Assembly (NCBI GenBank): GCA_004172935.1
Contig: SDZD01000004.1
Location: 1 to 64,000, forward strand
From: a bacterium
Lineage (GTDB): Bacteria > Armatimonadota > Abditibacteriia > Abditibacteriales > Abditibacteriaceae
Direction of reading: 5' to 3'
Length of the DNA: 64,000 nt
Shown here: piece after piece, positions 1-64,000 of the stretch
Layout: each line of letters opens with the position of its first letter
How positions within the stretch are numbered: position 1 is the first letter of the stretch
Position numbers and translations under genes: made by a program
Notes under the pieces: model-generated
The model's database searches: none
What the model saw: the letters and a program-made list of their open reading frames with translations, nothing else
Told to the model about the DNA's origin: nothing

Positions 1-137
1 GTGCTGTTGAATGTGTTCTTGATTTTGTTGCCCAAGAGTGTCAAAACGCCGATAACGACGATAGCGATGAGCGAGATCAGCAAACCATATTCAACGAGGG
101 TCTGGCCCTCTTCTTCTTGCAAAAACTGTTTGATCAT
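1..137 (-). CDS. Flp/Fap-type pilin, N-terminal part (runs off window)
   Basis: The reverse strand from 137 down to the window edge encodes about 45 residues of a Flp-family pilin, the small subunit of Tad (tight adherence) pili. After a short leader ending EEEG comes QTLVEYG and then an unbroken hydrophobic stretch (LLISLIAIVVIGVLTLLG). This matches the Flp pattern of a prepilin-peptidase site, G followed by a segment ending in EY, ahead of the assembly helix. The ATG at 137 has only a weak AAGGAT-like ribosome site well upstream. The gene is cut by the window edge, so the C-terminus and any tad genes are not visible. The 138-335 interval upstream contains no gene I can support. Confidence 0.8.
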   Translation of the reverse strand, partial: MIKQFLQEEEGQTLVEYGLLISLIAIVVIGVLTLLGNKIKNTFNS

Positions 138-335
138 GATGATTTTGTGTGTCTATCCTTGTAAATTTGCGCGTGGTTCGGGAGTTCTAGAGTTGAGTTG
201 GCTTCGTTTTGCCCCCGGCCTTCTCTCGTCCGTTCCTCTCGACCTTGCTGATTACTATCTAGAAACATTCTTGCCAAATAAAAAATAATTTAGGGTCTAC
301 GAGAAGATCATCATGGAAGGGGGATTTTTACCTTG

Positions 336-2198
336 TTAATTGCTTGGTTTGGGTGTCGTGTTGTCTTTATCGCCTGCTAATAGGCCAAAGTAGAAGCCTT
401 GCTGTTGTAATAGTTCGGTGTGAGTGCCTCGCTCGATGATTTGGCCCGCGCTTATAACCAGAATCTGGTCAGATTCGCGAATGGTGCTGAGGCGATGGGC
501 GATAACGAAGCTGGTGCGGCCCCGCATGAGACGGCGCATGGCTTCCTGAATATTGCGTTCGGTGCGGGTATCTACGCTTGATGTAGCTTCGTCCAAAATC
601 AATATGCTGGGGTCGGCGAGAATGGCGCGTGCAATGGCGATTAACTGGCGCTGGCCTTGACTTAAGTTGCCTCCGCGTTCGGAGATTGGGGTGTCGTAGC
701 CTTGTGGCAGGCGATGAATGAAGGCGTGAGCGTTGGCCTGTTTGGCGGTTTCGGTTATTTCCTCTGCGCTGGCTTCGGGGCGACCATAGCGGATATTATC
801 GGCGACTGTGCCACCGAAGAGAAAAGTATCTTGCAGTACGATGGCGAGTTGACGGCGTAAGCTCGTTTTCTCGACATTGCGAATGTCGTGTCCATCAACC
901 AGAATACGCCCCGAATCTATGTCGTAGAAGCGCGTTAATAGGTTGATGATGGTGGTTTTTCCGGCTCCGGTGGGGCCAATGAGGGCGACTGTCTGGCCCG
1001 GTTCGGCATGGAGGGAGATGTTCTTGAGAATGGGAATGTCTTTGCTGTAGCCAAATGACACGTTTTCGAAGACGACATCGCCCTTGACTGGTGGGAGGGG
1101 CTGGGCGTTGGGGGCATCGTTTTCGGGAGTTTCGTCGATGACTTCAAAGACACGCTCGGCTCCGGCGATGGCGCTTTGGATGGTATTGTAGAGGTTGGCG
1201 ATGTCGGTGAGGGGGCGTCCAAATTGGCGGGCGTAATTGATGAAGGCGGCGATTGTGCCGACCGTTGCCGCGCCGCGTAGCACCATCAAACCACCCAGAC
1301 CCGCTACAAGAGCAAGTCCGGTGTTGTTGATGCCGTTCATAATTGGCCCGGTGAAGCCTGCGTACATTTGCGCCCTCGTCGCGTTTTCGCGCAGTTCTAT
1401 GTTGGCGCGTCCGAACTCTTCGAGAACGAGGGATTCGCGGTTGTAGGCTTTGACGACGCGCTGCCCGCCGATGGTTTCTTCTATAAGGCCATTGAGGGCG
1501 CCTAATTTGGTTTGCTGGGCACGAAAAGCTGCCCTTGTGCGATTGGATAACCAACGGGTGAGGCCCAGTGTGAGTACCGCTGTGACGGCCATGCTGAGCA
1601 GAGCCAACGGGACGTTGAGTAGCAGCATGAGCGCAGCTGCACCGACTAGACCCAGTAGTCCGGATACCAGTCCCGTCACGCTATCGCTTAGCACTTGACT
1701 GACGTTTTCAACATCGTTGGTGAGGCGGCTCATGAGGTCGCCGTGGGCGTGAGTATCGAAGAAGCGTAGAGGCAAGCGTTGCAGATGGGAAAAGAGGTCG
1801 TGGCGAATGTCGCGTACCGCTTTTTGTGCTACTCCTGCCATGATGTAATTTTGTGCCCAGGTCGATGTGGCAGATAGGACGTAGACAAGGAGCATCACAG
1901 CACATACACGCGCCAAGCCGGGCAAATCGCGCTGCAAAATGTAGCCGTCGATAGCGCGTCCCAATAGATACGGCCCTAATAGGGTGAGTCCTGCTGAGGC
2001 AACGACGAATATTGCTGCTAATGCGATGGAAGCCTTCTGACGGTTCAGGTATCCCCAGAGGCGAACCAGTGTGGCGCGGGTGTTTTTGGCGCGCTTGACA
2101 GGTTCCATTGAGCGCTGACCGGGGCCAAGGCCAAAGCCTTTTAATACTGGGGCTTCGCGTGGCGCTTCGGTTGTTTGGCGATTGGGATTAGGAGACAT
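336..2198 (-). CDS. ABC exporter half-transporter, catalytically intact subunit
   Basis: This 620-residue half-transporter has a six-helix membrane domain (about 60-340) followed by an ATPase domain. The ATPase shows Walker A GPTGAGKTT near 408, signature LSQGQ near 511 (Q for the second G of LSGGQ), Walker B ILILDEATS with the catalytic Glu near 530, and the H-loop AHRLS near 565. It overlaps the end of the upstream ABC gene by 11 bases and has a good GAGGTGA ribosome site before its ATG, so the two are probably translated together. The pair looks like the heterodimeric multidrug/lipid exporters of the TM287/288, LmrCD and BmrCD type, with this subunit supplying the consensus catalytic residues. 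The substrate cannot be told from sequence. Confidence 0.9.
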   Translation of the reverse strand: MSPNPNRQTTEAPREAPVLKGFGLGPGQRSMEPVKRAKNTRATLVRLWGYLNRQKASIALAAIFVVASAGLTLLGPYLLGRAIDGYILQRDLPGLARVCAVMLLVYVLSATSTWAQNYIMAGVAQKAVRDIRHDLFSHLQRLPLRFFDTHAHGDLMSRLTNDVENVSQVLSDSVTGLVSGLLGLVGAAALMLLLNVPLALLSMAVTAVLTLGLTRWLSNRTRAAFRAQQTKLGALNGLIEETIGGQRVVKAYNRESLVLEEFGRANIELRENATRAQMYAGFTGPIMNGINNTGLALVAGLGGLMVLRGAATVGTIAAFINYARQFGRPLTDIANLYNTIQSAIAGAERVFEVIDETPENDAPNAQPLPPVKGDVVFENVSFGYSKDIPILKNISLHAEPGQTVALIGPTGAGKTTIINLLTRFYDIDSGRILVDGHDIRNVEKTSLRRQLAIVLQDTFLFGGTVADNIRYGRPEASAEEITETAKQANAHAFIHRLPQGYDTPISERGGNLSQGQRQLIAIARAILADPSILILDEATSSVDTRTERNIQEAMRRLMRGRTSFVIAHRLSTIRESDQILVISAGQIIERGTHTELLQQQGFYFGLLAGDKDNTTPKPSN

Positions 2199-3942
2199 GG
2201 GGAGTCACCTCGCTTGTGGCGTTTTCCTGCTGGGACTCATAAATCTCGCGGTAGACCGGACTTGATGTTAGCAAGTCCTCGTGTGTGCCTTGGGCGACCA
2301 AGCAGCCATCATCAAGAACGAGAATGAGGTCGGCATCGCGAATGGCGCTAACGCGCTGGGCTACGATGAAACGGGTTTGATGGGTGGAGGCTTGTGACAA
2401 TGCGTAGCGGATGCGGGCTTCGGTGGCGACATCGACGGCGCTAGTGCTATCGTCGAAAATGAGAACCTGCGGTTGGAGAAGTAACGCTCTGGCGATAGCA
2501 AGGCGTTGCTTTTGGCCGCCGGATAGGTTGACGCCGCGCGCTTCGACGCGCGTATCGTAGCCATCGGGCAAACGCTCGATGAACTCCTGAGCCTGGGCCA
2601 TATTGGCGGCTGCACGTACTTCCTCATCGGAAGCATTGGGGCGACCGTAGCGAATGGTGTCTCGGATAGTGCCGCTGAACAGGACAGTTTCCTGTAAGGC
2701 AACACCCACGACTTCGCGTAGCGCGTGTTCGTCCCAGTCGCGTACATCTATGCCATCGAGCGTGACGCGGCCTTTGGTTACATCGTAGAAGCGAGGTATG
2801 AGGGAAACGAGGGTGCTTTTGCCAGAGCCAGTTGCGCCCACGATGGCGATTGTCTGGCTAGGTTCGGCGACGAAAGAAATATCTTTAAGGGCCGGGTCGC
2901 CTTCGCCTTCATAGAAGAAACTGACGTTCTCGAAGGCGACTTTTCCGCGAATGGTATCGGGGCGTTGTGCGCCTTGTTTCGGCTCAATTTTGATTTGGGT
3001 ATTGAGGATTTCGCCTATACGGACGCCCGATGCTTCGGCGCGCGATAGGCGAACTATGAGCATGGAAACCATCATCAGTGACATCAAGGTCTGAGTCAGG
3101 TAGTTGACGAAGGCGATGATTCGCCCCACCTCCATGTCGCCACCAATGACACGCACGCCGCCTAACCATAAGGTTGCAACTATGCCTGCGTTGAGGGCCA
3201 TCATCATGAGGGGCATGGTGAGCGCGCCCAAACGAGCTGCTGTAATGTTGTTGTCGGTTAGCTGAGTGTTGGCGGCGCCAAAGCGTGTGTTCTCGTAGTC
3301 TTCGCGGGCGAAAGCTTTTACCACGCGAACGCCAGATAGGTTCTCTTGAACGATGGTGTTGAGGGTATCGAGGCGGCGTTGGACGAGGGCGAAAAGTGGG
3401 TATGTTTTCTGGATTATCCACACCAAAACCACGATGACGAAGGGGATGAGGGGGACGAACACCAACGATAAGCGAGGGCTGGTGATGACGGCCAGGATCA
3501 GGCTTCCGATAAGCAATAGCGGCACACGCACCATGACGCGCAGTAGCAACAGCACTACTTCCTGCACTTGATTGACATCGTTAGTGAGACGGGTGATGAG
3601 GGCGCCGCTTTCGAGTTGGTCGAGGTTGCCGAACGAGAGGGATTGGACTTTGGCGAACAGGGCACTACGGACATCGGCGCCGAAATTTTGGGCTGCCAAA
3701 GTGGCGAAGACAGTACAGGCGCCGCCCGCGAAGACTCCGAACAGGGCCAATAGAAACATGAGGAGTCCGGTGTGCTGGACTAGCGTGAAGTCGGAGCGGG
3801 TGATGCCCATGTCTATGATGCGTTGCAGTAGACGGGGCTGCATTAAGTCGGCGGCGACTTCGAGGCTCATAAAGGCAGGGCCGAGAATCGCCCATAACAT
3901 GTAGGGGCGAAGGTAGTGAGCCAGTGGTCGCAGGGAGCGCAT
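2188..3942 (-). CDS. ABC exporter half-transporter, degenerate-site subunit
   Basis: This is a membrane domain plus ATPase domain of about 584 residues when started at the ATG at 3942; a longer frame would need a TTG at 3996. It has Walker A GATGSGKST near 369 and a perfect LSGGQ near 470. The Walker B run is VLIFDDSTS, so Asp replaces the catalytic Glu, and the H-loop reads AQRVS, so Gln replaces the switch His. These substitutions mark the non-hydrolysing subunit of heterodimeric exporters; the C-terminal YREIYESQ also resembles the TM287 type. It is the first gene of the pair with the downstream intact subunit. The role is inferred as drug or lipid export across the inner membrane. Confidence 0.9.
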   Translation of the reverse strand: MRSLRPLAHYLRPYMLWAILGPAFMSLEVAADLMQPRLLQRIIDMGITRSDFTLVQHTGLLMFLLALFGVFAGGACTVFATLAAQNFGADVRSALFAKVQSLSFGNLDQLESGALITRLTNDVNQVQEVVLLLLRVMVRVPLLLIGSLILAVITSPRLSLVFVPLIPFVIVVLVWIIQKTYPLFALVQRRLDTLNTIVQENLSGVRVVKAFAREDYENTRFGAANTQLTDNNITAARLGALTMPLMMMALNAGIVATLWLGGVRVIGGDMEVGRIIAFVNYLTQTLMSLMMVSMLIVRLSRAEASGVRIGEILNTQIKIEPKQGAQRPDTIRGKVAFENVSFFYEGEGDPALKDISFVAEPSQTIAIVGATGSGKSTLVSLIPRFYDVTKGRVTLDGIDVRDWDEHALREVVGVALQETVLFSGTIRDTIRYGRPNASDEEVRAAANMAQAQEFIERLPDGYDTRVEARGVNLSGGQKQRLAIARALLLQPQVLIFDDSTSAVDVATEARIRYALSQASTHQTRFIVAQRVSAIRDADLILVLDDGCLVAQGTHEDLLTSSPVYREIYESQQENATSEVTPHVS

Positions 3943-4109
3943 ACGAAAAAGGTTTAGCGGTTTTAGTGGTTGCTGGTGGTAAAGACACGGTGGCAAACCG
4001 TCTGCCGCACTTCATCTTTGAGGATGTCCCTACGGGAGCAACAATGCGTGTTGCTTTCTCGCGGGCATTTACCGATGTGGTCGCATTTGGGGGAGATTTC
4101 GTCTCTTCT

Positions 4110-5336
4110 CTATTGTTTTTTGGTGTAGGCGGCGTGGACTAGCCATGCTGCTGAAGAGAAGAGTAGGCCCGCCAGGCATACTCCCGGCCAGCCGCTTCGG
4201 TTCCATGCAAGGCTGCTTGCTAGTGAGCCTAGAGAACCACCTGTGAAGTAGGCGACCATGTAGACGGTGTTGAGGCGGGAGCGGGCTTCGGGGCGCAGAG
4301 ACAAGATGCGGGCTTGATTGGAGATGTGAGTACCCTGGACTCCGGCATCCATTAACAGTACGCCCAGAATGAGGCAGAAGACGTTGAAGCCGAAGGCCCA
4401 GAATATGAGGAAGGAAAGCGCGGTTAGGGCTGTTGAAAAGCCGATTACGGCGCGCGGGCCGCGCGCGTCGGAGCTTTTGCCCGCCAAAGGTGCTACTAGT
4501 GCCCCGGCGGCGCCGACCAAACCGAATAGTCCGACTGTTTGGGTGGAGTAGGAGAAGGGCGGCGCTTCGAGGTGGAACGACAGGCTTGTCCAGAACACCA
4601 TGAAGGAAGCGAAGATGAGGCCGCCCACCAAGGCCGATTCGCGCAGACGTGGCTCTTCTTTGATGAGTCCCCACAGAGAGCGAATGAGGTCGCGGAAGCG
4701 GAGCTGCATGGTGGGGGCTATGTCGGGTAGGGTACGATACATGACGAACGCCATCAGGAGCGAGACGGCGCTGGCAAACCAGAAGAGAGTTCGCCAACCC
4801 CATGTGCCGCCAACGCCTCCGGCTACCACGCGCGCGAGTAGAATGCCTAGTAGTAAGCCACTCATGACGGTGCCGACATTTTTACCTCGTGTTGCTGGTT
4901 CGGACATCTGGGCTACGAGCGGGACAATGACCTGAGCCGACACGGTTGAAATGCCGATACCCAGACTGAGTAGTTGTAGCCAAGCCAGAGACGGGGCCAG
5001 TGCGGCTCCCGCTAAGAAGAGGGCTTCGATAATCATGAGGCCGACGATGAGTTTTCGTCGGCGCCATGCATCGCCCAGTGGAACAAGGAATAATAGGCCG
5101 AGGGTGTAGCCCGCCTGTGTGAAAGTCGAAACCATGCCCGCTTCGGCGGCTGAGACGTGTAGGTTGACGCGGATTTGTTCGAGTAGGGGTTGCGAGTAGT
5201 AGAGGTTAGAAACCGCGATACCACATGCACCCGCTAACAGTAAAAGGAAGTTGCGGGACAACGGTGTAGTTGCTCCCTGTGGGAGATTTTGAGCGGGGGA
5301 TAATGGAGAATTATTGCCTACTGAATCGCTTTGCAC
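4110..5336 (-). CDS. MFS transporter, 12-helix drug-efflux type
   Basis: This 408-residue protein has about twelve hydrophobic segments and a charged GDAWRRRKLI loop between helices 2 and 3, which corresponds to the MFS A-motif region. It resembles the YgaY/arabinose-efflux-like group of major facilitator antiporters. The only early start in frame is a GTG at 5336; the next Met is far inside the first helices. It lies on the same strand as the ABC pair, with about 167 bases between them in which I see no gene. Export of a small molecule by proton exchange is the family role; the substrate is unknown. Confidence 0.85.
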   Translation of the reverse strand: MQSDSVGNNSPLSPAQNLPQGATTPLSRNFLLLLAGACGIAVSNLYYSQPLLEQIRVNLHVSAAEAGMVSTFTQAGYTLGLLFLVPLGDAWRRRKLIVGLMIIEALFLAGAALAPSLAWLQLLSLGIGISTVSAQVIVPLVAQMSEPATRGKNVGTVMSGLLLGILLARVVAGGVGGTWGWRTLFWFASAVSLLMAFVMYRTLPDIAPTMQLRFRDLIRSLWGLIKEEPRLRESALVGGLIFASFMVFWTSLSFHLEAPPFSYSTQTVGLFGLVGAAGALVAPLAGKSSDARGPRAVIGFSTALTALSFLIFWAFGFNVFCLILGVLLMDAGVQGTHISNQARILSLRPEARSRLNTVYMVAYFTGGSLGSLASSLAWNRSGWPGVCLAGLLFSSAAWLVHAAYTKKQ

Positions 5337-5551
5337 AGAGGCAGTGTGCGCGAGGTGGGTGCCACTATTGCCTATGATGGCTCCCAGAGAGTGCTTAGCG
5401 AAAGGTAATTAAAGCGCTATATGAACCTCGGAAATCGAGACAATAGTAGGTGCACTGCACGCTGAATCTTGAATGTCGGTGATGGATAGTTCTTGATATA
5501 TAGCCCATATCGCATAAACAGGATTTACTGTGGGCTTTGGCGAAGACTCTC

Positions 5552-7339
5552 ATGAAAATCTCATTTCCCCACCTTATCGCGGGTATTGTTGTGGTGGTTG
5601 CTGCGAGCCATGCGCAGCCGAAAGTTGCTGCACCATCGGTTGACCCTCATGCCACTGAAACCACAGCTCAACGCGATGCGCGGATGAAGTGGTGGCGCGA
5701 AGCGCGCTTTGGCATGTTCATTCACTGGGGTTTGTATGCCCTTCCGGCGGGCGAATGGAAGGGGCGGCAGAGCGGAGGCGCCGGAGAGTGGATGATGCAT
5801 GATTTTAAAATTCCGGTGGCTGATTATGCGACTCTGGCTCCTCAGTTCAATCCGCAACAGTTCGACGCCGATGCGTGGGTGAACCTCGCCAAAGCGGCTG
5901 GCATGAAGTACATCGTGATGACTGCTAAGCACCATGAAGGCTTTGCCATGTATCCCTCGAAGGCCGACCCGTTCAACATTTTCGATGCGACGCCGTTCAA
6001 ACGCGACCCCATCGCTGAAATGGCAGCGGCTTGCAAGAAACAGGGACTCAAATTTGGGGTGTATTACTCGCAGGCGCAGGACTGGCATCAGCCGGGGGGT
6101 GCTGCTTATGATGGGCACTGGGACACTGCTCAGAACGGCGATTTACACGCCTATGTGCAAAAAGTCGCTGTTCCACAAGTGCGCGAACTGTTGACCAAAT
6201 ATCATCCGGCGGTTTTGTGGTGGGATACCCCTGTGGAAATGTTGCCGGAGGATATTAAGGCGCTTACAGCGGCTTTTGCTTCCGAGCCACAACTGATCGC
6301 CAACAATCGGCTCGGCAATGGTGTGCCGGGTGACACGGAGACTCCCGAACAGCATATTCCGGCCACTGGTTATCCCGGTCGGGATTGGGAAACGTGTATG
6401 ACGATCAACAACACGTGGGGTTATAAGACCAACGATCTCAATTTCAAATCGAGCACTAGTTTGCTGCGCAACCTGATAGATATTGCGAGCAAGGGCGGGA
6501 ACTACTTGCTGAATGTTGGACCCGATGGGCGTGGTATCATTCCCGAAGCCGAAGCGAAACGGCTGCAAGTGATGGGGACATGGCTGAAGACTAACGGAGC
6601 AAGCATTTACGCCACAACTGCCAGCCCCTACAAGCGCTTGCCTTTCGAGGGCCGCTGTACGGTGAAGGGAGACAAGATGTATTTGAACGTGTTCTCGTGG
6701 CCAGATGATGGGTTGACTTTAGCGGGATTGCAGACCGCTGTGAAAAGCGCGACTGTATTGGCGACGGGGCAAAAGTTGACTGTGAGCAAAGACGCCAGTG
6801 GCACGCTTGCTTTGAGCCGACCAAGTAGCCTTGATGCGGTTTCTACGACTGTTGAACTGAGTTTGGCGGGGCCTCCTGTTGTGGTCGAACCCGTTCCGGT
6901 AATACAGGCGCTGAATGGTGAGGAGTTTCGACTGGACTCGTCACTGGCGAAGCTGGAAGGCGGCACTATTTCGCTTGAAGGTGAGGAGGGGCGCAATAAC
7001 ATTGGCTACTGGACCAATATGAAAGACAGCGTTTCTTGGCGTATTTCGAACTCGACTGCTGGAGTTGGGGGATATTCGGTACAGCTAGATTACGCCTGTG
7101 CCCCTGGAAGCGAAGGCAGCACATTTTCGGTGTTGGTGGATGGAATCGATTCGGGTTTGACAGGTACTGTCGCGAAGACGAACGGATGGGAGGATTACCG
7201 CAGCATGACTTTGGAGGGAAAGCTGACTTTAACGACCGGATTGCATACCATTAGCATTGTGCCGAAATCGAAGCCAGGATTGGGTGTGATGAACCTGCGC
7301 TCGATGCAGTTGAAACTCGTGAATCGGTACACAAGGTGA
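5552..7339 (+). CDS. Secreted alpha-L-fucosidase, GH29, with C-terminal carbohydrate-binding-like domain
   Basis: The protein has about 595 residues from the ATG at 5552; an upstream TTG at 5537 would add five. A signal peptide ends around ASHAQ. The GH29 barrel (about 35-440) shows WWREARFGMFIHWGLY, the MTAKHHEGF histidine pair and the nucleophile segment HPAVLWWDTP with Asp near 225. Residues about 465-590 form a separate beta-sandwich-like module (YWTNMKDSVSWRI onward) resembling carbohydrate-binding domains. It would release terminal L-fucose from glycans outside the cytoplasm. It is divergent from the MFS gene and convergent with the Gfo/Idh/MocA gene, and a hairpin at 7359-7379 separates it from that gene. 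Confidence 0.9.
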   Translation: MKISFPHLIAGIVVVVAASHAQPKVAAPSVDPHATETTAQRDARMKWWREARFGMFIHWGLYALPAGEWKGRQSGGAGEWMMHDFKIPVADYATLAPQFNPQQFDADAWVNLAKAAGMKYIVMTAKHHEGFAMYPSKADPFNIFDATPFKRDPIAEMAAACKKQGLKFGVYYSQAQDWHQPGGAAYDGHWDTAQNGDLHAYVQKVAVPQVRELLTKYHPAVLWWDTPVEMLPEDIKALTAAFASEPQLIANNRLGNGVPGDTETPEQHIPATGYPGRDWETCMTINNTWGYKTNDLNFKSSTSLLRNLIDIASKGGNYLLNVGPDGRGIIPEAEAKRLQVMGTWLKTNGASIYATTASPYKRLPFEGRCTVKGDKMYLNVFSWPDDGLTLAGLQTAVKSATVLATGQKLTVSKDASGTLALSRPSSLDAVSTTVELSLAGPPVVVEPVPVIQALNGEEFRLDSSLAKLEGGTISLEGEEGRNNIGYWTNMKDSVSWRISNSTAGVGGYSVQLDYACAPGSEGSTFSVLVDGIDSGLTGTVAKTNGWEDYRSMTLEGKLTLTTGLHTISIVPKSKPGLGVMNLRSMQLKLVNRYTR

Positions 7340-7358
7340 GTGATGGTGAGTTGGGGGA

Positions 7359-7379
7359 GGGCGAACACAAGGTTCGCCC
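7359..7379. terminator. Hairpin between convergent genes
   Basis: GGGCGAAC and GTTCGCCC form a perfect 8-base stem around a 5-base loop, 20 bases after the fucosidase stop and 21 bases before the end of the convergent oxidoreductase. No strong T-tract follows, so it may be a weak terminator or a REP-like hairpin. Confidence 0.45.
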
Positions 7380-7399
7380 CTACTGGGGAGGGCTGCGCC

Positions 7400-8428
7400 T
7401 TAGATCGAGGTTTGGATGACTTGGCGTTGGGTGGCCGATTGTTTGGCGGCTTCGAAGACGGCCATTACTCGGCGGGTTTGTTCGGGCGGCGCCAGTAATG
7501 TGGTTTCGCCTGCTGCGGCCTGAGCGAAGTTTTCGTAGAAGCCTGCCCAGTTTCCGGCGAGTGTTGGCACGGTGCGGTCGACTTGTGGCCCTTTGAGATG
7601 GCCGAAGGTGACTGGGTCTTCCTTCGCGGTGGTGATGTCGCCTTTCATGAGGGCATTTTCTTGCGGGTCGAGGCCGAATTTTTGGAAGGTGGCTTTGGTG
7701 CCGCGCGCGTAGAAGCGGGGTTTGTCGATGGCGGCCATGCTGGATGTATCGCATACCGCTGTCGCTCCGTTTTGAAATTCCATCACCAAAAATGCCTCGC
7801 TTTCGACTTCGCTTTGGGGGTAGTCGTGGTGGAGTCGCAAGTAAATGCCTGTGACGGGTGAGGGAATTAGAGTCAGCATTTGATCGACGAGGTGGGCGCC
7901 GAGGTCGAGGAATTTACCGCCGCCGTGTTGCAGGGTGCCGCGCCAACCGCCCCACGGGCCGAAGCCGCCCCATGCCATTTCGAGCCAACGCAATTCGCCA
8001 AGTTCGCCTTCGGCCAACAGGCTTTTCAAGGTGAGATAGTCGCCATCGAGTCGCCTGTTTTGGAAGGTTGTCAGCAGTTTGCCGCTTTGATTGGCGCGTT
8101 CGATCATGGCGTCGCACTCGGAGAGCGTCAGGCACATCGGCTTATCGGTCACGACATGTTTGCCCGCTTCGAGGGCGCGCATGGTGTAATCGAAGTGGGT
8201 GTCGTTGGGAGTCGCCAGCACAATGGCGTCCACGGTTGCATCGGCCAAGACTTCTTCCAATGAGTCATAGGCTTTTACGCCCAATTCGGATTCGATTTGC
8301 GTTCGTTTTTCAGGGTTGCTGGAAGCAATGCCGATGAGTTCCAAATTGGGGGTATTGCGGATGAGGGCCGCGTGGCAGTAGCGGCCCCAGCGTCCAAAAC
8401 CGATGATGGCGATGCGTGTGGTTTTCAT
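7400..8428 (-). CDS. Gfo/Idh/MocA family NAD(P)-dependent oxidoreductase
   Basis: The start chosen is the ATG at 8428, giving 342 residues; an ATG at 8452 would add eight. The N-terminal Rossmann fold opens with IAIIGFGRWGR, a GxGxxG dinucleotide site. The family's catalytic Lys is in VVTDKPMCLT, and the C-terminal alpha/beta substrate domain contains GAHLVDQ. Such enzymes oxidise or reduce sugars, cyclitols and their derivatives in the cytoplasm. Its position among secreted glycosidases and a DeoR-type regulator suggests it handles a released sugar, but the substrate is not evident. It follows the TPR protein gene by about 128 bases on the same strand. Confidence 0.88.
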   Translation of the reverse strand: MKTTRIAIIGFGRWGRYCHAALIRNTPNLELIGIASSNPEKRTQIESELGVKAYDSLEEVLADATVDAIVLATPNDTHFDYTMRALEAGKHVVTDKPMCLTLSECDAMIERANQSGKLLTTFQNRRLDGDYLTLKSLLAEGELGELRWLEMAWGGFGPWGGWRGTLQHGGGKFLDLGAHLVDQMLTLIPSPVTGIYLRLHHDYPQSEVESEAFLVMEFQNGATAVCDTSSMAAIDKPRFYARGTKATFQKFGLDPQENALMKGDITTAKEDPVTFGHLKGPQVDRTVPTLAGNWAGFYENFAQAAAGETTLLAPPEQTRRVMAVFEAAKQSATQRQVIQTSI

Positions 8429-8556
8429 TGAAGGGCGCCGATGGCGCACCATAAAGATTAACCCCCATTAAAATGGGAGGCTACAAGTCGCGTTGCGACA
8501 ACTGTCCACCCACGCGGACACAGCAGGAGCGGCTACGCGCACTGGATGGGTGGGGA

Positions 8557-9117
8557 TCAGCCTTTTTTCTTCTTCTGGTTTTCTGCGATAAATTTGCGGG
8601 CGTCCTGGGCGCTGCTGCCTTTGGGGAAGCGCTTCAGGTAGGCTTGCCATGCTTCGACGCCTTTGGCGGGGTTATTCATGGCGAATGCCCATAAACCGCC
8701 CTGGTTGAACAGACTTTGTTCGTGGTTGGGGTCGAGGTTTTGGGCGATTTTGTACTGTTCGAGCGCCTGTTTCGGGTCGCCGTTGAAGCGCATGGCGTTG
8801 CCGAGGTCGGTACGCACATCGGGGTTGTCGAATCCGCTGGCGATGACCAGGCGGTACTGCTCGATGGCCTGGGGCCATTGTTGGTTGTCGTAGAACTGGT
8901 TGCCCATCGCCAGAGATTTCTCGGCACTGGCGAGTTGGTCTGTAGAGGGCTGCATTGGGTCGGGAGCTGAGGTCGCTGCAGGAGTTGCTGATGTTGCGGC
9001 CACTGCGGTGGGTGGGGTGTTTTCCTGCTTCCACCACAGAGTCCCGGTGATGCCAGCACCCAGGGCACAGATGGCAACTATAGCCATTAACAGCGGATTA
9101 CGATCTCTAGAATTCAT
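8557..9117 (-). CDS. Membrane-anchored TPR protein
   Basis: The start is taken at the ATG at 9117; a TTG at 9126 would add three residues. The 186-residue product has one hydrophobic segment near residues 10-30 (LLMAIVAICALGAGITGTLWW), then an Ala/Pro/Thr-rich linker and about three tetratricopeptide repeats (for example NQFYDNQQWPQAIEQYRLVI and GNAMRFNGDPKQALEQYKIA). It is probably a signal-anchored periplasmic scaffold. It lies between the DeoR regulator (81 bases upstream) and the Gfo/Idh/MocA gene, all on the reverse strand. The partner is unknown. Confidence 0.75.
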   Translation of the reverse strand: MNSRDRNPLLMAIVAICALGAGITGTLWWKQENTPPTAVAATSATPAATSAPDPMQPSTDQLASAEKSLAMGNQFYDNQQWPQAIEQYRLVIASGFDNPDVRTDLGNAMRFNGDPKQALEQYKIAQNLDPNHEQSLFNQGGLWAFAMNNPAKGVEAWQAYLKRFPKGSSAQDARKFIAENQKKKKG

Positions 9118-9198
9118 TGATGCCAAAAGTCTCTAATGTATTGAGTCTGAGAGAATACTTCACTTCGATATGAGAGTTTTGTAGTAGGCGGCTTCTTG

Positions 9199-10029
9199 TC
9201 ATACGATGATGACTTCGACGCCCAGACGTTCGAGTTCGGCGCGCGCTTCGGGAGGGATGTTGGAGTCGGTGATGAGGGTGTCGATTTCGCTGAAGGGGAC
9301 GACTTTAATAAAACCGGAGCGCCCGAATTTGCTGGAATCGGCCATAAGAATGACCTGACGGGCGGCGCGAATCATGGCGCGTTTGACGCCCGCCATTTCG
9401 AGCGAGGTGTCGGTGAGGCCATGTTCGACATCGAAGGCTTGGGCGGCGAGGAATACCTTGCTGACGAGAAAATCGTTGAGGCTGCTTTCAATAGCTGGGC
9501 CGTGCATGGAGGCGAGGTGGCGATAGAAGGTGCCGCCCAAGACCTGTAATTTGGCGTTAGTTCGGGTGCCGACCTGATGGGCGACATTGAGGGCGTTAGT
9601 TACGACTGTCAGTGGGGTAATGTCGGTGAGGTAGGGCACCATTTCGACGACGGTGGTTCCTGCGTCGAGCAAGATTGTATCGCCCGCGCCAACCATTTTC
9701 GCTGCCGCCGCACCAATGCGGGCCTTCTCATCGACGCTGATGAGGGCACGAGCCTCGTATTCGAGCAGTGTGGAGATGATAGGTTCGGAGTCGATTAACG
9801 TGATGGCACCGCCCCGGTCGCGGGTCAAGTGACCTTCGCGTTCCAGTTGCATCAAGTCCTTGCGAATCGTGACTTGAGAGACGCCGAACTTGGCCACCAA
9901 TTCATCGACTCGCACGGCGCCCTTTTGCTGGATTAGCTCGGCGATCTGGGTGCGGCGCTGCAAGGTCATGGCGCGCAGGGGAGTTGCGTCGAGCGAAAAA
10001 TCGCTGGGTTCGGAGGTCGGCGAAGTCAT
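9199..10029 (-). CDS. DeoR-family transcriptional repressor
   Basis: The start is taken at the ATG at 10029, about 276 residues; an ATG at 9969 (MTLQRRTQIAELIQ) begins exactly where most DeoR proteins begin and is an alternative. The winged helix-turn-helix reads VRVDELVAKFGVSQVTIRKDL and the wing DRGGAITL, both close to the family pattern. The C-terminal DeoRC sensor domain has ILLDAGTTVVEM and VVTNALNVAHQV, the usual phospho-sugar-binding fold. It is divergent from the GH32 gene and most likely represses that gene and its own operon by binding CTTTCGTTT repeats in the 10030-10334 interval. The inducer is probably a sugar phosphate. Confidence 0.9.
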   Translation of the reverse strand: MTSPTSEPSDFSLDATPLRAMTLQRRTQIAELIQQKGAVRVDELVAKFGVSQVTIRKDLMQLEREGHLTRDRGGAITLIDSEPIISTLLEYEARALISVDEKARIGAAAAKMVGAGDTILLDAGTTVVEMVPYLTDITPLTVVTNALNVAHQVGTRTNAKLQVLGGTFYRHLASMHGPAIESSLNDFLVSKVFLAAQAFDVEHGLTDTSLEMAGVKRAMIRAARQVILMADSSKFGRSGFIKVVPFSEIDTLITDSNIPPEARAELERLGVEVIIV

Positions 10030-10083
10030 GGATTCAGAGTTTGGATCGGTTTCGAATGCAGAGCAATATAATGAGAGATAAAA

Positions 10084-10104
10084 CAAAGCGAAAGAAAACG
10101 AAAA
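10084..10104 (-). promoter_or_regulatory. Candidate DeoR operator, cluster 1
   Basis: On the reverse strand this reads TTTTCGTTTTC followed by TTTCGCTTTG, two TTTCG half-elements 10 bases apart. It lies about 55 bases upstream of the regulator start, which would suit autoregulation. Confidence 0.5.
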
Positions 10105-10209
10105 TAAATATTGCTATTGGAGAAATGGAGTGGTAAATTGGAGGGAACTCAGGAAGCAAGAAGGTTACTTTAAGTTTCGGAACGTAAGTGGCGAGTTCAA
10201 GCGTGCGGG

Positions 10210-10223
10210 CTTTCGTTTCTCGC
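10210..10223 (+). promoter_or_regulatory. Candidate DeoR operator, cluster 2
   Basis: CTTTCGTTTCTCGC on the forward strand repeats the core element found in the other two clusters. A related TTTCTCGC occurs near 10275. This is the weakest of the three, since only one full half-element is present. Confidence 0.35.
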
Positions 10224-10303
10224 TGTATTGATGCTTGCTGCAGAAGAAGTTACCTTTTTACTTCTCACCATATGTTTCTCGCTTACTGCACAGCGATTTT
10301 TAA

Positions 10304-10323
10304 GACGAAAGCAAACGAAAGTC
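10304..10323 (-). promoter_or_regulatory. Candidate DeoR operator, cluster 3
   Basis: On the reverse strand this is GACTTTCGTTTG followed by CTTTCGTC: two CTTTCG elements in exact 10-base register. It ends 11 bases before the GH32 start codon, a position where a bound repressor would block transcription or early elongation. Confidence 0.55.
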
Positions 10324-10334
10324 ATTGTCTCTTC

Positions 10335-12221
10335 ATGAAATACCACCTCAATCTCGCCGTTGCGCTGGCCGTTGGCCTTATTGGGGGGCGTTGTTACGCT
10401 GCGAATGACATAATCGTCGGGGATTTTGAAGGGACTCGATTCGAGAACTGGGTTGCGACTGGAACTGCTTTTGGCAGTGGTCCGGCGCTCGGAAATCGTA
10501 TCGGGGAATTAGAAATTGGAGGGGCGCGCGGTAATGGGGCGGCCAGCAGCGAACTTGAGGGCGATAAGCCGATTGGTACTTTGACTTCTGCTCCTTTCAA
10601 AATCGAGCGACGCTATCTTTCGTTTGTCATCGGTGGGGGAGGCTACGAACACCATACCTGTCTCAATTTGCTGGTGGGAGGCAAGGTGGTTCGGAGCGCC
10701 ACCGGATTCTATTCTGATGCTCTTAGTCCCATCAGTTGGGACTTGAGCAAATTTCAGGGCCAGTCGGTGCGAGTACAAATCGTCGATGAGGCCAGCGGGC
10801 GATGGGGGCACATTAACGTGGATCACATCATCCAAACCAACACACCCGAACGTATGCCAGTTACAACACAACCGCTTTATCAGGAAACCTTCCGTCCTCA
10901 GTTTCATTTCACGGCTCGCCAATGGGCCGTCGAACGGCTGAACCCCGGCCAACGGCAGGATGGATGGCTTAACGACCTCAATGGCTTGGTGTATTACGAT
11001 GGCGAGTACCATCTGTTCGTCCAGCGCTGGAACAAGTGCTGGATTCATGCTGTGAGTCGCGACCTCATTCACTGGACTGAACTTGAACCCGCCTTCTGGG
11101 AAGAAGAATTGGATAGTGGGGTGCAGTCGGGGACTTGCGTCATCGACTACGAGAACAGTTCGGGATTATCGCCGGATAAAAATACGCCGCCGATGGTGGC
11201 GTTCTGGTCGCGCAATGATAATCGCAGTCACGCGATTTCGTACAGCCTCGATCATGGGCGAACATGGAAGCATTACGATAAGAACCCGATTCTGGTGAAG
11301 CCGGAGCGCGACCCGAAGGTGTTTCGGCATAAGGCGTCGGGCAAATGGGTGATGATTATGTACGGAGAGGGCATGTATCACGTGCTGACCTCGAAGAACT
11401 TGTTGGATTGGACTGACGAGAAAAAGCCCATCTCCGACAGTTACGAGTGCCCCGACTTTTTCGAGTTGCCCATTGATGGCGACAAGGGCAAAACCAAATG
11501 GGTGCTGGTGCGTGCTGATGGAAAATATTCGTTAGGGACTTTCGATGGCACGCAGTTCATTCAAGAGACGCCACAGTACGTTTCGGATGCTGGCCCCCAT
11601 TTTTACGCGACGCAAAGCTGGGATAATACCGACACAGGAGACGGGCGCCGTATCCAAACCGCCTGGATGCGCGGGGGCACTTACCCCGATATGCCGTTCA
11701 ACCAACAGGTGTCCTTCCCTTGCGAATTGACGCTGCGAAGCACACCGAATGGGCCGCGTTTATTCCGCGAGCCGATTAAAGAAATCGCCACTTTGCATAA
11801 GAAAGAAGAGAAGTGGGCGAATCGGTCATTGAATGATGGGGAAGAACTCGATTTGAAGCCGACTGGCGATTTATTCCACCTGAAGATGCAGGTGAGCATT
11901 CCCGAAGGCTCGACGCTGACTCTCAATGTGCGTGGTGTTCCGGTGGTGCTGACGCATCAATCGGTGGCGAATGGAACCGACCCGTTGGCGACTGTGGGGG
12001 AACTGAAGACCGTTGAAGTGTTGATTGACCGTACTTCGATTGAGGTGTTTGGTAATGCGGGCGAAGTTTCGACTTCGCGTTGCTTTTTGCCGGGGCAAGA
12101 GAGGCTGTCTTTGAAGGTGACTGGCGGCAAAGCCACGATTCAGGCGCTTTCGGTATTCCCGTTGGAATCGGCGTGGAAGGGTAACAAAGTATTCGGCGCG
12201 ACTTCGAGAGGAGCCGATTAA
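10335..12221 (+). CDS. Secreted GH32 fructan hydrolase (levanase/fructosidase type)
   Basis: The ATG at 10335 begins a signal peptide ending near GGRCYAAN and gives about 628 residues. Residues about 25-175 form a beta-sandwich module (GDFEGTRFENWVATG) often seen at the N-terminus of levanases. The GH32 propeller follows, with nucleophile motif WLNDLNG (Asp near 213; L for the usual P), RDP (near 326) and ECPD with the acid/base Glu near 371. A C-terminal beta-sandwich ends the protein. It should hydrolyse beta-fructosides such as levan, inulin or sucrose outside the cytoplasm. It is divergent from the DeoR-type gene, with candidate operators directly in front, and a strong bidirectional terminator follows. 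Confidence 0.92.
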   Translation: MKYHLNLAVALAVGLIGGRCYAANDIIVGDFEGTRFENWVATGTAFGSGPALGNRIGELEIGGARGNGAASSELEGDKPIGTLTSAPFKIERRYLSFVIGGGGYEHHTCLNLLVGGKVVRSATGFYSDALSPISWDLSKFQGQSVRVQIVDEASGRWGHINVDHIIQTNTPERMPVTTQPLYQETFRPQFHFTARQWAVERLNPGQRQDGWLNDLNGLVYYDGEYHLFVQRWNKCWIHAVSRDLIHWTELEPAFWEEELDSGVQSGTCVIDYENSSGLSPDKNTPPMVAFWSRNDNRSHAISYSLDHGRTWKHYDKNPILVKPERDPKVFRHKASGKWVMIMYGEGMYHVLTSKNLLDWTDEKKPISDSYECPDFFELPIDGDKGKTKWVLVRADGKYSLGTFDGTQFIQETPQYVSDAGPHFYATQSWDNTDTGDGRRIQTAWMRGGTYPDMPFNQQVSFPCELTLRSTPNGPRLFREPIKEIATLHKKEEKWANRSLNDGEELDLKPTGDLFHLKMQVSIPEGSTLTLNVRGVPVVLTHQSVANGTDPLATVGELKTVEVLIDRTSIEVFGNAGEVSTSRCFLPGQERLSLKVTGGKATIQALSVFPLESAWKGNKVFGATSRGAD

Positions 12222-12236
12222 AGGGGATTAAACAGC

Positions 12237-12271
12237 AAAATGGCCGAGGGGAATTTCCCCTCGGCCATTTT
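12237..12271. terminator. Bidirectional rho-independent terminator
   Basis: A perfect 15-base stem (AAAATGGCCGAGGGG pairing with its complement) around a 5-base loop has A/T tails on both sides. It lies between the GH32 gene and the convergent surface-protein gene and would serve both. Confidence 0.9.
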
Positions 12272-12285
12272 GTGGTATTGGTGGT

Positions 12286-14592
12286 TTAGCTGCTCTTCAC
12301 TGAAGTTTTAGGAGCGGAGGAAGCTGTGGTGCCCAGAGTGAAGTTCGAGGACACGGTTTTGGTGTTACCTGCGCGGTCGGTGGCGAGGGCGGTGATGCTG
12401 TAGCTACCCGTTTTCAGGTCGTTTCCTGTTGGTAGGGGAGCAGAGCGTGCCCAGCGGTTGTTCGAGACGGTGGTGGTGAGGTAGGTCGCTGTGGAAGACC
12501 AGGCGGAACCCGTCCAGTAGAGGCCATCGGCGGTGCGGCGTAGTTGGGCTTGCACCGAAAGGATGCCACTGCCATCGGCTGCTTCGGTGACTGCGCCACC
12601 CAGCGAAGGCAAGGAGGTTACTGTCGAGCCGCTTGCGGGGGTATCGACTGTCAGTGTGGCAGGTGCGTTGGGATCGACCCAGAAGGAGATCGTGGTGCTG
12701 GTGCCTGTATTGCCCGCTGCGTCTTTGGCTGTTGCGCGCAATGTGTAGCGTCCAGCAGGCATGGTCGGGAAGGTGAAGGTCCAGCTGTTGGTGCCCTTCA
12801 CTGGTTCTTCGTTGGCAGCGGTAGCGCTGGTTGTCCATGATGTGCCACCGTTCCAATAACCAGCGGCAACGCCTGTTACCGAGTTGGCGTAGCGGTACAG
12901 AAGGCAGGTGACGCTTGTGACGGTGGAGTCATCGACCACTTTTCCGGTGGCGGTGGTCAACGAGCGGGCGGCACTGGTGTTGGTTGGACTGGCGATTGTC
13001 ACCGTTGGCGCTTTGCTATCGGCGGCGTAGCAGCTGACCTCGAAGTCGGTTGGAGTCAGCGTGGTATCGTAGCTGATGCCCGCGACTGGCGACTTATCGA
13101 CGAAGTTCGCGAAGGTGCCAGCTTTGGAGTAGTAGGTGAACAGCGTGTAGACATCGCCATCTTTGGGAACATAGTTGTTCCAGCGGCTGATGTTGAGGGT
13201 GCCGCCGAGGTTCGCGGAGCCGTTGACCAGAATCTGGTCGTAGCCGCTACCTGGGTTGGTGCCGCCCAATTCCATATCGAGAACGCCGCCCGATGTCTGG
13301 GTGAAGTTGCCGTTGATGGTAATGGTGCCGGGCGAGTGGCCGGGTTTCAGGCGACCTGCGGTGTTGATGACGTTGCCTTGAATGGTGCCAATGCCATCGA
13401 CAACGCCGCCCAGCACTTCAAAGGTGCCAATTGGCAACAGGCCCAATGGGTCTTCGACGGAAAGGGTGCCGCCTTCGAGCGTTGTGGTACCGCTGATTTG
13501 CTTGCAGCCTTTGCCTGTGGGAACGCAAACGTGGAGGATGCCAGTTTCTACGACTACTTGGCCGTTGTTGGTCCAATCGACTTTGAGGGTGGCATCGCTG
13601 CCGCCCGCTTTGATGATCTTGCCAGAGTTGTTCAGTTTGGGAGCGATACCAGTGGAGGGGAACATCAGCGCGTCTGAGTCGAGGGTGAGGGTGGCCCCGG
13701 TGGCGTTTACGATGTCGCCATCGAGCAACGTTTGCGCGCCACTGATGGTCATGTCGCCTTCGTTCGTAATGGAGGTGCCGTTGAAAAAGCGTCCGATTCT
13801 GGAACCCGTCAACTGGACAGTTCCGCCCACGCGGTTGACGAGCGAGTCGAGGTGAACAATGGAGGGGTCGGAAAGCGCTTCCTTAACGTTGCCCTGAAGC
13901 AAGTTGCCCAAAAGGCCGCTGAGGCCGGACACAAGGGAGCCAACGGCGCTTGAGGCATTGATGGACAGCGAGGCGCCCGTCGCGTTCTCGATCTTGGCGA
14001 GTGTCAGTGAACCCGTCGCGTTGATGTTGAGGTTCTGGGTATTCTTGATGTCTTTGAAGGTGACGACGCCATCGGAAAGAACTTGTGTCGAACCCGTATT
14101 TTGAATGGAGGCGAAATCGACGCGGCATCCCGAAGCAACGCGGGTGGTAATGTTGCCTTTGTTGACGATGGGGGCAAAGACAACTGCCGGAGTTGTGCCT
14201 GCGACGGTGGCGAGCAGGTTGGCCGCGTTAATATCGTAGTAGGCAGACGCGCCTGCGGGAACTTCAAGGATGCCCAGACCTGTGAACAAGCCCCCGGAAG
14301 TGGTGATGCCCGTAACTTTGATCTTGCCAGTATTTTTAATTTCGGCGCCTGCAGAGACAGTCAGGTTAGCGATTGTTGTGTCGAGGGGAACTAGAACCTT
14401 TTTCTTGAGGCCAATGATAACGCTGTCTGCTGGGCCGGGAACCGCGCGGGGGAACCAGTTGGACGCGGTATTCCATGAGCCGTTATCAGCTCCAACCCAT
14501 AATAAAGTGTCTGCGTGGGCAGACCCTGAGACGGCCAAAAGTGCGCCTGAAACAAGCGCGCCGCTCAATAATTTTTTAATCGTAGGTACCAT
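12286..14592 (-). CDS. Large secreted surface protein with beta-helix-like passenger and Ig-like domains
   Basis: The 768-residue protein has a signal peptide ending at AHADT. The N-terminal part (about 30-500) starts with LLWVGADNGSWNTASNW, a pattern common at the start of autotransporter-like or polymorphic surface proteins, and continues as beta-rich repeats with many NTGS/NTQ turns (for example GGTLSVEDPLG, LGGTNPGSGYDQILVNGS). Two bacterial Ig-like domains follow (about 525-640 and 640-760), each with a DRAGN or DAAGN strand. No transporter barrel or anchoring motif is seen. It is likely an adhesin or extracellular matrix protein; no enzyme motif was recognised. Confidence 0.75.
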   Translation of the reverse strand: MVPTIKKLLSGALVSGALLAVSGSAHADTLLWVGADNGSWNTASNWFPRAVPGPADSVIIGLKKKVLVPLDTTIANLTVSAGAEIKNTGKIKVTGITTSGGLFTGLGILEVPAGASAYYDINAANLLATVAGTTPAVVFAPIVNKGNITTRVASGCRVDFASIQNTGSTQVLSDGVVTFKDIKNTQNLNINATGSLTLAKIENATGASLSINASSAVGSLVSGLSGLLGNLLQGNVKEALSDPSIVHLDSLVNRVGGTVQLTGSRIGRFFNGTSITNEGDMTISGAQTLLDGDIVNATGATLTLDSDALMFPSTGIAPKLNNSGKIIKAGGSDATLKVDWTNNGQVVVETGILHVCVPTGKGCKQISGTTTLEGGTLSVEDPLGLLPIGTFEVLGGVVDGIGTIQGNVINTAGRLKPGHSPGTITINGNFTQTSGGVLDMELGGTNPGSGYDQILVNGSANLGGTLNISRWNNYVPKDGDVYTLFTYYSKAGTFANFVDKSPVAGISYDTTLTPTDFEVSCYAADSKAPTVTIASPTNTSAARSLTTATGKVVDDSTVTSVTCLLYRYANSVTGVAAGYWNGGTSWTTSATAANEEPVKGTNSWTFTFPTMPAGRYTLRATAKDAAGNTGTSTTISFWVDPNAPATLTVDTPASGSTVTSLPSLGGAVTEAADGSGILSVQAQLRRTADGLYWTGSAWSSTATYLTTTVSNNRWARSAPLPTGNDLKTGSYSITALATDRAGNTKTVSSNFTLGTTASSAPKTSVKSS

Positions 14593-14719
14593 GGGGTATG
14601 TTTAAACTTTAAAACGGAACAAACACGATTTTGTCCTGATTTCAATTGCGTGCTATTCAATTAAATTGCCATTTGCGAGGGGTTTTTCACAAGTTTTTAT
14701 CAGCTAAATCGCTTTGTTT

Positions 14720-16693
14720 TTATGGCTGTGATTTCTCGGTTGGGACGACGCGGATAGGGTTGACCTGAACGGGAAAGACCTCGTCTTCGCTGGAATGTCC
14801 ACGGATTTGAACACACCGCGCATCCTCAATATGAACCCAGGTTGGAAAGTTCGATTCATCGCAAGCAGCACGGGTGGCGCTTGAAATGAGAAGTGTGGTG
14901 CCGAGTTCTTTATTGAGGTCTTGCAAGCGGGCGGCGAGGTTGACGGCATCGCCGATAACCGAGAAATCGGCGCGAGTTTCCGAACCCATGTTGCCGATAA
15001 TCATATTGCCAGTTCCAATGCCGATACCAATGCGGATGGTCGGTAAGCCCTCGCGTTGCCAACGCTCCTGAAGTTCGTCGATGCGCTCCAGCATTTGGAT
15101 CGCGGTATGGAGTGCGGCAGTAGCATGGTCTTCGGTTTCGAGCGGAGCGCCGAAGATAGCCATAATGGCGTCGCCCATGAATTTATCGACCATGCCGTCG
15201 TGGGCAAACACGACATCGGACATAGCCTGGAAGTAGTCGTTAAGGAGTCTCAGTGTCACGCGCGGAGGAAAGCGCTCGGTGAGTGCTGTGAAGCCGCGAA
15301 TATCGGCAAAAAGTACGGTCGCGTTCACTTCTTCGCCGCCGAGAGCGCAGCGTTCGGGGTGGCGCAGAATGAAATCGGCCACCGAAGGCGAAACGTAGCG
15401 CCCCAACAAACCACGCACATACAGCTTCTCGCGTTCTTCCCACACTCCGCGCTCCAGAAAGACAAGCAGGGCACCCAGAGTAATGGTGACGATTGGCCCG
15501 GTAGTGTGCAGAATGAGGCCATGATAGACGAAGGCTTCGATTTCGAACAGTACATAGGCAATGGTTAACGCCACCAGAGCAAATGCGCCCAGAAGTGGTG
15601 AAAAGCGCGATGCCATCAATACTGTCAGACCGCAAAGCATGGCGATGATGGCAAACGCGACCATATCTGGAACATCCCATGCAAGTGGATGATCTCCACT
15701 TTGGGCCATCAAGACCGAAGCGATGGCGTTGGCCTGAATCTCGACGCCGGGAAGAACGCCTACTGGTGTGTTACGGAAGTCATTCGAGAGTTTTGTTTCA
15801 TCGCCAATAATTACAATTTTATCTTTGAAAAACTTCTTGTAAAAAATATCTGACGCCGCTCCTGCCACGATTTGCTCGAATCGCACCCTCGGAAAGTCGT
15901 TGTCGTTGGCGTCGTTGGCATCGCTCAGGTATTGAATATTGAAGGTATCGGGTAAAGATAGCGAACCGCTGCGCCAACCTGTGGCGGTGCGGATGAGGGG
16001 TTTACTGTTTTTATCGGCTGCTAGGACAGCCTCGACACTAAGCGCCGGAATGACCTGATTATTGACTGTGTAGGCGGTTTTGATGCGTCTCACGCCACCA
16101 TTGCCACCATCTTGCGGAGAAAGGATATGGCCGATTTTGGGGCTGGCTTTGAGCAATTGGGGTAAAGGGAGAGCTAATTGTGGGTTCTTTTCGTCCTCAT
16201 TTTCTAACAAGCAGGCCCAGACCGCCGAACCGCCTTTTTTCCCTGCAGAGTGGATAAGCTTTTCATCTACAGCTTTATCGCTAGGGCGTTTGAAGACGAT
16301 GTCGTAAACAACCGATTTCACCCCGGCAGCTTTTAGGTCGCTCAGGACCTTGGCATGAGCAGCACGTGAAACGGGAGGGCCTTCGAGGATGTAGGGGTTA
16401 TCTTGGTTGAAGGTATAGTCCGAGATAGAGACTATGACAATTTGTTCACGAGCTTTTTTGCCTAACTCAGCGTTGAGTTGCGCTGACAAGCCCACCTGCA
16501 TCTCGTAGAAATATGAGTCGAATGTCGAGAAGCCGACGCCCCGTACCTTGCTCCAATCGAGAAAGCCGCAGAGCAGTGAGATAGCTAACCAGATGAGCCA
16601 GAGCCTGACTATTCTGCGGCGTTGTGATGATTGTGCCGAGGGCAGGACTAAGCCGCCGACTGCGGGAGATGGCGATGAGGGGGGAGAGGCCAT
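14720..16693 (-). CDS. CHASE2-sensor class III adenylate-type cyclase
   Basis: This 657-residue protein has one N-terminal helix (about 30-47), an extracytoplasmic CHASE2 sensor domain (about 50-335), three more helices (about 340-430) and a cytoplasmic class III cyclase domain. The metal-binding aspartates are in LFADIRGF (near 458) and GDAIMAIFG (near 503), with the base-selecting Lys in DKFMGD. The second specificity position is Ser, in FSVIGDAVN (near 572), where class IIIa enzymes have Asp; Ser/Thr here is the class IIIb pattern. It should make cAMP in response to an envelope signal. It starts 17 bases after the stop of the FecR-TPR-barrel gene. Confidence 0.9.
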   Translation of the reverse strand: MASPPSSPSPAVGGLVLPSAQSSQRRRIVRLWLIWLAISLLCGFLDWSKVRGVGFSTFDSYFYEMQVGLSAQLNAELGKKAREQIVIVSISDYTFNQDNPYILEGPPVSRAAHAKVLSDLKAAGVKSVVYDIVFKRPSDKAVDEKLIHSAGKKGGSAVWACLLENEDEKNPQLALPLPQLLKASPKIGHILSPQDGGNGGVRRIKTAYTVNNQVIPALSVEAVLAADKNSKPLIRTATGWRSGSLSLPDTFNIQYLSDANDANDNDFPRVRFEQIVAGAASDIFYKKFFKDKIVIIGDETKLSNDFRNTPVGVLPGVEIQANAIASVLMAQSGDHPLAWDVPDMVAFAIIAMLCGLTVLMASRFSPLLGAFALVALTIAYVLFEIEAFVYHGLILHTTGPIVTITLGALLVFLERGVWEEREKLYVRGLLGRYVSPSVADFILRHPERCALGGEEVNATVLFADIRGFTALTERFPPRVTLRLLNDYFQAMSDVVFAHDGMVDKFMGDAIMAIFGAPLETEDHATAALHTAIQMLERIDELQERWQREGLPTIRIGIGIGTGNMIIGNMGSETRADFSVIGDAVNLAARLQDLNKELGTTLLISSATRAACDESNFPTWVHIEDARCVQIRGHSSEDEVFPVQVNPIRVVPTEKSQP

Positions 16694-16710
16694 AGTGGTA
16701 AAGGCGCAGT

Positions 16711-19700
16711 TTAGAAGCGGCGGTTAAAGCCGATTTCGAGCTGGCGCCGTCCGATGCGATAGCCCGAAAACGCGAGTTGCGGGGTATCGAACACGTTGCG
16801 GACTTGCAGGAAGAACTCGCCGCGCGCCGAGGCTTCGCGGGCCAGTCGCAGGTCGAAGTACGTTTTGGCGTCGAATCGTCCACGGGTGATTTGGCCGGGG
16901 ACATCGGCAAAGAAGGAGCCGTTGTGGCGCATGGACAGCCCGACTTTGAAGCCGCGCGAGTCGATGTAGTTGAGGCCCATTGTAGCCAACAGCGATGGCT
17001 CGTAGGGAGCGCTACCACCATTGAAGAGCGAACCCGCCGAAGAGTTCGAGGTTTGGCGCGATACGAGACTGAAGTTGCTGTAGAGGCCCGAAGCCAGGCG
17101 CTGTTCGACGCGAAGGCCGACGCCATGCGAACGCCAGTTGGCGACGTTGAGGACAGGGGCATTGGCGGCTGAAAGTCCGAGTCCAAGGCCGAGTAGGTCG
17201 CTGCCGCCAATGGAAAGCTGGTCGGCGCGCGAGGCAAAGGCGAAAGCCTTCACGAAGCCGTGATTGCCAATGGAGCGTTCCATGTCGAACTGCGCGACTG
17301 AGAGGGCATTGGGCGTGCCGAAGGGCAGAGCGCCAATTTCAGTCGAGGTCAGGGTATCGACGGGAGCGAAGGTGGCAGTTGTGGCATCGGTGGTTTGGCG
17401 GTTGAGCGACAAACGCAGCGTGGTTTTGGAGTTCGAGGCGTAGGAAGCCACCAACGAGGGCAACAACAACGTCGAGTTCTTCGATAGAATGCTTTGGACT
17501 CCGTTTTGGCCGGGTAAGACGAGGTTCGATTGGCCAGTGCGGTTCAGGTTTTGGAGGCGCAACTGTGACGACAACTGCCAGCGGGCGCCGGGGCGGGCCA
17601 TGAGTTGTACGTAGCCAGTCGCCACACGGTCGCGTTGGTCGGCTGTGCGCTGTGCAAGGCCCGTGATGGGGTACTGCAAGTCGCGGCGCAGATTGAACGA
17701 GGTATCGGCGAAGGCCATGCCGAACGAGAGGCGTTGGCCGCGCGAACGCTCGCCAAGCCTTAAGTCGAAGCGCGCTTCGGGCATCAATGCCGAGGAGCGG
17801 AAGTTTTGTTGGCTGGTTGGCAGTGCCGAGGTGGAGTCGATGAACGAGTCCATGTTCGGGTCGCGAGTCCAGGCGTTGCCACGGTTTGCGAACAAGCCGA
17901 GCCACAGTTCGCCGCGCGAGCTGGTTTGGCGACGCATGGCGAATTGGGCTTGACCATAGCCGAAGGTCTGGCGGTCGTCGGAACTGGGCGCCAAGTCGGA
18001 GCCGAAGAGGCCGTTTTTGGTGGATGTGCCGCGAACTGTCGCGTAGAAGTTCGAGGACGAGTTCGGCGTATAGGTGACGAACGCTGATGTGTCGCTCGAT
18101 TTAGCGTCGGCGTTCTGGCGAACACCATCGGTTCTATCGTTGTTGTAGTAGCCGATAGCGTTTAACTTGCCGTCGTTGGCAGTTACGCGCTGAGTGACTG
18201 CCAGACCACGCGAGCTATTGGAGCCTGTTGTTGGCAAGACCTCGGAGTTGATGCCACCGCGCAGCAATTGACGGGATAGCGACGGATCGAAGAGGAACGC
18301 CTGTGTATCGCTGCCGACAGCCAAACGCTTGGCGGCGCCGGGGCGGGTATCGGCGAAGTCGCCCAAGCGTGACAATGCGAGCGAGTTTGTTGGGTCGCGC
18401 ACGAGGGCCTCACGGTAGGCGCGTTCGGCTTGAGTGCGGAGTCCGCCGAATTCGTAGGCCAAGCCCAGAATGGCGCGAGGCTGGCCGAGTTGTGGCGCAA
18501 GGTGAACAGCGGCTTCGCCTGTCGCGATAGCTTCGCTGAGGCGGTTATTATAGAGCAGGGTACGCGCTAATTCGGATTGATACAGCGCGTTGGTAGGCTT
18601 CTTTTCGGTGGCCTGACGGAAATAGCTTTCAGCCTGTTTATAGGAGGCGCCTTCGTAGGAAACCAGACCAAGCGCGGCCAGCACTTCGTCGCTTTGAGGG
18701 TAGCGCGGCAACAAGTCGGTGAGCAGGGTCACGGCCTGTTTCGATTCGCCAGTTGCGACCATGACATGGGCAAGGGCTGAGGCCGAAGGCAGGAAGTTGG
18801 GAGCCAATTCAAGGCTGCGGTTCAAGGAACGGCGAGCATGGCTGTAGTCGCGGCGTGAGGCTTGAGCGACTCCCAACAGGTAGAATCCCTGTGGCAACAT
18901 CGGGTCGAGGGCCACTGCCTGAGCTGCTTCGCGTTCGGCGCTGGCGACTTCGCCACGAGCGAGGTCAACCTGTCCCAGAGTGACACGCGCGGCCACGCTC
19001 TGCGGATTCAGTTCGACAGCGCGTTTGGCCTGAGTTCCAGCTTCGCTCAAACGGTTGTTGAAGAAGTAGGCCAGGGCCAGGTTGCCGCGAGCCAGACCCG
19101 AATCGGGTTCCAACTCGACTGCTTTCTGGGCGGTTGGCATTGCTGCCGTGTCGCCGCGATCTAGTTGGGCTAATGCCAACCATGCCAGACCCTGATAGCG
19201 CCAGCGTGAAGTTGACTGGGATAAGGAGCGCAATGAGCGTGTTGCCACTTCATTTTGACCGGCACGAAGTGCAGCCACACCACGAGCCAACAGCAGTTCT
19301 GGTGCGATTTTGTCGTTTACCGTGGTGGCTTCGGCATTCAGGGCGGTGTTGGCGAGAGTGGCACCTACGCCTTTGGAAGGGGTGGTATCGGCCCATGTCA
19401 GAGCGGCCTGAGGGCGGTTGTTGAAGAGTTCTAACCACGCCATTCCGGCGCGTGCTTCATCCTGGTTGTCTTCGGCGTCGGCGGGCGAGGGGGCCGTTTC
19501 GAGCGAGGCGTTGGTTAATTGGGGAGTGCCCGTCTTGGCGGGAGCCGAACCCAGAGCTAATGTGAATGCGGTGCGGGCTTCTTCGGGGCGCTCTAATTGA
19601 AGCAGAACATTGCCGCGACGTACTGCCAGTTCGCCGCTGAGTTGAGGATCGTTGGAAGCCAGAATAGAGGCTTCGGTGTATTGAGCAAGCGATTCCTCGT

Positions 19701-20484
19701 AGTTGCCCATATCGAACAGAGCGTCGGCTAAATCGCGTTTCGCTTTGGGGTTGTTCGGCGATTGAGTGGCAATGGTGCGGCGCTTTTGCAGTTCTTTCTC
19801 GACTATCTGACGATTCAGCGACACGTAGAATTGTTCGCGTGGGAGAACGGCGTGGTCGAGGTCGAACGACCATGAAACGGTAAGGCCCGCGTTTTCGATG
19901 GTGAGTGGTTTGGTAGGGGCCTGACCTTCGTTGGCGATGCTTTGCTGGTTAGTTCCGACTGTTACGGCGCCGAAATCGTTATGAAAATCGACGGCGCCCT
20001 CGATAACATCGAGAGTCGAGGACTTTTCTGTGGCGACGAGGCGGATTTCGGTTCCCAGAACGCCCAGCGCGGCGGTGCGCGTTTCGAGGACGTTGCCGGG
20101 GCGAAGGCGCGCCCAGATTTCGCCGCCGAGAACGCGAAGCAAGTTGGCTTTGCCGCGTGCGGCGGTTGATGACTGGATTTGAACAGCCGTGTTTTCGCGG
20201 AGCCTGACCTGTGCGCCGTCTTGAAAGAGCAAGGTCAGTTTGGTGCTGGCGCCAGTGGCGACGATGTCGCCCGCGTACAGTGCGCGACGAAGGCGCAGGG
20301 CTTGAACAGCATTCGCATTGGCTGAACGAATGGTGGCTGCACCCAACAGGGTTTGCACAGTCGCCATTGGGGCTTGGCGCGGCGAAGCGTCGCCCAGTTT
20401 GGGGGCGGCGAAGGCTTGGGTTCCGCACGCGCTCGATAGTAGTAGCGAAGCGCTCAGGCAAAGACGTAAGGTTTTGTTTTTCAT
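16711..20484 (-). CDS. FecR domain-TPR array-outer-membrane beta-barrel fusion
   Basis: This 1257-residue secreted protein has a signal peptide ending about AFAAP; an SSAC near 20 is a poor lipobox. A FecR-type domain (about 45-190) contains LRRALYAGDIVATG, a DGAQVRLRENTAV strand and LGVLGTEIRL, the region that in other FecR proteins ends RGTEF. A long series of TPR units follows (about 235-735), then a beta-rich C-terminal region (about 745-1257). This last region has alternating hydrophobic strands, arginine/aromatic girdle residues and a terminal FNRRF ending in Phe, as outer-membrane barrels do. It lacks a TonB box and plug. Its ATG overlaps the upstream TolB-like gene stop (ATGA), and the CHASE2 cyclase follows, so all three are probably co-expressed. 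Confidence 0.78.
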   Translation of the reverse strand: MKNKTLRLCLSASLLLSSACGTQAFAAPKLGDASPRQAPMATVQTLLGAATIRSANANAVQALRLRRALYAGDIVATGASTKLTLLFQDGAQVRLRENTAVQIQSSTAARGKANLLRVLGGEIWARLRPGNVLETRTAALGVLGTEIRLVATEKSSTLDVIEGAVDFHNDFGAVTVGTNQQSIANEGQAPTKPLTIENAGLTVSWSFDLDHAVLPREQFYVSLNRQIVEKELQKRRTIATQSPNNPKAKRDLADALFDMGNYEESLAQYTEASILASNDPQLSGELAVRRGNVLLQLERPEEARTAFTLALGSAPAKTGTPQLTNASLETAPSPADAEDNQDEARAGMAWLELFNNRPQAALTWADTTPSKGVGATLANTALNAEATTVNDKIAPELLLARGVAALRAGQNEVATRSLRSLSQSTSRWRYQGLAWLALAQLDRGDTAAMPTAQKAVELEPDSGLARGNLALAYFFNNRLSEAGTQAKRAVELNPQSVAARVTLGQVDLARGEVASAEREAAQAVALDPMLPQGFYLLGVAQASRRDYSHARRSLNRSLELAPNFLPSASALAHVMVATGESKQAVTLLTDLLPRYPQSDEVLAALGLVSYEGASYKQAESYFRQATEKKPTNALYQSELARTLLYNNRLSEAIATGEAAVHLAPQLGQPRAILGLAYEFGGLRTQAERAYREALVRDPTNSLALSRLGDFADTRPGAAKRLAVGSDTQAFLFDPSLSRQLLRGGINSEVLPTTGSNSSRGLAVTQRVTANDGKLNAIGYYNNDRTDGVRQNADAKSSDTSAFVTYTPNSSSNFYATVRGTSTKNGLFGSDLAPSSDDRQTFGYGQAQFAMRRQTSSRGELWLGLFANRGNAWTRDPNMDSFIDSTSALPTSQQNFRSSALMPEARFDLRLGERSRGQRLSFGMAFADTSFNLRRDLQYPITGLAQRTADQRDRVATGYVQLMARPGARWQLSSQLRLQNLNRTGQSNLVLPGQNGVQSILSKNSTLLLPSLVASYASNSKTTLRLSLNRQTTDATTATFAPVDTLTSTEIGALPFGTPNALSVAQFDMERSIGNHGFVKAFAFASRADQLSIGGSDLLGLGLGLSAANAPVLNVANWRSHGVGLRVEQRLASGLYSNFSLVSRQTSNSSAGSLFNGGSAPYEPSLLATMGLNYIDSRGFKVGLSMRHNGSFFADVPGQITRGRFDAKTYFDLRLAREASARGEFFLQVRNVFDTPQLAFSGYRIGRRQLEIGFNRRF

Positions 20485-21455
20485 TGTGTCGAGGGGCCAA
20501 TGGCAACTGGTAAGCGGTCAGTGGTTGTATTGGTGGTCAGGCGCTGCAGCACCGAACCATCAAGGCTGGCAACATAAATTTCAGAGTTGCCGTCGCGTGG
20601 GGAAGAAAAAAGGAGGCGCCCATCTGGGGTCCAACTGGGGTCGGAATCACCGGGAGAGGAGAAGGGCAGTGGTTCGGGGGAAAAAGATGCTACCGGCGAG
20701 GTGTACAGCTGAAAATCGCCGCTGGCATCATCCACATAGGCAAGTGTGGTTCCGTCGGGTGAAACCGATGGAAAGTACAAGTTGGAAGACGTATCAGAAA
20801 GCTCCTCATGGTTGCTCCCATCGGTGTTGATACGTGCGATTTGATATTTGGCTCTGGAGCCAGATTGGCCTATGTTCCGGGACGCATACACGACACGGCC
20901 TTGTGGATCGAACGTAGGAGTGCGGGCGAACTCGCCGCTAATGCTCAGTTGGCGGGCATTGCTGCCATCGGGTGAAGCGATGAAGAGAACGCTTGAAGAA
21001 CCGCCAGTGATTTGACTCCACACCACGAACCGACCATCTGGACTCATTGCAGGTGAGTTGTCTTCGCGCGAATTGTCGGTGAGTCGCGTAAGTCCTGTGC
21101 CATCCGATTTGATTGAATAGATTTCGCTGGAAGCAAACAAACCGTTCGCTGCATAGGAAAACACCAGTCGCGTCCCGTCCTTGCTCCACGAGGGCGAACG
21201 CTCGACTCCGGTGTTTTGTGTGATGCGAACCTGGCCCGTACCGTCGCCGTTCATGACGTAGATATGGAAGCTGCCGTCACGGTCGGACATCCAGGCAATA
21301 CGTCTGCGCGCGGCTGGCACTGTTGTTGGTGTTGCGGTCGGGTTAACCTGTGGCCCGCCGCCACCGCCACCGCACCCTGCCACGAAAGGAACGATCGCAG
21401 CGAAAGCAGAGAAGGCGAGCAAACAGCGAGAAGGCCGATTTCCAGTGAAGAACAT
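20481..21455 (-). CDS. TolB-like beta-propeller lipoprotein
   Basis: This 324-residue protein has an N-terminal hydrophobic stretch ending in the lipobox VAGC, followed by a glycine run. The rest is a six-bladed TolB/WD40-like (PD40) propeller; its blades carry the repeated pattern IAWMSDRDGSFHIYVMNGDG, PSWSKDGTRLVFS, PAMSPDGRFVVWS and PSWTPDGRLLFSS. Such propellers bind proteins or peptides at the membrane. It is the first gene of a three-gene unit and its stop overlaps the start of the FecR-TPR-barrel gene by four bases. It may be a periplasmic partner of the barrel; that is inference from gene order only. Confidence 0.85.
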   Translation of the reverse strand: MFFTGNRPSRCLLAFSAFAAIVPFVAGCGGGGGGPQVNPTATPTTVPAARRRIAWMSDRDGSFHIYVMNGDGTGQVRITQNTGVERSPSWSKDGTRLVFSYAANGLFASSEIYSIKSDGTGLTRLTDNSREDNSPAMSPDGRFVVWSQITGGSSSVLFIASPDGSNARQLSISGEFARTPTFDPQGRVVYASRNIGQSGSRAKYQIARINTDGSNHEELSDTSSNLYFPSVSPDGTTLAYVDDASGDFQLYTSPVASFSPEPLPFSSPGDSDPSWTPDGRLLFSSPRDGNSEIYVASLDGSVLQRLTTNTTTDRLPVAIGPSTQ

Positions 21456-21655
21456 CGCGTTAGTAATGCCGTTCTAACTCCTGCGAGACACAGAACAGGC
21501 CAAGCTCTCACGAGACACTATTATTGCCGTTTGTTGAGTGGGATATTAATTATTGGGGACTGTTTTTAGCAGAAAAGTATCGAAATTGCCGGAATTTACC
21601 GAAATGTTGGAGCGCAAATACTTTTCTATGCTTTTTGCTGATGAATAAAAGCACA

Positions 21656-21685
21656 AACGCCCCCTCTCAATTGAAAGGGAGCGTT
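21656..21685 (-). terminator. Candidate terminator after the low-GC gene pair
   Basis: On the reverse strand AACGCTCCCTTTC and GAGAGGGGGCGTT form an imperfect stem around AATT, 22 bases after the stop of the gene ending at 21707. The following bases are T-rich (TTTGTGCTTTTATTC). Confidence 0.55.
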
Positions 21686-21706
21686 CGTTTGGGGATATAT
21701 TTTGAT

Positions 21707-22315
21707 TTAGCCCCCTCCGCGAGGGCCACCTCCTGGGTTATCAATTCCTGTATCATCAATCCCAATTGTGTTCATAACAACTGTGAATTCACTGGTGCGA
21801 ACTCCTGGACTTTGTAAGCTAGGTACAAAAACCCCTGGTTGCAATGTATTCTCATCGAATGCGGTCATCAGGTATTCGATCTTGTATGTTCCAACTCCTA
21901 AATCGTCAGCCAAATTAGAAGATAGATGAGTAGTACTCGTTTCTGCTTCACCGACTTCTCCCAACGGAGGTTTAGGAATATGAATTACCTCGTCAGGTAG
22001 AGGCATACCTGCATCGTCCCGACTAGGATATGTTCCATCCGGGTTCTTTTGGTAGAAATACAGGTTGGCTTTCACGAGGTACGCTGCGCCATTTACAGTG
22101 GCTTTTCCCTTTCCCGAAAAATTGATGTGGACTGACGTTGCAGGGGGTGTGATTGTAAAAACTGTCCCATTCGCAGGTACAAGATCACTGTCTGTGATAG
22201 TGAAGATGATACGAGGATTGGGGTCGGGTTGAGCGTATGAAAATTGTGGCGTTGCTACCAAGAGTGCGAAAAGTGTCCCCGTTTTGTATAAAGTGGAGAA
22301 TGGAAAATTTTTCAT
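21707..22315 (-). CDS. Secreted hypothetical protein, glycine-rich C-terminus
   Basis: The ATG at 22315 is preferred over one at 22345 because it has a CAGGTAAC ribosome site and starts directly with a signal peptide that ends near FSYAQ. The 202-residue product is a single beta-rich domain (FTITDSDLVPANGTVFTITP; VHINFSGKGKATVNG) with a loop of Pro/Asp residues and a tail ending NPGGGPRGGG. I recognise no family. It follows the STN-like gene by about 29 bases and is probably co-transcribed with it. The region is noticeably richer in A/T than its neighbours. Confidence 0.6.
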   Translation of the reverse strand: MKNFPFSTLYKTGTLFALLVATPQFSYAQPDPNPRIIFTITDSDLVPANGTVFTITPPATSVHINFSGKGKATVNGAAYLVKANLYFYQKNPDGTYPSRDDAGMPLPDEVIHIPKPPLGEVGEAETSTTHLSSNLADDLGVGTYKIEYLMTAFDENTLQPGVFVPSLQSPGVRTSEFTVVMNTIGIDDTGIDNPGGGPRGGG

Positions 22316-22344
22316 ATAGTTACCTGAAATAATTAAGTGCTGCA

Positions 22345-23286
22345 CTAGGACGCGCTGACTGATGGCTGGGGGAAATTGATATTCGTGGAAGATGGAGCGA
22401 AGGCTGGCACCGCATTTTGTGTCAAATGTCGGATTTCTGGGTCATTGAGGTGATCTGGGGCACAAATGATAAAGTTTTCTGGTGTGAGGTATAGTTCACA
22501 ACCGACGGAATGAGCGAAGGAGGCGAGGGCATCTCCCCAGTTCACATCTTGTAGATAAAAAGATGTTGTGGAATTCTGAGCTGCTATGCTCACTGGGCCA
22601 AGCACTTTGGGAAGAAACTCATCTTTTGGCAACCTATATGGATCAAGAGGCAGGCTAATAAGGCCTCCGAGACGAGCGCCTATGCCAATAGCAGTAAGGC
22701 TGATATTGGCGACATCAAGGATGGTTTTGCCCTGTGCGTTAGGTTTTAGCAGGGCTTTAGCCTGTGGTGTATTGGGGAGTGTTGTTGAAGTGAGGAGTAC
22801 GCCATAGGGCTGGGCTTCCTTCTTTTCTTTGTCTGAGAGAGCTTTTTCGGGAGCGATGATAAGTTTAGAAGGCAATACGTAAAGTCTTGCTCCTCCCATT
22901 TTGGCGAGCGAGTCGAGCATTCCCGCTAGAGGGGCGTTTTTTACATCGAATGACACGAGTTGAGGCCGGATTTGGCGACACTCTACACGGCATGTTTTAT
23001 CTGAAGCGCTCATCAGAGCATCCAGTGCTGATAGGAAAGATGCTCCCTTAAATGTCACGCTTACCTTAGTTGTAAGTACTTCGGTACTTTTGGAAGGGGC
23101 ATGAGCATAATCCAACGTCATGTTACTTAGCCGATACTGATTCAGTTTGCTGTCTTTTGCATAAGTACCTGGTTGAAATAGGTGCCCTTGTTGGGTAGGT
23201 TCAGCATGAGCGCTGGTGAGAGTGAGCAAGAAAATGGGAACAAGGCTGAAGGAGCCAGTCCTTTTTATACGGCAGAGTGTTCTCAT
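22345..23286 (-). CDS. Secreted protein with two STN/secretin-N-like repeats
   Basis: The 313-residue product begins with a signal peptide ending at AHAEP. Two segments resemble the short STN (secretin/TonB N-terminal) fold: one near residues 65-135 (TFKGASFLSALDALM, VSFDVKNAPLAGMLDSLAK) and another near 220-300 (FYLQDVNWGDALASFAHSV). Each has the usual strand-helix-strand core with a DALxxL-type helix. No secretin pore or TonB plug follows. It heads a two-gene unit with the downstream hypothetical protein. It shares its fold type with the four paralogs at 48.8-53.9 kb but not their C-terminal half. Base composition is lower in GC than average for the window. Confidence 0.6.
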   Translation of the reverse strand: MRTLCRIKRTGSFSLVPIFLLTLTSAHAEPTQQGHLFQPGTYAKDSKLNQYRLSNMTLDYAHAPSKSTEVLTTKVSVTFKGASFLSALDALMSASDKTCRVECRQIRPQLVSFDVKNAPLAGMLDSLAKMGGARLYVLPSKLIIAPEKALSDKEKKEAQPYGVLLTSTTLPNTPQAKALLKPNAQGKTILDVANISLTAIGIGARLGGLISLPLDPYRLPKDEFLPKVLGPVSIAAQNSTTSFYLQDVNWGDALASFAHSVGCELYLTPENFIICAPDHLNDPEIRHLTQNAVPAFAPSSTNINFPQPSVSAS

Positions 23287-23526
23287 CAGATGATCTGGTC
23301 ATTATTTAAGGTGTGCTTACTTAAATGTGACTACGATGCAATTTTATATGAGTTTCAGTAGTACATACAAGATAATTGTATGTAAATTTTGTAACATTTA
23401 TAGTCGGATGGAAAGTGATGATTATTTCCACTCTGTTTCATAAGTAGGTGATAGGGTTAAATTTTATTCAGAGGCGCCTATGCCGATATTGATTTGGTAG
23501 ATTTTGCTGGTCCTACTTCAGATAAC
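23287..23526. other. AT-rich intergenic region
   Basis: No gene is visible between the STN-like gene start and the tsf terminator. The stretch is A/T-rich and must hold the promoter for the reverse-strand STN-like gene. I could not pick a convincing -35/-10 pair. Confidence 0.4.
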
Positions 23527-23564
23527 AAAAAACCGCCCCTCCAAATTTGGAGGGGCGGTTTTTT
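23527..23564 (-). terminator. Rho-independent terminator after tsf
   Basis: AAAAAACCGCCCCTCC pairs perfectly with GGAGGGGCGGTTTTTT around a short AAATTT centre, 14 bases after the tsf stop on the reverse strand. The stem is GC-rich with a T run. Confidence 0.92.
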
Positions 23565-23578
23565 CGGTTGGGCCAGAA

Positions 23579-24427
23579 TTAGGCTTGGCCGACTTCGAAA
23601 CGGACGAAGTTTTCGATGGTGGCGCCAACCGATTTAGCGATTTGCTGAACCGACTGCTTATCGTCTTTGATGAACGCCTGTTCGACCAGAGTGTTCTCTT
23701 TGTAGTACTTGTTCAAGCGGCCTTCGGCGATTTTGTCCTGCATCGCTTCGGGTTTGCCTTCTTCGGCAGCCTGTGTGCGATAGATGGCCTTCTCTGCCTC
23801 GACAACGTCGGCGGGAACCGAAGCGCGGTTCAGGTAAGGTGCGCGCAAAGCGACAGCTTGCATCGCGATTTCGCGAGCTGCTGTTTTGGCTTCTTCGGTC
23901 GAAGCGCCTTCGGCGACGACGATAGAGCCTTTGCGACCATCGGAGTGGACGTAGGTACCGATGACGCCATCTTGCGCGCCCAGAAGAGCGATGCGCTTGA
24001 GAACGATGTTTTCGCCGATGGTGGAGATTGCTTCGACAATCAATTCACGAACGGTTTGTGCATCGTTGTTCAAGGTTTTTGCTTCGAGCAAGGCTTCGAT
24101 GTCGCTAGAGCCAAACAAGGCGGCGTTGCGAGCGAGTTCGCTGACCAATTCGCGGAACGATTCGTTCTTGCCCACGAAGTCGGTTTCGCAACCAACTTCG
24201 ATGATGGCGCCCGAAGCGCCGTCTTCGGCAACGTATACGCCGATGGCGCCTTCGTTGGCTGCACGGTCAGCTTTCTTGGTAGCTCCACCGATGCCCTTTT
24301 CGCGCAAAAAGGTGATAGCTGCGTCGATGTCACCGTTGGTTTCGACGAGTGCCTTTTTGCAGTCCATCATGCCCGCGCCAGTCATGTCGCGGAGTTTCTT
24401 TACGTCTGCTGCGCTGATTGTAGCCAT
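23579..24427 (-). CDS. tsf: Translation elongation factor Ts
   Basis: This 282-residue protein matches EF-Ts across its length. The N-terminal domain has VKKLRDMTGAGMMDCKKAL, and the TDFVGKN signature of the core (ETDFVGKNESFRELV) is present. The C-terminal part (MQDKIAEGRLNKYYKENTL, LVEQAFIKDDKQSVQ) corresponds to the second core subdomain. EF-Ts is the guanine-nucleotide exchange factor for EF-Tu. It follows rpsB by 84 bases, the usual bacterial order. A hairpin with a T-tract sits between the two genes, and a strong terminator ends the unit. Confidence 0.98.
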   Translation of the reverse strand: MATISAADVKKLRDMTGAGMMDCKKALVETNGDIDAAITFLREKGIGGATKKADRAANEGAIGVYVAEDGASGAIIEVGCETDFVGKNESFRELVSELARNAALFGSSDIEALLEAKTLNNDAQTVRELIVEAISTIGENIVLKRIALLGAQDGVIGTYVHSDGRKGSIVVAEGASTEEAKTAAREIAMQAVALRAPYLNRASVPADVVEAEKAIYRTQAAEEGKPEAMQDKIAEGRLNKYYKENTLVEQAFIKDDKQSVQQIAKSVGATIENFVRFEVGQA

Positions 24428-24458
24428 TTCAATTACTCCTTGTCTGTCTATCTGTCAC

Positions 24459-24489
24459 AAAAAGAGGGACATGGCATTCCACGTCCCTC
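24459..24489 (-). terminator. Hairpin with T-tract between rpsB and tsf
   Basis: On the reverse strand GAGGGACGTGG and CCATGTCCCTC form a nearly perfect stem followed by TTTTT, within the rpsB-tsf gap. It has the form of a rho-independent terminator or attenuator and could reduce tsf transcription relative to rpsB. Confidence 0.75.
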
Positions 24490-24511
24490 AGTTGAATGCG
24501 TGTTAACGCGA

Positions 24512-25489
24512 TTAAGCGTCGGCTGCGCCGTCTTCTGCTTCGGCAGGGACGCTGGCGGAAGCCGCAGCTGCGTCGAGGTCTACGGCCAAAGCCGCATCGT
24601 CGGGCAGAACGTCGAGGCCAGCTTTGGCACGCGACGAAACGTTGATGTTGCGAGCCATTTCCTGCTCGAAGACATCTTCATCTTCATCGTTGGCAACTGG
24701 TGCGAACTGCACGTCGGTTGCACCGGCGAAGTCGATTTGTCCGCCGCCGAACGAAACGGCTGCGGCCTGACCGAGCTGACCAGCGCGCTCTTCGAGAACG
24801 CTTTGGCGCATGGTGCGGCCTTCGTTGATGGCCTCGGCCATCTGGGAAGCCATCAGCTTAACGGCGCGAATGGCGTCGTCGTTGCCTGGGATGACATAGT
24901 CCACTTCATCGGGATCGCAGTTGGTGTCCACAACAGCAACGATGGGAATATCGAGCTTGCGGGCTTCTTTGATAGCGATGTGTTCTTTTTTGCAGTCGAT
25001 GATGAAGATCACGTCGGGCAAACCGTTCATGGTGCGGATGCCGCCCAGGGTGTTGTCCAACTTGGTGCGCTCTTCCATCACGCGGCCCTGTTCCTTTTTG
25101 ACCAACTTGGCGAGGGTTCCGTCCTCGATCATGCGGTCAATCTGGTTCAAGCGGTCGATGCGCAACTGAACTGTGTTCCAGTTGGTGAGCATACCGCCCA
25201 ACCAACGATGGTTGACGAAGAACTGTTCCGACTCTTCCGCCGCTTCACGAACGGGGTCCTGAGCCTGCTTTTTGGTGCCCACGAACAAGAATTTCTTGCC
25301 CTGGAACGCGAGTTGACGAACGGCTTCGTAGGTCTTCTCCAATTCCTTGCGGGTTTTGTGCAGGTCGATGATGTAGATGTCGTTGCGTGCGCCGTAAATG
25401 AACGGCTTCATTTTTGGGTTCCACTTGCGTGTGTGGTGCCCGAAGTGCACGCCGGCTTCGAGCAAATCTTTCATTGATGCGACTGGCAT
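24512..25489 (-). CDS. rpsB: 30S ribosomal protein S2
   Basis: The 325-residue protein starts [27 protein letters not shown], the typical S2 opening, and continues with [12 protein letters not shown] and the [10 protein letters not shown] signature. It ends its conserved part with [24 protein letters not shown], also characteristic. S2 is normally about 230-260 residues; here a further 70-80 residues rich in Ala, Asp and Glu extend the C-terminus ([25 protein letters not shown]). S2 is needed for late 30S assembly. A candidate promoter lies at 25593-25621. Confidence 0.98.
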
Positions 25490-25592
25490 AATTTTTCCTT
25501 TGGGTTATTCCCATTCGCCGCGATGCGATTCAAGTAGACGAACCACCCAAAGGCGCGGCGAAGTTGGATTTTGGTGGGAAAAAACCGGAAAT

Positions 25593-25621
25593 ATCTTAAC
25601 TGATTTTGAGACAGATGTAAA
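25593..25621 (-). promoter_or_regulatory. Candidate promoter of rpsB-tsf
   Basis: On the reverse strand TTTACA (25616-25621) and TAAGAT (25593-25598) are separated by 17 bases, fitting a housekeeping promoter. The leader to the rpsB start would be about 100 bases. It lies just before the divergent antitoxin gene. Confidence 0.45.
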
Positions 25622-25648
25622 CTGCTAAGAGGTCAGTGAGGTGAAAAA

Positions 25649-25852
25649 GTGACTTACGTATTAAATCTGAAGCCAGAGACTGTAGAGCGCATAGAGGAAA
25701 AGGCAAGGAAGTCGGGCGTTCCCCTTCAACAATGGCTCGAATCCGTCATTGAAAGTGCGAGTGTTGAAGATGACAAATTTGAAGAAGCGATGAATCAGGT
25801 ATTCAATCGCTATCAAAAAGCGTTTGAAGTGCTGGCTGAGGGACCCAAGTGA
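25649..25852 (+). CDS. Small antitoxin-like protein, ribbon-helix-helix type, partner of Doc
   Basis: The GTG start at 25649 follows a GAGGTG ribosome site. The 67-residue product begins with a beta strand (YVLNLKP) followed by two helices (ETVERIEEKARKSG, PLQQWLESVIESA), the order seen in ribbon-helix-helix DNA-binding antitoxins. The C-terminal acidic helix (DDKFEEAMNQVFNRYQKAFEVL) could be the toxin-binding tail. Its stop overlaps the toxin start by four bases (GTGA). It would neutralise the Doc-like toxin and bind its own promoter. It is not a classical Phd fold by eye, so the assignment rests on context plus the short fold pattern. Confidence 0.75.
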   Translation: MTYVLNLKPETVERIEEKARKSGVPLQQWLESVIESASVEDDKFEEAMNQVFNRYQKAFEVLAEGPK

Positions 25853-26220
25853 TCTTTCTTACTGAGGAACAGGTCAAGCGTATACATCAAGCCAATATCG
25901 AGCGGTTTGGAGGAGCGCAGGGCTTGCGAGACCAAGGCGCTTTTGAATCGGCGTTATTGGCAGCTCGAAATCGTTATGATTACGAAGAGGCTGATGTTGT
26001 TGCGTGTGCCGCAACGTATGGTTTTCATTTGTGTCAAGCTCATGCTTTTGTGGATGGAAACAAGCGCGTAGCAGCGGCCACAATGCTCATTTATCTCGAA
26101 CTCAATGGTGCGCAGCATTCTTTATCTTCAGATGATGTAATCACCATTTTTCTCTCCGTTGCTGCCAGTCAAATGACGCGCGATGAGTTGGAAGCCTTTC
26201 TACGTGCGTATGTGCGTTGA
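25849..26220 (+). CDS. Doc-type (Fic fold) toxin
   Basis: This 123-residue protein carries the Fic/Doc active-site loop HAFVDGNKR with His65, Asn71, Lys72 and Arg73. The N-terminal FLTEEQVKRIHQANIERFGG and LRDQGAFESALLAARNRYDYE match chromosomal death-on-curing proteins. P1 Doc phosphorylates EF-Tu, using the DGNKR-like loop instead of the AMP-transferring FicN loop; the same reaction is likely here but not shown. Translation from a GTG is coupled to the antitoxin gene by a 4-base overlap. Its stop codon lies inside the -35 hexamer of the rplU promoter, so the module abuts an essential operon very tightly. Confidence 0.9.
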   Translation: MIFLTEEQVKRIHQANIERFGGAQGLRDQGAFESALLAARNRYDYEEADVVACAATYGFHLCQAHAFVDGNKRVAAATMLIYLELNGAQHSLSSDDVITIFLSVAASQMTRDELEAFLRAYVR

Positions 26221-26245
26221 CTTTTGCTGCCGATTCTGTTAATAT
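26217..26245 (+). promoter_or_regulatory. Promoter of rplU-rpmA
   Basis: TTGACT (26217-26222) and TAATAT (26240-26245) are separated by exactly 17 bases, close to the housekeeping consensus. The -35 element overlaps the Doc stop codon (TGA at 26218-26220). The expected start of transcription is about 28 bases before the rplU ATG. Confidence 0.75.
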
Positions 26246-26279
26246 ATTTCGGGCTTTTTTCCAGAGGCTTTTCACCATC

Positions 26280-26591
26280 ATGTTCGCAATTATCCGCGTC
26301 AGCGGCAAACAATATCGCGTCGAACAGGGAACCCAGGTTCTCGTAGACCAACTCGATACCCAAGTCGGCGGAAACGTCGAAAACGTCGAAGTTTTGATGC
26401 TCGGCGATGGCGACAACATTCAGGTTGGCGCTCCTACCGTTGCAGGCGCTACCGTCTCGGCCACTGTTGTTCGCCACCAGTTGGGCAAGAAGATTCGCGT
26501 CTTCAAATACAAGGCGAAAAAGAACTATCGCCGCCGCATCGGTGCCCGCGCGCACCAGACGCTGCTCAAAATCGATTCGATCACCGCATAA
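26280..26591 (+). CDS. rplU: 50S ribosomal protein L21
   Basis: The ATG at 26280 gives 103 residues, the usual L21 length, and has an AGAGG site in front; an in-frame extension upstream to 26217 would run over the promoter and is rejected. MFAIIRVSGKQYRVEQG and the C-terminal FKYKAKKNYRRRIGARAHQT are diagnostic for L21. It binds 23S rRNA in the large subunit. It is paired with rpmA as in most bacteria. Confidence 0.97.
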   Translation: MFAIIRVSGKQYRVEQGTQVLVDQLDTQVGGNVENVEVLMLGDGDNIQVGAPTVAGATVSATVVRHQLGKKIRVFKYKAKKNYRRRIGARAHQTLLKIDSITA

Positions 26592-26675
26592 GACAATCAT
26601 TGAGTCGCTAGCCAGTCACTCTTTCGCTTTTTTGCGGGGGAGTGAGCGCTAAACACTCTAAACTCAAACAATACA

Positions 26676-26960
26676 ATGGCACACAAAAAAGGTATGGGTT
26701 CATCGCGCAACGGTCGCGATTCGAATGCCCAACGTTTAGGTATCAAGCGCTTCGGCGGCGAACTCGTCACCGCCGGTTCGATCATCGTGCGTCAGCGCGG
26801 CACCAAATATCATCCCGGTAACAACGTCGGCATCGGCTCCGATGACACCTTGTTCGCGATGGTTGAAGGTCAGGTCAAATTTGAACCCTACGCCCGCGCC
26901 CGCTCGACAGGCAAAAAAATCTCGGTTTACCCAGTAGCTGTTGCTGCCGAAACCGAATAA
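26676..26960 (+). CDS. rpmA: 50S ribosomal protein L27
   Basis: The 94-residue protein begins [21 protein letters not shown], the conserved L27 N-terminus that reaches toward the peptidyl-transferase centre. [20 protein letters not shown] and [16 protein letters not shown] complete the family signature. There is no Firmicutes-type cleaved N-terminal extension. It follows rplU by 84 bases and is closed by a strong terminator. Confidence 0.98.
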
Positions 26961-26974
26961 TTTTCAAACCAATC

Positions 26975-27010
26975 AAAAGCGCCCGCATCTTTTTAGATGC
27001 GGGCGCTTTT
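26975..27010. terminator. Bidirectional terminator after rpmA
   Basis: AAAAGCGCCCGCATCT pairs with AGATGCGGGCGCTTTT around TTTT, with T and A tails. It follows rpmA by 14 bases and also lies just past the end of the convergent hypothetical gene. Confidence 0.93.
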
Positions 27011-27015
27011 CGTTG

Positions 27016-27549
27016 TTAAAATGTCAATCGCATTGCCGCCGATGAACCCGGCTCTATATCTTGAGCGCGCCAGTAAGCGATTACATGCTCAATATCCTTT
27101 CGTACCGAGGCCAAATTCGGAGGATTGCCCAAATCCTGATTTCTCAGTGTATAAAGTACGTCTACTGGAAGACGCTGCGCAAATTCAGAAATGACTTCCA
27201 AAAATAGCCGAGTATTGTGAGGCGGATTCCGTCGGGCACAATAGGAAAGCTCCAGACCATCAAAGGGGCCGTGATGGTGATAGACACTTTGGTCGTTCAC
27301 TAAAGGAGAAAGCCAGACTTTCACATCGCCCCCATCTTCCTCGTGATTAGGAATGCCGAAGTAGTCGTCTACCTGGTCAAACCCCAGATTTTCTAATGCA
27401 GCGAAATTAAAGCGGTCCGTTGGCGGGAATAGCGGATGGTCAAAGCCGCGAATCATAAACAAGTCGCCGAAGGTAGGTTTCTCGTAGAGGAAGGAGAGGC
27501 GAATGTTGAATCCGTGATAGATCACCTCTTCCAATTGCTGCTCAGTCAT
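27016..27549 (-). CDS. Hypothetical cytoplasmic protein
   Basis: This is a 177-residue soluble protein with no signal peptide or membrane segment. The sequence is acidic and aromatic-rich (YHGFNIRLSFLYEKPTFGDLF; VDDYFGIPNHEEDGGDVKVWL). The C-terminal third is helical (LEVISEFAQRLPVDVLY). I recognise no family; the size and composition recall immunity-type proteins of polymorphic toxins, but no toxin gene is near. It lies just downstream of the small membrane protein gene starting at 27928, on the same strand. Confidence 0.6.
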   Translation of the reverse strand: MTEQQLEEVIYHGFNIRLSFLYEKPTFGDLFMIRGFDHPLFPPTDRFNFAALENLGFDQVDDYFGIPNHEEDGGDVKVWLSPLVNDQSVYHHHGPFDGLELSYCARRNPPHNTRLFLEVISEFAQRLPVDVLYTLRNQDLGNPPNLASVRKDIEHVIAYWRAQDIEPGSSAAMRLTF

Positions 27550-27565
27550 ATTTTCAGTGGTGGAG

Positions 27566-27928
27566 TTATTCGCGTGTTGGTGGTGGCAAGTTTGGTCCGG
27601 TTTGGACGATGGCGCCGCCGGGTTCGGAGTCCTGGCTTAGTTGCGCATTAATGTATGGAAGCAACAATAGCGCCGAAAAAAGGATGATAAGGATTGGTAG
27701 TACGAACAGAAGACCAAATGCAACCATCGTCGAGCGGTCTTGAAGTTCGTTGTGCTGTGGAATCCTGCCCTCCGATTCCATTTTGGCGCGCAGTAATGGT
27801 GAGTCGGGCAGGGGCGGCGCGATTTTCCGCTCCTCCGTGGGGGGAGGAGGTGTGGCTGCGGGCGCAGTTACGGGCACGCTGGCGATTGGTTGGTTTTCCA
27901 CGGGCGATTGTTCGGACGTTTCTGACAA
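27566..27928 (-). CDS. Proline-rich single-helix membrane protein
   Basis: The longest frame begins at 27982, overlapping the divergent kinase gene, but a TTG at 27928 has an excellent AGAAGGAA ribosome site 8 bases upstream and is preferred; this gives about 120 residues. The N-terminal half is rich in Pro, Ala and Glu (TAPAATPPPPTEERKIAPPLP), and one strong membrane helix follows (VAFGLLFVLPILIILFSALLLL). It is divergent from the kinase gene, with only about 33 bases between starts, so the two promoters must overlap. The function is unknown; it may be a membrane partner or substrate of the kinase. Confidence 0.6.
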   Translation of the reverse strand: MSETSEQSPVENQPIASVPVTAPAATPPPPTEERKIAPPLPDSPLLRAKMESEGRIPQHNELQDRSTMVAFGLLFVLPILIILFSALLLLPYINAQLSQDSEPGGAIVQTGPNLPPPTRE

Positions 27929-27961
27929 AATTGGCTTCCTTCTGGCTCTAAACTGAAGTTT

Positions 27962-30514
27962 GTGACGATTCCCCCGGCGCAAGGCGCCGCTTCAAACCCT
28001 ATTGCTCCACTTAAACATCGCGTTGGGGACAAGCTGAAGGAGCGTTATGACGTTCTCGAAGCACTGGGCGGAGGTAACTTCGGCACGGTTTACCGAGTTC
28101 TTGACACTGCGGTCGGCAACATACTCGCTGCCAAAGAGATGCATGTGCTGTCGAATCCCGACACACCCAGCGATGAGCGGCAAGATGCTCTGGAACTCTT
28201 TCGCCGAGAAGCCCTCAATCTTGCCACCATTCGCCACCCGAATATACCGGCGGCCTATTTCGATCAGGAAGTCGGCCAGTGGCATATATGCCCCATCTGT
28301 GGGCTTGATTGGGGTGAGGCCAGCTTCTGTCCCGAACACGGCGCGCCTCTTTTGTTCATCGACGCGCGTTACTACCTGATGATGGACTTCGTGGACGGCC
28401 TGACTCTGGAAGAAGTCGCCGCCACCGAAATGCAAGCGCGCGGAATGCCGCTCGATGAAAACCGCGCTCTGGGATGGATCTCCCAAATTGCTTCCGCTGT
28501 GCGTACTTTACACCGCGTTGGCACCATTCACCGCGACATCAAGCCGGACAACATTAAAATCCGCACCAGCGACGAAGCGGCTGTGTTACTTGACTTCGGC
28601 CTCACTAAAAAAGTCGGCGAGGCGGGCGGCTATGGCACCGTCGCCATCAGTGGAACCACACGCTTTGGCACCCTTGGCTATGCGCCCGACAATCCGCAGG
28701 AGCGCGACCACCCCGAAAAACGCTCGGACATCTATGCGCTGGGCATGACACTGTATCGGCTGTTGAGCGGGCGCGACCCACAAAACGAACCGGACTTACG
28801 CGAGATGCGGCTGCATTCGCCGCGCTACTTCAACACCAATGTCTCGCCCGAAACCGAGATATTGATTCAGCGTGCCACGCAAAGCGACCTCGACGCGCGT
28901 TTTCAGTCCATCGACGAGTTCCTCGAAGACTTGAACTCGATCATCGCGCCGACGACTGGCACTTCATCGGTTCCGGCCTTCACCTTTGCCGATGGAACCA
29001 AGGCGCGTACCGCCAGCGAATTGGCACGCCTGTTCGATTCGCATTCGGAAGAAGCGAAGACCTATCTATTCAATGGTATGTTGGGTTCCTGGCTGGTGCA
29101 GAACGGCTTCGCGGCGCCCGCGCGCGTGGCAATGGGCCTCGTCCGTTCGCACTCCGAACAACCCGACCGTGCCCTCGAATTGCTGCGTCGCGCGTTGTAT
29201 CCAACGGGCACAACCAACGTGTTGCCGCGTCTCGAGATTGAACCCGATGTGCTTAATTTCGGTTCGCTCGATTCTGGGGCTAAGACGCGGCTCGATGTGC
29301 GCCTGAAAAACACCGGGCCGGGATTGATTTGGGGGAAAATCAAGATTCCTCCCAAAGTCCGTCCCGGTCAAACGGCGCTTTCCTATGCGGTGAAAGATAT
29401 TCTGTCGGGTGGAGCCGGAACGAACGAAAGCGAACCTTCGTTGCCGGGGCTGGTCACTCCCGGCGAATGGGCGGGCAACGATGTCGAGATCAGCCTCGAA
29501 CTTGATACTGCGCGCGTGCCTGTCGGCGCCTATTCGGGCGTTCTGCTGCTGGAAACCGATGCAGGAACGACGCGCGTGCCAGTTTCCTATTCGGTGGTGC
29601 CGCTGGAACTGGAAGCCGCCCCTCCCGAAATCGACTTTGGTTCGATACTCGTCGGGCGTCGAGCTGAACAGGCGATTGCCATTCGTCCCACGCGCGCTTC
29701 GGGTGGCATACCTCGCGGCGCGATTTATGTCGGTCCCAGTCTTGGTATTTTGAGTGCCCCCGAACGTTTTGAAGGCCAAGACGCTGTCATCCTCAGCGTC
29801 GATGCTTCCAGCCCTTCGGCGGTGGCGCGTCTTTACGAAGGCTTGCTGCAAATTGATACCAACGGCGGGCGTCTGCGCGTTCCGGTGCGCTATCGTATTT
29901 CGCTTCCCATCGAGCGGTTGGCGGCTCTGATTGTGCTGTCGCTGATTTATGGAGCGCTTACCGGGGCGGGCATCCGCTTCTTTTACGGGCTTGTAAACCC
30001 GACCTTCACCACGGAGTGGTTGCTGCAAAACAATGGGCGTTCGCTGGCGGGACTCGACTTTCGTGGCTTGGGGCCATTGATGGTTGGCAGTGTCTTTGGC
30101 GCCTATGGATGCTATATCTTCGCGCAACGCGAACGGAAAGTGCCGCCGCGTGAGCGCTTTGGCCCTTTGAAGAACTCCGATGATAGCGTCCTACAGACTC
30201 TGCCAATGTTGGGATTGGCGCTAGGGGCGTTCGCGGGCTATCTGGCGACAGAACTGTTGCACTGGACGCTCTGGAGCGCGGGCGACTGGTTGCTGTTCCC
30301 AATTGCGCGCCTATTGCCGGGTCGGATGGGGATTCTGGCGCGGGAGAACGCGCCCTTCATGTGGGCGCTTCTCGGTGGCTTTACGGGCTTTGTATGGGGA
30401 GTCGGGCGCGCGTTGAGCGCCACCGGGCGGGCCGCTGGGCGCATCGTGTTTGGCGTGTTCACTGCTGTCTTGTTCTTGTTCCTGCTATTGTTCGCCACGC
30501 TGTCAAATAATTAG
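27962..30514 (+). CDS. Membrane Ser/Thr protein kinase with zinc-ribbon insertion and ASH-like domains
   Basis: This 850-residue protein starts at a GTG. The kinase domain (about 28-320) has the glycine loop GGGNFGTVY (36-44), Lys58, HRDIKPDN with catalytic Asp192, and DFG at 211-213. Between strands 4 and 5 is an insertion CPIC...CPEH (Cys110, Cys113, Cys123, His126), a likely zinc ribbon. Residues about 420-640 contain two ASH/Hydin-like beta-sandwiches, each opening with LNFGSL or IDFGSI. About five membrane helices follow (660-850), ending VFGVFTAVLFLFLLLFATLS. The C-terminal membrane domain is unusual; most bacterial kinases have one helix. The kinase likely reports on envelope state. 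Its stop meets the end of the convergent gene. Confidence 0.9.
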   Translation: MTIPPAQGAASNPIAPLKHRVGDKLKERYDVLEALGGGNFGTVYRVLDTAVGNILAAKEMHVLSNPDTPSDERQDALELFRREALNLATIRHPNIPAAYFDQEVGQWHICPICGLDWGEASFCPEHGAPLLFIDARYYLMMDFVDGLTLEEVAATEMQARGMPLDENRALGWISQIASAVRTLHRVGTIHRDIKPDNIKIRTSDEAAVLLDFGLTKKVGEAGGYGTVAISGTTRFGTLGYAPDNPQERDHPEKRSDIYALGMTLYRLLSGRDPQNEPDLREMRLHSPRYFNTNVSPETEILIQRATQSDLDARFQSIDEFLEDLNSIIAPTTGTSSVPAFTFADGTKARTASELARLFDSHSEEAKTYLFNGMLGSWLVQNGFAAPARVAMGLVRSHSEQPDRALELLRRALYPTGTTNVLPRLEIEPDVLNFGSLDSGAKTRLDVRLKNTGPGLIWGKIKIPPKVRPGQTALSYAVKDILSGGAGTNESEPSLPGLVTPGEWAGNDVEISLELDTARVPVGAYSGVLLLETDAGTTRVPVSYSVVPLELEAAPPEIDFGSILVGRRAEQAIAIRPTRASGGIPRGAIYVGPSLGILSAPERFEGQDAVILSVDASSPSAVARLYEGLLQIDTNGGRLRVPVRYRISLPIERLAALIVLSLIYGALTGAGIRFFYGLVNPTFTTEWLLQNNGRSLAGLDFRGLGPLMVGSVFGAYGCYIFAQRERKVPPRERFGPLKNSDDSVLQTLPMLGLALGAFAGYLATELLHWTLWSAGDWLLFPIARLLPGRMGILARENAPFMWALLGGFTGFVWGVGRALSATGRAAGRIVFGVFTAVLFLFLLLFATLSNN

Positions 30515-30753
30515 CGGCTTCGTTTCGGTATGGCGGCGATAACAAGCAATAACATCAGCCCGATCAGCAGCGGCGAGAAGGTGCGGTAGGAAGTTTGTAG
30601 CGAGGGATTGGTGGCGGAGGAAGTGCGCCACACTGCCATGATGATGGCCAGCAAAGCAGTGCCGCCAATTGCTAGAACCTGACGATAGGGCACATGCCAG
30701 AAGTCGTGCCATAGACCGCCAAGCCAATCGCGCAACTGCTGTTTGAAACTCAT
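30511..30753 (-). CDS. Small two-helix membrane protein
   Basis: This 80-residue protein has two membrane helices (VLAIGGTALLAIIMAVW and LLIGLMLLLVIAAI) joined by a short polar loop and ending in KRSR. The amphipathic N-terminus LRDWLGGLWHDFWHV is rich in Trp. Its last codon overlaps the end of the convergent kinase gene by four bases. It follows the diguanylate cyclase by 17 bases on the same strand and is probably translated with it. No family is recognised. Confidence 0.6.
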   Translation of the reverse strand: MSFKQQLRDWLGGLWHDFWHVPYRQVLAIGGTALLAIIMAVWRTSSATNPSLQTSYRTFSPLLIGLMLLLVIAAIPKRSR

Positions 30754-30770
30754 CGCCTCTTAGTTTCGCA

Positions 30771-31949
30771 CTATGCGTGCGAGGCAGTTGCAGTTGTGGT
30801 GAGGGATGGTGTTGGAGGAGTGGGAGCGGAGGCTGCATCGGCATGACGCTGCAATTCGCGTTGCCCAACGACCCGGTTACGCCCGGAGTTTTTAGCGAGG
30901 TAGAGGCAAGCATCGGCGCGAGCCACGAGAGAATCGCCTGTCTCAGAGCGTTTTAGTGCCGCGACGCCAAAACTGGCCGTCACGTGGAACTGGCCGCTAT
31001 CGCCGAAAATAGGCTGTTCCTGAATGCGGGCGCGCAGTCGTTCCGCGATGGAAATAGCCGAGTCCAATTCGGTGTGAGGCAACAGCAAGACGAACTCCTC
31101 GCCTCCCAGGCGGGCGAAGGTATCGGAGGCACGCCCGCTTTCGATGCCGATTTGGGCGACGATTTTGAGCGCTTCGTCGCCATCGCCATGTCCGCGTGTA
31201 TCGTTGACGGCTTTAAATTTGTCGATGTCGAGCAAAATGAGCGTCAAGGAATAGCCGTAGCGTTGGGCGCGCTCGACCTCTTCGGTGAGCTTGCCCGAAA
31301 AGAAGCGGCGGTTGGCGGCACTGGTTAAGCCATCGGTGGTCGCCATGCGTTGCAACTGGCGTGCAAGGGCGAATTTCTGGCGGTCGCCCCGATCATCGGC
31401 GGCATTCAATGTGATGTTGCCCAGCGAAGCCATCAAAAGAAAGATTTCGCTGTTGATGGTGATGCGTGGTGGCACGCTGAAGACGTGATACACGGCTGCC
31501 AACACCACGGCATTAAAGAGCGCCGCTACTATTGCGAGACGCGGTGAATGGACGCGAAACAAAGATGCTGACAGCAAAAGCCCGCCCGAACCCAGCAACG
31601 AACCCTGACCTTCGGGCAGACGCACCAGAATGAGCAGCAGTAGCGAAAACAGCGTGCAGGACGAAATCAGCGATAACGTGCGCCAGTAGGCCACTGCATT
31701 GGTGAAGCGCAGTAGCATGGCGCAAACGCCAACGCAAATTAGCGCCAGAAAGCGAACCGGCCATGTATGCGGGATTGAGTTTGGGGACAACCAAAAGTCC
31801 CACGCGCCGAACCCGACTATGGCAAATGCAGCGAACCCTAATATTTGAAGCGTGGCTGGTAACTGGCGTTCATACAGCCACACCTCGTATTGTTCTTCCT
31901 CACGAGAAGAAAGCGCGGGTAACGCCGGAGAATGTACGGAGGCCACCAT
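30771..31949 (-). CDS. Membrane diguanylate cyclase (GGDEF)
   Basis: The 392-residue protein has about six N-terminal membrane helices (about 30-190), a short helical linker and a C-terminal GGDEF domain (about 210-370). The active site is GGEEF near 281, fully compatible with activity, and RASD lies five residues before it, which is the inhibitory I-site for c-di-GMP. DGLTSAANRRFF and DIDKFKAVNDTRGHGDGDEAL are also typical. It should make c-di-GMP under control of an unknown membrane signal. It is the first gene of a two-gene unit with the small membrane protein. Confidence 0.93.
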   Translation of the reverse strand: MVASVHSPALPALSSREEEQYEVWLYERQLPATLQILGFAAFAIVGFGAWDFWLSPNSIPHTWPVRFLALICVGVCAMLLRFTNAVAYWRTLSLISSCTLFSLLLLILVRLPEGQGSLLGSGGLLLSASLFRVHSPRLAIVAALFNAVVLAAVYHVFSVPPRITINSEIFLLMASLGNITLNAADDRGDRQKFALARQLQRMATTDGLTSAANRRFFSGKLTEEVERAQRYGYSLTLILLDIDKFKAVNDTRGHGDGDEALKIVAQIGIESGRASDTFARLGGEEFVLLLPHTELDSAISIAERLRARIQEQPIFGDSGQFHVTASFGVAALKRSETGDSLVARADACLYLAKNSGRNRVVGQRELQRHADAASAPTPPTPSLTTTATASHA

Positions 31950-32047
31950 AAAAAGACGTGTGTTTATTTATTAACATTTTCTCAGTGCGAAAAACACGCC
32001 GTAGTGGAAAAAATTCAGGGGAATCCCGTTTTTAGTCAGGTTTAACC

Positions 32048-34105
32048 CTATTCTCTACGCGAACCGATGACCGCAGTGGCATGACTCCACTCGCCTTTGC
32101 CTGACAGAATCGAGGTTTTCGAGTCGCCGGGGCCAGATTGCATTTCGGCAGGAGAAATGGTTTCCCTTGTCCAGAACCAGCGGATGAAGCGGTCGGGTTG
32201 CAGGCCCGTCCAACTCACACGCGGCCAGATGAGGAAGTTGACGGTTCTCAAATTCCACTCGTCTCTGTTTTTGAGTTTTGTAAGATCGGTGTCCTGGGCG
32301 ATGAAGATGCGGTATCTATCGGGAGTGAAACTGCCCGCGATGGGAGTGCCCGATTTGCCTTTGAGCGGAACCCAATGTTCGTCGCGTAGATACCATACGC
32401 TGGGCCATTGGCGTTCGCCGTTCATCCAGATTTCGCGCGAGTCGCCGCGCGTTTCCAGCATCGCGGCGTCGAGTGCATCGCGAAAGACATCGGGAGTCTG
32501 GGCATACAGCAGCGGTTCGGCGTTGTCGCCCGCGCGCTGGAACACCATCGCCACATCGCCGCGCAGCGCGAATAAAAGTCCGGCGCAGGTGGCTGCGAAG
32601 AAGAGCGGTTTGCGCCAGTTGAGCGAGGCCAGCCACAGCGAGGCCAGAAGAGCTAGAGGCAAGATGAGGTGAACGAGTAGCCAGGGCACCTTCTCGTTGG
32701 CAACGGCGTAAACCGTCCAAGACGCGAAGGCCCACCACAACAGGAAATCTTTGAAGACGGTGCGCTGTTTTGCCGCGTACCAGATGCCACCCATAGCGGC
32801 GATATAAATCGGCAACTCGTACAAAATGCCCAAGACTACATAGTAGTCGTGGCGGCTGGGGAGACGCGGCTTGGCCTGTTGGCCGCCCCAATACTCCAGC
32901 ATTTTCTCGATGGCGTGTTTGGCGCTCTCGCGTCCCGATACCCATGTATCGGATGGGAACTGTTTAGTGCTTATCCACTGGGCGATGATTTGCGCGCCTT
33001 GGCCGAACAGGAACACATAAATCCATAAGGCCAACGCGATTGAAAGCACAATCGTTGTCCAATCGACGCCGCCCTTCCAGCGTGTGCGCGCTTCCAATTC
33101 TTCGGAGTCTTGCTTGCGGCTTGTCACCCAGAACAAGAACAGCGCGCAGCTCAGCATCGCGACGACTATAAAAATACGATGCTGAGAGTCTTTAATTGGA
33201 TCGAGGTCGGTGTTATCGCGCGGAAAGATAATCGCAGTCGCGGTTACGAGAGCGAATAGTGCAGCTGGCCATGCCCGTGAAAAGCCAAGCGAAAAGCGCA
33301 CTTTGCCCGTCACGAGCCACGAGCCGTAAAAGGCGAGGATAACGACCAGAATGAAGAAGAAGTTCGCTTTCGTAGCCAGAAACAAACTCAAGCAGGCGGC
33401 TAAACCGAATAGCGCATAGCGCCCGCGCTTATCGGTGGAGGGGTAGTGCAGGGCAGTGATGAAACTCAGCACTGCTCCCAAAGTGAGGTCGAGAACCAGT
33501 GCGTCGTGCAGCAAGTGACGCGAGTAGGTGACGATGGAAGGCGACACCGCGACCAATCCCCCCGCCACGAGCGCGGCCCTGTTACCGAGCCAACTGCGGG
33601 CGGGGCCGAGAATGAGCGCTACAAGCCCGATACCGAGCAGAGAGGGCACCAGACGAGCGACATAGTCGTATTGCCCGAACAACCTGAAAAACAGCGAAGT
33701 CAGATGATACAACAGCGGGCCATGATAGACCGGATCGTAGTGGTAGTTGTCGAAGCCGTAAGAGAAAAAGGCGTGAATGGTTTCGTCGGGATGAAACGGC
33801 GCTGTGCCCAGTTGTGTCTGGCGCAACACGATAGTCAGGATCATCACCGCCATTGCCCCCATCCAGAATTTATCTGTAGGCTTCCCGAAATCAAAATTTG
33901 ATGTCGGTGTCGGCACTTCCTTATTCAGCGAGACGGGGGCTTCGACGCGCGTTGCAGACGCGGGATGTGGCGTCGCCGCAATGGGAGGAGCGGCGGGCAC
34001 AACAGGCGAAACGACAGCAGCGTTAGAGTTCTTCGGCGCGCTGGATGTCGTGGGATTGGTCTTTTTGCGCGCTTTCGCTTTTGCGCGGGGTTTCGAGGAG
34101 CTCAT
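32048..34105 (-). CDS. Agl23-like polytopic membrane protein, dolichol/GT39-type (TIGR03663-like)
   Basis: The start is uncertain: ATG at 34105 gives about 685 residues, and ATG at 34153 would add 16 basic residues. The N-terminal 70 residues are low-complexity Lys/Ala/Pro. Many membrane helices follow, with the GT39/oligosaccharyltransferase-like first loop FHPDETIHAFFSYGF and then HGPLLYHLTSLFFRLFG. The protein resembles the flippase-activity-associated Agl23 family (TIGR03663), which in archaea lies near N-glycosylation genes. It follows the YYY-type gene by about 125 bases, and the two families are known to co-occur. The proposed activity is transfer or flipping of lipid-linked sugars, unproven. 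Confidence 0.75.
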   Translation of the reverse strand: MSSSKPRAKAKARKKTNPTTSSAPKNSNAAVVSPVVPAAPPIAATPHPASATRVEAPVSLNKEVPTPTSNFDFGKPTDKFWMGAMAVMILTIVLRQTQLGTAPFHPDETIHAFFSYGFDNYHYDPVYHGPLLYHLTSLFFRLFGQYDYVARLVPSLLGIGLVALILGPARSWLGNRAALVAGGLVAVSPSIVTYSRHLLHDALVLDLTLGAVLSFITALHYPSTDKRGRYALFGLAACLSLFLATKANFFFILVVILAFYGSWLVTGKVRFSLGFSRAWPAALFALVTATAIIFPRDNTDLDPIKDSQHRIFIVVAMLSCALFLFWVTSRKQDSEELEARTRWKGGVDWTTIVLSIALALWIYVFLFGQGAQIIAQWISTKQFPSDTWVSGRESAKHAIEKMLEYWGGQQAKPRLPSRHDYYVVLGILYELPIYIAAMGGIWYAAKQRTVFKDFLLWWAFASWTVYAVANEKVPWLLVHLILPLALLASLWLASLNWRKPLFFAATCAGLLFALRGDVAMVFQRAGDNAEPLLYAQTPDVFRDALDAAMLETRGDSREIWMNGERQWPSVWYLRDEHWVPLKGKSGTPIAGSFTPDRYRIFIAQDTDLTKLKNRDEWNLRTVNFLIWPRVSWTGLQPDRFIRWFWTRETISPAEMQSGPGDSKTSILSGKGEWSHATAVIGSRRE

Positions 34106-34229
34106 GAAACGAGTAGAAAAAGGATAACGCGCCACGCGACGCGCTTTAATCATGCAATGTGTTTAGAATCGGTGAACAATGTTGTCGCGCTTTAAAAACG
34201 CATCAAGTGGACAAAAAGGCTGCTGCTAA

Positions 34230-36617
34230 TTAGCCCACTCCCGGCACCTCGAAAATCTCCACGCTGTGAGTCGGATCGTCGCCTTGCTCGAAGCCAAAGC
34301 GCGCCACCGATTTCAGGTCACGCTTCAGGCGGCGGTAGGATTCTTCGCCGTACTGTTGGCGTTCGAGTTCGCCCCACACGACATAACGGACGTTGTAGCG
34401 CTTCAAGATTTCGAGTCGCGTTTCGCTTTTGTCGGTCATGAAGGCGTCGCGTGCCTCGCCCTTGCGCTTATAAACCTCTTCCCATTGTGCGCCCGCTTTG
34501 CGGTCGAAAAATTCCTGCCCGGTTTCGCTATTGCGTCGCTTGAGTCGGACTTGGTTAGGACTCCACTGGAACGAGTGTGACTGTGGCCCGATAATAGTCG
34601 CGATGCCCGTCGCATGTGTGTAGCGGGTGTACACCGTATAGTCGCCGCCTTCCTTTTGCTCGGCTTCGAGAATGTTCACGTCGGGCGGGGTGTGAGTTTG
34701 TAGCCATGTTGCGGCGTCGCGCTCGGAGTTCTTCATATGGCCCCATGCGTCCCAGTTCTGGCGCTTTGAGCTGTCGAATGTTTCCCAGGGAACGCCTGTT
34801 TGTGGATCGGTGCCGCGTGTTCTGCCCTGCATATCGACGACAGAAGAAATTCCCATGACAAGCAGAAACGGAACAAAGGCCACTTGAAGTGCCAGCGGCC
34901 AGCGGCGGAGCGTGAGGTAGGCGCCCGCTGATGCCGCCGTGCCCCACAGGAACCAGCCCTGCAAACCGAATTTGAAGACGGTGTCCTGACGTTTGTAGTC
35001 GTCGAAGGCCAAATAGTTCGGGTCGCCCAAAAAGCCGGCCCACGTGGTTTCGCTCCACAACACAGCGAACAAACCTGCCAGCGCCAGACATGGCAGGAAG
35101 CGCGTGACACCGCGATTGATGTAGGCGCTGAGGCCGGCCAGAAAACCAAGCCACAGGATGAGCGGCAACACCAAACGCGCCGGGTTGAGTCCGCCAAACC
35201 ACAGCCACACCGAATAGGGAGTTGGTTGCGGATGGCCATTCAAGCCTTCGGGGTAGCCCCAGGTCGTTTGGCCCCAGATGGCGATGCCGATTATCAGAAC
35301 CCAAACAACTCCCAGGCCCCAACGCCAGCGCTTATCGAAGCGGAAAGTCGCCCATGCGCAGAACGCTGTCCATGCTACAGCTATGGGCGCCCATAGCAGC
35401 AGCCATTCGCGCAAAGGTGACGCGGGTTGTGGCAAGGGGCTTGGCCCACGCGCTGCAGTGTTAATGCCAAGTAGGTAGGGCGAGGCCAACACAAGAGCTG
35501 CAACCATAGCGGCGAAAAATTTCAGCACCCGGAGTTTTGCAGATGCTTTGCTGTCGTTCTTATCGCGCGGTGCCAGCAGGAAGGCGAGTCCGACTCCTAG
35601 GGCATAGGCGGGGAAATCCCAGGTGTTGGTCAGGATTTGCGCGCCCGAAAACAGGGCCACCATGCCCAGGAGCGCCACGCGGAGGCGTTCGGTGGGAGCG
35701 CGGAAGATGGCCCATGCCAGTGACATCAGCGCGAGTTCGATGGGGAAATCGAAATAGTGCGCGTGTAAGTCGGCCTGGTTGAAGGTGAACCAGGGAAATT
35801 CATTGATCGCGTTGGGCAGTGGGCGCGAGACATCGAAGAAGGCGAGGCGCCTTATCGGTTCTAAATCGCCGCGCAGCAAAGCCCACGGTTCTATTCCTTC
35901 GGGCTTAAACCACTGAAACAGCGGTTGCAGCGTTCCTAACCCCAAAATAGTGCCGGAAACGAAGACACCGCCATCGAGTCGGCGCGTTAGCCCTGCACCC
36001 AACGAGAACAGCACCGAGAAGCACAGCGCCGGAAGCGTGGCGCACATCAGGTTGTAGCTCCACCGTCCCGTCGTCAAAGAGGCACGAGTTAGAAGAGCTG
36101 TTTCGAGGTGCCCGAAGATGTAATAGGAGTCGAGCCTCGCGACCGCCGAATAGGGATTTTCGGGCGGGAGTTTCTGCGCGCGCAGCAATGTGCCAATGAG
36201 CGCTGAGTCCATCGGTTTTTCGCCGTTGTTGCCGTTGGTATCGCTCCAATAGCCGCGCAAGGCGAAAAACAGCAGGAATACGCACATGAACACGGCCTCA
36301 GTGCTGATGAGGGCGCTTGAGCGCCTACGCACATCGGTTTGCAGCACAGCGCGCTCGCGCCACCACTGCCAGCCGCCTACTGCGGCCAGAGGCAGATACA
36401 GCACTGCCGAGATGGCGACTGGAACGCCTATGTGGCCCAACCAGAAGGCCAGTAGCCCCCACACGATGAGGAAGGCGATGCGTCCCAGAGCCAACCCGCC
36501 ATCAGGAAGGGCATGGCCGCTAAGGCGACGCAGAAAAGGAAAGGCGAACCATCCCGACGCCCATACGAGCAAAAACCAGAGAACAAACGAAAAAATCGGC
36601 ATTGGGAAAAGGCGCAT
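34230..36617 (-). CDS. Giant polytopic membrane protein, Chlor_Arch_YYY/DUF2298-like
   Basis: The 795-residue protein has a long series of membrane helices and large polar loops. After the first helices it carries EKPMDSALIGTLLRAQKLPPENPY, then DSYYIFGHLE, a variant of the YYYxG signature for which the family is named, and NEFPWFTFNQADLHAHYFDFP. A soluble C-terminal part (about 600-790) follows. The family was described mainly in Archaea and Chloroflexi, usually in genomes that also encode a TIGR03663 protein, which is the next gene here. The mechanism is unknown; it may handle lipid-linked saccharides. The ATG at 36617 leads straight into the first helix. Confidence 0.78.
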   Translation of the reverse strand: MRLFPMPIFSFVLWFLLVWASGWFAFPFLRRLSGHALPDGGLALGRIAFLIVWGLLAFWLGHIGVPVAISAVLYLPLAAVGGWQWWRERAVLQTDVRRRSSALISTEAVFMCVFLLFFALRGYWSDTNGNNGEKPMDSALIGTLLRAQKLPPENPYSAVARLDSYYIFGHLETALLTRASLTTGRWSYNLMCATLPALCFSVLFSLGAGLTRRLDGGVFVSGTILGLGTLQPLFQWFKPEGIEPWALLRGDLEPIRRLAFFDVSRPLPNAINEFPWFTFNQADLHAHYFDFPIELALMSLAWAIFRAPTERLRVALLGMVALFSGAQILTNTWDFPAYALGVGLAFLLAPRDKNDSKASAKLRVLKFFAAMVAALVLASPYLLGINTAARGPSPLPQPASPLREWLLLWAPIAVAWTAFCAWATFRFDKRWRWGLGVVWVLIIGIAIWGQTTWGYPEGLNGHPQPTPYSVWLWFGGLNPARLVLPLILWLGFLAGLSAYINRGVTRFLPCLALAGLFAVLWSETTWAGFLGDPNYLAFDDYKRQDTVFKFGLQGWFLWGTAASAGAYLTLRRWPLALQVAFVPFLLVMGISSVVDMQGRTRGTDPQTGVPWETFDSSKRQNWDAWGHMKNSERDAATWLQTHTPPDVNILEAEQKEGGDYTVYTRYTHATGIATIIGPQSHSFQWSPNQVRLKRRNSETGQEFFDRKAGAQWEEVYKRKGEARDAFMTDKSETRLEILKRYNVRYVVWGELERQQYGEESYRRLKRDLKSVARFGFEQGDDPTHSVEIFEVPGVG

Positions 36618-36645
36618 TCCATTTTGCGACTTTCACCGCAAACAC

Positions 36646-36679
36646 AAAAGCCACCCTAACAAAAATTAGGGTGGCTTTT
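36646..36679 (-). terminator. Terminator downstream of ispH
   Basis: AAAAGCCACCCTAA pairs perfectly with TTAGGGTGGCTTTT around a six-base loop. It lies between ispH and the YYY-type gene, both on the reverse strand, so it ends ispH transcripts and separates the two units. Confidence 0.85.
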
Positions 36680-36835
36680 GCGCTTTCCTACTCTGTGCAA
36701 AGCAGGAAATGGAGAATCAAACCGAAGAAACGACCATGAAAACCAACGTTCAACACGTGCGCTGAGCCGCGTGCGCTCAACCGAAAAATATTATCCGCAT
36801 TGAAAATTGCACGCGCGTTTCGTGATGGTAACTTT

Positions 36836-37801
36836 TTAGTTCGTTAACACTGGCAACTGTTGAATTGTTTTCGGCAGGTTAAAGACGACGTTTTCTTCGG
36901 TGATGGTGAGCGGAGCCACGACGACTTCTTCGCCGCGAGCGCACAAATTCTCTACGACTCGGTACACCACGATTTCGGGAGCGCTGGCGCCCGCCGTGAT
37001 GCCGACTGTTTTAACGCCGACCAACCACTCATCGCGAATCTGGCTTTCGTCGTCGATCAAATGTGCTGCTGTGCCGCAGTTCTCGGCCACTTCGCGCAAT
37101 CTCACCGAGTTGCTCGAATTTTTCGCGCCGATGACCAGAATCAAGTCGCACTTGGGAGCCAACTGCTTGACGGCGTGCTGGCGGTTTGTCGTGGCGTAGC
37201 AGATGTCGTCCTTGGGAGGAGGAGTCAACTGAGGGAATTTCTTCTTCAACGCGACGGCGATAGCTTTGGTATCATCGACCGAAAGCGTGGTTTGCGTGAG
37301 GTAGATGAGTTTATCGGTGGGTTCGAACTCCAGATTTTCGACATCCTTGACCGATTCCACCAGAGTCATCGCGAATGGCGCTTCGCCCATCGTGCCCTCG
37401 ACTTCCTCGTGCCCGTTGTGGCCGATGAGGATGATTTTGTAGCCCTGCTTGGCGAATCGAATCGCTTCCATGTGGACTTTGGTTACCAGAGGGCAGGTCG
37501 CGTCGATAACGAACAGATGCTTTTCTTTGGCACGTTCACGAACGGCTGGAGAAACACCATGCGCTGAAAAGATGCAGACAACTGGCTTGCCGGGTTCACC
37601 ATCGGGGATTTCGTCGAGTTCGTTAACGAAAATAGCTCCCTGTTTGCGCAAGTCGCCCACGACCGTCTGGTTATGCACAATTTCCTTACGGACGTAGATG
37701 GGCTTATGAACTTCGAGGGCTTCCTCGACGATAGCGACAGCGCGCACAACCCCCGCGCAAAAACCGCGCGGCTGAACCAACAAAATCTTTTCGAGCGACA
37801 T
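36836..37801 (-). CDS. ispH: 4-hydroxy-3-methylbut-2-enyl diphosphate reductase
   Basis: This 321-residue protein is IspH (LytB), the last enzyme of the MEP isoprenoid pathway, a [4Fe-4S] reductase making IPP and DMAPP. The three iron-sulfur cysteines are in PRGFCAGV, DATCPLV and DDICYATTNRQ. The conserved SAHGVSP, LIGHNGHEEVEGTMGEAP and GAKNSSNSVRL segments are all present. It stands alone between the divergent mod genes and a terminator. Confidence 0.98.
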   Translation of the reverse strand: MSLEKILLVQPRGFCAGVVRAVAIVEEALEVHKPIYVRKEIVHNQTVVGDLRKQGAIFVNELDEIPDGEPGKPVVCIFSAHGVSPAVRERAKEKHLFVIDATCPLVTKVHMEAIRFAKQGYKIILIGHNGHEEVEGTMGEAPFAMTLVESVKDVENLEFEPTDKLIYLTQTTLSVDDTKAIAVALKKKFPQLTPPPKDDICYATTNRQHAVKQLAPKCDLILVIGAKNSSNSVRLREVAENCGTAAHLIDDESQIRDEWLVGVKTVGITAGASAPEIVVYRVVENLCARGEEVVVAPLTITEENVVFNLPKTIQQLPVLTN

Positions 37802-37938
37802 AAGAATTAGTGACGAATGAACGACAGTATAAGAACCGTCCGAACTCTTTTATAAAACCTTCGAAGTGTGAAACACTCTTTCGGCCTTTTAGTTGAACGC
37901 TCATTACCCCTTACGAGTTCGTTAACCTTTGCCGCGCC

Positions 37939-38619
37939 TTGCTTGAATCCTCGTTTCCCCTCGATTGGCAACCCGTATGGCTTTCGCTGCGCGTGGCGTT
38001 GGGAGCGCTGATTCTGGTTGCGATAACGGGCACTCTGGTCGGACGATTCTTCGCGACACGGCGTTTTCGCGGGCAGACATTCATCGAGGCGCTATTTCTG
38101 TTGCCGTTGGTTTTGCCGCCCGTTGTTTCCGGTTTTATTCTGTTGGTCTTGCTGGGGAGGCGAGGTATTGCGGGCGCGTGGTTGTGGGAAGCATTGCGTG
38201 TTCAATTGCTTTTCTCGCCCTTCGCAGCCACCATCGCAAGCGCTCTCGTGGCTTTCCCGCTCATGTTCTCGTCGGCGCGCGCCGCTTTTGCGGGCGTAAA
38301 CAGTGAACTCGAACATGCCGCGCGTTCGTTGGGGGCATCGCCCATGCGCACCTTCTTCACCATTTCGCTGCCTCTGGCAACTCCCGGTTTATGGGCGGGG
38401 ATTTCGCTTTCGTTTGCGCGCGCACTCGGCGAATTTGGCGCCACCATTCTTGTCGCTGGCAACATCGAAGGCAAAACCACGACCGTATCAACTGCCATCT
38501 TCATGGCGGCGCAGAGCGGCGACTATAGCCTCGCTGCACGCTACTGTTTGGTATTGGCTTTTCTCAACATCGCATTTGTGGTTGCAGCGCAAACTGGAAC
38601 ACGCGCCCCGCGTCAATAA
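37939..38619 (+). CDS. modB: Molybdate ABC transporter permease
   Basis: The 226-residue inner-membrane permease starts at a TTG, the first possible start in frame; no better start is seen. Five or six helices surround the ATPase-docking loop EHAARSLGASPMRTFFTISLPLATPGL, the EAA-type motif typical of ModB/CysT. Its gene ends three bases before modA. It should pass molybdate or tungstate delivered by ModA. No modC ATPase gene is present in the window. Confidence 0.9.
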   Translation: MLESSFPLDWQPVWLSLRVALGALILVAITGTLVGRFFATRRFRGQTFIEALFLLPLVLPPVVSGFILLVLLGRRGIAGAWLWEALRVQLLFSPFAATIASALVAFPLMFSSARAAFAGVNSELEHAARSLGASPMRTFFTISLPLATPGLWAGISLSFARALGEFGATILVAGNIEGKTTTVSTAIFMAAQSGDYSLAARYCLVLAFLNIAFVVAAQTGTRAPRQ

Positions 38620-38622
38620 GCC

Positions 38623-39390
38623 ATGCGTTTTCGCACTTATCTTCTTCTTTCGTCTCTTCTGTCCTTAACAGCCTTTACTCCCGCACAGGCTGCTCCCGTC
38701 AAAGGCTCCATCGTCGTTTCTGCCGCTGCGAGCTTGAAAGACGTGCTCTCGGCATTGGGGACTAGTTTTCAGGCCCAGCACCCCGGCACCAAAATCGACT
38801 TTAATTTCGGTAGCTCTGGTACTCTCCGTACCCAAATCGAAGCCGGTGCGCCCGCCGACTTGTTCGTTCCCGCCGACGATAAGAATATGGACTCGTTGGT
38901 GAGCCAGAACCTGATCGATACCCCCTCTCGCCGTGTATTGGCGGGCAATCGTCTGGTGCTGGTTGTGCCCAGCGACTCGCGTCTAAAAATCAAAAGCTTT
39001 CGCGACCTGACACGCGCCGACATTGAGCGTGTTGCCATCGGAGCCACTGGGGTTCCCGCCGGAGATCGGGCGCGTGAGGTATTCACAAAACTGAGGGTGA
39101 CTGGCCAAATCGAGCCGAAAGCCGTGCGTGGTAAGGACGTGCGCGAGGTTCTGGCCCAGGTCGAAACGGGCAACGTGGAAGCGGGCATCGTTTACCGAAC
39201 CGACGCCCTGACCAGTTCGCGAGTGAAAATCATCGCAACCGCCCCCACGAATTTGCATTCCCCCATTCGCTATCCCGGCGCTATCGTTAAGGGGGCTGCG
39301 AATCATCCGTTAGCTGCTCAGTTTTTGGCCTATCTGCGCTCTGGCACCGCCAAAGCCAAATTCAAAGCCGCCGGTTTCGTCACTCCCTGA
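38623..39390 (+). CDS. modA: Periplasmic molybdate-binding protein
   Basis: This 255-residue protein has a signal peptide ending at AQAAP. The mature protein opens VVSAAASLKDVLSALGTSF, the ModA pattern, with the oxyanion-binding Ser/Ala positions, followed by FNFGSSGTLRTQIEAGAPADLFVPAD. Later VETGNVEAGIVYRTDAL is also characteristic. It binds molybdate or tungstate in the periplasm and hands it to ModB. Gene order modB-modA is reversed from the commonest modABC. Confidence 0.95.
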   Translation: MRFRTYLLLSSLLSLTAFTPAQAAPVKGSIVVSAAASLKDVLSALGTSFQAQHPGTKIDFNFGSSGTLRTQIEAGAPADLFVPADDKNMDSLVSQNLIDTPSRRVLAGNRLVLVVPSDSRLKIKSFRDLTRADIERVAIGATGVPAGDRAREVFTKLRVTGQIEPKAVRGKDVREVLAQVETGNVEAGIVYRTDALTSSRVKIIATAPTNLHSPIRYPGAIVKGAANHPLAAQFLAYLRSGTAKAKFKAAGFVTP

Positions 39391-39397
39391 AAACACG

Positions 39398-39427
39398 AGA
39401 GGGCCGCACCATTTGGTGCGGCCCTCT
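39398..39427. terminator. Terminator between modA and the convergent pilin-like gene
   Basis: AGAGGGCCGCACC pairs perfectly with GGTGCGGCCCTCT around ATTT and is followed by TTC on the forward strand. It lies 8 bases after modA and 20 bases before the end of the convergent gene. Confidence 0.85.
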
Positions 39428-39446
39428 TTCCGTTAAATAGCCCTAA

Positions 39447-40145
39447 TTAAGAGCAAGCGCCCGCTGCGTTGGAAGCGGTGACGATGCCTCCCGTTTGGTA
39501 ACGGTCAGCTTTGATGCGCTCAGGGCGATACCATTTCACGTGTCCATCAAGGAACGCCAGAACCGAGCCGTCGAGGTGGCGGGCCGTGAAATCGTTGCTG
39601 TTGACGTACAAGAAGGCGTCGTCGGTGGTTGAATTGGTGTTAGTGGGCGAACCCTCTTCACCAAAGGCCATCCACTTCGTCGTCTCATCGAAAGCGGCTG
39701 TACTCATGCCAACACGCAGCTTGCTGGTGGCATCTGGGGCGCCGGGAGCGAGGCACGAGTTGATGGCGTAGGATTGCCGCTGATTCTGGCCCACCGAGTC
39801 GGACGGGCACACGTAAATCTGCGCGCTCTTGATGTACGGGTAAATCGAACCCAGAGTTGGGTTAAAGACGACGGGAGTGCCCGCATACGAAGTCCAGTTG
39901 CCGGGGACTGCTGTCGCTTGGACGTTATCGGAGACGTTGGGCAAGCGTTCGTCGTAGTCCTGCGTGTACTGAATCAAGCCCAACATCATTTGTTTGAGGT
40001 TCGACTGGCAGGAGGCGCGGCGCGCATTCTCGCGTGCCCTAGCGAAAACGGGGAAGAGAATGGCCGCCAGAATCGCAATAATAGCGATGACTACGAGCAA
40101 TTCTATCAATGTAAACGCAGATTTGCGTACTGGAGGTGTTCTCAT
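39447..40145 (-). CDS. Type II secretion/type IV pilin-like protein, H-X9-DG family
   Basis: The 232-residue protein starts with a short basic leader and [27 protein letters not shown], a class III prepilin signal in which cleavage would fall before Phe, with the conserved Glu5. [13 protein letters not shown] follows, as in the DUF1559-type prepilins expanded in Planctomycetes and Armatimonadetes. The C-terminus has [12 protein letters not shown], exactly the H-X9-DG pattern, then HVKWY. It is probably processed by a prepilin peptidase and assembled or displayed at the envelope. It stands alone; no assembly gene is adjacent. Confidence 0.9.
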
Positions 40146-40216
40146 GATTAATCGTTAATTGAGCAATCATGAGAACATCCTTACCTAACCGTGTTGCACT
40201 TTTTTAGTGCAAAGAA

Positions 40217-41704
40217 CTATTGAATATTCCCAGTTTTCAGACGGCGAATCACGCGCTCGCGCCCCAGAACTGCCAGTAGTTCCCACAGGCTTGGGCCAAC
40301 GGTTTTGCCCGAAACCAACAGACGTGTCGGGTGAACTAACGCCGCGACCTTCACTCCCGACTCTGTGCTTTGCTCGCGGATGGCACCTTCTATCGAAGCG
40401 GCATCGAAGTTCTCAAGCGCTTCCAACTTCTCGGTCAACTTCTCCAGTAGGGCCAAATTCTCTGGTGTCAGGTGCTTAGTTGCCCCTGTCGCATCCATCG
40501 GGTACTCGTCCGAAAAGAAGTAGTTGGCGCCATTGTCGAAGTTGGCAACGCCATAATATTTCGCCTTATCGTCGCCCTTGGCGATGTCGGGCAAGCCATG
40601 CAAGCGCTCGCGCGTCATCTCGACTGCTTTTTGGGCGTATTCCTCATCGCTGAGGTCGTACTGCTCCAGCGAAGGGCGCACCAGATTCAAGAATTCTTCG
40701 ATGGGAATCGCCTTCAAATACTGCGCGTTCATCCATGCAAGGCGCTCCTCATCGAAAATGGCGCCAGCTTTGTTGACGGCCTCCAGAGTGAAACGCTCGA
40801 TGAGTTCCTCGCGCGTGAAAATTTCCTGTGTCTCGCCTTTGCCGGGGTTCCAGCCAAGCAGCGCCAGGAAGTTGAACATGGCATCGGGAAGCACTCCGCG
40901 TGTGCCGAAGTCGAGCAGGTTGACCGAACCGCTGCGCTTCGAGAGCTTTTTGCGGTCCAGACCCAACAGGAACGGCAGGTGAGCGAAGGTGGGTTCTTCC
41001 CATCCGAACGCCTTATAAATCAGCAACTGACGGGGTGTGTTGGAAAGACCGTCCTCTCCACGGATGACGTGCGAAATCTCCATCAAATGGTCGTCCACTG
41101 CACAAGCGAAGTTGTAGGTGGGGCCACCATCCGATTTGGCGATGACAAAGTCGTCGATTTCCTTGTTCTTCCAGGTAATCGAGCCGTAAACAAGATCGTC
41201 GAAATGCGTCTCACCTTCGGGCACGAGCAGACGCAGCACCGGTTTACGACCCTCGGCGCGGAATGCCTCGATTTGCTCGGCGGTTAAGTTGCGGTGAGCG
41301 CCGTTGTAGCGCGGTGGCTGTTTGTTGGCCGCTTGGTCGGCGCGCATTTGTGCCAACTCTTCGCTCGTCTCGAAGGCGTAGTAGGCCTTTCCAGACTCCA
41401 GGAGCTGCTGGGCCATAGCCGCGTATGTCGCGAAACGCTCCGACTGGCGATACGGGCCAAAGTTACCGCCCTGCTTCGGCCCCTCGTCGGGGAATAAGCC
41501 GAGCCAGTCGAGGGCGTTGTAAATGACTTCCTCGTACTCTGCCGTGCCGCGCGTCTGGTCGGTGTCCTCGACGCGCAACACAAAAGTACCGCCCGTGTGG
41601 CGGGCCAATAAAAAGTTGAATAATGCTGTGCGAGCCGAGCCGACATGGAAAAATCCAGTCGGCGAAGGCGCCATTCGCACACGAACAGGCTTTGTTTCGG
41701 GCAT
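40217..41704 (-). CDS. gltX: Glutamyl-tRNA synthetase
   Basis: The 495-residue class I synthetase has the HIGH-equivalent HVGSARTALFN after APSPTGFF, and the KMSKS-equivalent KLSKRSGS in DRKKLSKRSG. RVEDTDQTR is the conserved Glu-binding segment. The C-terminal anticodon-binding helical domain is complete. It charges tRNA-Glu and perhaps tRNA-Gln; discrimination cannot be judged by eye. Its start at 41704 is unambiguous. Confidence 0.97.
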   Translation of the reverse strand: MPETKPVRVRMAPSPTGFFHVGSARTALFNFLLARHTGGTFVLRVEDTDQTRGTAEYEEVIYNALDWLGLFPDEGPKQGGNFGPYRQSERFATYAAMAQQLLESGKAYYAFETSEELAQMRADQAANKQPPRYNGAHRNLTAEQIEAFRAEGRKPVLRLLVPEGETHFDDLVYGSITWKNKEIDDFVIAKSDGGPTYNFACAVDDHLMEISHVIRGEDGLSNTPRQLLIYKAFGWEEPTFAHLPFLLGLDRKKLSKRSGSVNLLDFGTRGVLPDAMFNFLALLGWNPGKGETQEIFTREELIERFTLEAVNKAGAIFDEERLAWMNAQYLKAIPIEEFLNLVRPSLEQYDLSDEEYAQKAVEMTRERLHGLPDIAKGDDKAKYYGVANFDNGANYFFSDEYPMDATGATKHLTPENLALLEKLTEKLEALENFDAASIEGAIREQSTESGVKVAALVHPTRLLVSGKTVGPSLWELLAVLGRERVIRRLKTGNIQ

Positions 41705-41731
41705 GATGATGCCGCGAGTTTAAACACACAG

Positions 41732-41846
41732 AAGCTTTTCGCTGTTGGCTTTTCGCTCGTAGTCATCTTTCAAAGTTGCTCTACTTTGGCTGGGGAGCCT
41801 GAATTCCGTGAGCAGCTAAGAGCTAAAAGCCAACAGTTAAAAGCTT
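41732..41846. repeat. Imperfect inverted repeat, 27-base arms
   Basis: The left arm (41732-41758, AAGCTTTTCGCTGTTGGCTT onward) matches the reverse complement of the right arm (41820-41846) at 24 of 27 positions. The arms are 61 bases apart and lie between gltX and the surface-protein stop. Each arm has an internal GCTTTTCGCT or GCTTTTAGCT repeat. It could be a REP/MITE-like element or a large terminator-like hairpin. Confidence 0.6.
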
Positions 41847-41849
41847 TAA

Positions 41850-44123
41850 TTACGGCGTGACGGTAATTTCAACGGGGTCGCTTGTACGATTGGCGGCATC
41901 GGTTTGCGTTGCCGAAATCGTGAGCGTCAGTCCCTGTACGTTGCGCGGTTTGGTGAACGGAATTGGCTGGCTCTGCCAATTGCCCTGCGCATCGGCGCGC
42001 GCCTGGAAGGTGCCCAAATCTTCGTTGTATTGCAACACAAAGAATCGGGTTCCGCTGGCGGTGAGCGAAACGTTAACCGTGGCGCCCGCAGCGGCCTTGC
42101 CCGAAATGACGATTGGCGTTTGAACTGCGCCGCCCTGAGTTGGCGAAGTAATCGTCAGTTTGGAAGGCACTGCTGCCGTGGTGATACGAACAGCTGCCGT
42201 TGCTTCGCTTTGGTTCACCGTGCCGTCACCTGAGTCGAAGCGACCCACGAAACGGATGCTGCCTGTTGCATCATCGGGTACGCGGAAGGCGCCGCGATAG
42301 GTTCCTGGCGTGTCGGGGTCTTCCGAAAGCGGCAGATCGCGGGCAATGATGGTGTTACGGGCGCCCATCACATCGAACGAGGCGCGGCCATTAGGTGTCG
42401 CGACCAGAGCGAGAGGAATATCCTCGTTGGGAGCCATCGTGCGCGTCGCTCCCTGTGTGAACGATTGAATCGCGCCCGCAGCGCCGCCACGACTGACGGT
42501 GAACGAGAAGTTGACGGGCAGGGCATTACCTGCACGGTCGGAGATAATTGCTCGTACCGCGACGCGCCCCGAAAGCGCCTGAGGTGGCACGGCATTCACC
42601 AGCGACGGTGGCGCCACCGTCGCCGGGATGGGCGTAGTGACGTTATTCTGGATTATCGAAACCGTGGCGTCGCCGATACCGGAGCCGCCCAAATCATCCA
42701 CCGAAATGGCGATGTTGGGCTGAGCGACGCTAATTTGCGCGCCGTTCGAGGGGATGGTTCCAACCAGGCGTGGTGCTACCGTGTCGATGGTAACGGCGGT
42801 CTGGCTTTGCGCCGTTGACTCGAAGCCATTTCCATCAATCAGTCGAACGGTGATGCGTGCATCCAACACATCGTCGCCTGTTCGAACGGTGTAAGTCGCC
42901 GCATATTGCCCCGAACCAATCGGAGTTTCAACCAACGGCACGTTTTGGATGCGTGTGCCTAGGTTCATCGTCAAACGCTGGTTGGGTGTTCCCGTTGCCG
43001 AAACAGTGAGTTGGCCGCCCGCCTTGAGTGGTGTGGTCGCATCTGTCTGCACGTCGCGCACAGTTGGGGCATCGGTGGGCGGAAGTCCGCCGGGCAATGG
43101 GTCGGTTGGCCCAGTCGTGTTTTGGGCGGTATAGTCGCGCGGGTCGCTCGAAACGCGGTAAATGGTGCGTCCCTGTGGCGAAATGAACAGCGCTACGCTG
43201 GCGCCCGCGTTTAGGTTCACCGCTACGGCTGGGCGTCCTGTCTGGTCGGTGTAGGACAAGTTCGGTCCTAGTGTCAATGAGGTGTCGTTCGCATCATCGA
43301 GGATGATGTTGTTGCCCGCGCCGAACTGAACGCGCGCCACAATCACCGTTGCCTGAGCCGTCAACTGGCTGATGCGGCCATTGGCATCCAGCACTATTTT
43401 CAGCGTTTCGTTGGGGATGAGCGAGGGCAGAGTTGTGGCGCGTGGTGCCTGACGAACTGGTGGTGCTCCCGCCGAAGGGGCGATGGACAATTGGCGCAAC
43501 ACGAGCGCGCCCTGATTGATCTGGTAATTGCGAATCTGCCCATCGACCAGCATCGAAAGCGAACCGGGCGTGCCCGCGTCAAGGCGAAGCAATGTGCCAG
43601 TTACGGTTTGCCCGGTGCCGGGGACGTTATAAATCGGGTCGGTCGGGGTTCCGCCGGTGCCGGGTTGCGAACCTGCGGGCGAAGTGATGGATACCGTTTG
43701 AGTGGCGTTATTGAACGCCACCCCTGCGCCCAGTGCTTCGCCAACGAAGCGAAGTGGTACGAAGGTACGCCCGAAAATCGCTTGGGCCGGAACATCCAAC
43801 GTGCGGTTTTGGCCGTTCACGACGGCGGCTTGCGAGCCGATTTGCAGTTGCAACTGCGTCGAGCCGCGCTGAGCGCGCACGGTGCCGCCCGCGAAGTCGA
43901 CCTGGGCGCCTAGCGCCTCGAATATCGCGCGCAATGGCACCAGCAAACGCCCGTTGACCGATTGAGGCGGCGAAGTGCCGAAATCGAGAGGGCGTCCATC
44001 AATAAGCACCGAAACCGGGGCCGAGGCGCCCGCTGCTGGGGCGGGGACCTGCGCGCGCGAGATGTGGGGTGAGGCAACTAAGAGCGTTCCCGCGAGAATC
44101 GGGACTAAAATTCGTGGTGTCAT
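41850..44123 (-). CDS. Secreted protein with copper-amine-oxidase-N domains and Ig-like repeats
   Basis: The 757-residue protein has a signal peptide ending near ISRAQ. Residues about 35-155 contain two copper amine oxidase N-terminal-like (stalk) units with the pattern NGRLLVPLRAIFEALGAQV and FGRTFVPLRFVGEALGAGV; these are common in bacterial surface proteins that are not oxidases. A small beta-barrel-like region follows (about 165-340), then several Ig-like/FlgD-like beta-sandwiches to the C-terminus (for example PVNFSFTVSRG, LTITSPTQGGAVQTP). There is no anchor motif. It is probably an envelope structural or adhesion protein. Confidence 0.78.
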   Translation of the reverse strand: MTPRILVPILAGTLLVASPHISRAQVPAPAAGASAPVSVLIDGRPLDFGTSPPQSVNGRLLVPLRAIFEALGAQVDFAGGTVRAQRGSTQLQLQIGSQAAVVNGQNRTLDVPAQAIFGRTFVPLRFVGEALGAGVAFNNATQTVSITSPAGSQPGTGGTPTDPIYNVPGTGQTVTGTLLRLDAGTPGSLSMLVDGQIRNYQINQGALVLRQLSIAPSAGAPPVRQAPRATTLPSLIPNETLKIVLDANGRISQLTAQATVIVARVQFGAGNNIILDDANDTSLTLGPNLSYTDQTGRPAVAVNLNAGASVALFISPQGRTIYRVSSDPRDYTAQNTTGPTDPLPGGLPPTDAPTVRDVQTDATTPLKAGGQLTVSATGTPNQRLTMNLGTRIQNVPLVETPIGSGQYAATYTVRTGDDVLDARITVRLIDGNGFESTAQSQTAVTIDTVAPRLVGTIPSNGAQISVAQPNIAISVDDLGGSGIGDATVSIIQNNVTTPIPATVAPPSLVNAVPPQALSGRVAVRAIISDRAGNALPVNFSFTVSRGGAAGAIQSFTQGATRTMAPNEDIPLALVATPNGRASFDVMGARNTIIARDLPLSEDPDTPGTYRGAFRVPDDATGSIRFVGRFDSGDGTVNQSEATAAVRITTAAVPSKLTITSPTQGGAVQTPIVISGKAAAGATVNVSLTASGTRFFVLQYNEDLGTFQARADAQGNWQSQPIPFTKPRNVQGLTLTISATQTDAANRTSDPVEITVTP

Positions 44124-44222
44124 AGCTTATAAATTGAAAAACCGGCTCTCCGACGCACGTTTACAACGTACAGTTCGATGGCGAGTCAATGCTTTTAGCC
44201 CAAATATGGCGCCAAACTCAAA

Positions 44223-44250
44223 ACGCGCCCGATGAGAACATCGGACGCGC
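44223..44250 (-). terminator. Terminator downstream of the E1 gene
   Basis: GCGCGTCCGATG and CATCGGGCGCGT (reverse strand) form a GC-rich stem around TTCT, followed by TTTTG. It lies about 80 bases after the 2-oxoglutarate dehydrogenase stop. Confidence 0.7.
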
Positions 44251-44328
44251 CTTGAGAAGCGTTAAATTCTGAACAGACTTTACACAAACCGCGCATTAAC
44301 CGTTGTTAAATACGCAGGATAGGGTAAT

Positions 44329-47175
44329 TTAGCGGTCAAATGCTTTGGAAATCAAAATTTCCTGTTCTTTGCGATGGCTCGATCCCGAACCCGTCGCGGG
44401 CGAGGCCGAACCGGGACGCGATACGAACGAGAAGTCGAACTTCGAGCCAATGGCTTTGGAGTGGTAGTAGAAGATGTGACGCCATGCGCCCATGTTCTCC
44501 GGCTCCTCCTGAACCCAGATGACTTTGACGCCTTCTTTGTAAGCCGACAGCGCTTCCATAATCTGCGCATCGCGCAGCGGATACAACTGTTCGAATCGCA
44601 GGATGGCCACGTCGTCGGCGCCGCGTGCTTCGCGCTCTTTGTCGAGTTCGTAGTAGATTTTGCCGGAACACAGCAAAACCTTGTTGATCTCGCGCTCTTC
44701 TTTGGCGTGAACGTCCGGCAAAATCGGATACCAGTGCCCGTCGCTGAACTCTTCCAGTGGCGACACGCATTCCAAGTGGCGGAGCAGCGACTTGGGACTC
44801 ATCACGATGAGCGGCTTACGCCACTTGCGTAGCACCTGACGGCGCAGCATGTGGAAGCACTGTGCGGGCGTCGTGGGATACACGACCTGGATGTTGTCCT
44901 CGGCGGCCATCATCAGGAAGCGCTCAAGGCGAGCCGATGAGTGCTCTGGTCCAGCGCCCTCGTAGCCGTGTGGCAACAGCATGACAAGACCCGAAAGGTG
45001 CTGCCATTTGTCTTCCGCCGACACGATGAACTGGTCTACGATAACTTGCGCCGTGTTCCAGAAGTCGCCGAACTGCGCTTCCCACGCTGTCAAGCCCGCG
45101 AGGGCATCAAGCGAGTAGCCGTATTCGAAGCCAAGAACACCGATTTCCGACAGTGGCGAGTTGCGAATCTCCAGGTGCCCCTGATTGGGCGCCAGGTTCA
45201 TCAATGGCGTGAACTCGTTGTCGTTCTCGACATCGTGCAACACCGCGTGGCGGTGCGAGAAGGTGCCGCGTTCGGAGTCCTGACCTGTCAAACGCACAGG
45301 GAAACCTTCTGTCGAAAGCGACCCATAAGCCAGTGCCTCGCCCGCTGCCCAGTCGAGGGGCAAATCGCCTTTCGCCATCTGCGTGCGCTGCTTCAGGATA
45401 CGGGTGATTTTGGGATGCGGATGGAAGTCGTCGGGCAAATTCGTCAGTTTCGTCAACAACTCCTGCACCCGTTCTTTCGGAAGGCTGGTGTCCACTTCTG
45501 GCACGTCTTCGTCGTGACCGCCCACATAGCCGCCGTGTGTATGGCGCACTTTGGCTGGGATTGGCTTTTCGTTCTGCGCGCTCGAAAGCTCCTTTTCCAG
45601 TTCTTGGCGACGACGGTCTGCGATGGCGTCGGCCTCTTCGCGCGTCACGCCGCCCAACTTCAGCAGTCGGTCGAGATAGGCTTCGCGAACTGTTTTGCGC
45701 TTGGCGATGGCCGCATAGATGAGCGGCTGCGTGAACGCTGGTTCGTCGGCCTCGTTGTGTCCGAGCTTGCGGTAGCCGTACATGTCGATGACGGCGTCGC
45801 GCCCGAACTCGCGGCGGAAATCCATCGCCATTTTCACCGTCGCGGCGACCGCTTCGGGGTCTTCGCCGTTGACGTGGAAAATCGGGATTTGCAGCATCTT
45901 CGCAACGTCGGTGCAATAGTGGCTCGAACGTGCTTCTTCGGGACCAGTGGTGAAACCGATCTGGTTGTTGATGATGACGTGCAACGCGCCGCCGACGGTG
46001 TAGCCCGGCAACTGGCTCAGGTTCAGGGTTTCTTGAATAACGCCTTCGCCCGCAAATGCCGCGTCACCGTGAATCAAGATGACCAGGCCGCGTTCACGGC
46101 GGGTGTCCTCGATGCGATCCTGTTTGGCGCGCAAGCGGCCCATCGCCACCGTGTTAACAAATTCGAGGTGCGAGGGGTTGAAGCACAGCGACAACTTCAC
46201 GCGACGTCCCGACGAGGTCTGCCAGTCGTTGACGTAGCCGAGGTGATATTTCACGTCGCCGCCGCCCATGTGCAGGTCAGGGTCTTTGTCCTCGAATTCG
46301 CGGAAGATTTCGCGCGGCGATTTGCCGATGATGTTGGCCAGCACGTTCAAGCGCCCGCGATGGGCCATGCCGATCACGATTTCCTGAACGCCCTGTTCGC
46401 CCGCTTCTTCGATGCTGAGGTCCAAAAGTGGCAGCAGCGATTCGGCGCCTTCGAGCGAGAACGACTTGGCGCCTGTGAACTTCCGTCGGATGAACTCCTC
46501 GAAGATAACCGCGTCGGTTAGACGGGTCAAGATACGAACCTGCTCTTTGCGCGAAAGTTCGAGGCGGTTCTGCGTCGACTCCATGCGCTGTTGCAGCCAA
46601 CGACGCGCTTCAATGTCGTCGATGTGCGTGAACTGCACGCCGATGGTGCGCGAGTAGGTGTTCTTCAGGCGCGAAAGCAGTTCGCGCAGTGGCAACATAC
46701 CGCTCTTCTCGAACGATCTGTCGCACGCGAAGGTGCGATCCATGTCCGCCTCGGTGAAGCCGTAGAACTCTGGCTCCAATTCAGGGATGTAGGGGATTTT
46801 GGTGAAGCCGAGCGGGTCGAGGTCGGCTTGCAAGTGACCGCGAACGCGGAAGTTGCGGACCAGCTGAGTGACGGCTTCCTGTCGCTCTTTGGCTTCGGAG
46901 GCAATGGTCGCACGGCGTGCGCCGTAAGCGATGCCATTCGAGCCTTTGCCGTCTTTAGCGGCGGCTGAAGACGTTCCTGCCGGGTTAAAAATGGATGAAG
47001 GTGTAAAGCTGGGGCCAATGCGCGTGGCGCCATTTTCGCCATGCCCTATCTGGCTGCCCAGTGAATCGAAGTAGGTTCGCCACGGGGCGGGAACGGATTC
47101 GGGATCGCGTTCGTAGTCAGCGTAAATTTCCTCAACAAAGAGCAGGTTTGAACTGCCAGGTAATTCGTGTTCCAT
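44329..47175 (-). CDS. sucA: 2-oxoglutarate dehydrogenase E1 component
   Basis: The ATG at 47175 (MEHELPGSSNLLFVEEIYADYE) is preferred over a TTG at 47208; the product has about 948 residues. The N-terminal segment has the E1o pattern ELYxxYxxDPxSVPxxW. The thiamine-diphosphate core has GMAHRGRLNVLANI, HGDAAFAGEGVIQETLNLSQLPGY in part, NNQIGFTT and EYGYSLDALAGL. The C-terminal transketolase-like domain has LPHGYEGAGPEHSSAR. It decarboxylates 2-oxoglutarate in the TCA cycle. No sucB or lpd is next to it; a GH1-type gene lies upstream on the same strand. Confidence 0.95.
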   Translation of the reverse strand: MEHELPGSSNLLFVEEIYADYERDPESVPAPWRTYFDSLGSQIGHGENGATRIGPSFTPSSIFNPAGTSSAAAKDGKGSNGIAYGARRATIASEAKERQEAVTQLVRNFRVRGHLQADLDPLGFTKIPYIPELEPEFYGFTEADMDRTFACDRSFEKSGMLPLRELLSRLKNTYSRTIGVQFTHIDDIEARRWLQQRMESTQNRLELSRKEQVRILTRLTDAVIFEEFIRRKFTGAKSFSLEGAESLLPLLDLSIEEAGEQGVQEIVIGMAHRGRLNVLANIIGKSPREIFREFEDKDPDLHMGGGDVKYHLGYVNDWQTSSGRRVKLSLCFNPSHLEFVNTVAMGRLRAKQDRIEDTRRERGLVILIHGDAAFAGEGVIQETLNLSQLPGYTVGGALHVIINNQIGFTTGPEEARSSHYCTDVAKMLQIPIFHVNGEDPEAVAATVKMAMDFRREFGRDAVIDMYGYRKLGHNEADEPAFTQPLIYAAIAKRKTVREAYLDRLLKLGGVTREEADAIADRRRQELEKELSSAQNEKPIPAKVRHTHGGYVGGHDEDVPEVDTSLPKERVQELLTKLTNLPDDFHPHPKITRILKQRTQMAKGDLPLDWAAGEALAYGSLSTEGFPVRLTGQDSERGTFSHRHAVLHDVENDNEFTPLMNLAPNQGHLEIRNSPLSEIGVLGFEYGYSLDALAGLTAWEAQFGDFWNTAQVIVDQFIVSAEDKWQHLSGLVMLLPHGYEGAGPEHSSARLERFLMMAAEDNIQVVYPTTPAQCFHMLRRQVLRKWRKPLIVMSPKSLLRHLECVSPLEEFSDGHWYPILPDVHAKEEREINKVLLCSGKIYYELDKEREARGADDVAILRFEQLYPLRDAQIMEALSAYKEGVKVIWVQEEPENMGAWRHIFYYHSKAIGSKFDFSFVSRPGSASPATGSGSSHRKEQEILISKAFDR

Positions 47176-47395
47176 ATCGAATGCGGCTCGCCTTGGGTTC
47201 GATATCAACTGCGATGGTGAGCCGCCTCAAGCGCGCTTTGTGAATGGTTTCACAAATGACAGGCGCCAAAGGCCCGCGCGCTCCTTTTCTCTATAGAGAC
47301 AGGATAGCAAAAGAGTTAGCGGAGTTCCTTATAAATGAGAAGAAACTTGGAGCGAAGTTTTAGGTAGCAAATTTATCTACAGAATTCCCGCGTTT

Positions 47396-48736
47396 CTATA
47401 CCTCGACTTTTAATTTGGCGGCTTGCTCGGAGATTTCAAACATTTCACCATGAGGTGCAACTGTAATTTGACCGAACTGCTCCAACAGCAAGCGAAACTC
47501 CTTCTCCACTTTGCGTGGTTTACGGTTCAAGTCATATAATCCGCACTCGTTCACCGTGTTGTTGATTTCAGTTAGTGCCGAGTCCCAATCGATCTGATCG
47601 GTCAGCGAATACCAGGTGAATCCTAGAACGGGGACGCCATCGCGGCGAATGCGAAGTACATTCATCCACTGTTTCCATAACCAACACGGTGCAAAATTGG
47701 CATCGAAGGTGTTAGTTTCGGTGTGCATTACTGGCTTATGGTAACGGTCCCAGTAGTTTTTGGTTATCTGATACCAACCTAAAACATCCTCCGCGCTGCA
47801 TTTGCGTCCATCGGCCAGCACAATTTGTTCATTACGACCGTAATAGTCGTTGCCCATAATCTGGTAGCCGGGTGGCTCGCCCTTCATGAACCAGTTCCAC
47901 TCTTCGCGAGTGAGGCCATTATCCATGCAGAACATTGTCACCGCTCCCGTTGGTTCGTTGGCGTACAGAAGATCGAGCGAAAGAAAGCGTAATTCGTTAT
48001 TCAAGCGGATTTCGGGGCTTTCAACTGCCATCGCGTGATGTGTATATTCGGCGCTTTCGCTTTGCACGATGACGCAGTCGGGCCGCTGCTGCGCGATGGC
48101 ATGGTTACCCACAATCGAAGCCGACACTAAATGCTTCATCACCGTCACGAAAGCCCGGTCATCCTTCAAGCATTCGTTCCAACCACCGTCGCGCGCCGAC
48201 AAACGTGCTGTCACGAAAATCTCGTTGATGGGGGTATAGAAGCGCACCCACGGGTAGCGTTTGGCGACCGTTTCGGCATAGAGCGCGAAATGAACCGGAA
48301 ATTCGGGATTCTGGAAATCACCAATCCATTCTGGGATGCCGAAGTGACACAGATCGAGAATGGGCGTTATGTTCAGACGCCGCAACTCTGCCATCGCCGC
48401 ATCACTCCACTCCCAATCCCATTTGTCCGGCCCTAGATGAATTTTGTGGTATGGCAATCCGTAGCGCAGATATTTGAGTCCCAGTTCTTTGACAAGACCC
48501 AAATCTTCAGCGTAGCGGTTGTAGTGGTCGCATAACTCCAACTCATCGCGGCGTACCATACGTCCATTTTTCGCCTTTACCATTGGGTAAGAACACTCGA
48601 TACCCGTTGCGAACAAAAAGTTGGAGGGCGCGCTGCTAGGTAGACCTGAACCGTCCGAGCCACTCGCGCCGCCAAATTGATCCCCATCTGTACTCAAATG
48701 AGCGCGCTCTACTTCGCCAAGAAACGACTTTGCCAT
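47396..48736 (-). CDS. GH1-type glycoside hydrolase (beta-glycosidase-like)
   Basis: Start ATG 48736 (a TTG at 48757 would extend it) gives about 446 residues, with no signal peptide. The barrel shows LGLKYLRYGLPYHKIHLGPD, the acid/base motif TPINE near 171 (NEP in most GH1 enzymes; here NEI) and the nucleophile motif HTETN near 339. It resembles the short GH1-like proteins seen alone or fused to RmlD-type reductases. It probably cleaves beta-linked glycosides in the cytoplasm, specificity unknown. It starts about 48 bases after the last of four secreted paralogs and may share their transcript. Confidence 0.75.
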   Translation of the reverse strand: MAKSFLGEVERAHLSTDGDQFGGASGSDGSGLPSSAPSNFLFATGIECSYPMVKAKNGRMVRRDELELCDHYNRYAEDLGLVKELGLKYLRYGLPYHKIHLGPDKWDWEWSDAAMAELRRLNITPILDLCHFGIPEWIGDFQNPEFPVHFALYAETVAKRYPWVRFYTPINEIFVTARLSARDGGWNECLKDDRAFVTVMKHLVSASIVGNHAIAQQRPDCVIVQSESAEYTHHAMAVESPEIRLNNELRFLSLDLLYANEPTGAVTMFCMDNGLTREEWNWFMKGEPPGYQIMGNDYYGRNEQIVLADGRKCSAEDVLGWYQITKNYWDRYHKPVMHTETNTFDANFAPCWLWKQWMNVLRIRRDGVPVLGFTWYSLTDQIDWDSALTEINNTVNECGLYDLNRKPRKVEKEFRLLLEQFGQITVAPHGEMFEISEQAAKLKVEV

Positions 48737-48784
48737 AAAACAGAGGAATATTGGCAAAGCCGAGGCCGCTTATCTAGTTATCTC

Positions 48785-50023
48785 TCAAGGCAGGGGTAAA
48801 TCGGAAAAGGAAAAGGGCACTTCGGTCTGCACAAAATCGACAGGAGCGTTGAGAGACAATGAGAGTGGCGCTGTAATTTTCGTGGGCGTTAGCGGGCGGC
48901 GTACTGGCTGACCATTTTCGATGACAACCGGGCGAGTGGTTCGGGGATTGACGACGAAGTTCATTTGAACCTTGATTTTGCCGTTGTTCTCGTTCGAATC
49001 ATAGCCCGACTGAATCAATTCCTGTCCAGTGGCATCTTTGATTTTGATGAATGAGAGCAACTGGCTGGTCGAAAACGAAGTTTGGTTTGGGCGGCCATTG
49101 TTCATTACTCCCGTTCCTACAGGTGGGGTAACTTCCAGATCGAGTTGCAATCGATTTCCCAGTTGTCGCGCGGCATTGAGGTCGAGGCGAAGGTCTTGGA
49201 AATCGTGCGTGGCGTCTTTAGCAGTTAGCACATCGGCCACTTGCCATTTTTCGTAGCGAGTTGGCAGCACGTAAACCGTGACACCCTCCAAATGCGTCAG
49301 TTTTTTGCTTCCCCCTTCGATTGTCCGAAGGCGCACACTCGTCTGCGTGGCTCGGCCTGCGTCCCAGTTGAAGTTGGTCGAGGGTTGACGCTGGTCTAAT
49401 AACAACGAGCGCCCCTCCTCATCTTCGGCCCTTGTCAGACGAAGGCGAGGTGTGGTTGCCAGATAAATCTGTGGCTCCGTTTCGAATGCCAGAGCCAATG
49501 TCAAGCTGCTGCTTTCATTACGCAATGGGTTTTTGCCGGGGATGATGCTTTTGGCTGTCGATGAATTAATATTCGCTACTCGAACTTCAAAAGGAGCTTT
49601 TCCTGAGCGTGGTGTGCCGTCGTCGGGTATTGCTTCTGCGCTGAAAACCACGCTCAGTGCATTGCCCCCACGAAGCCGCTGCAATTTCGCCCCGATGCCA
49701 GCCTTTTCCACAACGGCCTGAAATGCCTGTTCGAATGAGCGAGTCTCGATGTCGACCGACAGTTTCTTGCCGAGGTATCTGGTGGCGCCCAAATCTCTGT
49801 CCAATGATATGCCACTCTGCTTTTCGAGTTCGATGAACGCATCCTGCAAACTGACATCGCGCAAATGAAGCACAATTGGTTTCTCTGAGCGCACAATCCG
49901 AATCGCCTCTTCAACGGAAATAAGTGGAAATGGCAGGCCGTTCGTTGGTCTGAGTTCGGGTTGAGCCAGCACCGGTAAAGCGCTGACAACCAAGGCGCCG
50001 AGTAAAAATCGAGAAATATTCAT
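48785..50023 (-). CDS. Secreted STN-repeat protein, tandem paralog 4
   Basis: This 412-residue protein is the last of four tandem paralogs. A signal peptide ends at VLAQP. Two STN-like units follow: IVLHLRDVSLQDAFIELEKQ (about 50-75) and LSVDIETRSFEQAFQAVVEK (about 88-110). The C-terminal half carries the family's own motifs: LRLTRAEDEEGRSL, LTHLEGVTVYVLPT with YEKWQVADVL, and the extreme C-terminus VPFSFSDLPLP. No pore, enzyme or anchor motif is seen. It follows paralog 3 of the row with a 108-base gap. The family name and function are unknown to me; the STN part suggests binding to an envelope partner. Confidence 0.75.
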   Translation of the reverse strand: MNISRFLLGALVVSALPVLAQPELRPTNGLPFPLISVEEAIRIVRSEKPIVLHLRDVSLQDAFIELEKQSGISLDRDLGATRYLGKKLSVDIETRSFEQAFQAVVEKAGIGAKLQRLRGGNALSVVFSAEAIPDDGTPRSGKAPFEVRVANINSSTAKSIIPGKNPLRNESSSLTLALAFETEPQIYLATTPRLRLTRAEDEEGRSLLLDQRQPSTNFNWDAGRATQTSVRLRTIEGGSKKLTHLEGVTVYVLPTRYEKWQVADVLTAKDATHDFQDLRLDLNAARQLGNRLQLDLEVTPPVGTGVMNNGRPNQTSFSTSQLLSFIKIKDATGQELIQSGYDSNENNGKIKVQMNFVVNPRTTRPVVIENGQPVRRPLTPTKITAPLSLSLNAPVDFVQTEVPFSFSDLPLP

Positions 50024-50131
50024 TTGGCGGGCAACAGCTATAGCTATTCGTTTGAGGAAGAGTTAACCGCACTGTTTCTCTTCAGTTACCACCCTTGTCG
50101 GGCTAACTGCTCATAGCAGTCGAAGTATTTT

Positions 50132-51349
50132 CTAGGGCAGTGGCACATCGGAAAACGAGAACGGTACTTGTGTTTGAACGATGTCGGAGGGCGCATTTAT
50201 GACGAGCTTTAATGGCTCCGCGAGAGCCGCTGGCGCGGGGATGATGGCGCCTCCGGCGCCAGGAGTGACGACGGTGCGAGGCAAGAAATAGCGTAGTTGC
50301 AGGGTGAGTTGATTGCCACCCCCTGAACCATTGTAGCCGCCCCCGCCCAGAACTTTTCCGTTGGCATCAAGCAACACAATCGAAGATGACAGTTGGTTGA
50401 ATTGCATCAAGGGGTGTTGTGTACGTCCGAACCTTGCCCCTATGGGAGTTGCGGCAGTCGCAGTGATTTCAAGTTGTACGCTGTCGAGGGTCTTTTGGGC
50501 ATTCTTAACCGCGATATTCACCTGATTGTTGCCTATTTGAAAGTTGTGGCTCACACCATTGGCCTGGAGGACATCGGGGACTTCCCACTTCTCTTGTTTC
50601 GTGGCCAGAATATAAGTCACTTTTCCTTCCAGATGGCTTAATACACGGGTATCGGTGGCAGGGCCGCGCAGTACAAGCGGGGGCTGGAAATTGGGGTCGC
50701 CGTCGAAAAAGGGCATCATGCCCCTATCCAGTAACGAACGGCCCTTATCATCCTCCGCGCGCGTTATCTCGATTCTTGGGGCACCCACTAAGGGAATTTG
50801 AGGATCTGCTTCGATTTTCAGGTTTGTGTTTAGAGTGGTGTCCTGGCTGCGACTCACCGTTTTTCCCAGCCGAACGCTTTTACTTAAAGTAGAGTTCAGT
50901 CCCAGAAGTCGGAGTTGAAACGGTGCTTGCCCCGATAATGGGGCATCCAGATTCTGGTCGGGGTTTTTGCCCTGACTGACTAACCAACGATTGTTCTGCC
51001 CAAACTTCTGCAAATACCCATCTACTCCGGCCTCTTCGAAAATAGCATTAGTCGCCTCTCTAAATGATTGGGTTTCAATATCGAGCGAGAGCTTTTTCGC
51101 GAGAATCGCATCGCCTCCGAACTGGGTATCGATGGTTTGCCCCGTCTGGTTCATAACCTCGTCCAGAGCCTCTTTCACCGTCACATCGCGAAAATGCAAC
51201 TTGATAGTCTTGAGCGCGATTAGCCGCGCCGCCTCTTCGGGAGCGATAACAGGGTAGGGCAAACCATTGATCGGTTTTTCCTCTGGTTGCGCCAGTGCGG
51301 GCAGTGCCGAAGCAAACAGAGCGCTCAATAATACGGGGAAGAATTTCAT
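50132..51349 (-). CDS. Secreted STN-repeat protein, tandem paralog 3
   Basis: This 405-residue paralog has a signal peptide ending at ALAQP and the same architecture as its neighbours. The two STN-like units are IKLHFRDVTVKEALDEVMNQ and LSLDIETQSFREATNAIFEE. It has IEITRAEDDKGRSLLD, LSHLEGKVTYILAT with QEKWEVPDVL, a glycine run near GGGGYNGSGGG, and the C-terminal VPFSFSDVPLP. The first STN unit ends at a TGQTID segment typical of secretin-N folds. Between it and paralog 2 lie 63 bases with no visible hairpin, consistent with one transcript. Confidence 0.75.
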   Translation of the reverse strand: MKFFPVLLSALFASALPALAQPEEKPINGLPYPVIAPEEAARLIALKTIKLHFRDVTVKEALDEVMNQTGQTIDTQFGGDAILAKKLSLDIETQSFREATNAIFEEAGVDGYLQKFGQNNRWLVSQGKNPDQNLDAPLSGQAPFQLRLLGLNSTLSKSVRLGKTVSRSQDTTLNTNLKIEADPQIPLVGAPRIEITRAEDDKGRSLLDRGMMPFFDGDPNFQPPLVLRGPATDTRVLSHLEGKVTYILATKQEKWEVPDVLQANGVSHNFQIGNNQVNIAVKNAQKTLDSVQLEITATAATPIGARFGRTQHPLMQFNQLSSSIVLLDANGKVLGGGGYNGSGGGNQLTLQLRYFLPRTVVTPGAGGAIIPAPAALAEPLKLVINAPSDIVQTQVPFSFSDVPLP

Positions 51350-51412
51350 GAGAACGACGAAATATTAACGAACCGAAGAAAGTTTCTTCGATTGCTACAA
51401 GGCTTGGAGCGC

Positions 51413-52618
51413 CTAAGGGAGAGGCACATTCTCGAATGAGAATGGCACCTGAATTTGAACCAGTTCAGAAGGCGAGTTGATGATGAGTTTCAATGGCTCC
51501 TTGAAAGTGGTTGGGGGCACCACAGGGTCAGGGTTCGGGGGAAATGGCTGTGGTACAGAATAACGAACGCGCCCATTAAGCTCACTGCCTCCGCCACCTC
51601 CGCTAAATCCGCCATTCATGAGAACCTGGCCGTTCGCATCGACCACACGCATTGAAGTCGCGAGTTGCTTGAATTGCATCAACGGATGGCGCTGACCATC
51701 GAAAATGCCTTTTGTCGGAGTGAGTTCTTTGACGCTTATATTAAGTTCGATACCATCATCGGTTTTGCGGGCTGAGAGGACGGAAAGGTGGACTTTGACA
51801 GCGCCCGCTTGAAAATCATGTCCGGCGTCCTTTGCGTTCAAAACATCGGGCAGTTCCCATGTCTCACGTTTGGCGATGAGAATATAGGTGAATTTACCTT
51901 CGAGATGATTAATGGAGCGAGCGTCTGAAGCAGGCGTGCCCAAGCCTAACATTCGGGCACTATTGAAGCTGTCACTGAAAAAAGGAGGGTCTGCCATGAG
52001 CGGCAGCAAACGGCCCTGGTCGTCTTCCACTCTCGAAAATTCGGTGCCTGTACTAAGGATAGGTAAGCGGACATCTACTATTGGTAGCAGGGTCGCGTGC
52101 AAGTTGCTGTATTGGCTAAGGGCGGGAGGCTTCGCCATTCGCATTGTTCGCGATTGGCTTGTACTCAGGCTTATCAATTTGATGGGAAAAAGTTTGGTGC
52201 CGGATACGGGAGCATCTTGACCTCGTTGCATGTTTTCGCCCCATTGAATGCCCAGTGATCTACCGACGCCAAAATCCTGCAACGAGGCTTTTACCCCTGC
52301 CTCCTCGAATATGGCGTCTGTTGCTGTCTCGAACGATTCCGTCTCAATATCGAGCGAGAGCTTTTTGCTCAGTTCTCCTGCTGGAGAATAACGGGTTTCG
52401 ATGTTAATACCCGTTTGCTTCGCCAGTTGCTCTAACGCATCCTTCAACGTCACATCGCGTAGATGAAGTTGGATGGTCTTGAGATTGGCCAACCGTACAA
52501 CCTCCTCAGAAGAAACGATTGGGTAAGGAAGCCCTTTCGTTGGTTGGGGGTCGGTTTGGGCTGCTACGGGCAGAACCCCAACTAGCAATGCGCTCAATAA
52601 AAAACGAGAAATATTCAT
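51413..52618 (-). CDS. Secreted STN-repeat protein, tandem paralog 2
   Basis: The ATG at 52618 is preferred (MNISRFLLSALLVGVLPVAAQ, nearly identical in its start to paralog 4); a frame open to 52684 would overlap paralog 1. The product has about 401 residues. The STN-like units are IQLHLRDVTLKDALEQLAKQ and LSLDIETESFETATDAIFEE. Family motifs are FSRVEDDQGRLL, INHLEGKFTYILIAKRETWE and the C-terminus VPFSFENVPLP. A GGFSGGGGGSE stretch matches the glycine run of paralog 3, so these two are the closest pair in the row. Confidence 0.75.
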   Translation of the reverse strand: MNISRFLLSALLVGVLPVAAQTDPQPTKGLPYPIVSSEEVVRLANLKTIQLHLRDVTLKDALEQLAKQTGINIETRYSPAGELSKKLSLDIETESFETATDAIFEEAGVKASLQDFGVGRSLGIQWGENMQRGQDAPVSGTKLFPIKLISLSTSQSRTMRMAKPPALSQYSNLHATLLPIVDVRLPILSTGTEFSRVEDDQGRLLPLMADPPFFSDSFNSARMLGLGTPASDARSINHLEGKFTYILIAKRETWELPDVLNAKDAGHDFQAGAVKVHLSVLSARKTDDGIELNISVKELTPTKGIFDGQRHPLMQFKQLATSMRVVDANGQVLMNGGFSGGGGGSELNGRVRYSVPQPFPPNPDPVVPPTTFKEPLKLIINSPSELVQIQVPFSFENVPLP

Positions 52619-52667
52619 CGGCGAAGGCGTTTGAGGGAAACGAGGCAAAGTTAAGAGCGGAGAATAT

Positions 52668-53903
52668 TCAGGGGAGTGGGACATCGGAAAATGAAAATGG
52701 CACTTCGGTCTGAATCATCTCGGTCGGTATGTTGACAGTAAAAGAGATAGGGCCTGTTAATTCCGTTCGTTCGGTTTGACCATCATGGCGCTTAGCGGTG
52801 AATGGATTATCGTCTGGTTCGGGCAAGATATAATCCACTTGTACCCGCACTTTATCATCAGTGCCTCTCTGACTGACTCCCCTTCGCCCCGGCATTTGTC
52901 CATTTGCATCTTTAAGACCAATGGCCGACACCAACTGAGTCACTGAGAGCGTTGAAAAAACTCCGCCATTCATCAACTTCCCTCCCACCGGAGAGCTAAC
53001 TTCCAATTCGAGATGAAGCCCTGTTTTCGATGATTGAGCGCCTATAATGGTAACGCTGATGGTTCGGTCGGTGCCTTTGAACTCGTGTTTCAGGTTTTTC
53101 GCGCTTAAGACATCAGCCACTTCCCACTTTTCGTATTTGGTGGGCAGAACATAATTAACGATGCCCTCGAAATGCGATAACTGTTGGCTCCCCGCTTCGG
53201 GAGGGCGTAGATGGACATCCATCTGAGGCCCTCTGGCATAATCTGGCAGCCCCATTAACATGGCCCTATCATCTATGACTTTCAGTGAGCGCCCCTGTTC
53301 GTCTTCGATGCGGGTGACTCGAAGGCGTCCAGAGCCTATGATCGGGATTTCTGGGCCAATTTCTGATTGTAAATTGATGTGAAATTCGCTGTTTTGGATG
53401 CGGCTTGGTGTTTTGCCCAATATCACGGTTTTGAGCCGTGATGAACTGATGTCCTGCAAGCGAATTCCAAAAGGAGGTTTTCCAGAAAGGTATTTATCAT
53501 CCTCCGCGACATTACCCCCAAAAACAACGCTAATATCCCCTAGTTGAAGGCGATCTATTTGGGCACGAACGTTCGCCGCCTTGATAATCGCATTAAATGC
53601 TTCTTTGAATGAGGCGGTCTCTATATCAATCGAAAGCTTAGTCGCCAGTGCCTGAGGGACATTAATTCCCGATGGATGACCGAAGCGTGTATTAAATTGC
53701 CTCGCAAGTTCGGTCAACGCATCTTGCAACGTTATATCGCGCAAGTGAAGTGCGACGGGTTTGTCTGGTTGTATCAGCCGAATCGCTTCGTCCAGTGGCA
53801 CAACAGGAAAGGGAAGGTCATTGGCTGGTCTTACTTCGGGTTGGGCGTGTGAGGGTAGGGCGCACAGGATGACAGCGCCCAGTAGCAAACGAGAGGTGTT
53901 CAT
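52668..53903 (-). CDS. Secreted STN-repeat protein, tandem paralog 1
   Basis: This 411-residue paralog is first in the row, 69 bases after the GMC oxidoreductase stop. A signal peptide ends at SHAQP. STN-like units: VALHLRDITLQDALTELARQ and LSIDIETASFKEAFNAIIKA. Family motifs: LRVTRIEDEQGRSL, LSHFEGIVNYVLPTKYEKWE and the C-terminus VPFSFSDVPLP. It resembles paralog 4 most in the middle motif. Codon use and GC are somewhat lower than in the oxidoreductase next door. As with the other copies, no catalytic residues stand out. Confidence 0.75.
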   Translation of the reverse strand: MNTSRLLLGAVILCALPSHAQPEVRPANDLPFPVVPLDEAIRLIQPDKPVALHLRDITLQDALTELARQFNTRFGHPSGINVPQALATKLSIDIETASFKEAFNAIIKAANVRAQIDRLQLGDISVVFGGNVAEDDKYLSGKPPFGIRLQDISSSRLKTVILGKTPSRIQNSEFHINLQSEIGPEIPIIGSGRLRVTRIEDEQGRSLKVIDDRAMLMGLPDYARGPQMDVHLRPPEAGSQQLSHFEGIVNYVLPTKYEKWEVADVLSAKNLKHEFKGTDRTISVTIIGAQSSKTGLHLELEVSSPVGGKLMNGGVFSTLSVTQLVSAIGLKDANGQMPGRRGVSQRGTDDKVRVQVDYILPEPDDNPFTAKRHDGQTERTELTGPISFTVNIPTEMIQTEVPFSFSDVPLP

Positions 53904-53972
53904 TGTGGGCCACAGTTAGTGGCACCATTTAGAATACCTCTCGCCTCACAACTTTGCTGAGAGAATCTGAAA

Positions 53973-56156
53973 CTACAGGGTCGCCATAAAGGCGTCTGCC
54001 GTGCGTAGGCTAAGTGCCATGATAGTGATAGCTGGGTTAACGTCGAGGGCTGAGGGGAAAGTCGAGTTGTCAGAAAGCCACAGATTGCTGATTTCGTGGC
54101 TTCTGCCGAACTTATCGACAACCGAGGTATTCGGGTCATTTCCCATCATCGCTGTTCCGATGACGTGAGCATGACGGTTGAAACTCCACATCTCTTTGGC
54201 GCCCGCCGCCGAGAAGATGTCGCGCATAATTTTTTCGGCGTGTTCGCCCATTCTGCGCTCGTTGTCGCCTTCGGTGAAGTGTAAGCGCGGTTTGGGAAGG
54301 CCACGCGCGTCCAACTCGTCGCTCAACTCCATGAAGTTGTAGTCGTATGGCAAGCAGTCGCCCAGAATGTTGATGCCTGCCGTGCGATTATAGCCGCTCA
54401 AGTGGTCGCGTAACTCCTCGCCAAAGGTCATTTGCCCGCGCGCATACTGGCTGGAATAGGTGACGGGCATCACGCCGATGGATTGCAACAGGTAGCCGCC
54501 CACGAAATCGGCGTCTTTTGGACGGTGCGTGTCCTGAGAAATCAGGCCGCCAGGAATGCCCTTATAGGGGCGCGTTTCTTCCTCGAATTGCGCCCACACC
54601 TGCATCCCGGGATGGGCCATGAAGTTCTTGCCCAACTGCCCACTAGCATTACACAAGTTGTTCAGCATCAACAGGCGCGGCGTCTCGATGGCGCCCGCGC
54701 ACAGGAACAGCGCCTTGCACTTTTGCCGATGCTCGTTGCCCTCCGAGTCGGTGTACACAACCGCGACGACTTTTCCGTTGTGGGTCTCGATCTTCGTCAC
54801 GAACGATTCGGGGCGAATCTCGGCGCCTTTTCCAACCGCAAAAGGAATCCATGTCACATCGACGCTCGATTTGCCGCCTGTCGAGCAACCCGCCTGACAG
54901 AAGCCGCGATTGGAACACGAGGCCCGCCAGCCGATTCCCTGCTGATAGTAAGGAGCCGATAGTGCCGCATTGGGTGCCGCGCTCGTCTTGATGCCCAACT
55001 CGTTACACCCGCGCTCCATCAACTGCGCTGCCGCGTTCAACGGCAATGGTGCCAATGGATAGGGATTGTTGCGCGGTGGCCCCCACGGGTAGGGCGATGG
55101 CCCCGAAACCCCGATGAACGCCTCGACAGTATCGTAGTAGGGTTCCAAATCTTCATAGCTCATCGGCCAGTCGAAGCCGACGCCGAAATCCGACTTGATG
55201 CGAAAATCTTCCGGCAGGGCGCGCGGCGTGTAAGCCGTGTAGTGAATCGTCGAGCCGCCGACGCCGATACCGGAGTTGTTAGCGCCAAATGCCACCGGGT
55301 TTTTGCCCGCCGACAAGCGCTCATCCAGCCAGAATAGAAAGCCCTGCGCCTTCTCGTCGGTCGCGAAATTCCGTGGGTCGTGCCATTTGCCCGCTTCCAG
55401 CGCCACCACTTTCAAACCCTTGCTCGCCAGTCGAGCCAGCAAAGGCCCGCCGCCGGCACCCGTTCCAATCACGACTGCATCGACTTCCTCGTCCTCGCTG
55501 AAACGCTGCATTGCAGTCAGCCCTTCGGGGGCGATGGTTTTCCACTCGGTTTCGCGGTTCTCGAACGGTTCCAGTTCCAGCGTGAAGGCGCCGCCCGCCT
55601 CATCCGATTCCGGCTCGCGATTGTGGCGCTCGTTCAGTTCAATTTTCGACCAGCCCGGACGGTCAGCGAAACCGGCATAACTCATATCGGCTTGTGTCGA
55701 GGGAAGCGAAGCGTAGTTCTCCACCACTTCGGCCAGAAAATCCGAGAAGAAGCGTTTGGCCTCGAACCCTTCGGGCAGCGTCGTCAGGCTGCCATCACGA
55801 GCATCCACCAAAAGTCCGTTTTGGTCGTCCGCTTCCAGTGCGTCGAAGTCGCGTCCGCGCAGCGCATCCAGAAATATCCGAATCGCGGTTCCATCTTCAG
55901 GCAGGGCATCGAAGCGCCAACCGTTGGTATCGCCTCGGCTTAAGCGTGCGTCAATGTTGGAGGCGATGATCTCGCCAGTGGCCTCTTCAGTCAGGCGCGC
56001 GCACACCGTAAGCAAGGTCGCGTAATGCTCCGCCGAAAAAAACTTCGGCTCTGAGGTGGGGTGTGCTTGCAAACGCTCGTTGATAACCGCGCGGGTGGCA
56101 GTCGTCGTAGCGTCGGAAGCGAGTAAATCAAGGTAATAATCAGGCGAAGTCGACAT
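53973..56156 (-). CDS. GMC oxidoreductase fused to gluconate-2-dehydrogenase-subunit-3-like domain
   Basis: This is a 727-residue protein. Residues about 35-165 resemble the small subunit 3 of gluconate 2-dehydrogenase type enzymes (EPKFFSAEHYATLLTVCARL ... FFSDFLAEVVENY). From about 225 the GMC flavoprotein begins with DAVVIGTGAGGGPLLARLAS, the FAD-binding site, and ends with SNLWLSDNSTFPSALDVNPA, the GMC C-terminal signature with the active-site Asn-Pro. HAHVIGTAMMG contains the likely catalytic His. In most relatives the small subunit is a separate gene; here it is covalently joined. It probably oxidises sugars or alcohols with electrons to a cytochrome, but no cytochrome c gene is adjacent and no Tat signal is seen. 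Confidence 0.85.
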   Translation of the reverse strand: MSTSPDYYLDLLASDATTTATRAVINERLQAHPTSEPKFFSAEHYATLLTVCARLTEEATGEIIASNIDARLSRGDTNGWRFDALPEDGTAIRIFLDALRGRDFDALEADDQNGLLVDARDGSLTTLPEGFEAKRFFSDFLAEVVENYASLPSTQADMSYAGFADRPGWSKIELNERHNREPESDEAGGAFTLELEPFENRETEWKTIAPEGLTAMQRFSEDEEVDAVVIGTGAGGGPLLARLASKGLKVVALEAGKWHDPRNFATDEKAQGFLFWLDERLSAGKNPVAFGANNSGIGVGGSTIHYTAYTPRALPEDFRIKSDFGVGFDWPMSYEDLEPYYDTVEAFIGVSGPSPYPWGPPRNNPYPLAPLPLNAAAQLMERGCNELGIKTSAAPNAALSAPYYQQGIGWRASCSNRGFCQAGCSTGGKSSVDVTWIPFAVGKGAEIRPESFVTKIETHNGKVVAVVYTDSEGNEHRQKCKALFLCAGAIETPRLLMLNNLCNASGQLGKNFMAHPGMQVWAQFEEETRPYKGIPGGLISQDTHRPKDADFVGGYLLQSIGVMPVTYSSQYARGQMTFGEELRDHLSGYNRTAGINILGDCLPYDYNFMELSDELDARGLPKPRLHFTEGDNERRMGEHAEKIMRDIFSAAGAKEMWSFNRHAHVIGTAMMGNDPNTSVVDKFGRSHEISNLWLSDNSTFPSALDVNPAITIMALSLRTADAFMATL

Positions 56157-56229
56157 ATGAATGAGTGTTCACACACGCAAAGGCGCGAAGAACATTTTGA
56201 GTCCTCGCGCCCTGGAAAGAAAGAACGAA

Positions 56230-57192
56230 TTAAGCGTCGCTCGATAGTTTGCCGCCTGTCACTTCGACCAGCGAACCCGTCATGAACGAGCCATCTTTGG
56301 AAGCCAGTAGCACAAACGCGGGCGCCAACTCTTCGGGCTGACCGGGACGAGCTAGTGCGACTTCATGGCCGAAATTCTTCACTTCCGATTCTGGCATCGT
56401 GCCGGGAATATTGGGCGTCCATACAGGCCCCGGCAATACTGCGTTCACTCGAATGCCCTTTGGCCCCAGTTGTAGTGCCATCGAACGTGTGAAGGCGTGG
56501 ATGCCTCCCTTGGTCGTCGAGTAATCGACCAAGATTTCGTTTCCCGTCTTGCCCACGATAGAGCCGGTGTTGATGATGCAGTCGCCCTTTTGCAAGTAAG
56601 CGAGGGCGGCGCGCGTCATCCAGAATGTGCCCAGAATGTTGGTCTCGACGGTGCGCCGCAAATCCTCTTCGGGCGCTTCGGCGAAATCCTCGTGCGCCAT
56701 CTGATAGTGGGCGTTATTCACCAACACGCTCAATTTGCCGAAGCGCCCCACCACATCTTCGACGGCTTTGTGGCATTGTTGCGGGTCGCGAATATCGCAG
56801 CGTAGCACGAAACATTCGCCGCCGCGCTCTTCAACCATCCCCCGTGTGTCATTGGCGTCGCCTTCGTTATGGGCGTAAATAATCGCTACCTGTGCGCCTT
56901 CGAGCGCGAAGGCAATCGCTGTTGCGCGGCCAATTCCCGAATCGCCACCCGTAATCAGCGCTACCTGGCCCTTCATTTTGCCAGCGGGCAGGTAGCTCGA
57001 CAAATCCGAGTCCGGTTGCTGCTCCATCTTCGATTGAGCGGCAGGGTAGGGCTGCTTCTCGGCTTTTATCTGCGAGGCTTCGGGGCGAAATTCGCCTTCG
57101 GTATCGACACGCGGATCATTGCCGCTCAGTGCTTGCACTGCGTCGCCGATTTTGTGTGTGGCAGATTCCAGTAATGATGTATCTTGTGGCAT
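56230..57192 (-). CDS. Short-chain dehydrogenase/reductase, YghA/GsiB-associated type
   Basis: Start ATG 57192 (MPQDTSLL) gives 320 residues; an ATG at 57213 would add seven. A poorly conserved N-terminal arm of about 75 residues precedes the Rossmann domain, as in the YghA/YhdF/GsiB-related SDRs. NAD(P) site: LITGGDSGIGRATAIAFA; conserved VLVNNAHYQ (NNAG variant); the catalytic Ser/Tyr/Lys are in NTGSIVG and DYSTTKGG; GPVWTP follows. It is a cytoplasmic oxidoreductase, often stress-linked in relatives, substrate unknown. It lies 73 bases upstream of the GMC gene and may share its transcript. Confidence 0.9.
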   Translation of the reverse strand: MPQDTSLLESATHKIGDAVQALSGNDPRVDTEGEFRPEASQIKAEKQPYPAAQSKMEQQPDSDLSSYLPAGKMKGQVALITGGDSGIGRATAIAFALEGAQVAIIYAHNEGDANDTRGMVEERGGECFVLRCDIRDPQQCHKAVEDVVGRFGKLSVLVNNAHYQMAHEDFAEAPEEDLRRTVETNILGTFWMTRAALAYLQKGDCIINTGSIVGKTGNEILVDYSTTKGGIHAFTRSMALQLGPKGIRVNAVLPGPVWTPNIPGTMPESEVKNFGHEVALARPGQPEELAPAFVLLASKDGSFMTGSLVEVTGGKLSSDA

Positions 57193-57271
57193 GGCACACA
57201 CCGTTCGGCACATTGAGTGCCCAAATCACCATGCCACGAGGGGCGTCAGGGTAATTCCCCTCGCCTTTGCG

Positions 57272-57874
57272 CTAACTCAAGCGTCGTCCAATATCGGAGC
57301 GAACCGCGTAGCAGATGGCGATTGCCAAAGCGTCGGCGAGGTCAGGGGGATGCAGCGGGGCGGTGATGCGAAGTCGCGCCTTCACTGCGCTTTGGACGTT
57401 TGTTTTCGTGGCATGGCCGTTGCCTGTGACGACTTGTTTCACTTCGTTTGGTGTGAAGGTATGCAACGGCAAATTCGCCTGTCCCACCGCCAAAATCAGC
57501 GCGCCGCGCGCATGGGCCAGCATCAGTGCCGAGCGCGGGTGGGCGTAGGTCGAGAACAAATCCTCAATGACGATGATTTCGGGGCGATATTCGGCCAATA
57601 TCTCGGCCAAACCTCCGTGCAATGCCTTCAATCGGTCGGGCAATGGTAGCGTCTCTTTGCCGCGCAGAATCCCGCCTTCAACCAATTTGAGGCACTGTCC
57701 ACCTTCGGCCAAATCCGATTCTATGAGTCCGTATCCTGTGCGCGCAAGGCCGGGGTCAATGCCCAGAATGCGCGTTGTCGGCGGTTTTTCCCCGTTTCGA
57801 GGCCCGCGCAAACGTGTCACCGTTTCGGGGCGCCGAAGGTTGGTGGGTAAATTAATCGAACGAGTGCGGAGCAT
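57272..57874 (-). CDS. ruvC: Crossover junction endodeoxyribonuclease RuvC
   Basis: The 200-residue protein has the RuvC nuclease core from about residue 35: ILGIDPGLARTGYG (first catalytic Asp), IIVIEDLFS (Glu) and HPPDLADALAIA (last acidic pair). NPNEVKQ-like TPNEVKQVVTGNGHATK is also typical. RuvC resolves Holliday junctions with RuvAB, which are not nearby. The first 35 residues (basic, Arg/Pro-rich) are an extension not seen in most RuvC proteins; no later ATG exists, so either the extension is real or a non-ATG start is used. Confidence 0.95.
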   Translation of the reverse strand: MLRTRSINLPTNLRRPETVTRLRGPRNGEKPPTTRILGIDPGLARTGYGLIESDLAEGGQCLKLVEGGILRGKETLPLPDRLKALHGGLAEILAEYRPEIIVIEDLFSTYAHPRSALMLAHARGALILAVGQANLPLHTFTPNEVKQVVTGNGHATKTNVQSAVKARLRITAPLHPPDLADALAIAICYAVRSDIGRRLS

Positions 57875-57930
57875 GGGGCGCCCGCTTAGTGAACAAATCG
57901 AAGACTACATCGAGGATGTCCACTAAGCGC

Positions 57931-59352
57931 TTACTCTTCGGGACGATCCTCAACTTTGAGAGTCACGGTCTTTTTAACCGTGTTATTGCGCAAAATTTCG
58001 ACCTTGACCGTATCGCCGACTTTGCGGCCTTCCATGTTCTTTGACACGTCTTCTTTCGACTTCACCACTTTGCCACCGATGGAACGAATGACATCGCCCG
58101 GTTGAAGTCCCGCCTTGGAAGCGGGCGAGTTGGGAGCCAGCGAACGCACCAGTGCGCCGTTCTTGTCGGGCAAGCCGTAGTCCTGTTTGATGCCGTCGTT
58201 GATAGTCAACACATTGACGCCGATATACGGATGGAACACTTTGCCATGCGCGATGATTTCGTCGGCAACCTTCTTTGCCTTATTGATGGGAATCGAAAAG
58301 CCCAGACCCTGACCGTAGGGAATGATCGCCGTGTTGATGCCGATAACTTCGCCCTTGAAGTTGATGAGCGGCCCACCAGAGTTGCCGGGGTTGATCGCAG
58401 TATCGGTTTGCAGCATATCGGTCAAATCGAACGCGCCGCCATCGTTCGAGCCTTCGTTGGCCGGAACGGGTAGGGTGCGCCCTACAGCCGAAAGCACGCC
58501 CGAAGTCACCGTGTTCTCCTGGCCAAAAGGGTTTCCAATCGCGACTGTGCCTTCGCCTACCTCTAATTTTTTGGGGTCGGTAAAGGTCGCCAACTTGACC
58601 TGAGGCAGTTTTTTGTCAGCCAACTGCACGACGGCAATATCCGAGCGCCTATCGAAGCCCAACACCTTGCCGGTGATTTTGCGTCCGTCGCTGGTCGTGA
58701 CTTGAAGCTCTTTGGCTCCCGCTGCCACGTGCGCGTTGGTCAGCATATAGCCCTTAGCCGAATCGAACACGAATCCGGTGCCTTTGCCTTTGCGCTCCTC
58801 GGCGTTGTCCTGCTGGCCGGGGCGTGGCAAAAACGCGCCTTTGCCTTTTTTGCCGAAGGTTGTGTCGACGTTCATCACGGCTGGCCCGACTTCGCGCGCT
58901 ACTCGCGCCACTGGGTTCTCATCTCCCGAAATGCTGGTGCCGCCGCCTACGGGCATTGCTTTGCCCCCGGCTCCCGCGCGGCCAATGGCGATACCGATTC
59001 CCAACAGTGCTGCCGATAGCAGCGCGCCCCCCAACATCGCCAACAACGGGTTCGTGGCGCGATAGGCATAAACGGGTTCGGCGGGAAGTGGTGTCGGGAC
59101 GAACGTCGGGTCGGAAACCGCTGTCGGCGAAGCGGGGGGGATGTGTGGCGCGAAAGATGGCGCTGAAGGTGTGGGAGGCGCTGATATTAGTGGCGAGGGA
59201 GCCGCTGGTGCAAAGGAGGGCGGCGCAATGGGACTGACAGCAGGAACGGGCGCCACTGCGACTGGCACATCGGGAGGCGACGCGGGAACCAATTCTTGTG
59301 GTGCGGGCGCTTCGGAAAGAGAGGGTTGGATGGGTTGTGGCGCTTCGTTCAT
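57931..59352 (-). CDS. HtrA/DegQ-type serine protease with one PDZ domain
   Basis: The ATG at 59352 has a GGAAG ribosome site and is preferred over a TTG at 59364; the product has about 473 residues. A Pro/Ala-rich cytoplasmic arm of about 95 residues precedes a membrane helix (NPLLAMLGGALLSAALLGIGIAIG). The trypsin-like domain has the triad His near 204 (TNAHVA), Asp near 233 (RRSDIAVVQL) and Ser near 321 (NPGNSGGPL). A single PDZ domain (about 375-465) contains GALVRSLAPNSPASKAGLQPG. It is an envelope quality-control protease anchored in the inner membrane. Confidence 0.95.
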   Translation of the reverse strand: MNEAPQPIQPSLSEAPAPQELVPASPPDVPVAVAPVPAVSPIAPPSFAPAAPSPLISAPPTPSAPSFAPHIPPASPTAVSDPTFVPTPLPAEPVYAYRATNPLLAMLGGALLSAALLGIGIAIGRAGAGGKAMPVGGGTSISGDENPVARVAREVGPAVMNVDTTFGKKGKGAFLPRPGQQDNAEERKGKGTGFVFDSAKGYMLTNAHVAAGAKELQVTTSDGRKITGKVLGFDRRSDIAVVQLADKKLPQVKLATFTDPKKLEVGEGTVAIGNPFGQENTVTSGVLSAVGRTLPVPANEGSNDGGAFDLTDMLQTDTAINPGNSGGPLINFKGEVIGINTAIIPYGQGLGFSIPINKAKKVADEIIAHGKVFHPYIGVNVLTINDGIKQDYGLPDKNGALVRSLAPNSPASKAGLQPGDVIRSIGGKVVKSKEDVSKNMEGRKVGDTVKVEILRNNTVKKTVTLKVEDRPEE

Positions 59353-59394
59353 AGCAACTTCCAAAAGTTTAGCCGCGCGCCACCAGAAAAACGA

Positions 59395-59424
59395 AACGCG
59401 CCCATCTTTTTAAGTGGGCGCGTT
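59395..59424 (-). terminator. Terminator after the TlpA-like gene
   Basis: AACGCGCCCA pairs with TGGGCGCGTT around a short A/T-rich loop, 11 bases after the stop of the thioredoxin-like gene. It separates that unit from the htrA-type gene. Confidence 0.7.
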
Positions 59425-59435
59425 GCAATGAAAGT

Positions 59436-59921
59436 TTAAAGGTATGGCTTGAGGAGGGTTTTATACCCGGCCAATGACTGCTCTTCTGTCACGACTTTGA
59501 CCAAAGCGCCTTTCTTGTTGTAGATGTAGGTGCGTGGCAAGGCAATCGAATCTTTGTTCTTCGGGTCAAATCCGCCGAAGAAGATGTCGATGTCGCTCGA
59601 AATCAAGCGCGTGACCTTATGACCTTTCGCGCCTGCAACTGCGGCCACTTTGGTCTTGACGCCTGGATCGTCGGCGGAGACGAGCAACAACACTGCCCCT
59701 TTGGTGGTTGAACCCAGTTGAGCGAGCGCGGGCAACTCTTTGACGCAAGGCGCGCACCAGGTGGCCCAGAAGTTCACGACGACGACTTTGCCCTTATTGC
59801 GGGCGATTTCGGCCTTCAACGTTTGCGGTGTCACCGAGCGCACCTGAGCGGGTGCGGCCTGTACTTGAGTTGCGGCGCCTGCAAGCAGGGCAACCACAGT
59901 GGCAGATTTTAAAAATTGCAT
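59436..59921 (-). CDS. TlpA/ResA-like periplasmic thioredoxin
   Basis: The ATG at 59921 is preferred over a TTG at 59939; the product has 161 residues with a signal peptide ending near VQAAP. The redox centre is ATWCAPCVKE (WCxxC), followed by LPALAQLGS. The rest shows the thioredoxin beta strands (VVVVNFWA, AVLLLVSADD) and an IYNKKGALVKV segment typical of TlpA/ResA. It likely reduces disulfides for cytochrome maturation or other envelope proteins. It follows the quinate-dehydrogenase-like gene by 24 bases. Confidence 0.9.
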   Translation of the reverse strand: MQFLKSATVVALLAGAATQVQAAPAQVRSVTPQTLKAEIARNKGKVVVVNFWATWCAPCVKELPALAQLGSTTKGAVLLLVSADDPGVKTKVAAVAGAKGHKVTRLISSDIDIFFGGFDPKNKDSIALPRTYIYNKKGALVKVVTEEQSLAGYKTLLKPYL

Positions 59922-59945
59922 CGCGCTTACAACGCTCAACTCGCA

Positions 59946-60887
59946 TCACTGGTTCGATTCAAGCGGTGATTTTTGTAAATCCAACACGCGAGGCTTCCAT
60001 GCCAACTGTTCGAGGCGCTTTTTATAGTCGGCTGGCGACTTATCGCCCAACGCCGCGAAAATGCCCTCCATCACGTTCGTTCCGAACGAGCGTCCGTCAA
60101 ATTCCGGCGTCGTGGTAATCAATCGCTCCAATCCGCGCTCACGCAGTAGCTCGACATCCTTCGATGTTACTGTGTTGGTCACGATGGTTTTGCCCTTCAA
60201 ACTCGCGGGCAAATAGCGCCGAATCAACAAAAAGTCGCCCGCGATAATCTCGTTGTCCTCGAAAAAGCGCCGCTGCAACTTCTTATCGAGGATTTGGGTT
60301 TGCTTGTCGCCTGTCGGGTACAGCATCGTGAACGGCAAGCGCCCCACGATGGGCAAAATGAGCCGCGCCAAACGGCGCACTGAGCGCAGCGTCTTCAACG
60401 GAATCGGCAGCGACAAAATGAACAAAAAGTCGCCGAACGTCACATCCGCCCCTAGCTTCACGAACTCTTCGGCCATGCCAAAGCGGTCAACTGCGCACGT
60501 CAAACCCACTTTTTTTCCTTTGAATTTTATCAACCCGTCTTGTTCCAACGAGGCTAATGCCGCTCGTTCCAGCGTGTCTTTTAGCCCCGAACCATCCACC
60601 ACAGGAGTGTTCTTGGCGGCGCGCGCCAGTTTTTGCGCGTCTTTCACCGGGTAGCGAACACCGCCGGCCACTAGCCACAAGTCGATGCCACCCAGCCCAA
60701 TTGCCGCGACTTTTCCATCCAGTTCGCGAATAAGTTCGGTTGCCTGATTCAAATCTCCGCCTGTTCCTCGGCGTTCCAGTTCCCATGCCCGTCCTAATAA
60801 TGTTGCCTTTGCCACATGATCGCGCGAAGGCGACCCCAGCGACACCGACACGACTCGCAACGTATCTTTCAATTCCACTTCGGCCAT
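59946..60887 (-). CDS. Quinate/shikimate-dehydrogenase-like protein of unproven activity
   Basis: This 313-residue cytoplasmic protein resembles a family annotated as quinate 5-dehydrogenase in Deinococcus and Chloroflexi, from memory of its segments VVSVSLGSPSRDH, GLGGIDLWLVAGG, TPVVDGSGLKDTLE, VDRFGMAEEF and LITTTPEFDGRSFGTNVMEG. It lacks the classical AroE Lys/Asp motif and nucleotide GxGGxx loop as far as I can see, so the label may be wrong. It precedes the TlpA-like gene in what looks like one operon. Its real reaction is unknown. Confidence 0.6.
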   Translation of the reverse strand: MAEVELKDTLRVVSVSLGSPSRDHVAKATLLGRAWELERRGTGGDLNQATELIRELDGKVAAIGLGGIDLWLVAGGVRYPVKDAQKLARAAKNTPVVDGSGLKDTLERAALASLEQDGLIKFKGKKVGLTCAVDRFGMAEEFVKLGADVTFGDFLFILSLPIPLKTLRSVRRLARLILPIVGRLPFTMLYPTGDKQTQILDKKLQRRFFEDNEIIAGDFLLIRRYLPASLKGKTIVTNTVTSKDVELLRERGLERLITTTPEFDGRSFGTNVMEGIFAALGDKSPADYKKRLEQLAWKPRVLDLQKSPLESNQ

Positions 60888-61066
60888 TAGGAGGGCAGTA
60901 AAGCAGATGTCGCTGGCATGAGTTTTGTGAGAAAAATGAGGAAAATCCCTCTAGGGTGTCTCAGGCAAATTCTTTTCGGTTGTTAGGAAGATCGAACATT
61001 TGAGAAGGCTTTAAATTTTCGCTTTCGCAAACTCTTCATTCTTCTCAAACTAATAACTTCCTATTT

Positions 61067-62542
61067 ATGTCGTTTTGGTTCCAGGTTGTTGCGCCTGTAC
61101 TCGATAAAGCGCCCCCCGTGCCAGCGCCGCGCCCCATCGTGTCTACGCCCACGCGAATAAACTCGAACAAACCACTACCATCATCCCCCTTCGGCCTTCG
61201 CGATGACATCCGTGATGCCGAATTGCTGCTTGCCGCCTTCCGCACTCTGCTTCTCGTTGTATTGGCTGTATCGCCCTTTGTACTCCGAGTCGATGAGGCC
61301 TTCACCATCCCCGCGATGTCGCTGATGGTACTTGCAGGTATCTACAACATCGCGATGGGAGTGGCCTGTCTGTTCCCGGCTCGCTTCGGTGTCCGGCGCC
61401 CCATTGTATTGGCGATGGATACCACGCTTATTACCGCGTGGGTGCATCTATCGGGTCGCTTCGAACTGGTAACGCTCTATTTCGTGGTGGTCGTCGTGGC
61501 GGCGATGTGGTTCCGGGTGTTTGGTGGGGTCGTGGCAGCGGCAATTTGCAATTTTCTATTTTTGTTTCTGTGGGGCCGAATCGCCGCCGAAGCCCCTCTG
61601 GTTGGGCGCCTCGAACCATTCCCCTTTGGAATGGCCGTTAATTCCGCCTTGCTATTCGTGATTGGAGCGTTGGCGGGCTACATCTCCGAAGCGCAGGAAC
61701 GGGAACGCAACGCCCGTCTCGAACGCGAACTGCTCATCGCAAACTACCAGCACGAACTCGACATATCGGGCGAGATGCAGCCTTTGCTCATGGGGCGCCC
61801 CGATTTCTCCACCCCATTCGATTTCGGCCTGGCCTTTCGCTCGGCCCGCGCCACTGGCGGCGGCGACTACCTTGATGTGTTGCCGCTTCCCGATGGCCGC
61901 GTGTTGTGCTGCATCGCCGATGTTTCTGGAAAAAGCGTGCGCGCTCAGGCTCGTGTCCCGCTCCTCAAATACTCGTTGCGCGCCCTCGCCCCGCTTTATC
62001 CCGATCCAGTCGATTTGATGGCGCATCTGCAAACCACGTTGGCACCCGACCTTGGCCCCGACCTGTATATCGCTATTTGTTTGGCCGCTTTCGATGCTCC
62101 CACCAAAACCATCTCGTGGTGCAATGCGGGCCATATCCCGCCCTTGCTCGTGCCCGCCAACGGCGACGTGATAGAACTCGAAGCCACCTGTGCCCCGCTC
62201 GGCCTGTGGCCCGAAATCGAGCCGCAATCCAAAAAGACTGCCTTCCATCCCGGCGATGCGCTTCTGATGGCCACCGACGGCCTCAGCGATGCCCTGTCAT
62301 TTGGCGGCGAGGTCGATGGTGAGGCGCAGGTTCGTTTGCTCACTCCGCGCCTGGTCGGCGAGAACGCCATCAGCGCGCCCGAAGCTGCCCAGAAAATGGT
62401 CGAACTCGCGGAAGCGGCCTTGGAAAACAACTCCTTCATCGCGCGCAACTTCACTATGGGCGAAGAACTCGGCGAACCCCACGCCTACATGGACGATGTT
62501 GCCGTTTTAGTGGCCTATTTCCCCGCCGAAATCAAGGCTTAA
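61067..62542 (+). CDS. Membrane PP2C-type (SpoIIE/RsbU-like) phosphatase
   Basis: The 491-residue protein has a Pro-rich start, five or six membrane helices (about 55-215), a short coiled coil (SEAQERERNARLERELLIANYQ in part) and a C-terminal PPM phosphatase domain (about 250-490). Metal-binding residues are in GGGDYLDVLPL and CIADVSGKSVRAQ, with WCNAGHIPPLL and MATDGLSDAL matching the SpoIIE/RsbU pattern. It probably dephosphorylates an anti-anti-sigma-type protein in a partner-switching pathway; no such protein is nearby. The membrane part is the likely sensor. Confidence 0.92.
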   Translation: MSFWFQVVAPVLDKAPPVPAPRPIVSTPTRINSNKPLPSSPFGLRDDIRDAELLLAAFRTLLLVVLAVSPFVLRVDEAFTIPAMSLMVLAGIYNIAMGVACLFPARFGVRRPIVLAMDTTLITAWVHLSGRFELVTLYFVVVVVAAMWFRVFGGVVAAAICNFLFLFLWGRIAAEAPLVGRLEPFPFGMAVNSALLFVIGALAGYISEAQERERNARLERELLIANYQHELDISGEMQPLLMGRPDFSTPFDFGLAFRSARATGGGDYLDVLPLPDGRVLCCIADVSGKSVRAQARVPLLKYSLRALAPLYPDPVDLMAHLQTTLAPDLGPDLYIAICLAAFDAPTKTISWCNAGHIPPLLVPANGDVIELEATCAPLGLWPEIEPQSKKTAFHPGDALLMATDGLSDALSFGGEVDGEAQVRLLTPRLVGENAISAPEAAQKMVELAEAALENNSFIARNFTMGEELGEPHAYMDDVAVLVAYFPAEIKA

Positions 62543-62665
62543 CGCCTCGTGAAGGATGGATCATAAGGCGATTATTTGCCGAAAACGCGAAGTGCAATGG
62601 AATATTCCCAGACAAATATCCAGACAAACAGAACTTGCTATCGCGTTGAGAAGTCCGTAAATTCA

Positions 62666-62705
62666 TATATCCGACTGTAAAAATCGGATTAGTGAGTCGG
62701 ATATA
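62666..62705. promoter_or_regulatory. Perfect inverted repeat upstream of feoA pair
   Basis: TATATCCGACT (62666-62676) is repeated as AGTCGGATATA (62695-62705) in perfect inverted order, with an extra TCGGATT between the arms. It ends 12 bases before the first feoA start. This is a plausible operator for a metal-responsive regulator, or a stem in the leader RNA. Confidence 0.6.
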
Positions 62706-62717
62706 GCGGATTATTCC

Positions 62718-63011
62718 ATGTTGAAATTCTTTGCGGCGCGTGCGGCCCGCCGCCAAGCCCACCACGACCATCAGGTCTCCTGTACGTCACTTTGTTGTGC
62801 CCGTCCGGGTGCCCGTGTGTGCGTGACTGAAATCTGCGGCTGCGAGCTGGAAGCCGCCAAATTGCGCGATCTGGGGGTGCGCGAAGGCGCCGTTGTGTCG
62901 CTCATGGCTCACGGCAATCCCGTCTTGGTGCGTGTTGATGGTGCCCGTATTGGCATCAGCGAATGTGCCGCCGAGAATGTGCAGTGCGAATACCTGCCCG
63001 ACGCGAAATGA
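62718..63011 (+). CDS. FeoA-domain protein with Cys/His-rich N-terminus
   Basis: This 97-residue protein has an N-terminal extension rich in His and Cys (RRQAHHDHQVSCTSLCC ... CGC) before a FeoA SH3-like domain (EAAKLRDLGVREGAVVSLM ... LVRVDGARIGISE). FeoA proteins are small cytoplasmic partners of the ferrous-iron permease FeoB, or C-terminal domains of DtxR regulators. The Cys/His-rich segment could bind metal. Its stop overlaps the next feoA gene (ATGA), so the two are coupled. No feoB follows in the window. Confidence 0.85.
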   Translation: MLKFFAARAARRQAHHDHQVSCTSLCCARPGARVCVTEICGCELEAAKLRDLGVREGAVVSLMAHGNPVLVRVDGARIGISECAAENVQCEYLPDAK

Positions 63012-63238
63012 CTTTAGCCGACCTCAAAGTGGGAAACCGCGCCCGCATCGTTGAATTAGCTGGAGAAGACGAAACCGTCGAGCGACTGATGGAAATGGGC
63101 TTGACCGAAGGAACCGAGTTTTCTCTGGTACGCTTCGCACCCCTTGGCGACCCCCTCGAAATCAAAACACGCGGCTATCACCTCAGCCTCCGCAAAGCCG
63201 ACGCCGCCAACATCAAAGTCGAACCAATAAACGGATGA
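63008..63238 (+). CDS. FeoA-domain protein
   Basis: Starting at the ATG at 63008, which overlaps the upstream stop (ATGA), the product has 76 residues and is almost entirely one FeoA domain: MTLADLKVGNRARIVEL, ERLMEMGLTEGTEF, LGDPLEIKTRGYHLSLRKADA. This is a standard FeoA and lacks the Cys/His extension of its neighbour. An upstream open frame from 62963 is ignored because it overlaps the first gene. The next gene downstream is a secreted hypothetical, not feoB. Confidence 0.9.
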   Translation: MTLADLKVGNRARIVELAGEDETVERLMEMGLTEGTEFSLVRFAPLGDPLEIKTRGYHLSLRKADAANIKVEPING

Positions 63239-63270
63239 AGCAAAGGCTCGCCCTTTTTGTCAAATAAATC

Positions 63271-63918
63271 ATGCGAGCTTTTCACCTTCTTTGCGCTTTT
63301 GTTTGTTGCTGCATCGGCTTCTGTGTGCCGCTGCAAGCCCAGACAACCCCTAAGCCCCCTCAGGCTACCGAACCGCTCCCTGAAAAAGACGGACTCAAAG
63401 TCTCTGTATCAGCACCTTACAAGAGGAACGAGAGGCGACTTGCTATTCAGGCTGACAATCCCCACATCAATGTCCTGCTGCAAAACACCTCATCGAAGCC
63501 TATAAATATCTTTGAAGCGTGGAACTCATGGGGAGCAACTAACCTGAGCATAGAAGTCACGAAGATTGATGGCAAAGCTCTCGATACCCCTCTAATTCTC
63601 TCCAGAGGACGAATGATGTGGCTTGAGAATTATCCCTCCACCGAAACGATAGGGCCGGGCGAGACTCTTGTGCGCGAAGTTCTCCTTTATATCCCGCCTA
63701 AAATTCTGAATCCTACCGCCCCAGAGTCAGCTGTTTTTCCTCCGGGTTCGCTCTATTTCGAGTTTCCATTCCCGCCCAGAGGAGAACGGCGCCAAATCAC
63801 GTTGCGAACTGTTTTCTATGTCCACGAAGAGAATTTTCGTTTTCAAGGCGGCAAGCTCAATGTCTGGACAGGGAAAATTGCATCCCCTCCGTTGGATTAT
63901 CAAGTTTCCTGGAAGTAA
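63271..63918 (+). CDS. Secreted hypothetical protein
   Basis: The 215-residue product has a signal peptide (MRAFHLLCAFVCCCIGFCVPLQAQ) ending near LQAQT. The mature part is beta-rich: NINVLLQNTSSKPINIFEAWNSWG-type strands, TIGPGETLVREVLLYIPP and GSLYFEFPFPPRGERRQITLRT. This pattern, with a PGET turn before a long strand, resembles Ig-like envelope domains but I recognise no family. It starts 32 bases after the second feoA and may share its transcript. The remaining bases to 64000 show no gene. Confidence 0.65.
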   Translation: MRAFHLLCAFVCCCIGFCVPLQAQTTPKPPQATEPLPEKDGLKVSVSAPYKRNERRLAIQADNPHINVLLQNTSSKPINIFEAWNSWGATNLSIEVTKIDGKALDTPLILSRGRMMWLENYPSTETIGPGETLVREVLLYIPPKILNPTAPESAVFPPGSLYFEFPFPPRGERRQITLRTVFYVHEENFRFQGGKLNVWTGKIASPPLDYQVSWK

Positions 63919-64000
63919 TCCCCAATAGATATTCCCCCTCCCCCGAACGTTGAAAGTGTGTGAAGCGAAAAGTAGGGACGCCTTTCGCCTCGAACCGTTT

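Follow-up and report, generated by a model that had tools for sequence, protein, structure and literature searches.

Four tandem STN-domain genes in an Abditibacteriaceae bacterium are a local expansion of an undescribed family of Planctomycetota and some Armatimonadota

Four adjacent paralogous genes in the analysed stretch of 64,000 nucleotides (the window) comprise a local tandem expansion of an undescribed protein family, which is found in Planctomycetota and in some Armatimonadota. Members of this family share an architecture consisting of a signal-peptide-like N-terminus, an optional HEAT-like segment, one domain of the STN/secretin-N0 type and an all-beta module. The best explanation for the array, and in our view a fairly probable one, is that a family spanning two phyla has expanded locally, that its products are soluble periplasmic proteins docking through the STN domain, and that their conserved tail closes the beta module.

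All four genes are encoded on the minus strand; together they span positions 48785-53903 and are separated by intergenic gaps of 108, 63 and 49 bases. They are designated here as W1 (48785..50023, 412 aa, a putatively secreted protein with an STN domain and a beta module), W2 (50132..51349, 405 aa, the copy that was modelled with 28 sequences), W3 (51413..52618, 401 aa) and W4 (52668..53903, 411 aa), among which W4 is transcribed first. W3 was counted from the MNISRF start because the ATG listed at 52684 overlaps the stop codon of the upstream gene. The initial annotation had described four related same-strand genes of about 400 residues with shared internal motifs and a common VPFSF(S/E)(D/N)(V/L)PLP ending, and this description was borne out: the open reading frames encode 401-412 aa, the products are 34-45% identical in pairwise comparison (E 1e-65 or better), and both the quoted motifs and the ending were found in all four copies. 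No extra family copy was detected at E<=1 in the 7.2-Mb assembly besides one marginal match confined to the STN domain. Judged from their sequences, the gene 69 bp upstream of the array encodes a GMC-type oxidoreductase and the gene downstream encodes a glycosidase-like protein. A relative of the oxidoreductase with 70% identity is present in a genome of the same genus (G001), where it lies on contig C26 and the family pair on contig C35, and the array was therefore regarded as unlinked to the oxidoreductase. This relative (C26:75495-77604; L125, L127) is broken into two open frames.

A scan of GTDB genome contigs with the alignment of the four copies found no relatives, probably because these are too distant for confirmation by tblastn. 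With a four-copy profile, the matches of most relatives were confined to the STN part, and a separate search with the C-terminal half was therefore carried out. When the tail plus stop codon was used to scan all GTDB genome contigs, 29 loci were obtained, including 25 titled Planctomycetota, two titled Armatimonadetes and one from Fibrimonadaceae, which showed no tail-bearing frame on ORF testing. A profile was then constructed from 21 full-length relatives of the planctomycete side, containing no Armatimonadota sequence at all, and within a small target set it found the four window proteins with E values of about 9e-43 (W2, the top match) to 1e-33. The same profile still found the window proteins after removal of their first 140 and last 12 residues (E about 7.7e-22 to 5.8e-15), and the best E value among 160 shuffled controls was 0.018. 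The beta module was detected in at least 7 of the 291 Armatimonadota genomes and, at E<=1e-5, in at least 23 of the 294 Planctomycetota genomes of an evenly drawn sample; since scoring was limited to the top candidates in each genome, both counts are minimum values. Some planctomycete genomes hold up to six family matches. The envelope family had been proposed to be lineage-specific, and this view has to be replaced by that of a mainly planctomycete family with a patchy occurrence in Armatimonadota, since restriction to the Abditibacteriaceae lineage is ruled out by the planctomycete tail loci and by profile homology.

The closest comparison is offered by planctomycete proteins such as Gemmataceae L042, L045 and L061, which have the same STN domain, beta module and tail and are homologous by profile; several of them carry a HEAT-like segment before the STN domain, whereas the window copies have none. 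A literature search on STN proteins in Planctomycetes returned nothing relevant. Within the family Abditibacteriaceae, a genome of another genus (G002) has a single gene whose product is 24-26% identical to the window proteins and ends in VPVEFNNLPLP; tblastn of this relative against plasmids gave no match. Adjoining it on the same strand, by inspection, is a gene for a HEAT-repeat-like protein of 734 aa (L027:6595-10112), an arrangement that echoes the HEAT-STN fusion of the planctomycete members.

The genome G001 carries a tandem pair ending in VPFELRDVPVP. In the maximum-likelihood tree the four window copies formed one clade (100/98) with the topology ((W1,W4),(W2,W3)) and the G001 pair formed a separate clade (100/100), which suggests that the family expanded independently in two genomes belonging to one genus. 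Further tandem pairs were found at L054, L038, G300:C429 and G464:C158. Next to the pair at L054 (L054:2872-6255), an ECF-like sigma factor gene lies divergently upstream, two genes off, by inspection. Conserved neighbourhood was considered as a functional clue and rejected: among the 25 of 103 neighbour families listed, immediate neighbours recur solely between pairs of close relatives.

Each of the four copies begins with a short hydrophobic stretch that ends in an A-x-A-Q-like site, and hydropathy analysis revealed neither a lipobox nor a second membrane-spanning stretch in any of them. On hydropathy and this site the four proteins look secreted, in agreement with the signal peptide that had been proposed for them. 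The genome with the array contains seven secretin-family matches, which points to the presence of an outer membrane.

The putative signal peptide is followed by one STN/N0-like domain, located at residues 50-128 in W1 (49640..49876) and 49-126 in W2 (50972..51205) and, with boundaries set by alignment, at about residues 48-124 in W3 (52247..52477) and 50-128 in W4 (53520..53756), all on the minus strand. The initial annotation had counted two STN-like units per protein; these turned out to be the two halves of a single domain. Positions 30-99 of a family profile made from 24 members, which cover both units, align to one PilQ N0 domain (PDB 4ar0) with an E value of 4.2e-6. AlphaFold models of W1 (from four sequences, pLDDT 64) and W2 (from 28 sequences, pLDDT 84.8, pTM 0.80) each show a single beta-alpha-beta / beta-alpha-beta domain, which in W1 holds both units and which has the same order of alpha and beta elements as PilQ N0. 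Two STN domains per protein are ruled out by the profile alignment to a single N0 domain together with the AlphaFold model. Pfam STN (PF07660) scored 23.7 bits on W3, the top scorer among the four copies, and 20.3 bits on W4, both under the curated cut-off of 28.4, and was matched at E<=0.01 by only 4 of 28 family members. The window copies also differ from STN proteins and secretins in that no pore, plug or barrel follows the domain: there was no Pfam match to a secretin pore, a TonB plug or a TonB barrel in any of the four copies, and an STN-type domain free of pore and plug, as originally reported, is thereby upheld.

In a fold search, an annotated DotD fragment matched the W2 model with probability 1.00 over 84 columns, which is the size of an STN domain, and with a target-normalised TM-score of 0.56; for the protein as a whole, the E value of 0.045 falls short of significance. 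By structure DotD is itself an N0 domain, and it is an outer-membrane lipoprotein encoded in the T4BSS locus of the Legionella Dot/Icm system (PMC2951367). The window copies resemble DotD as small, apparently secreted proteins with an N0-type fold and no secretin pore, but they have neither a lipobox nor a T4BSS locus and carry a large additional beta module.

The C-terminal all-beta module comprises residues 138-405 in W2 (50135..50938, minus strand) and is unclassified. No family in Pfam or NCBIfam matches it, so that the C-terminal half falls into no well-characterised family of these collections; no solved structure matches it at E<=1e-3, and a fold search with the whole W2 model likewise gave nothing at E<=1e-3 in the PDB or the viral library. 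No recognisable ligand-binding residues were found in the module. With the initial, shallow model, the fold search yielded Ig-like matches that were not significant, with Bacillus anthracis 3fbq at rank 1 (E 4.9e-3). Several members showed weak matches to DUF5643 (PF18705), with values of 0.1-0.21, 0.021 and 0.0074, which sit in the latter half of the module, and the family profile matched DUF5643/3fbq with an E value of 0.38. Every one of these matches is under the curated cut-off and not significant, and the resemblance is only a lead.

From this anatomy we infer that the proteins most likely serve as soluble binding proteins or adaptors in the periplasm and dock via their STN domain. N0-type domains dock in secretins, in DotD and in TonB transducers. 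In a diderm cell the mature protein would be a soluble periplasmic one, whose STN/N0 domain would dock on a partner molecule or a further copy and whose beta module would bind a ligand or an envelope component; tandem duplication would then produce variants that share a conserved core but whose binding surfaces have diverged. As the neighbours in the families listed do not recur beyond pairs of close relatives, this mechanism is derived from the anatomy of the proteins, and docking from the fold alone. The Pfam STN scores under the cut-off count against this explanation, as does a beta module with neither recognisable ligand-binding residues nor a solved relative at E<=1e-3.

Two other roles are conceivable but less probable, one within a secretin-based machine and one in a sigma-factor pathway. 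The first, an unlikely reading although the best of the alternatives, would make the proteins accessories of the type IV pilus or of type II secretion that dock through the N0-like domain. The relationship of this domain to the N0 of PilQ is consistent with such a role, as are the 7-8 secretin-family matches held by each of the array genome and both of its close relatives and the existence of free-standing N0 proteins in secretion machines, for example DotD (PMC2951367). By inspection, however, no secretin or pilus gene adjoins the array, and none occurs among the recurrent neighbour families elsewhere (25 of 103 families listed); the family is also patchy in Armatimonadota, whereas secretins were present in three of the three genomes tested.

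We consider it less likely still that the proteins are sensory modules of envelope stress or cell-surface signalling, in which the STN domain would act on a FecR-like anti-sigma factor. According to PMC11637429 and PMC7186176, STN domains of TonB transducers act on FecR-type regulators, FecR-domain proteins are encoded in the array genome and both close relatives, and the ECF-like sigma factor near L054 lies two genes from a family member. Against this, no TonB receptor barrel is attached to the domain, sigma and anti-sigma families are not recurrent among the neighbours (again 25 of 103 families listed), and the FecR genes do not adjoin the array. Within the window, a 1257-aa ORF at 16711-20484 on the minus strand, away from the array, has a FecR match in its N-terminal part (19990-20265, E 4.4e-12). 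An improbable further alternative for Planctomycetota and Armatimonadota is that the beta module, as a new fold or domain family, forms envelope rings or filaments together with the STN domain, the paralogs being distinct subunits of a single assembly that exchange their near-invariant closing strand with neighbouring subunits in the manner of donor-strand exchange.

The reading as soluble docking proteins assigns a structural role to the tail, which occupies 48788..48820 in W1 (VPFSFSDLPLP), 50135..50167 in W2 (VPFSFSDVPLP), 51416..51448 in W3 (VPFSFENVPLP) and 52671..52703 in W4 (VPFSFSDVPLP), all on the minus strand. In the W2 model the tail lies mostly within the final predicted beta strand (residues 381-403, pLDDT about 95), and the family consensus VPFxFx(D/N)xPLP, matched by all four copies, thus corresponds to the last strand of the beta module. 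Because the earlier relatives had been picked by their tail, a second search was performed with a tail-less profile. The resulting census comprised 40 members and left out the truncated L088, the C-terminally tail-selected L092, and L100, which is the same locus as L077. The strict tail was present in 24 of these 40 members, as compared with 1% of shuffled ends, and its conservation outside the array genome is thereby confirmed. Six of the 24 strict-tail members have 1-13 residues beyond the tail, among which L144, L150 and L098 have 5-13. Two ORFs consist of two units each, the first of which ends mid-chain in the tail or a variant of it (VPFRFRNVPLPPHEAG...; IPVSLHNIPMTEPP...). These ORFs (L056:4424-6940 and L049:351-2744) contain two full STN-beta-module units and amount to a fused-gene counterpart of the tandem array.

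The initial annotation had suggested that the tail may be a sorting or docking signal, but, although no other stretch of the family is as conserved as the tail, which usually stands right at the stop codon and is retained in strict form well above the shuffled level, a C-terminal signal of the PEP-CTERM or type IX kind, read by an envelope machine of its own, is very improbable, since the tail is modelled with high confidence as an ordered strand, also terminates the internal units of two-unit proteins, can be followed by further residues and has neither a hydrophobic stretch nor a basic cluster after it. The occurrence of internal tails and of tails with extra residues after them likewise does not fit the PEP-CTERM, LPXTG and type IX systems. 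The simplest reading of the model is that the tail closes the beta module as its last strand, and we propose that it has been kept for this reason.

An invariant C-terminus is tempting to read as a sorting tag, and this reading is corrected here: the array is real and unclassified but no new kind of sorting system, its tail most likely being just the last strand of a domain. A putatively secreted family that extends across two phyla and is unnamed in Pfam and NCBIfam now has a confident model, a clearly drawn domain boundary and a closing motif by which members can be recognised, and naming it and assigning it an initial function would provide annotation for many envelope proteins now called "hypothetical".
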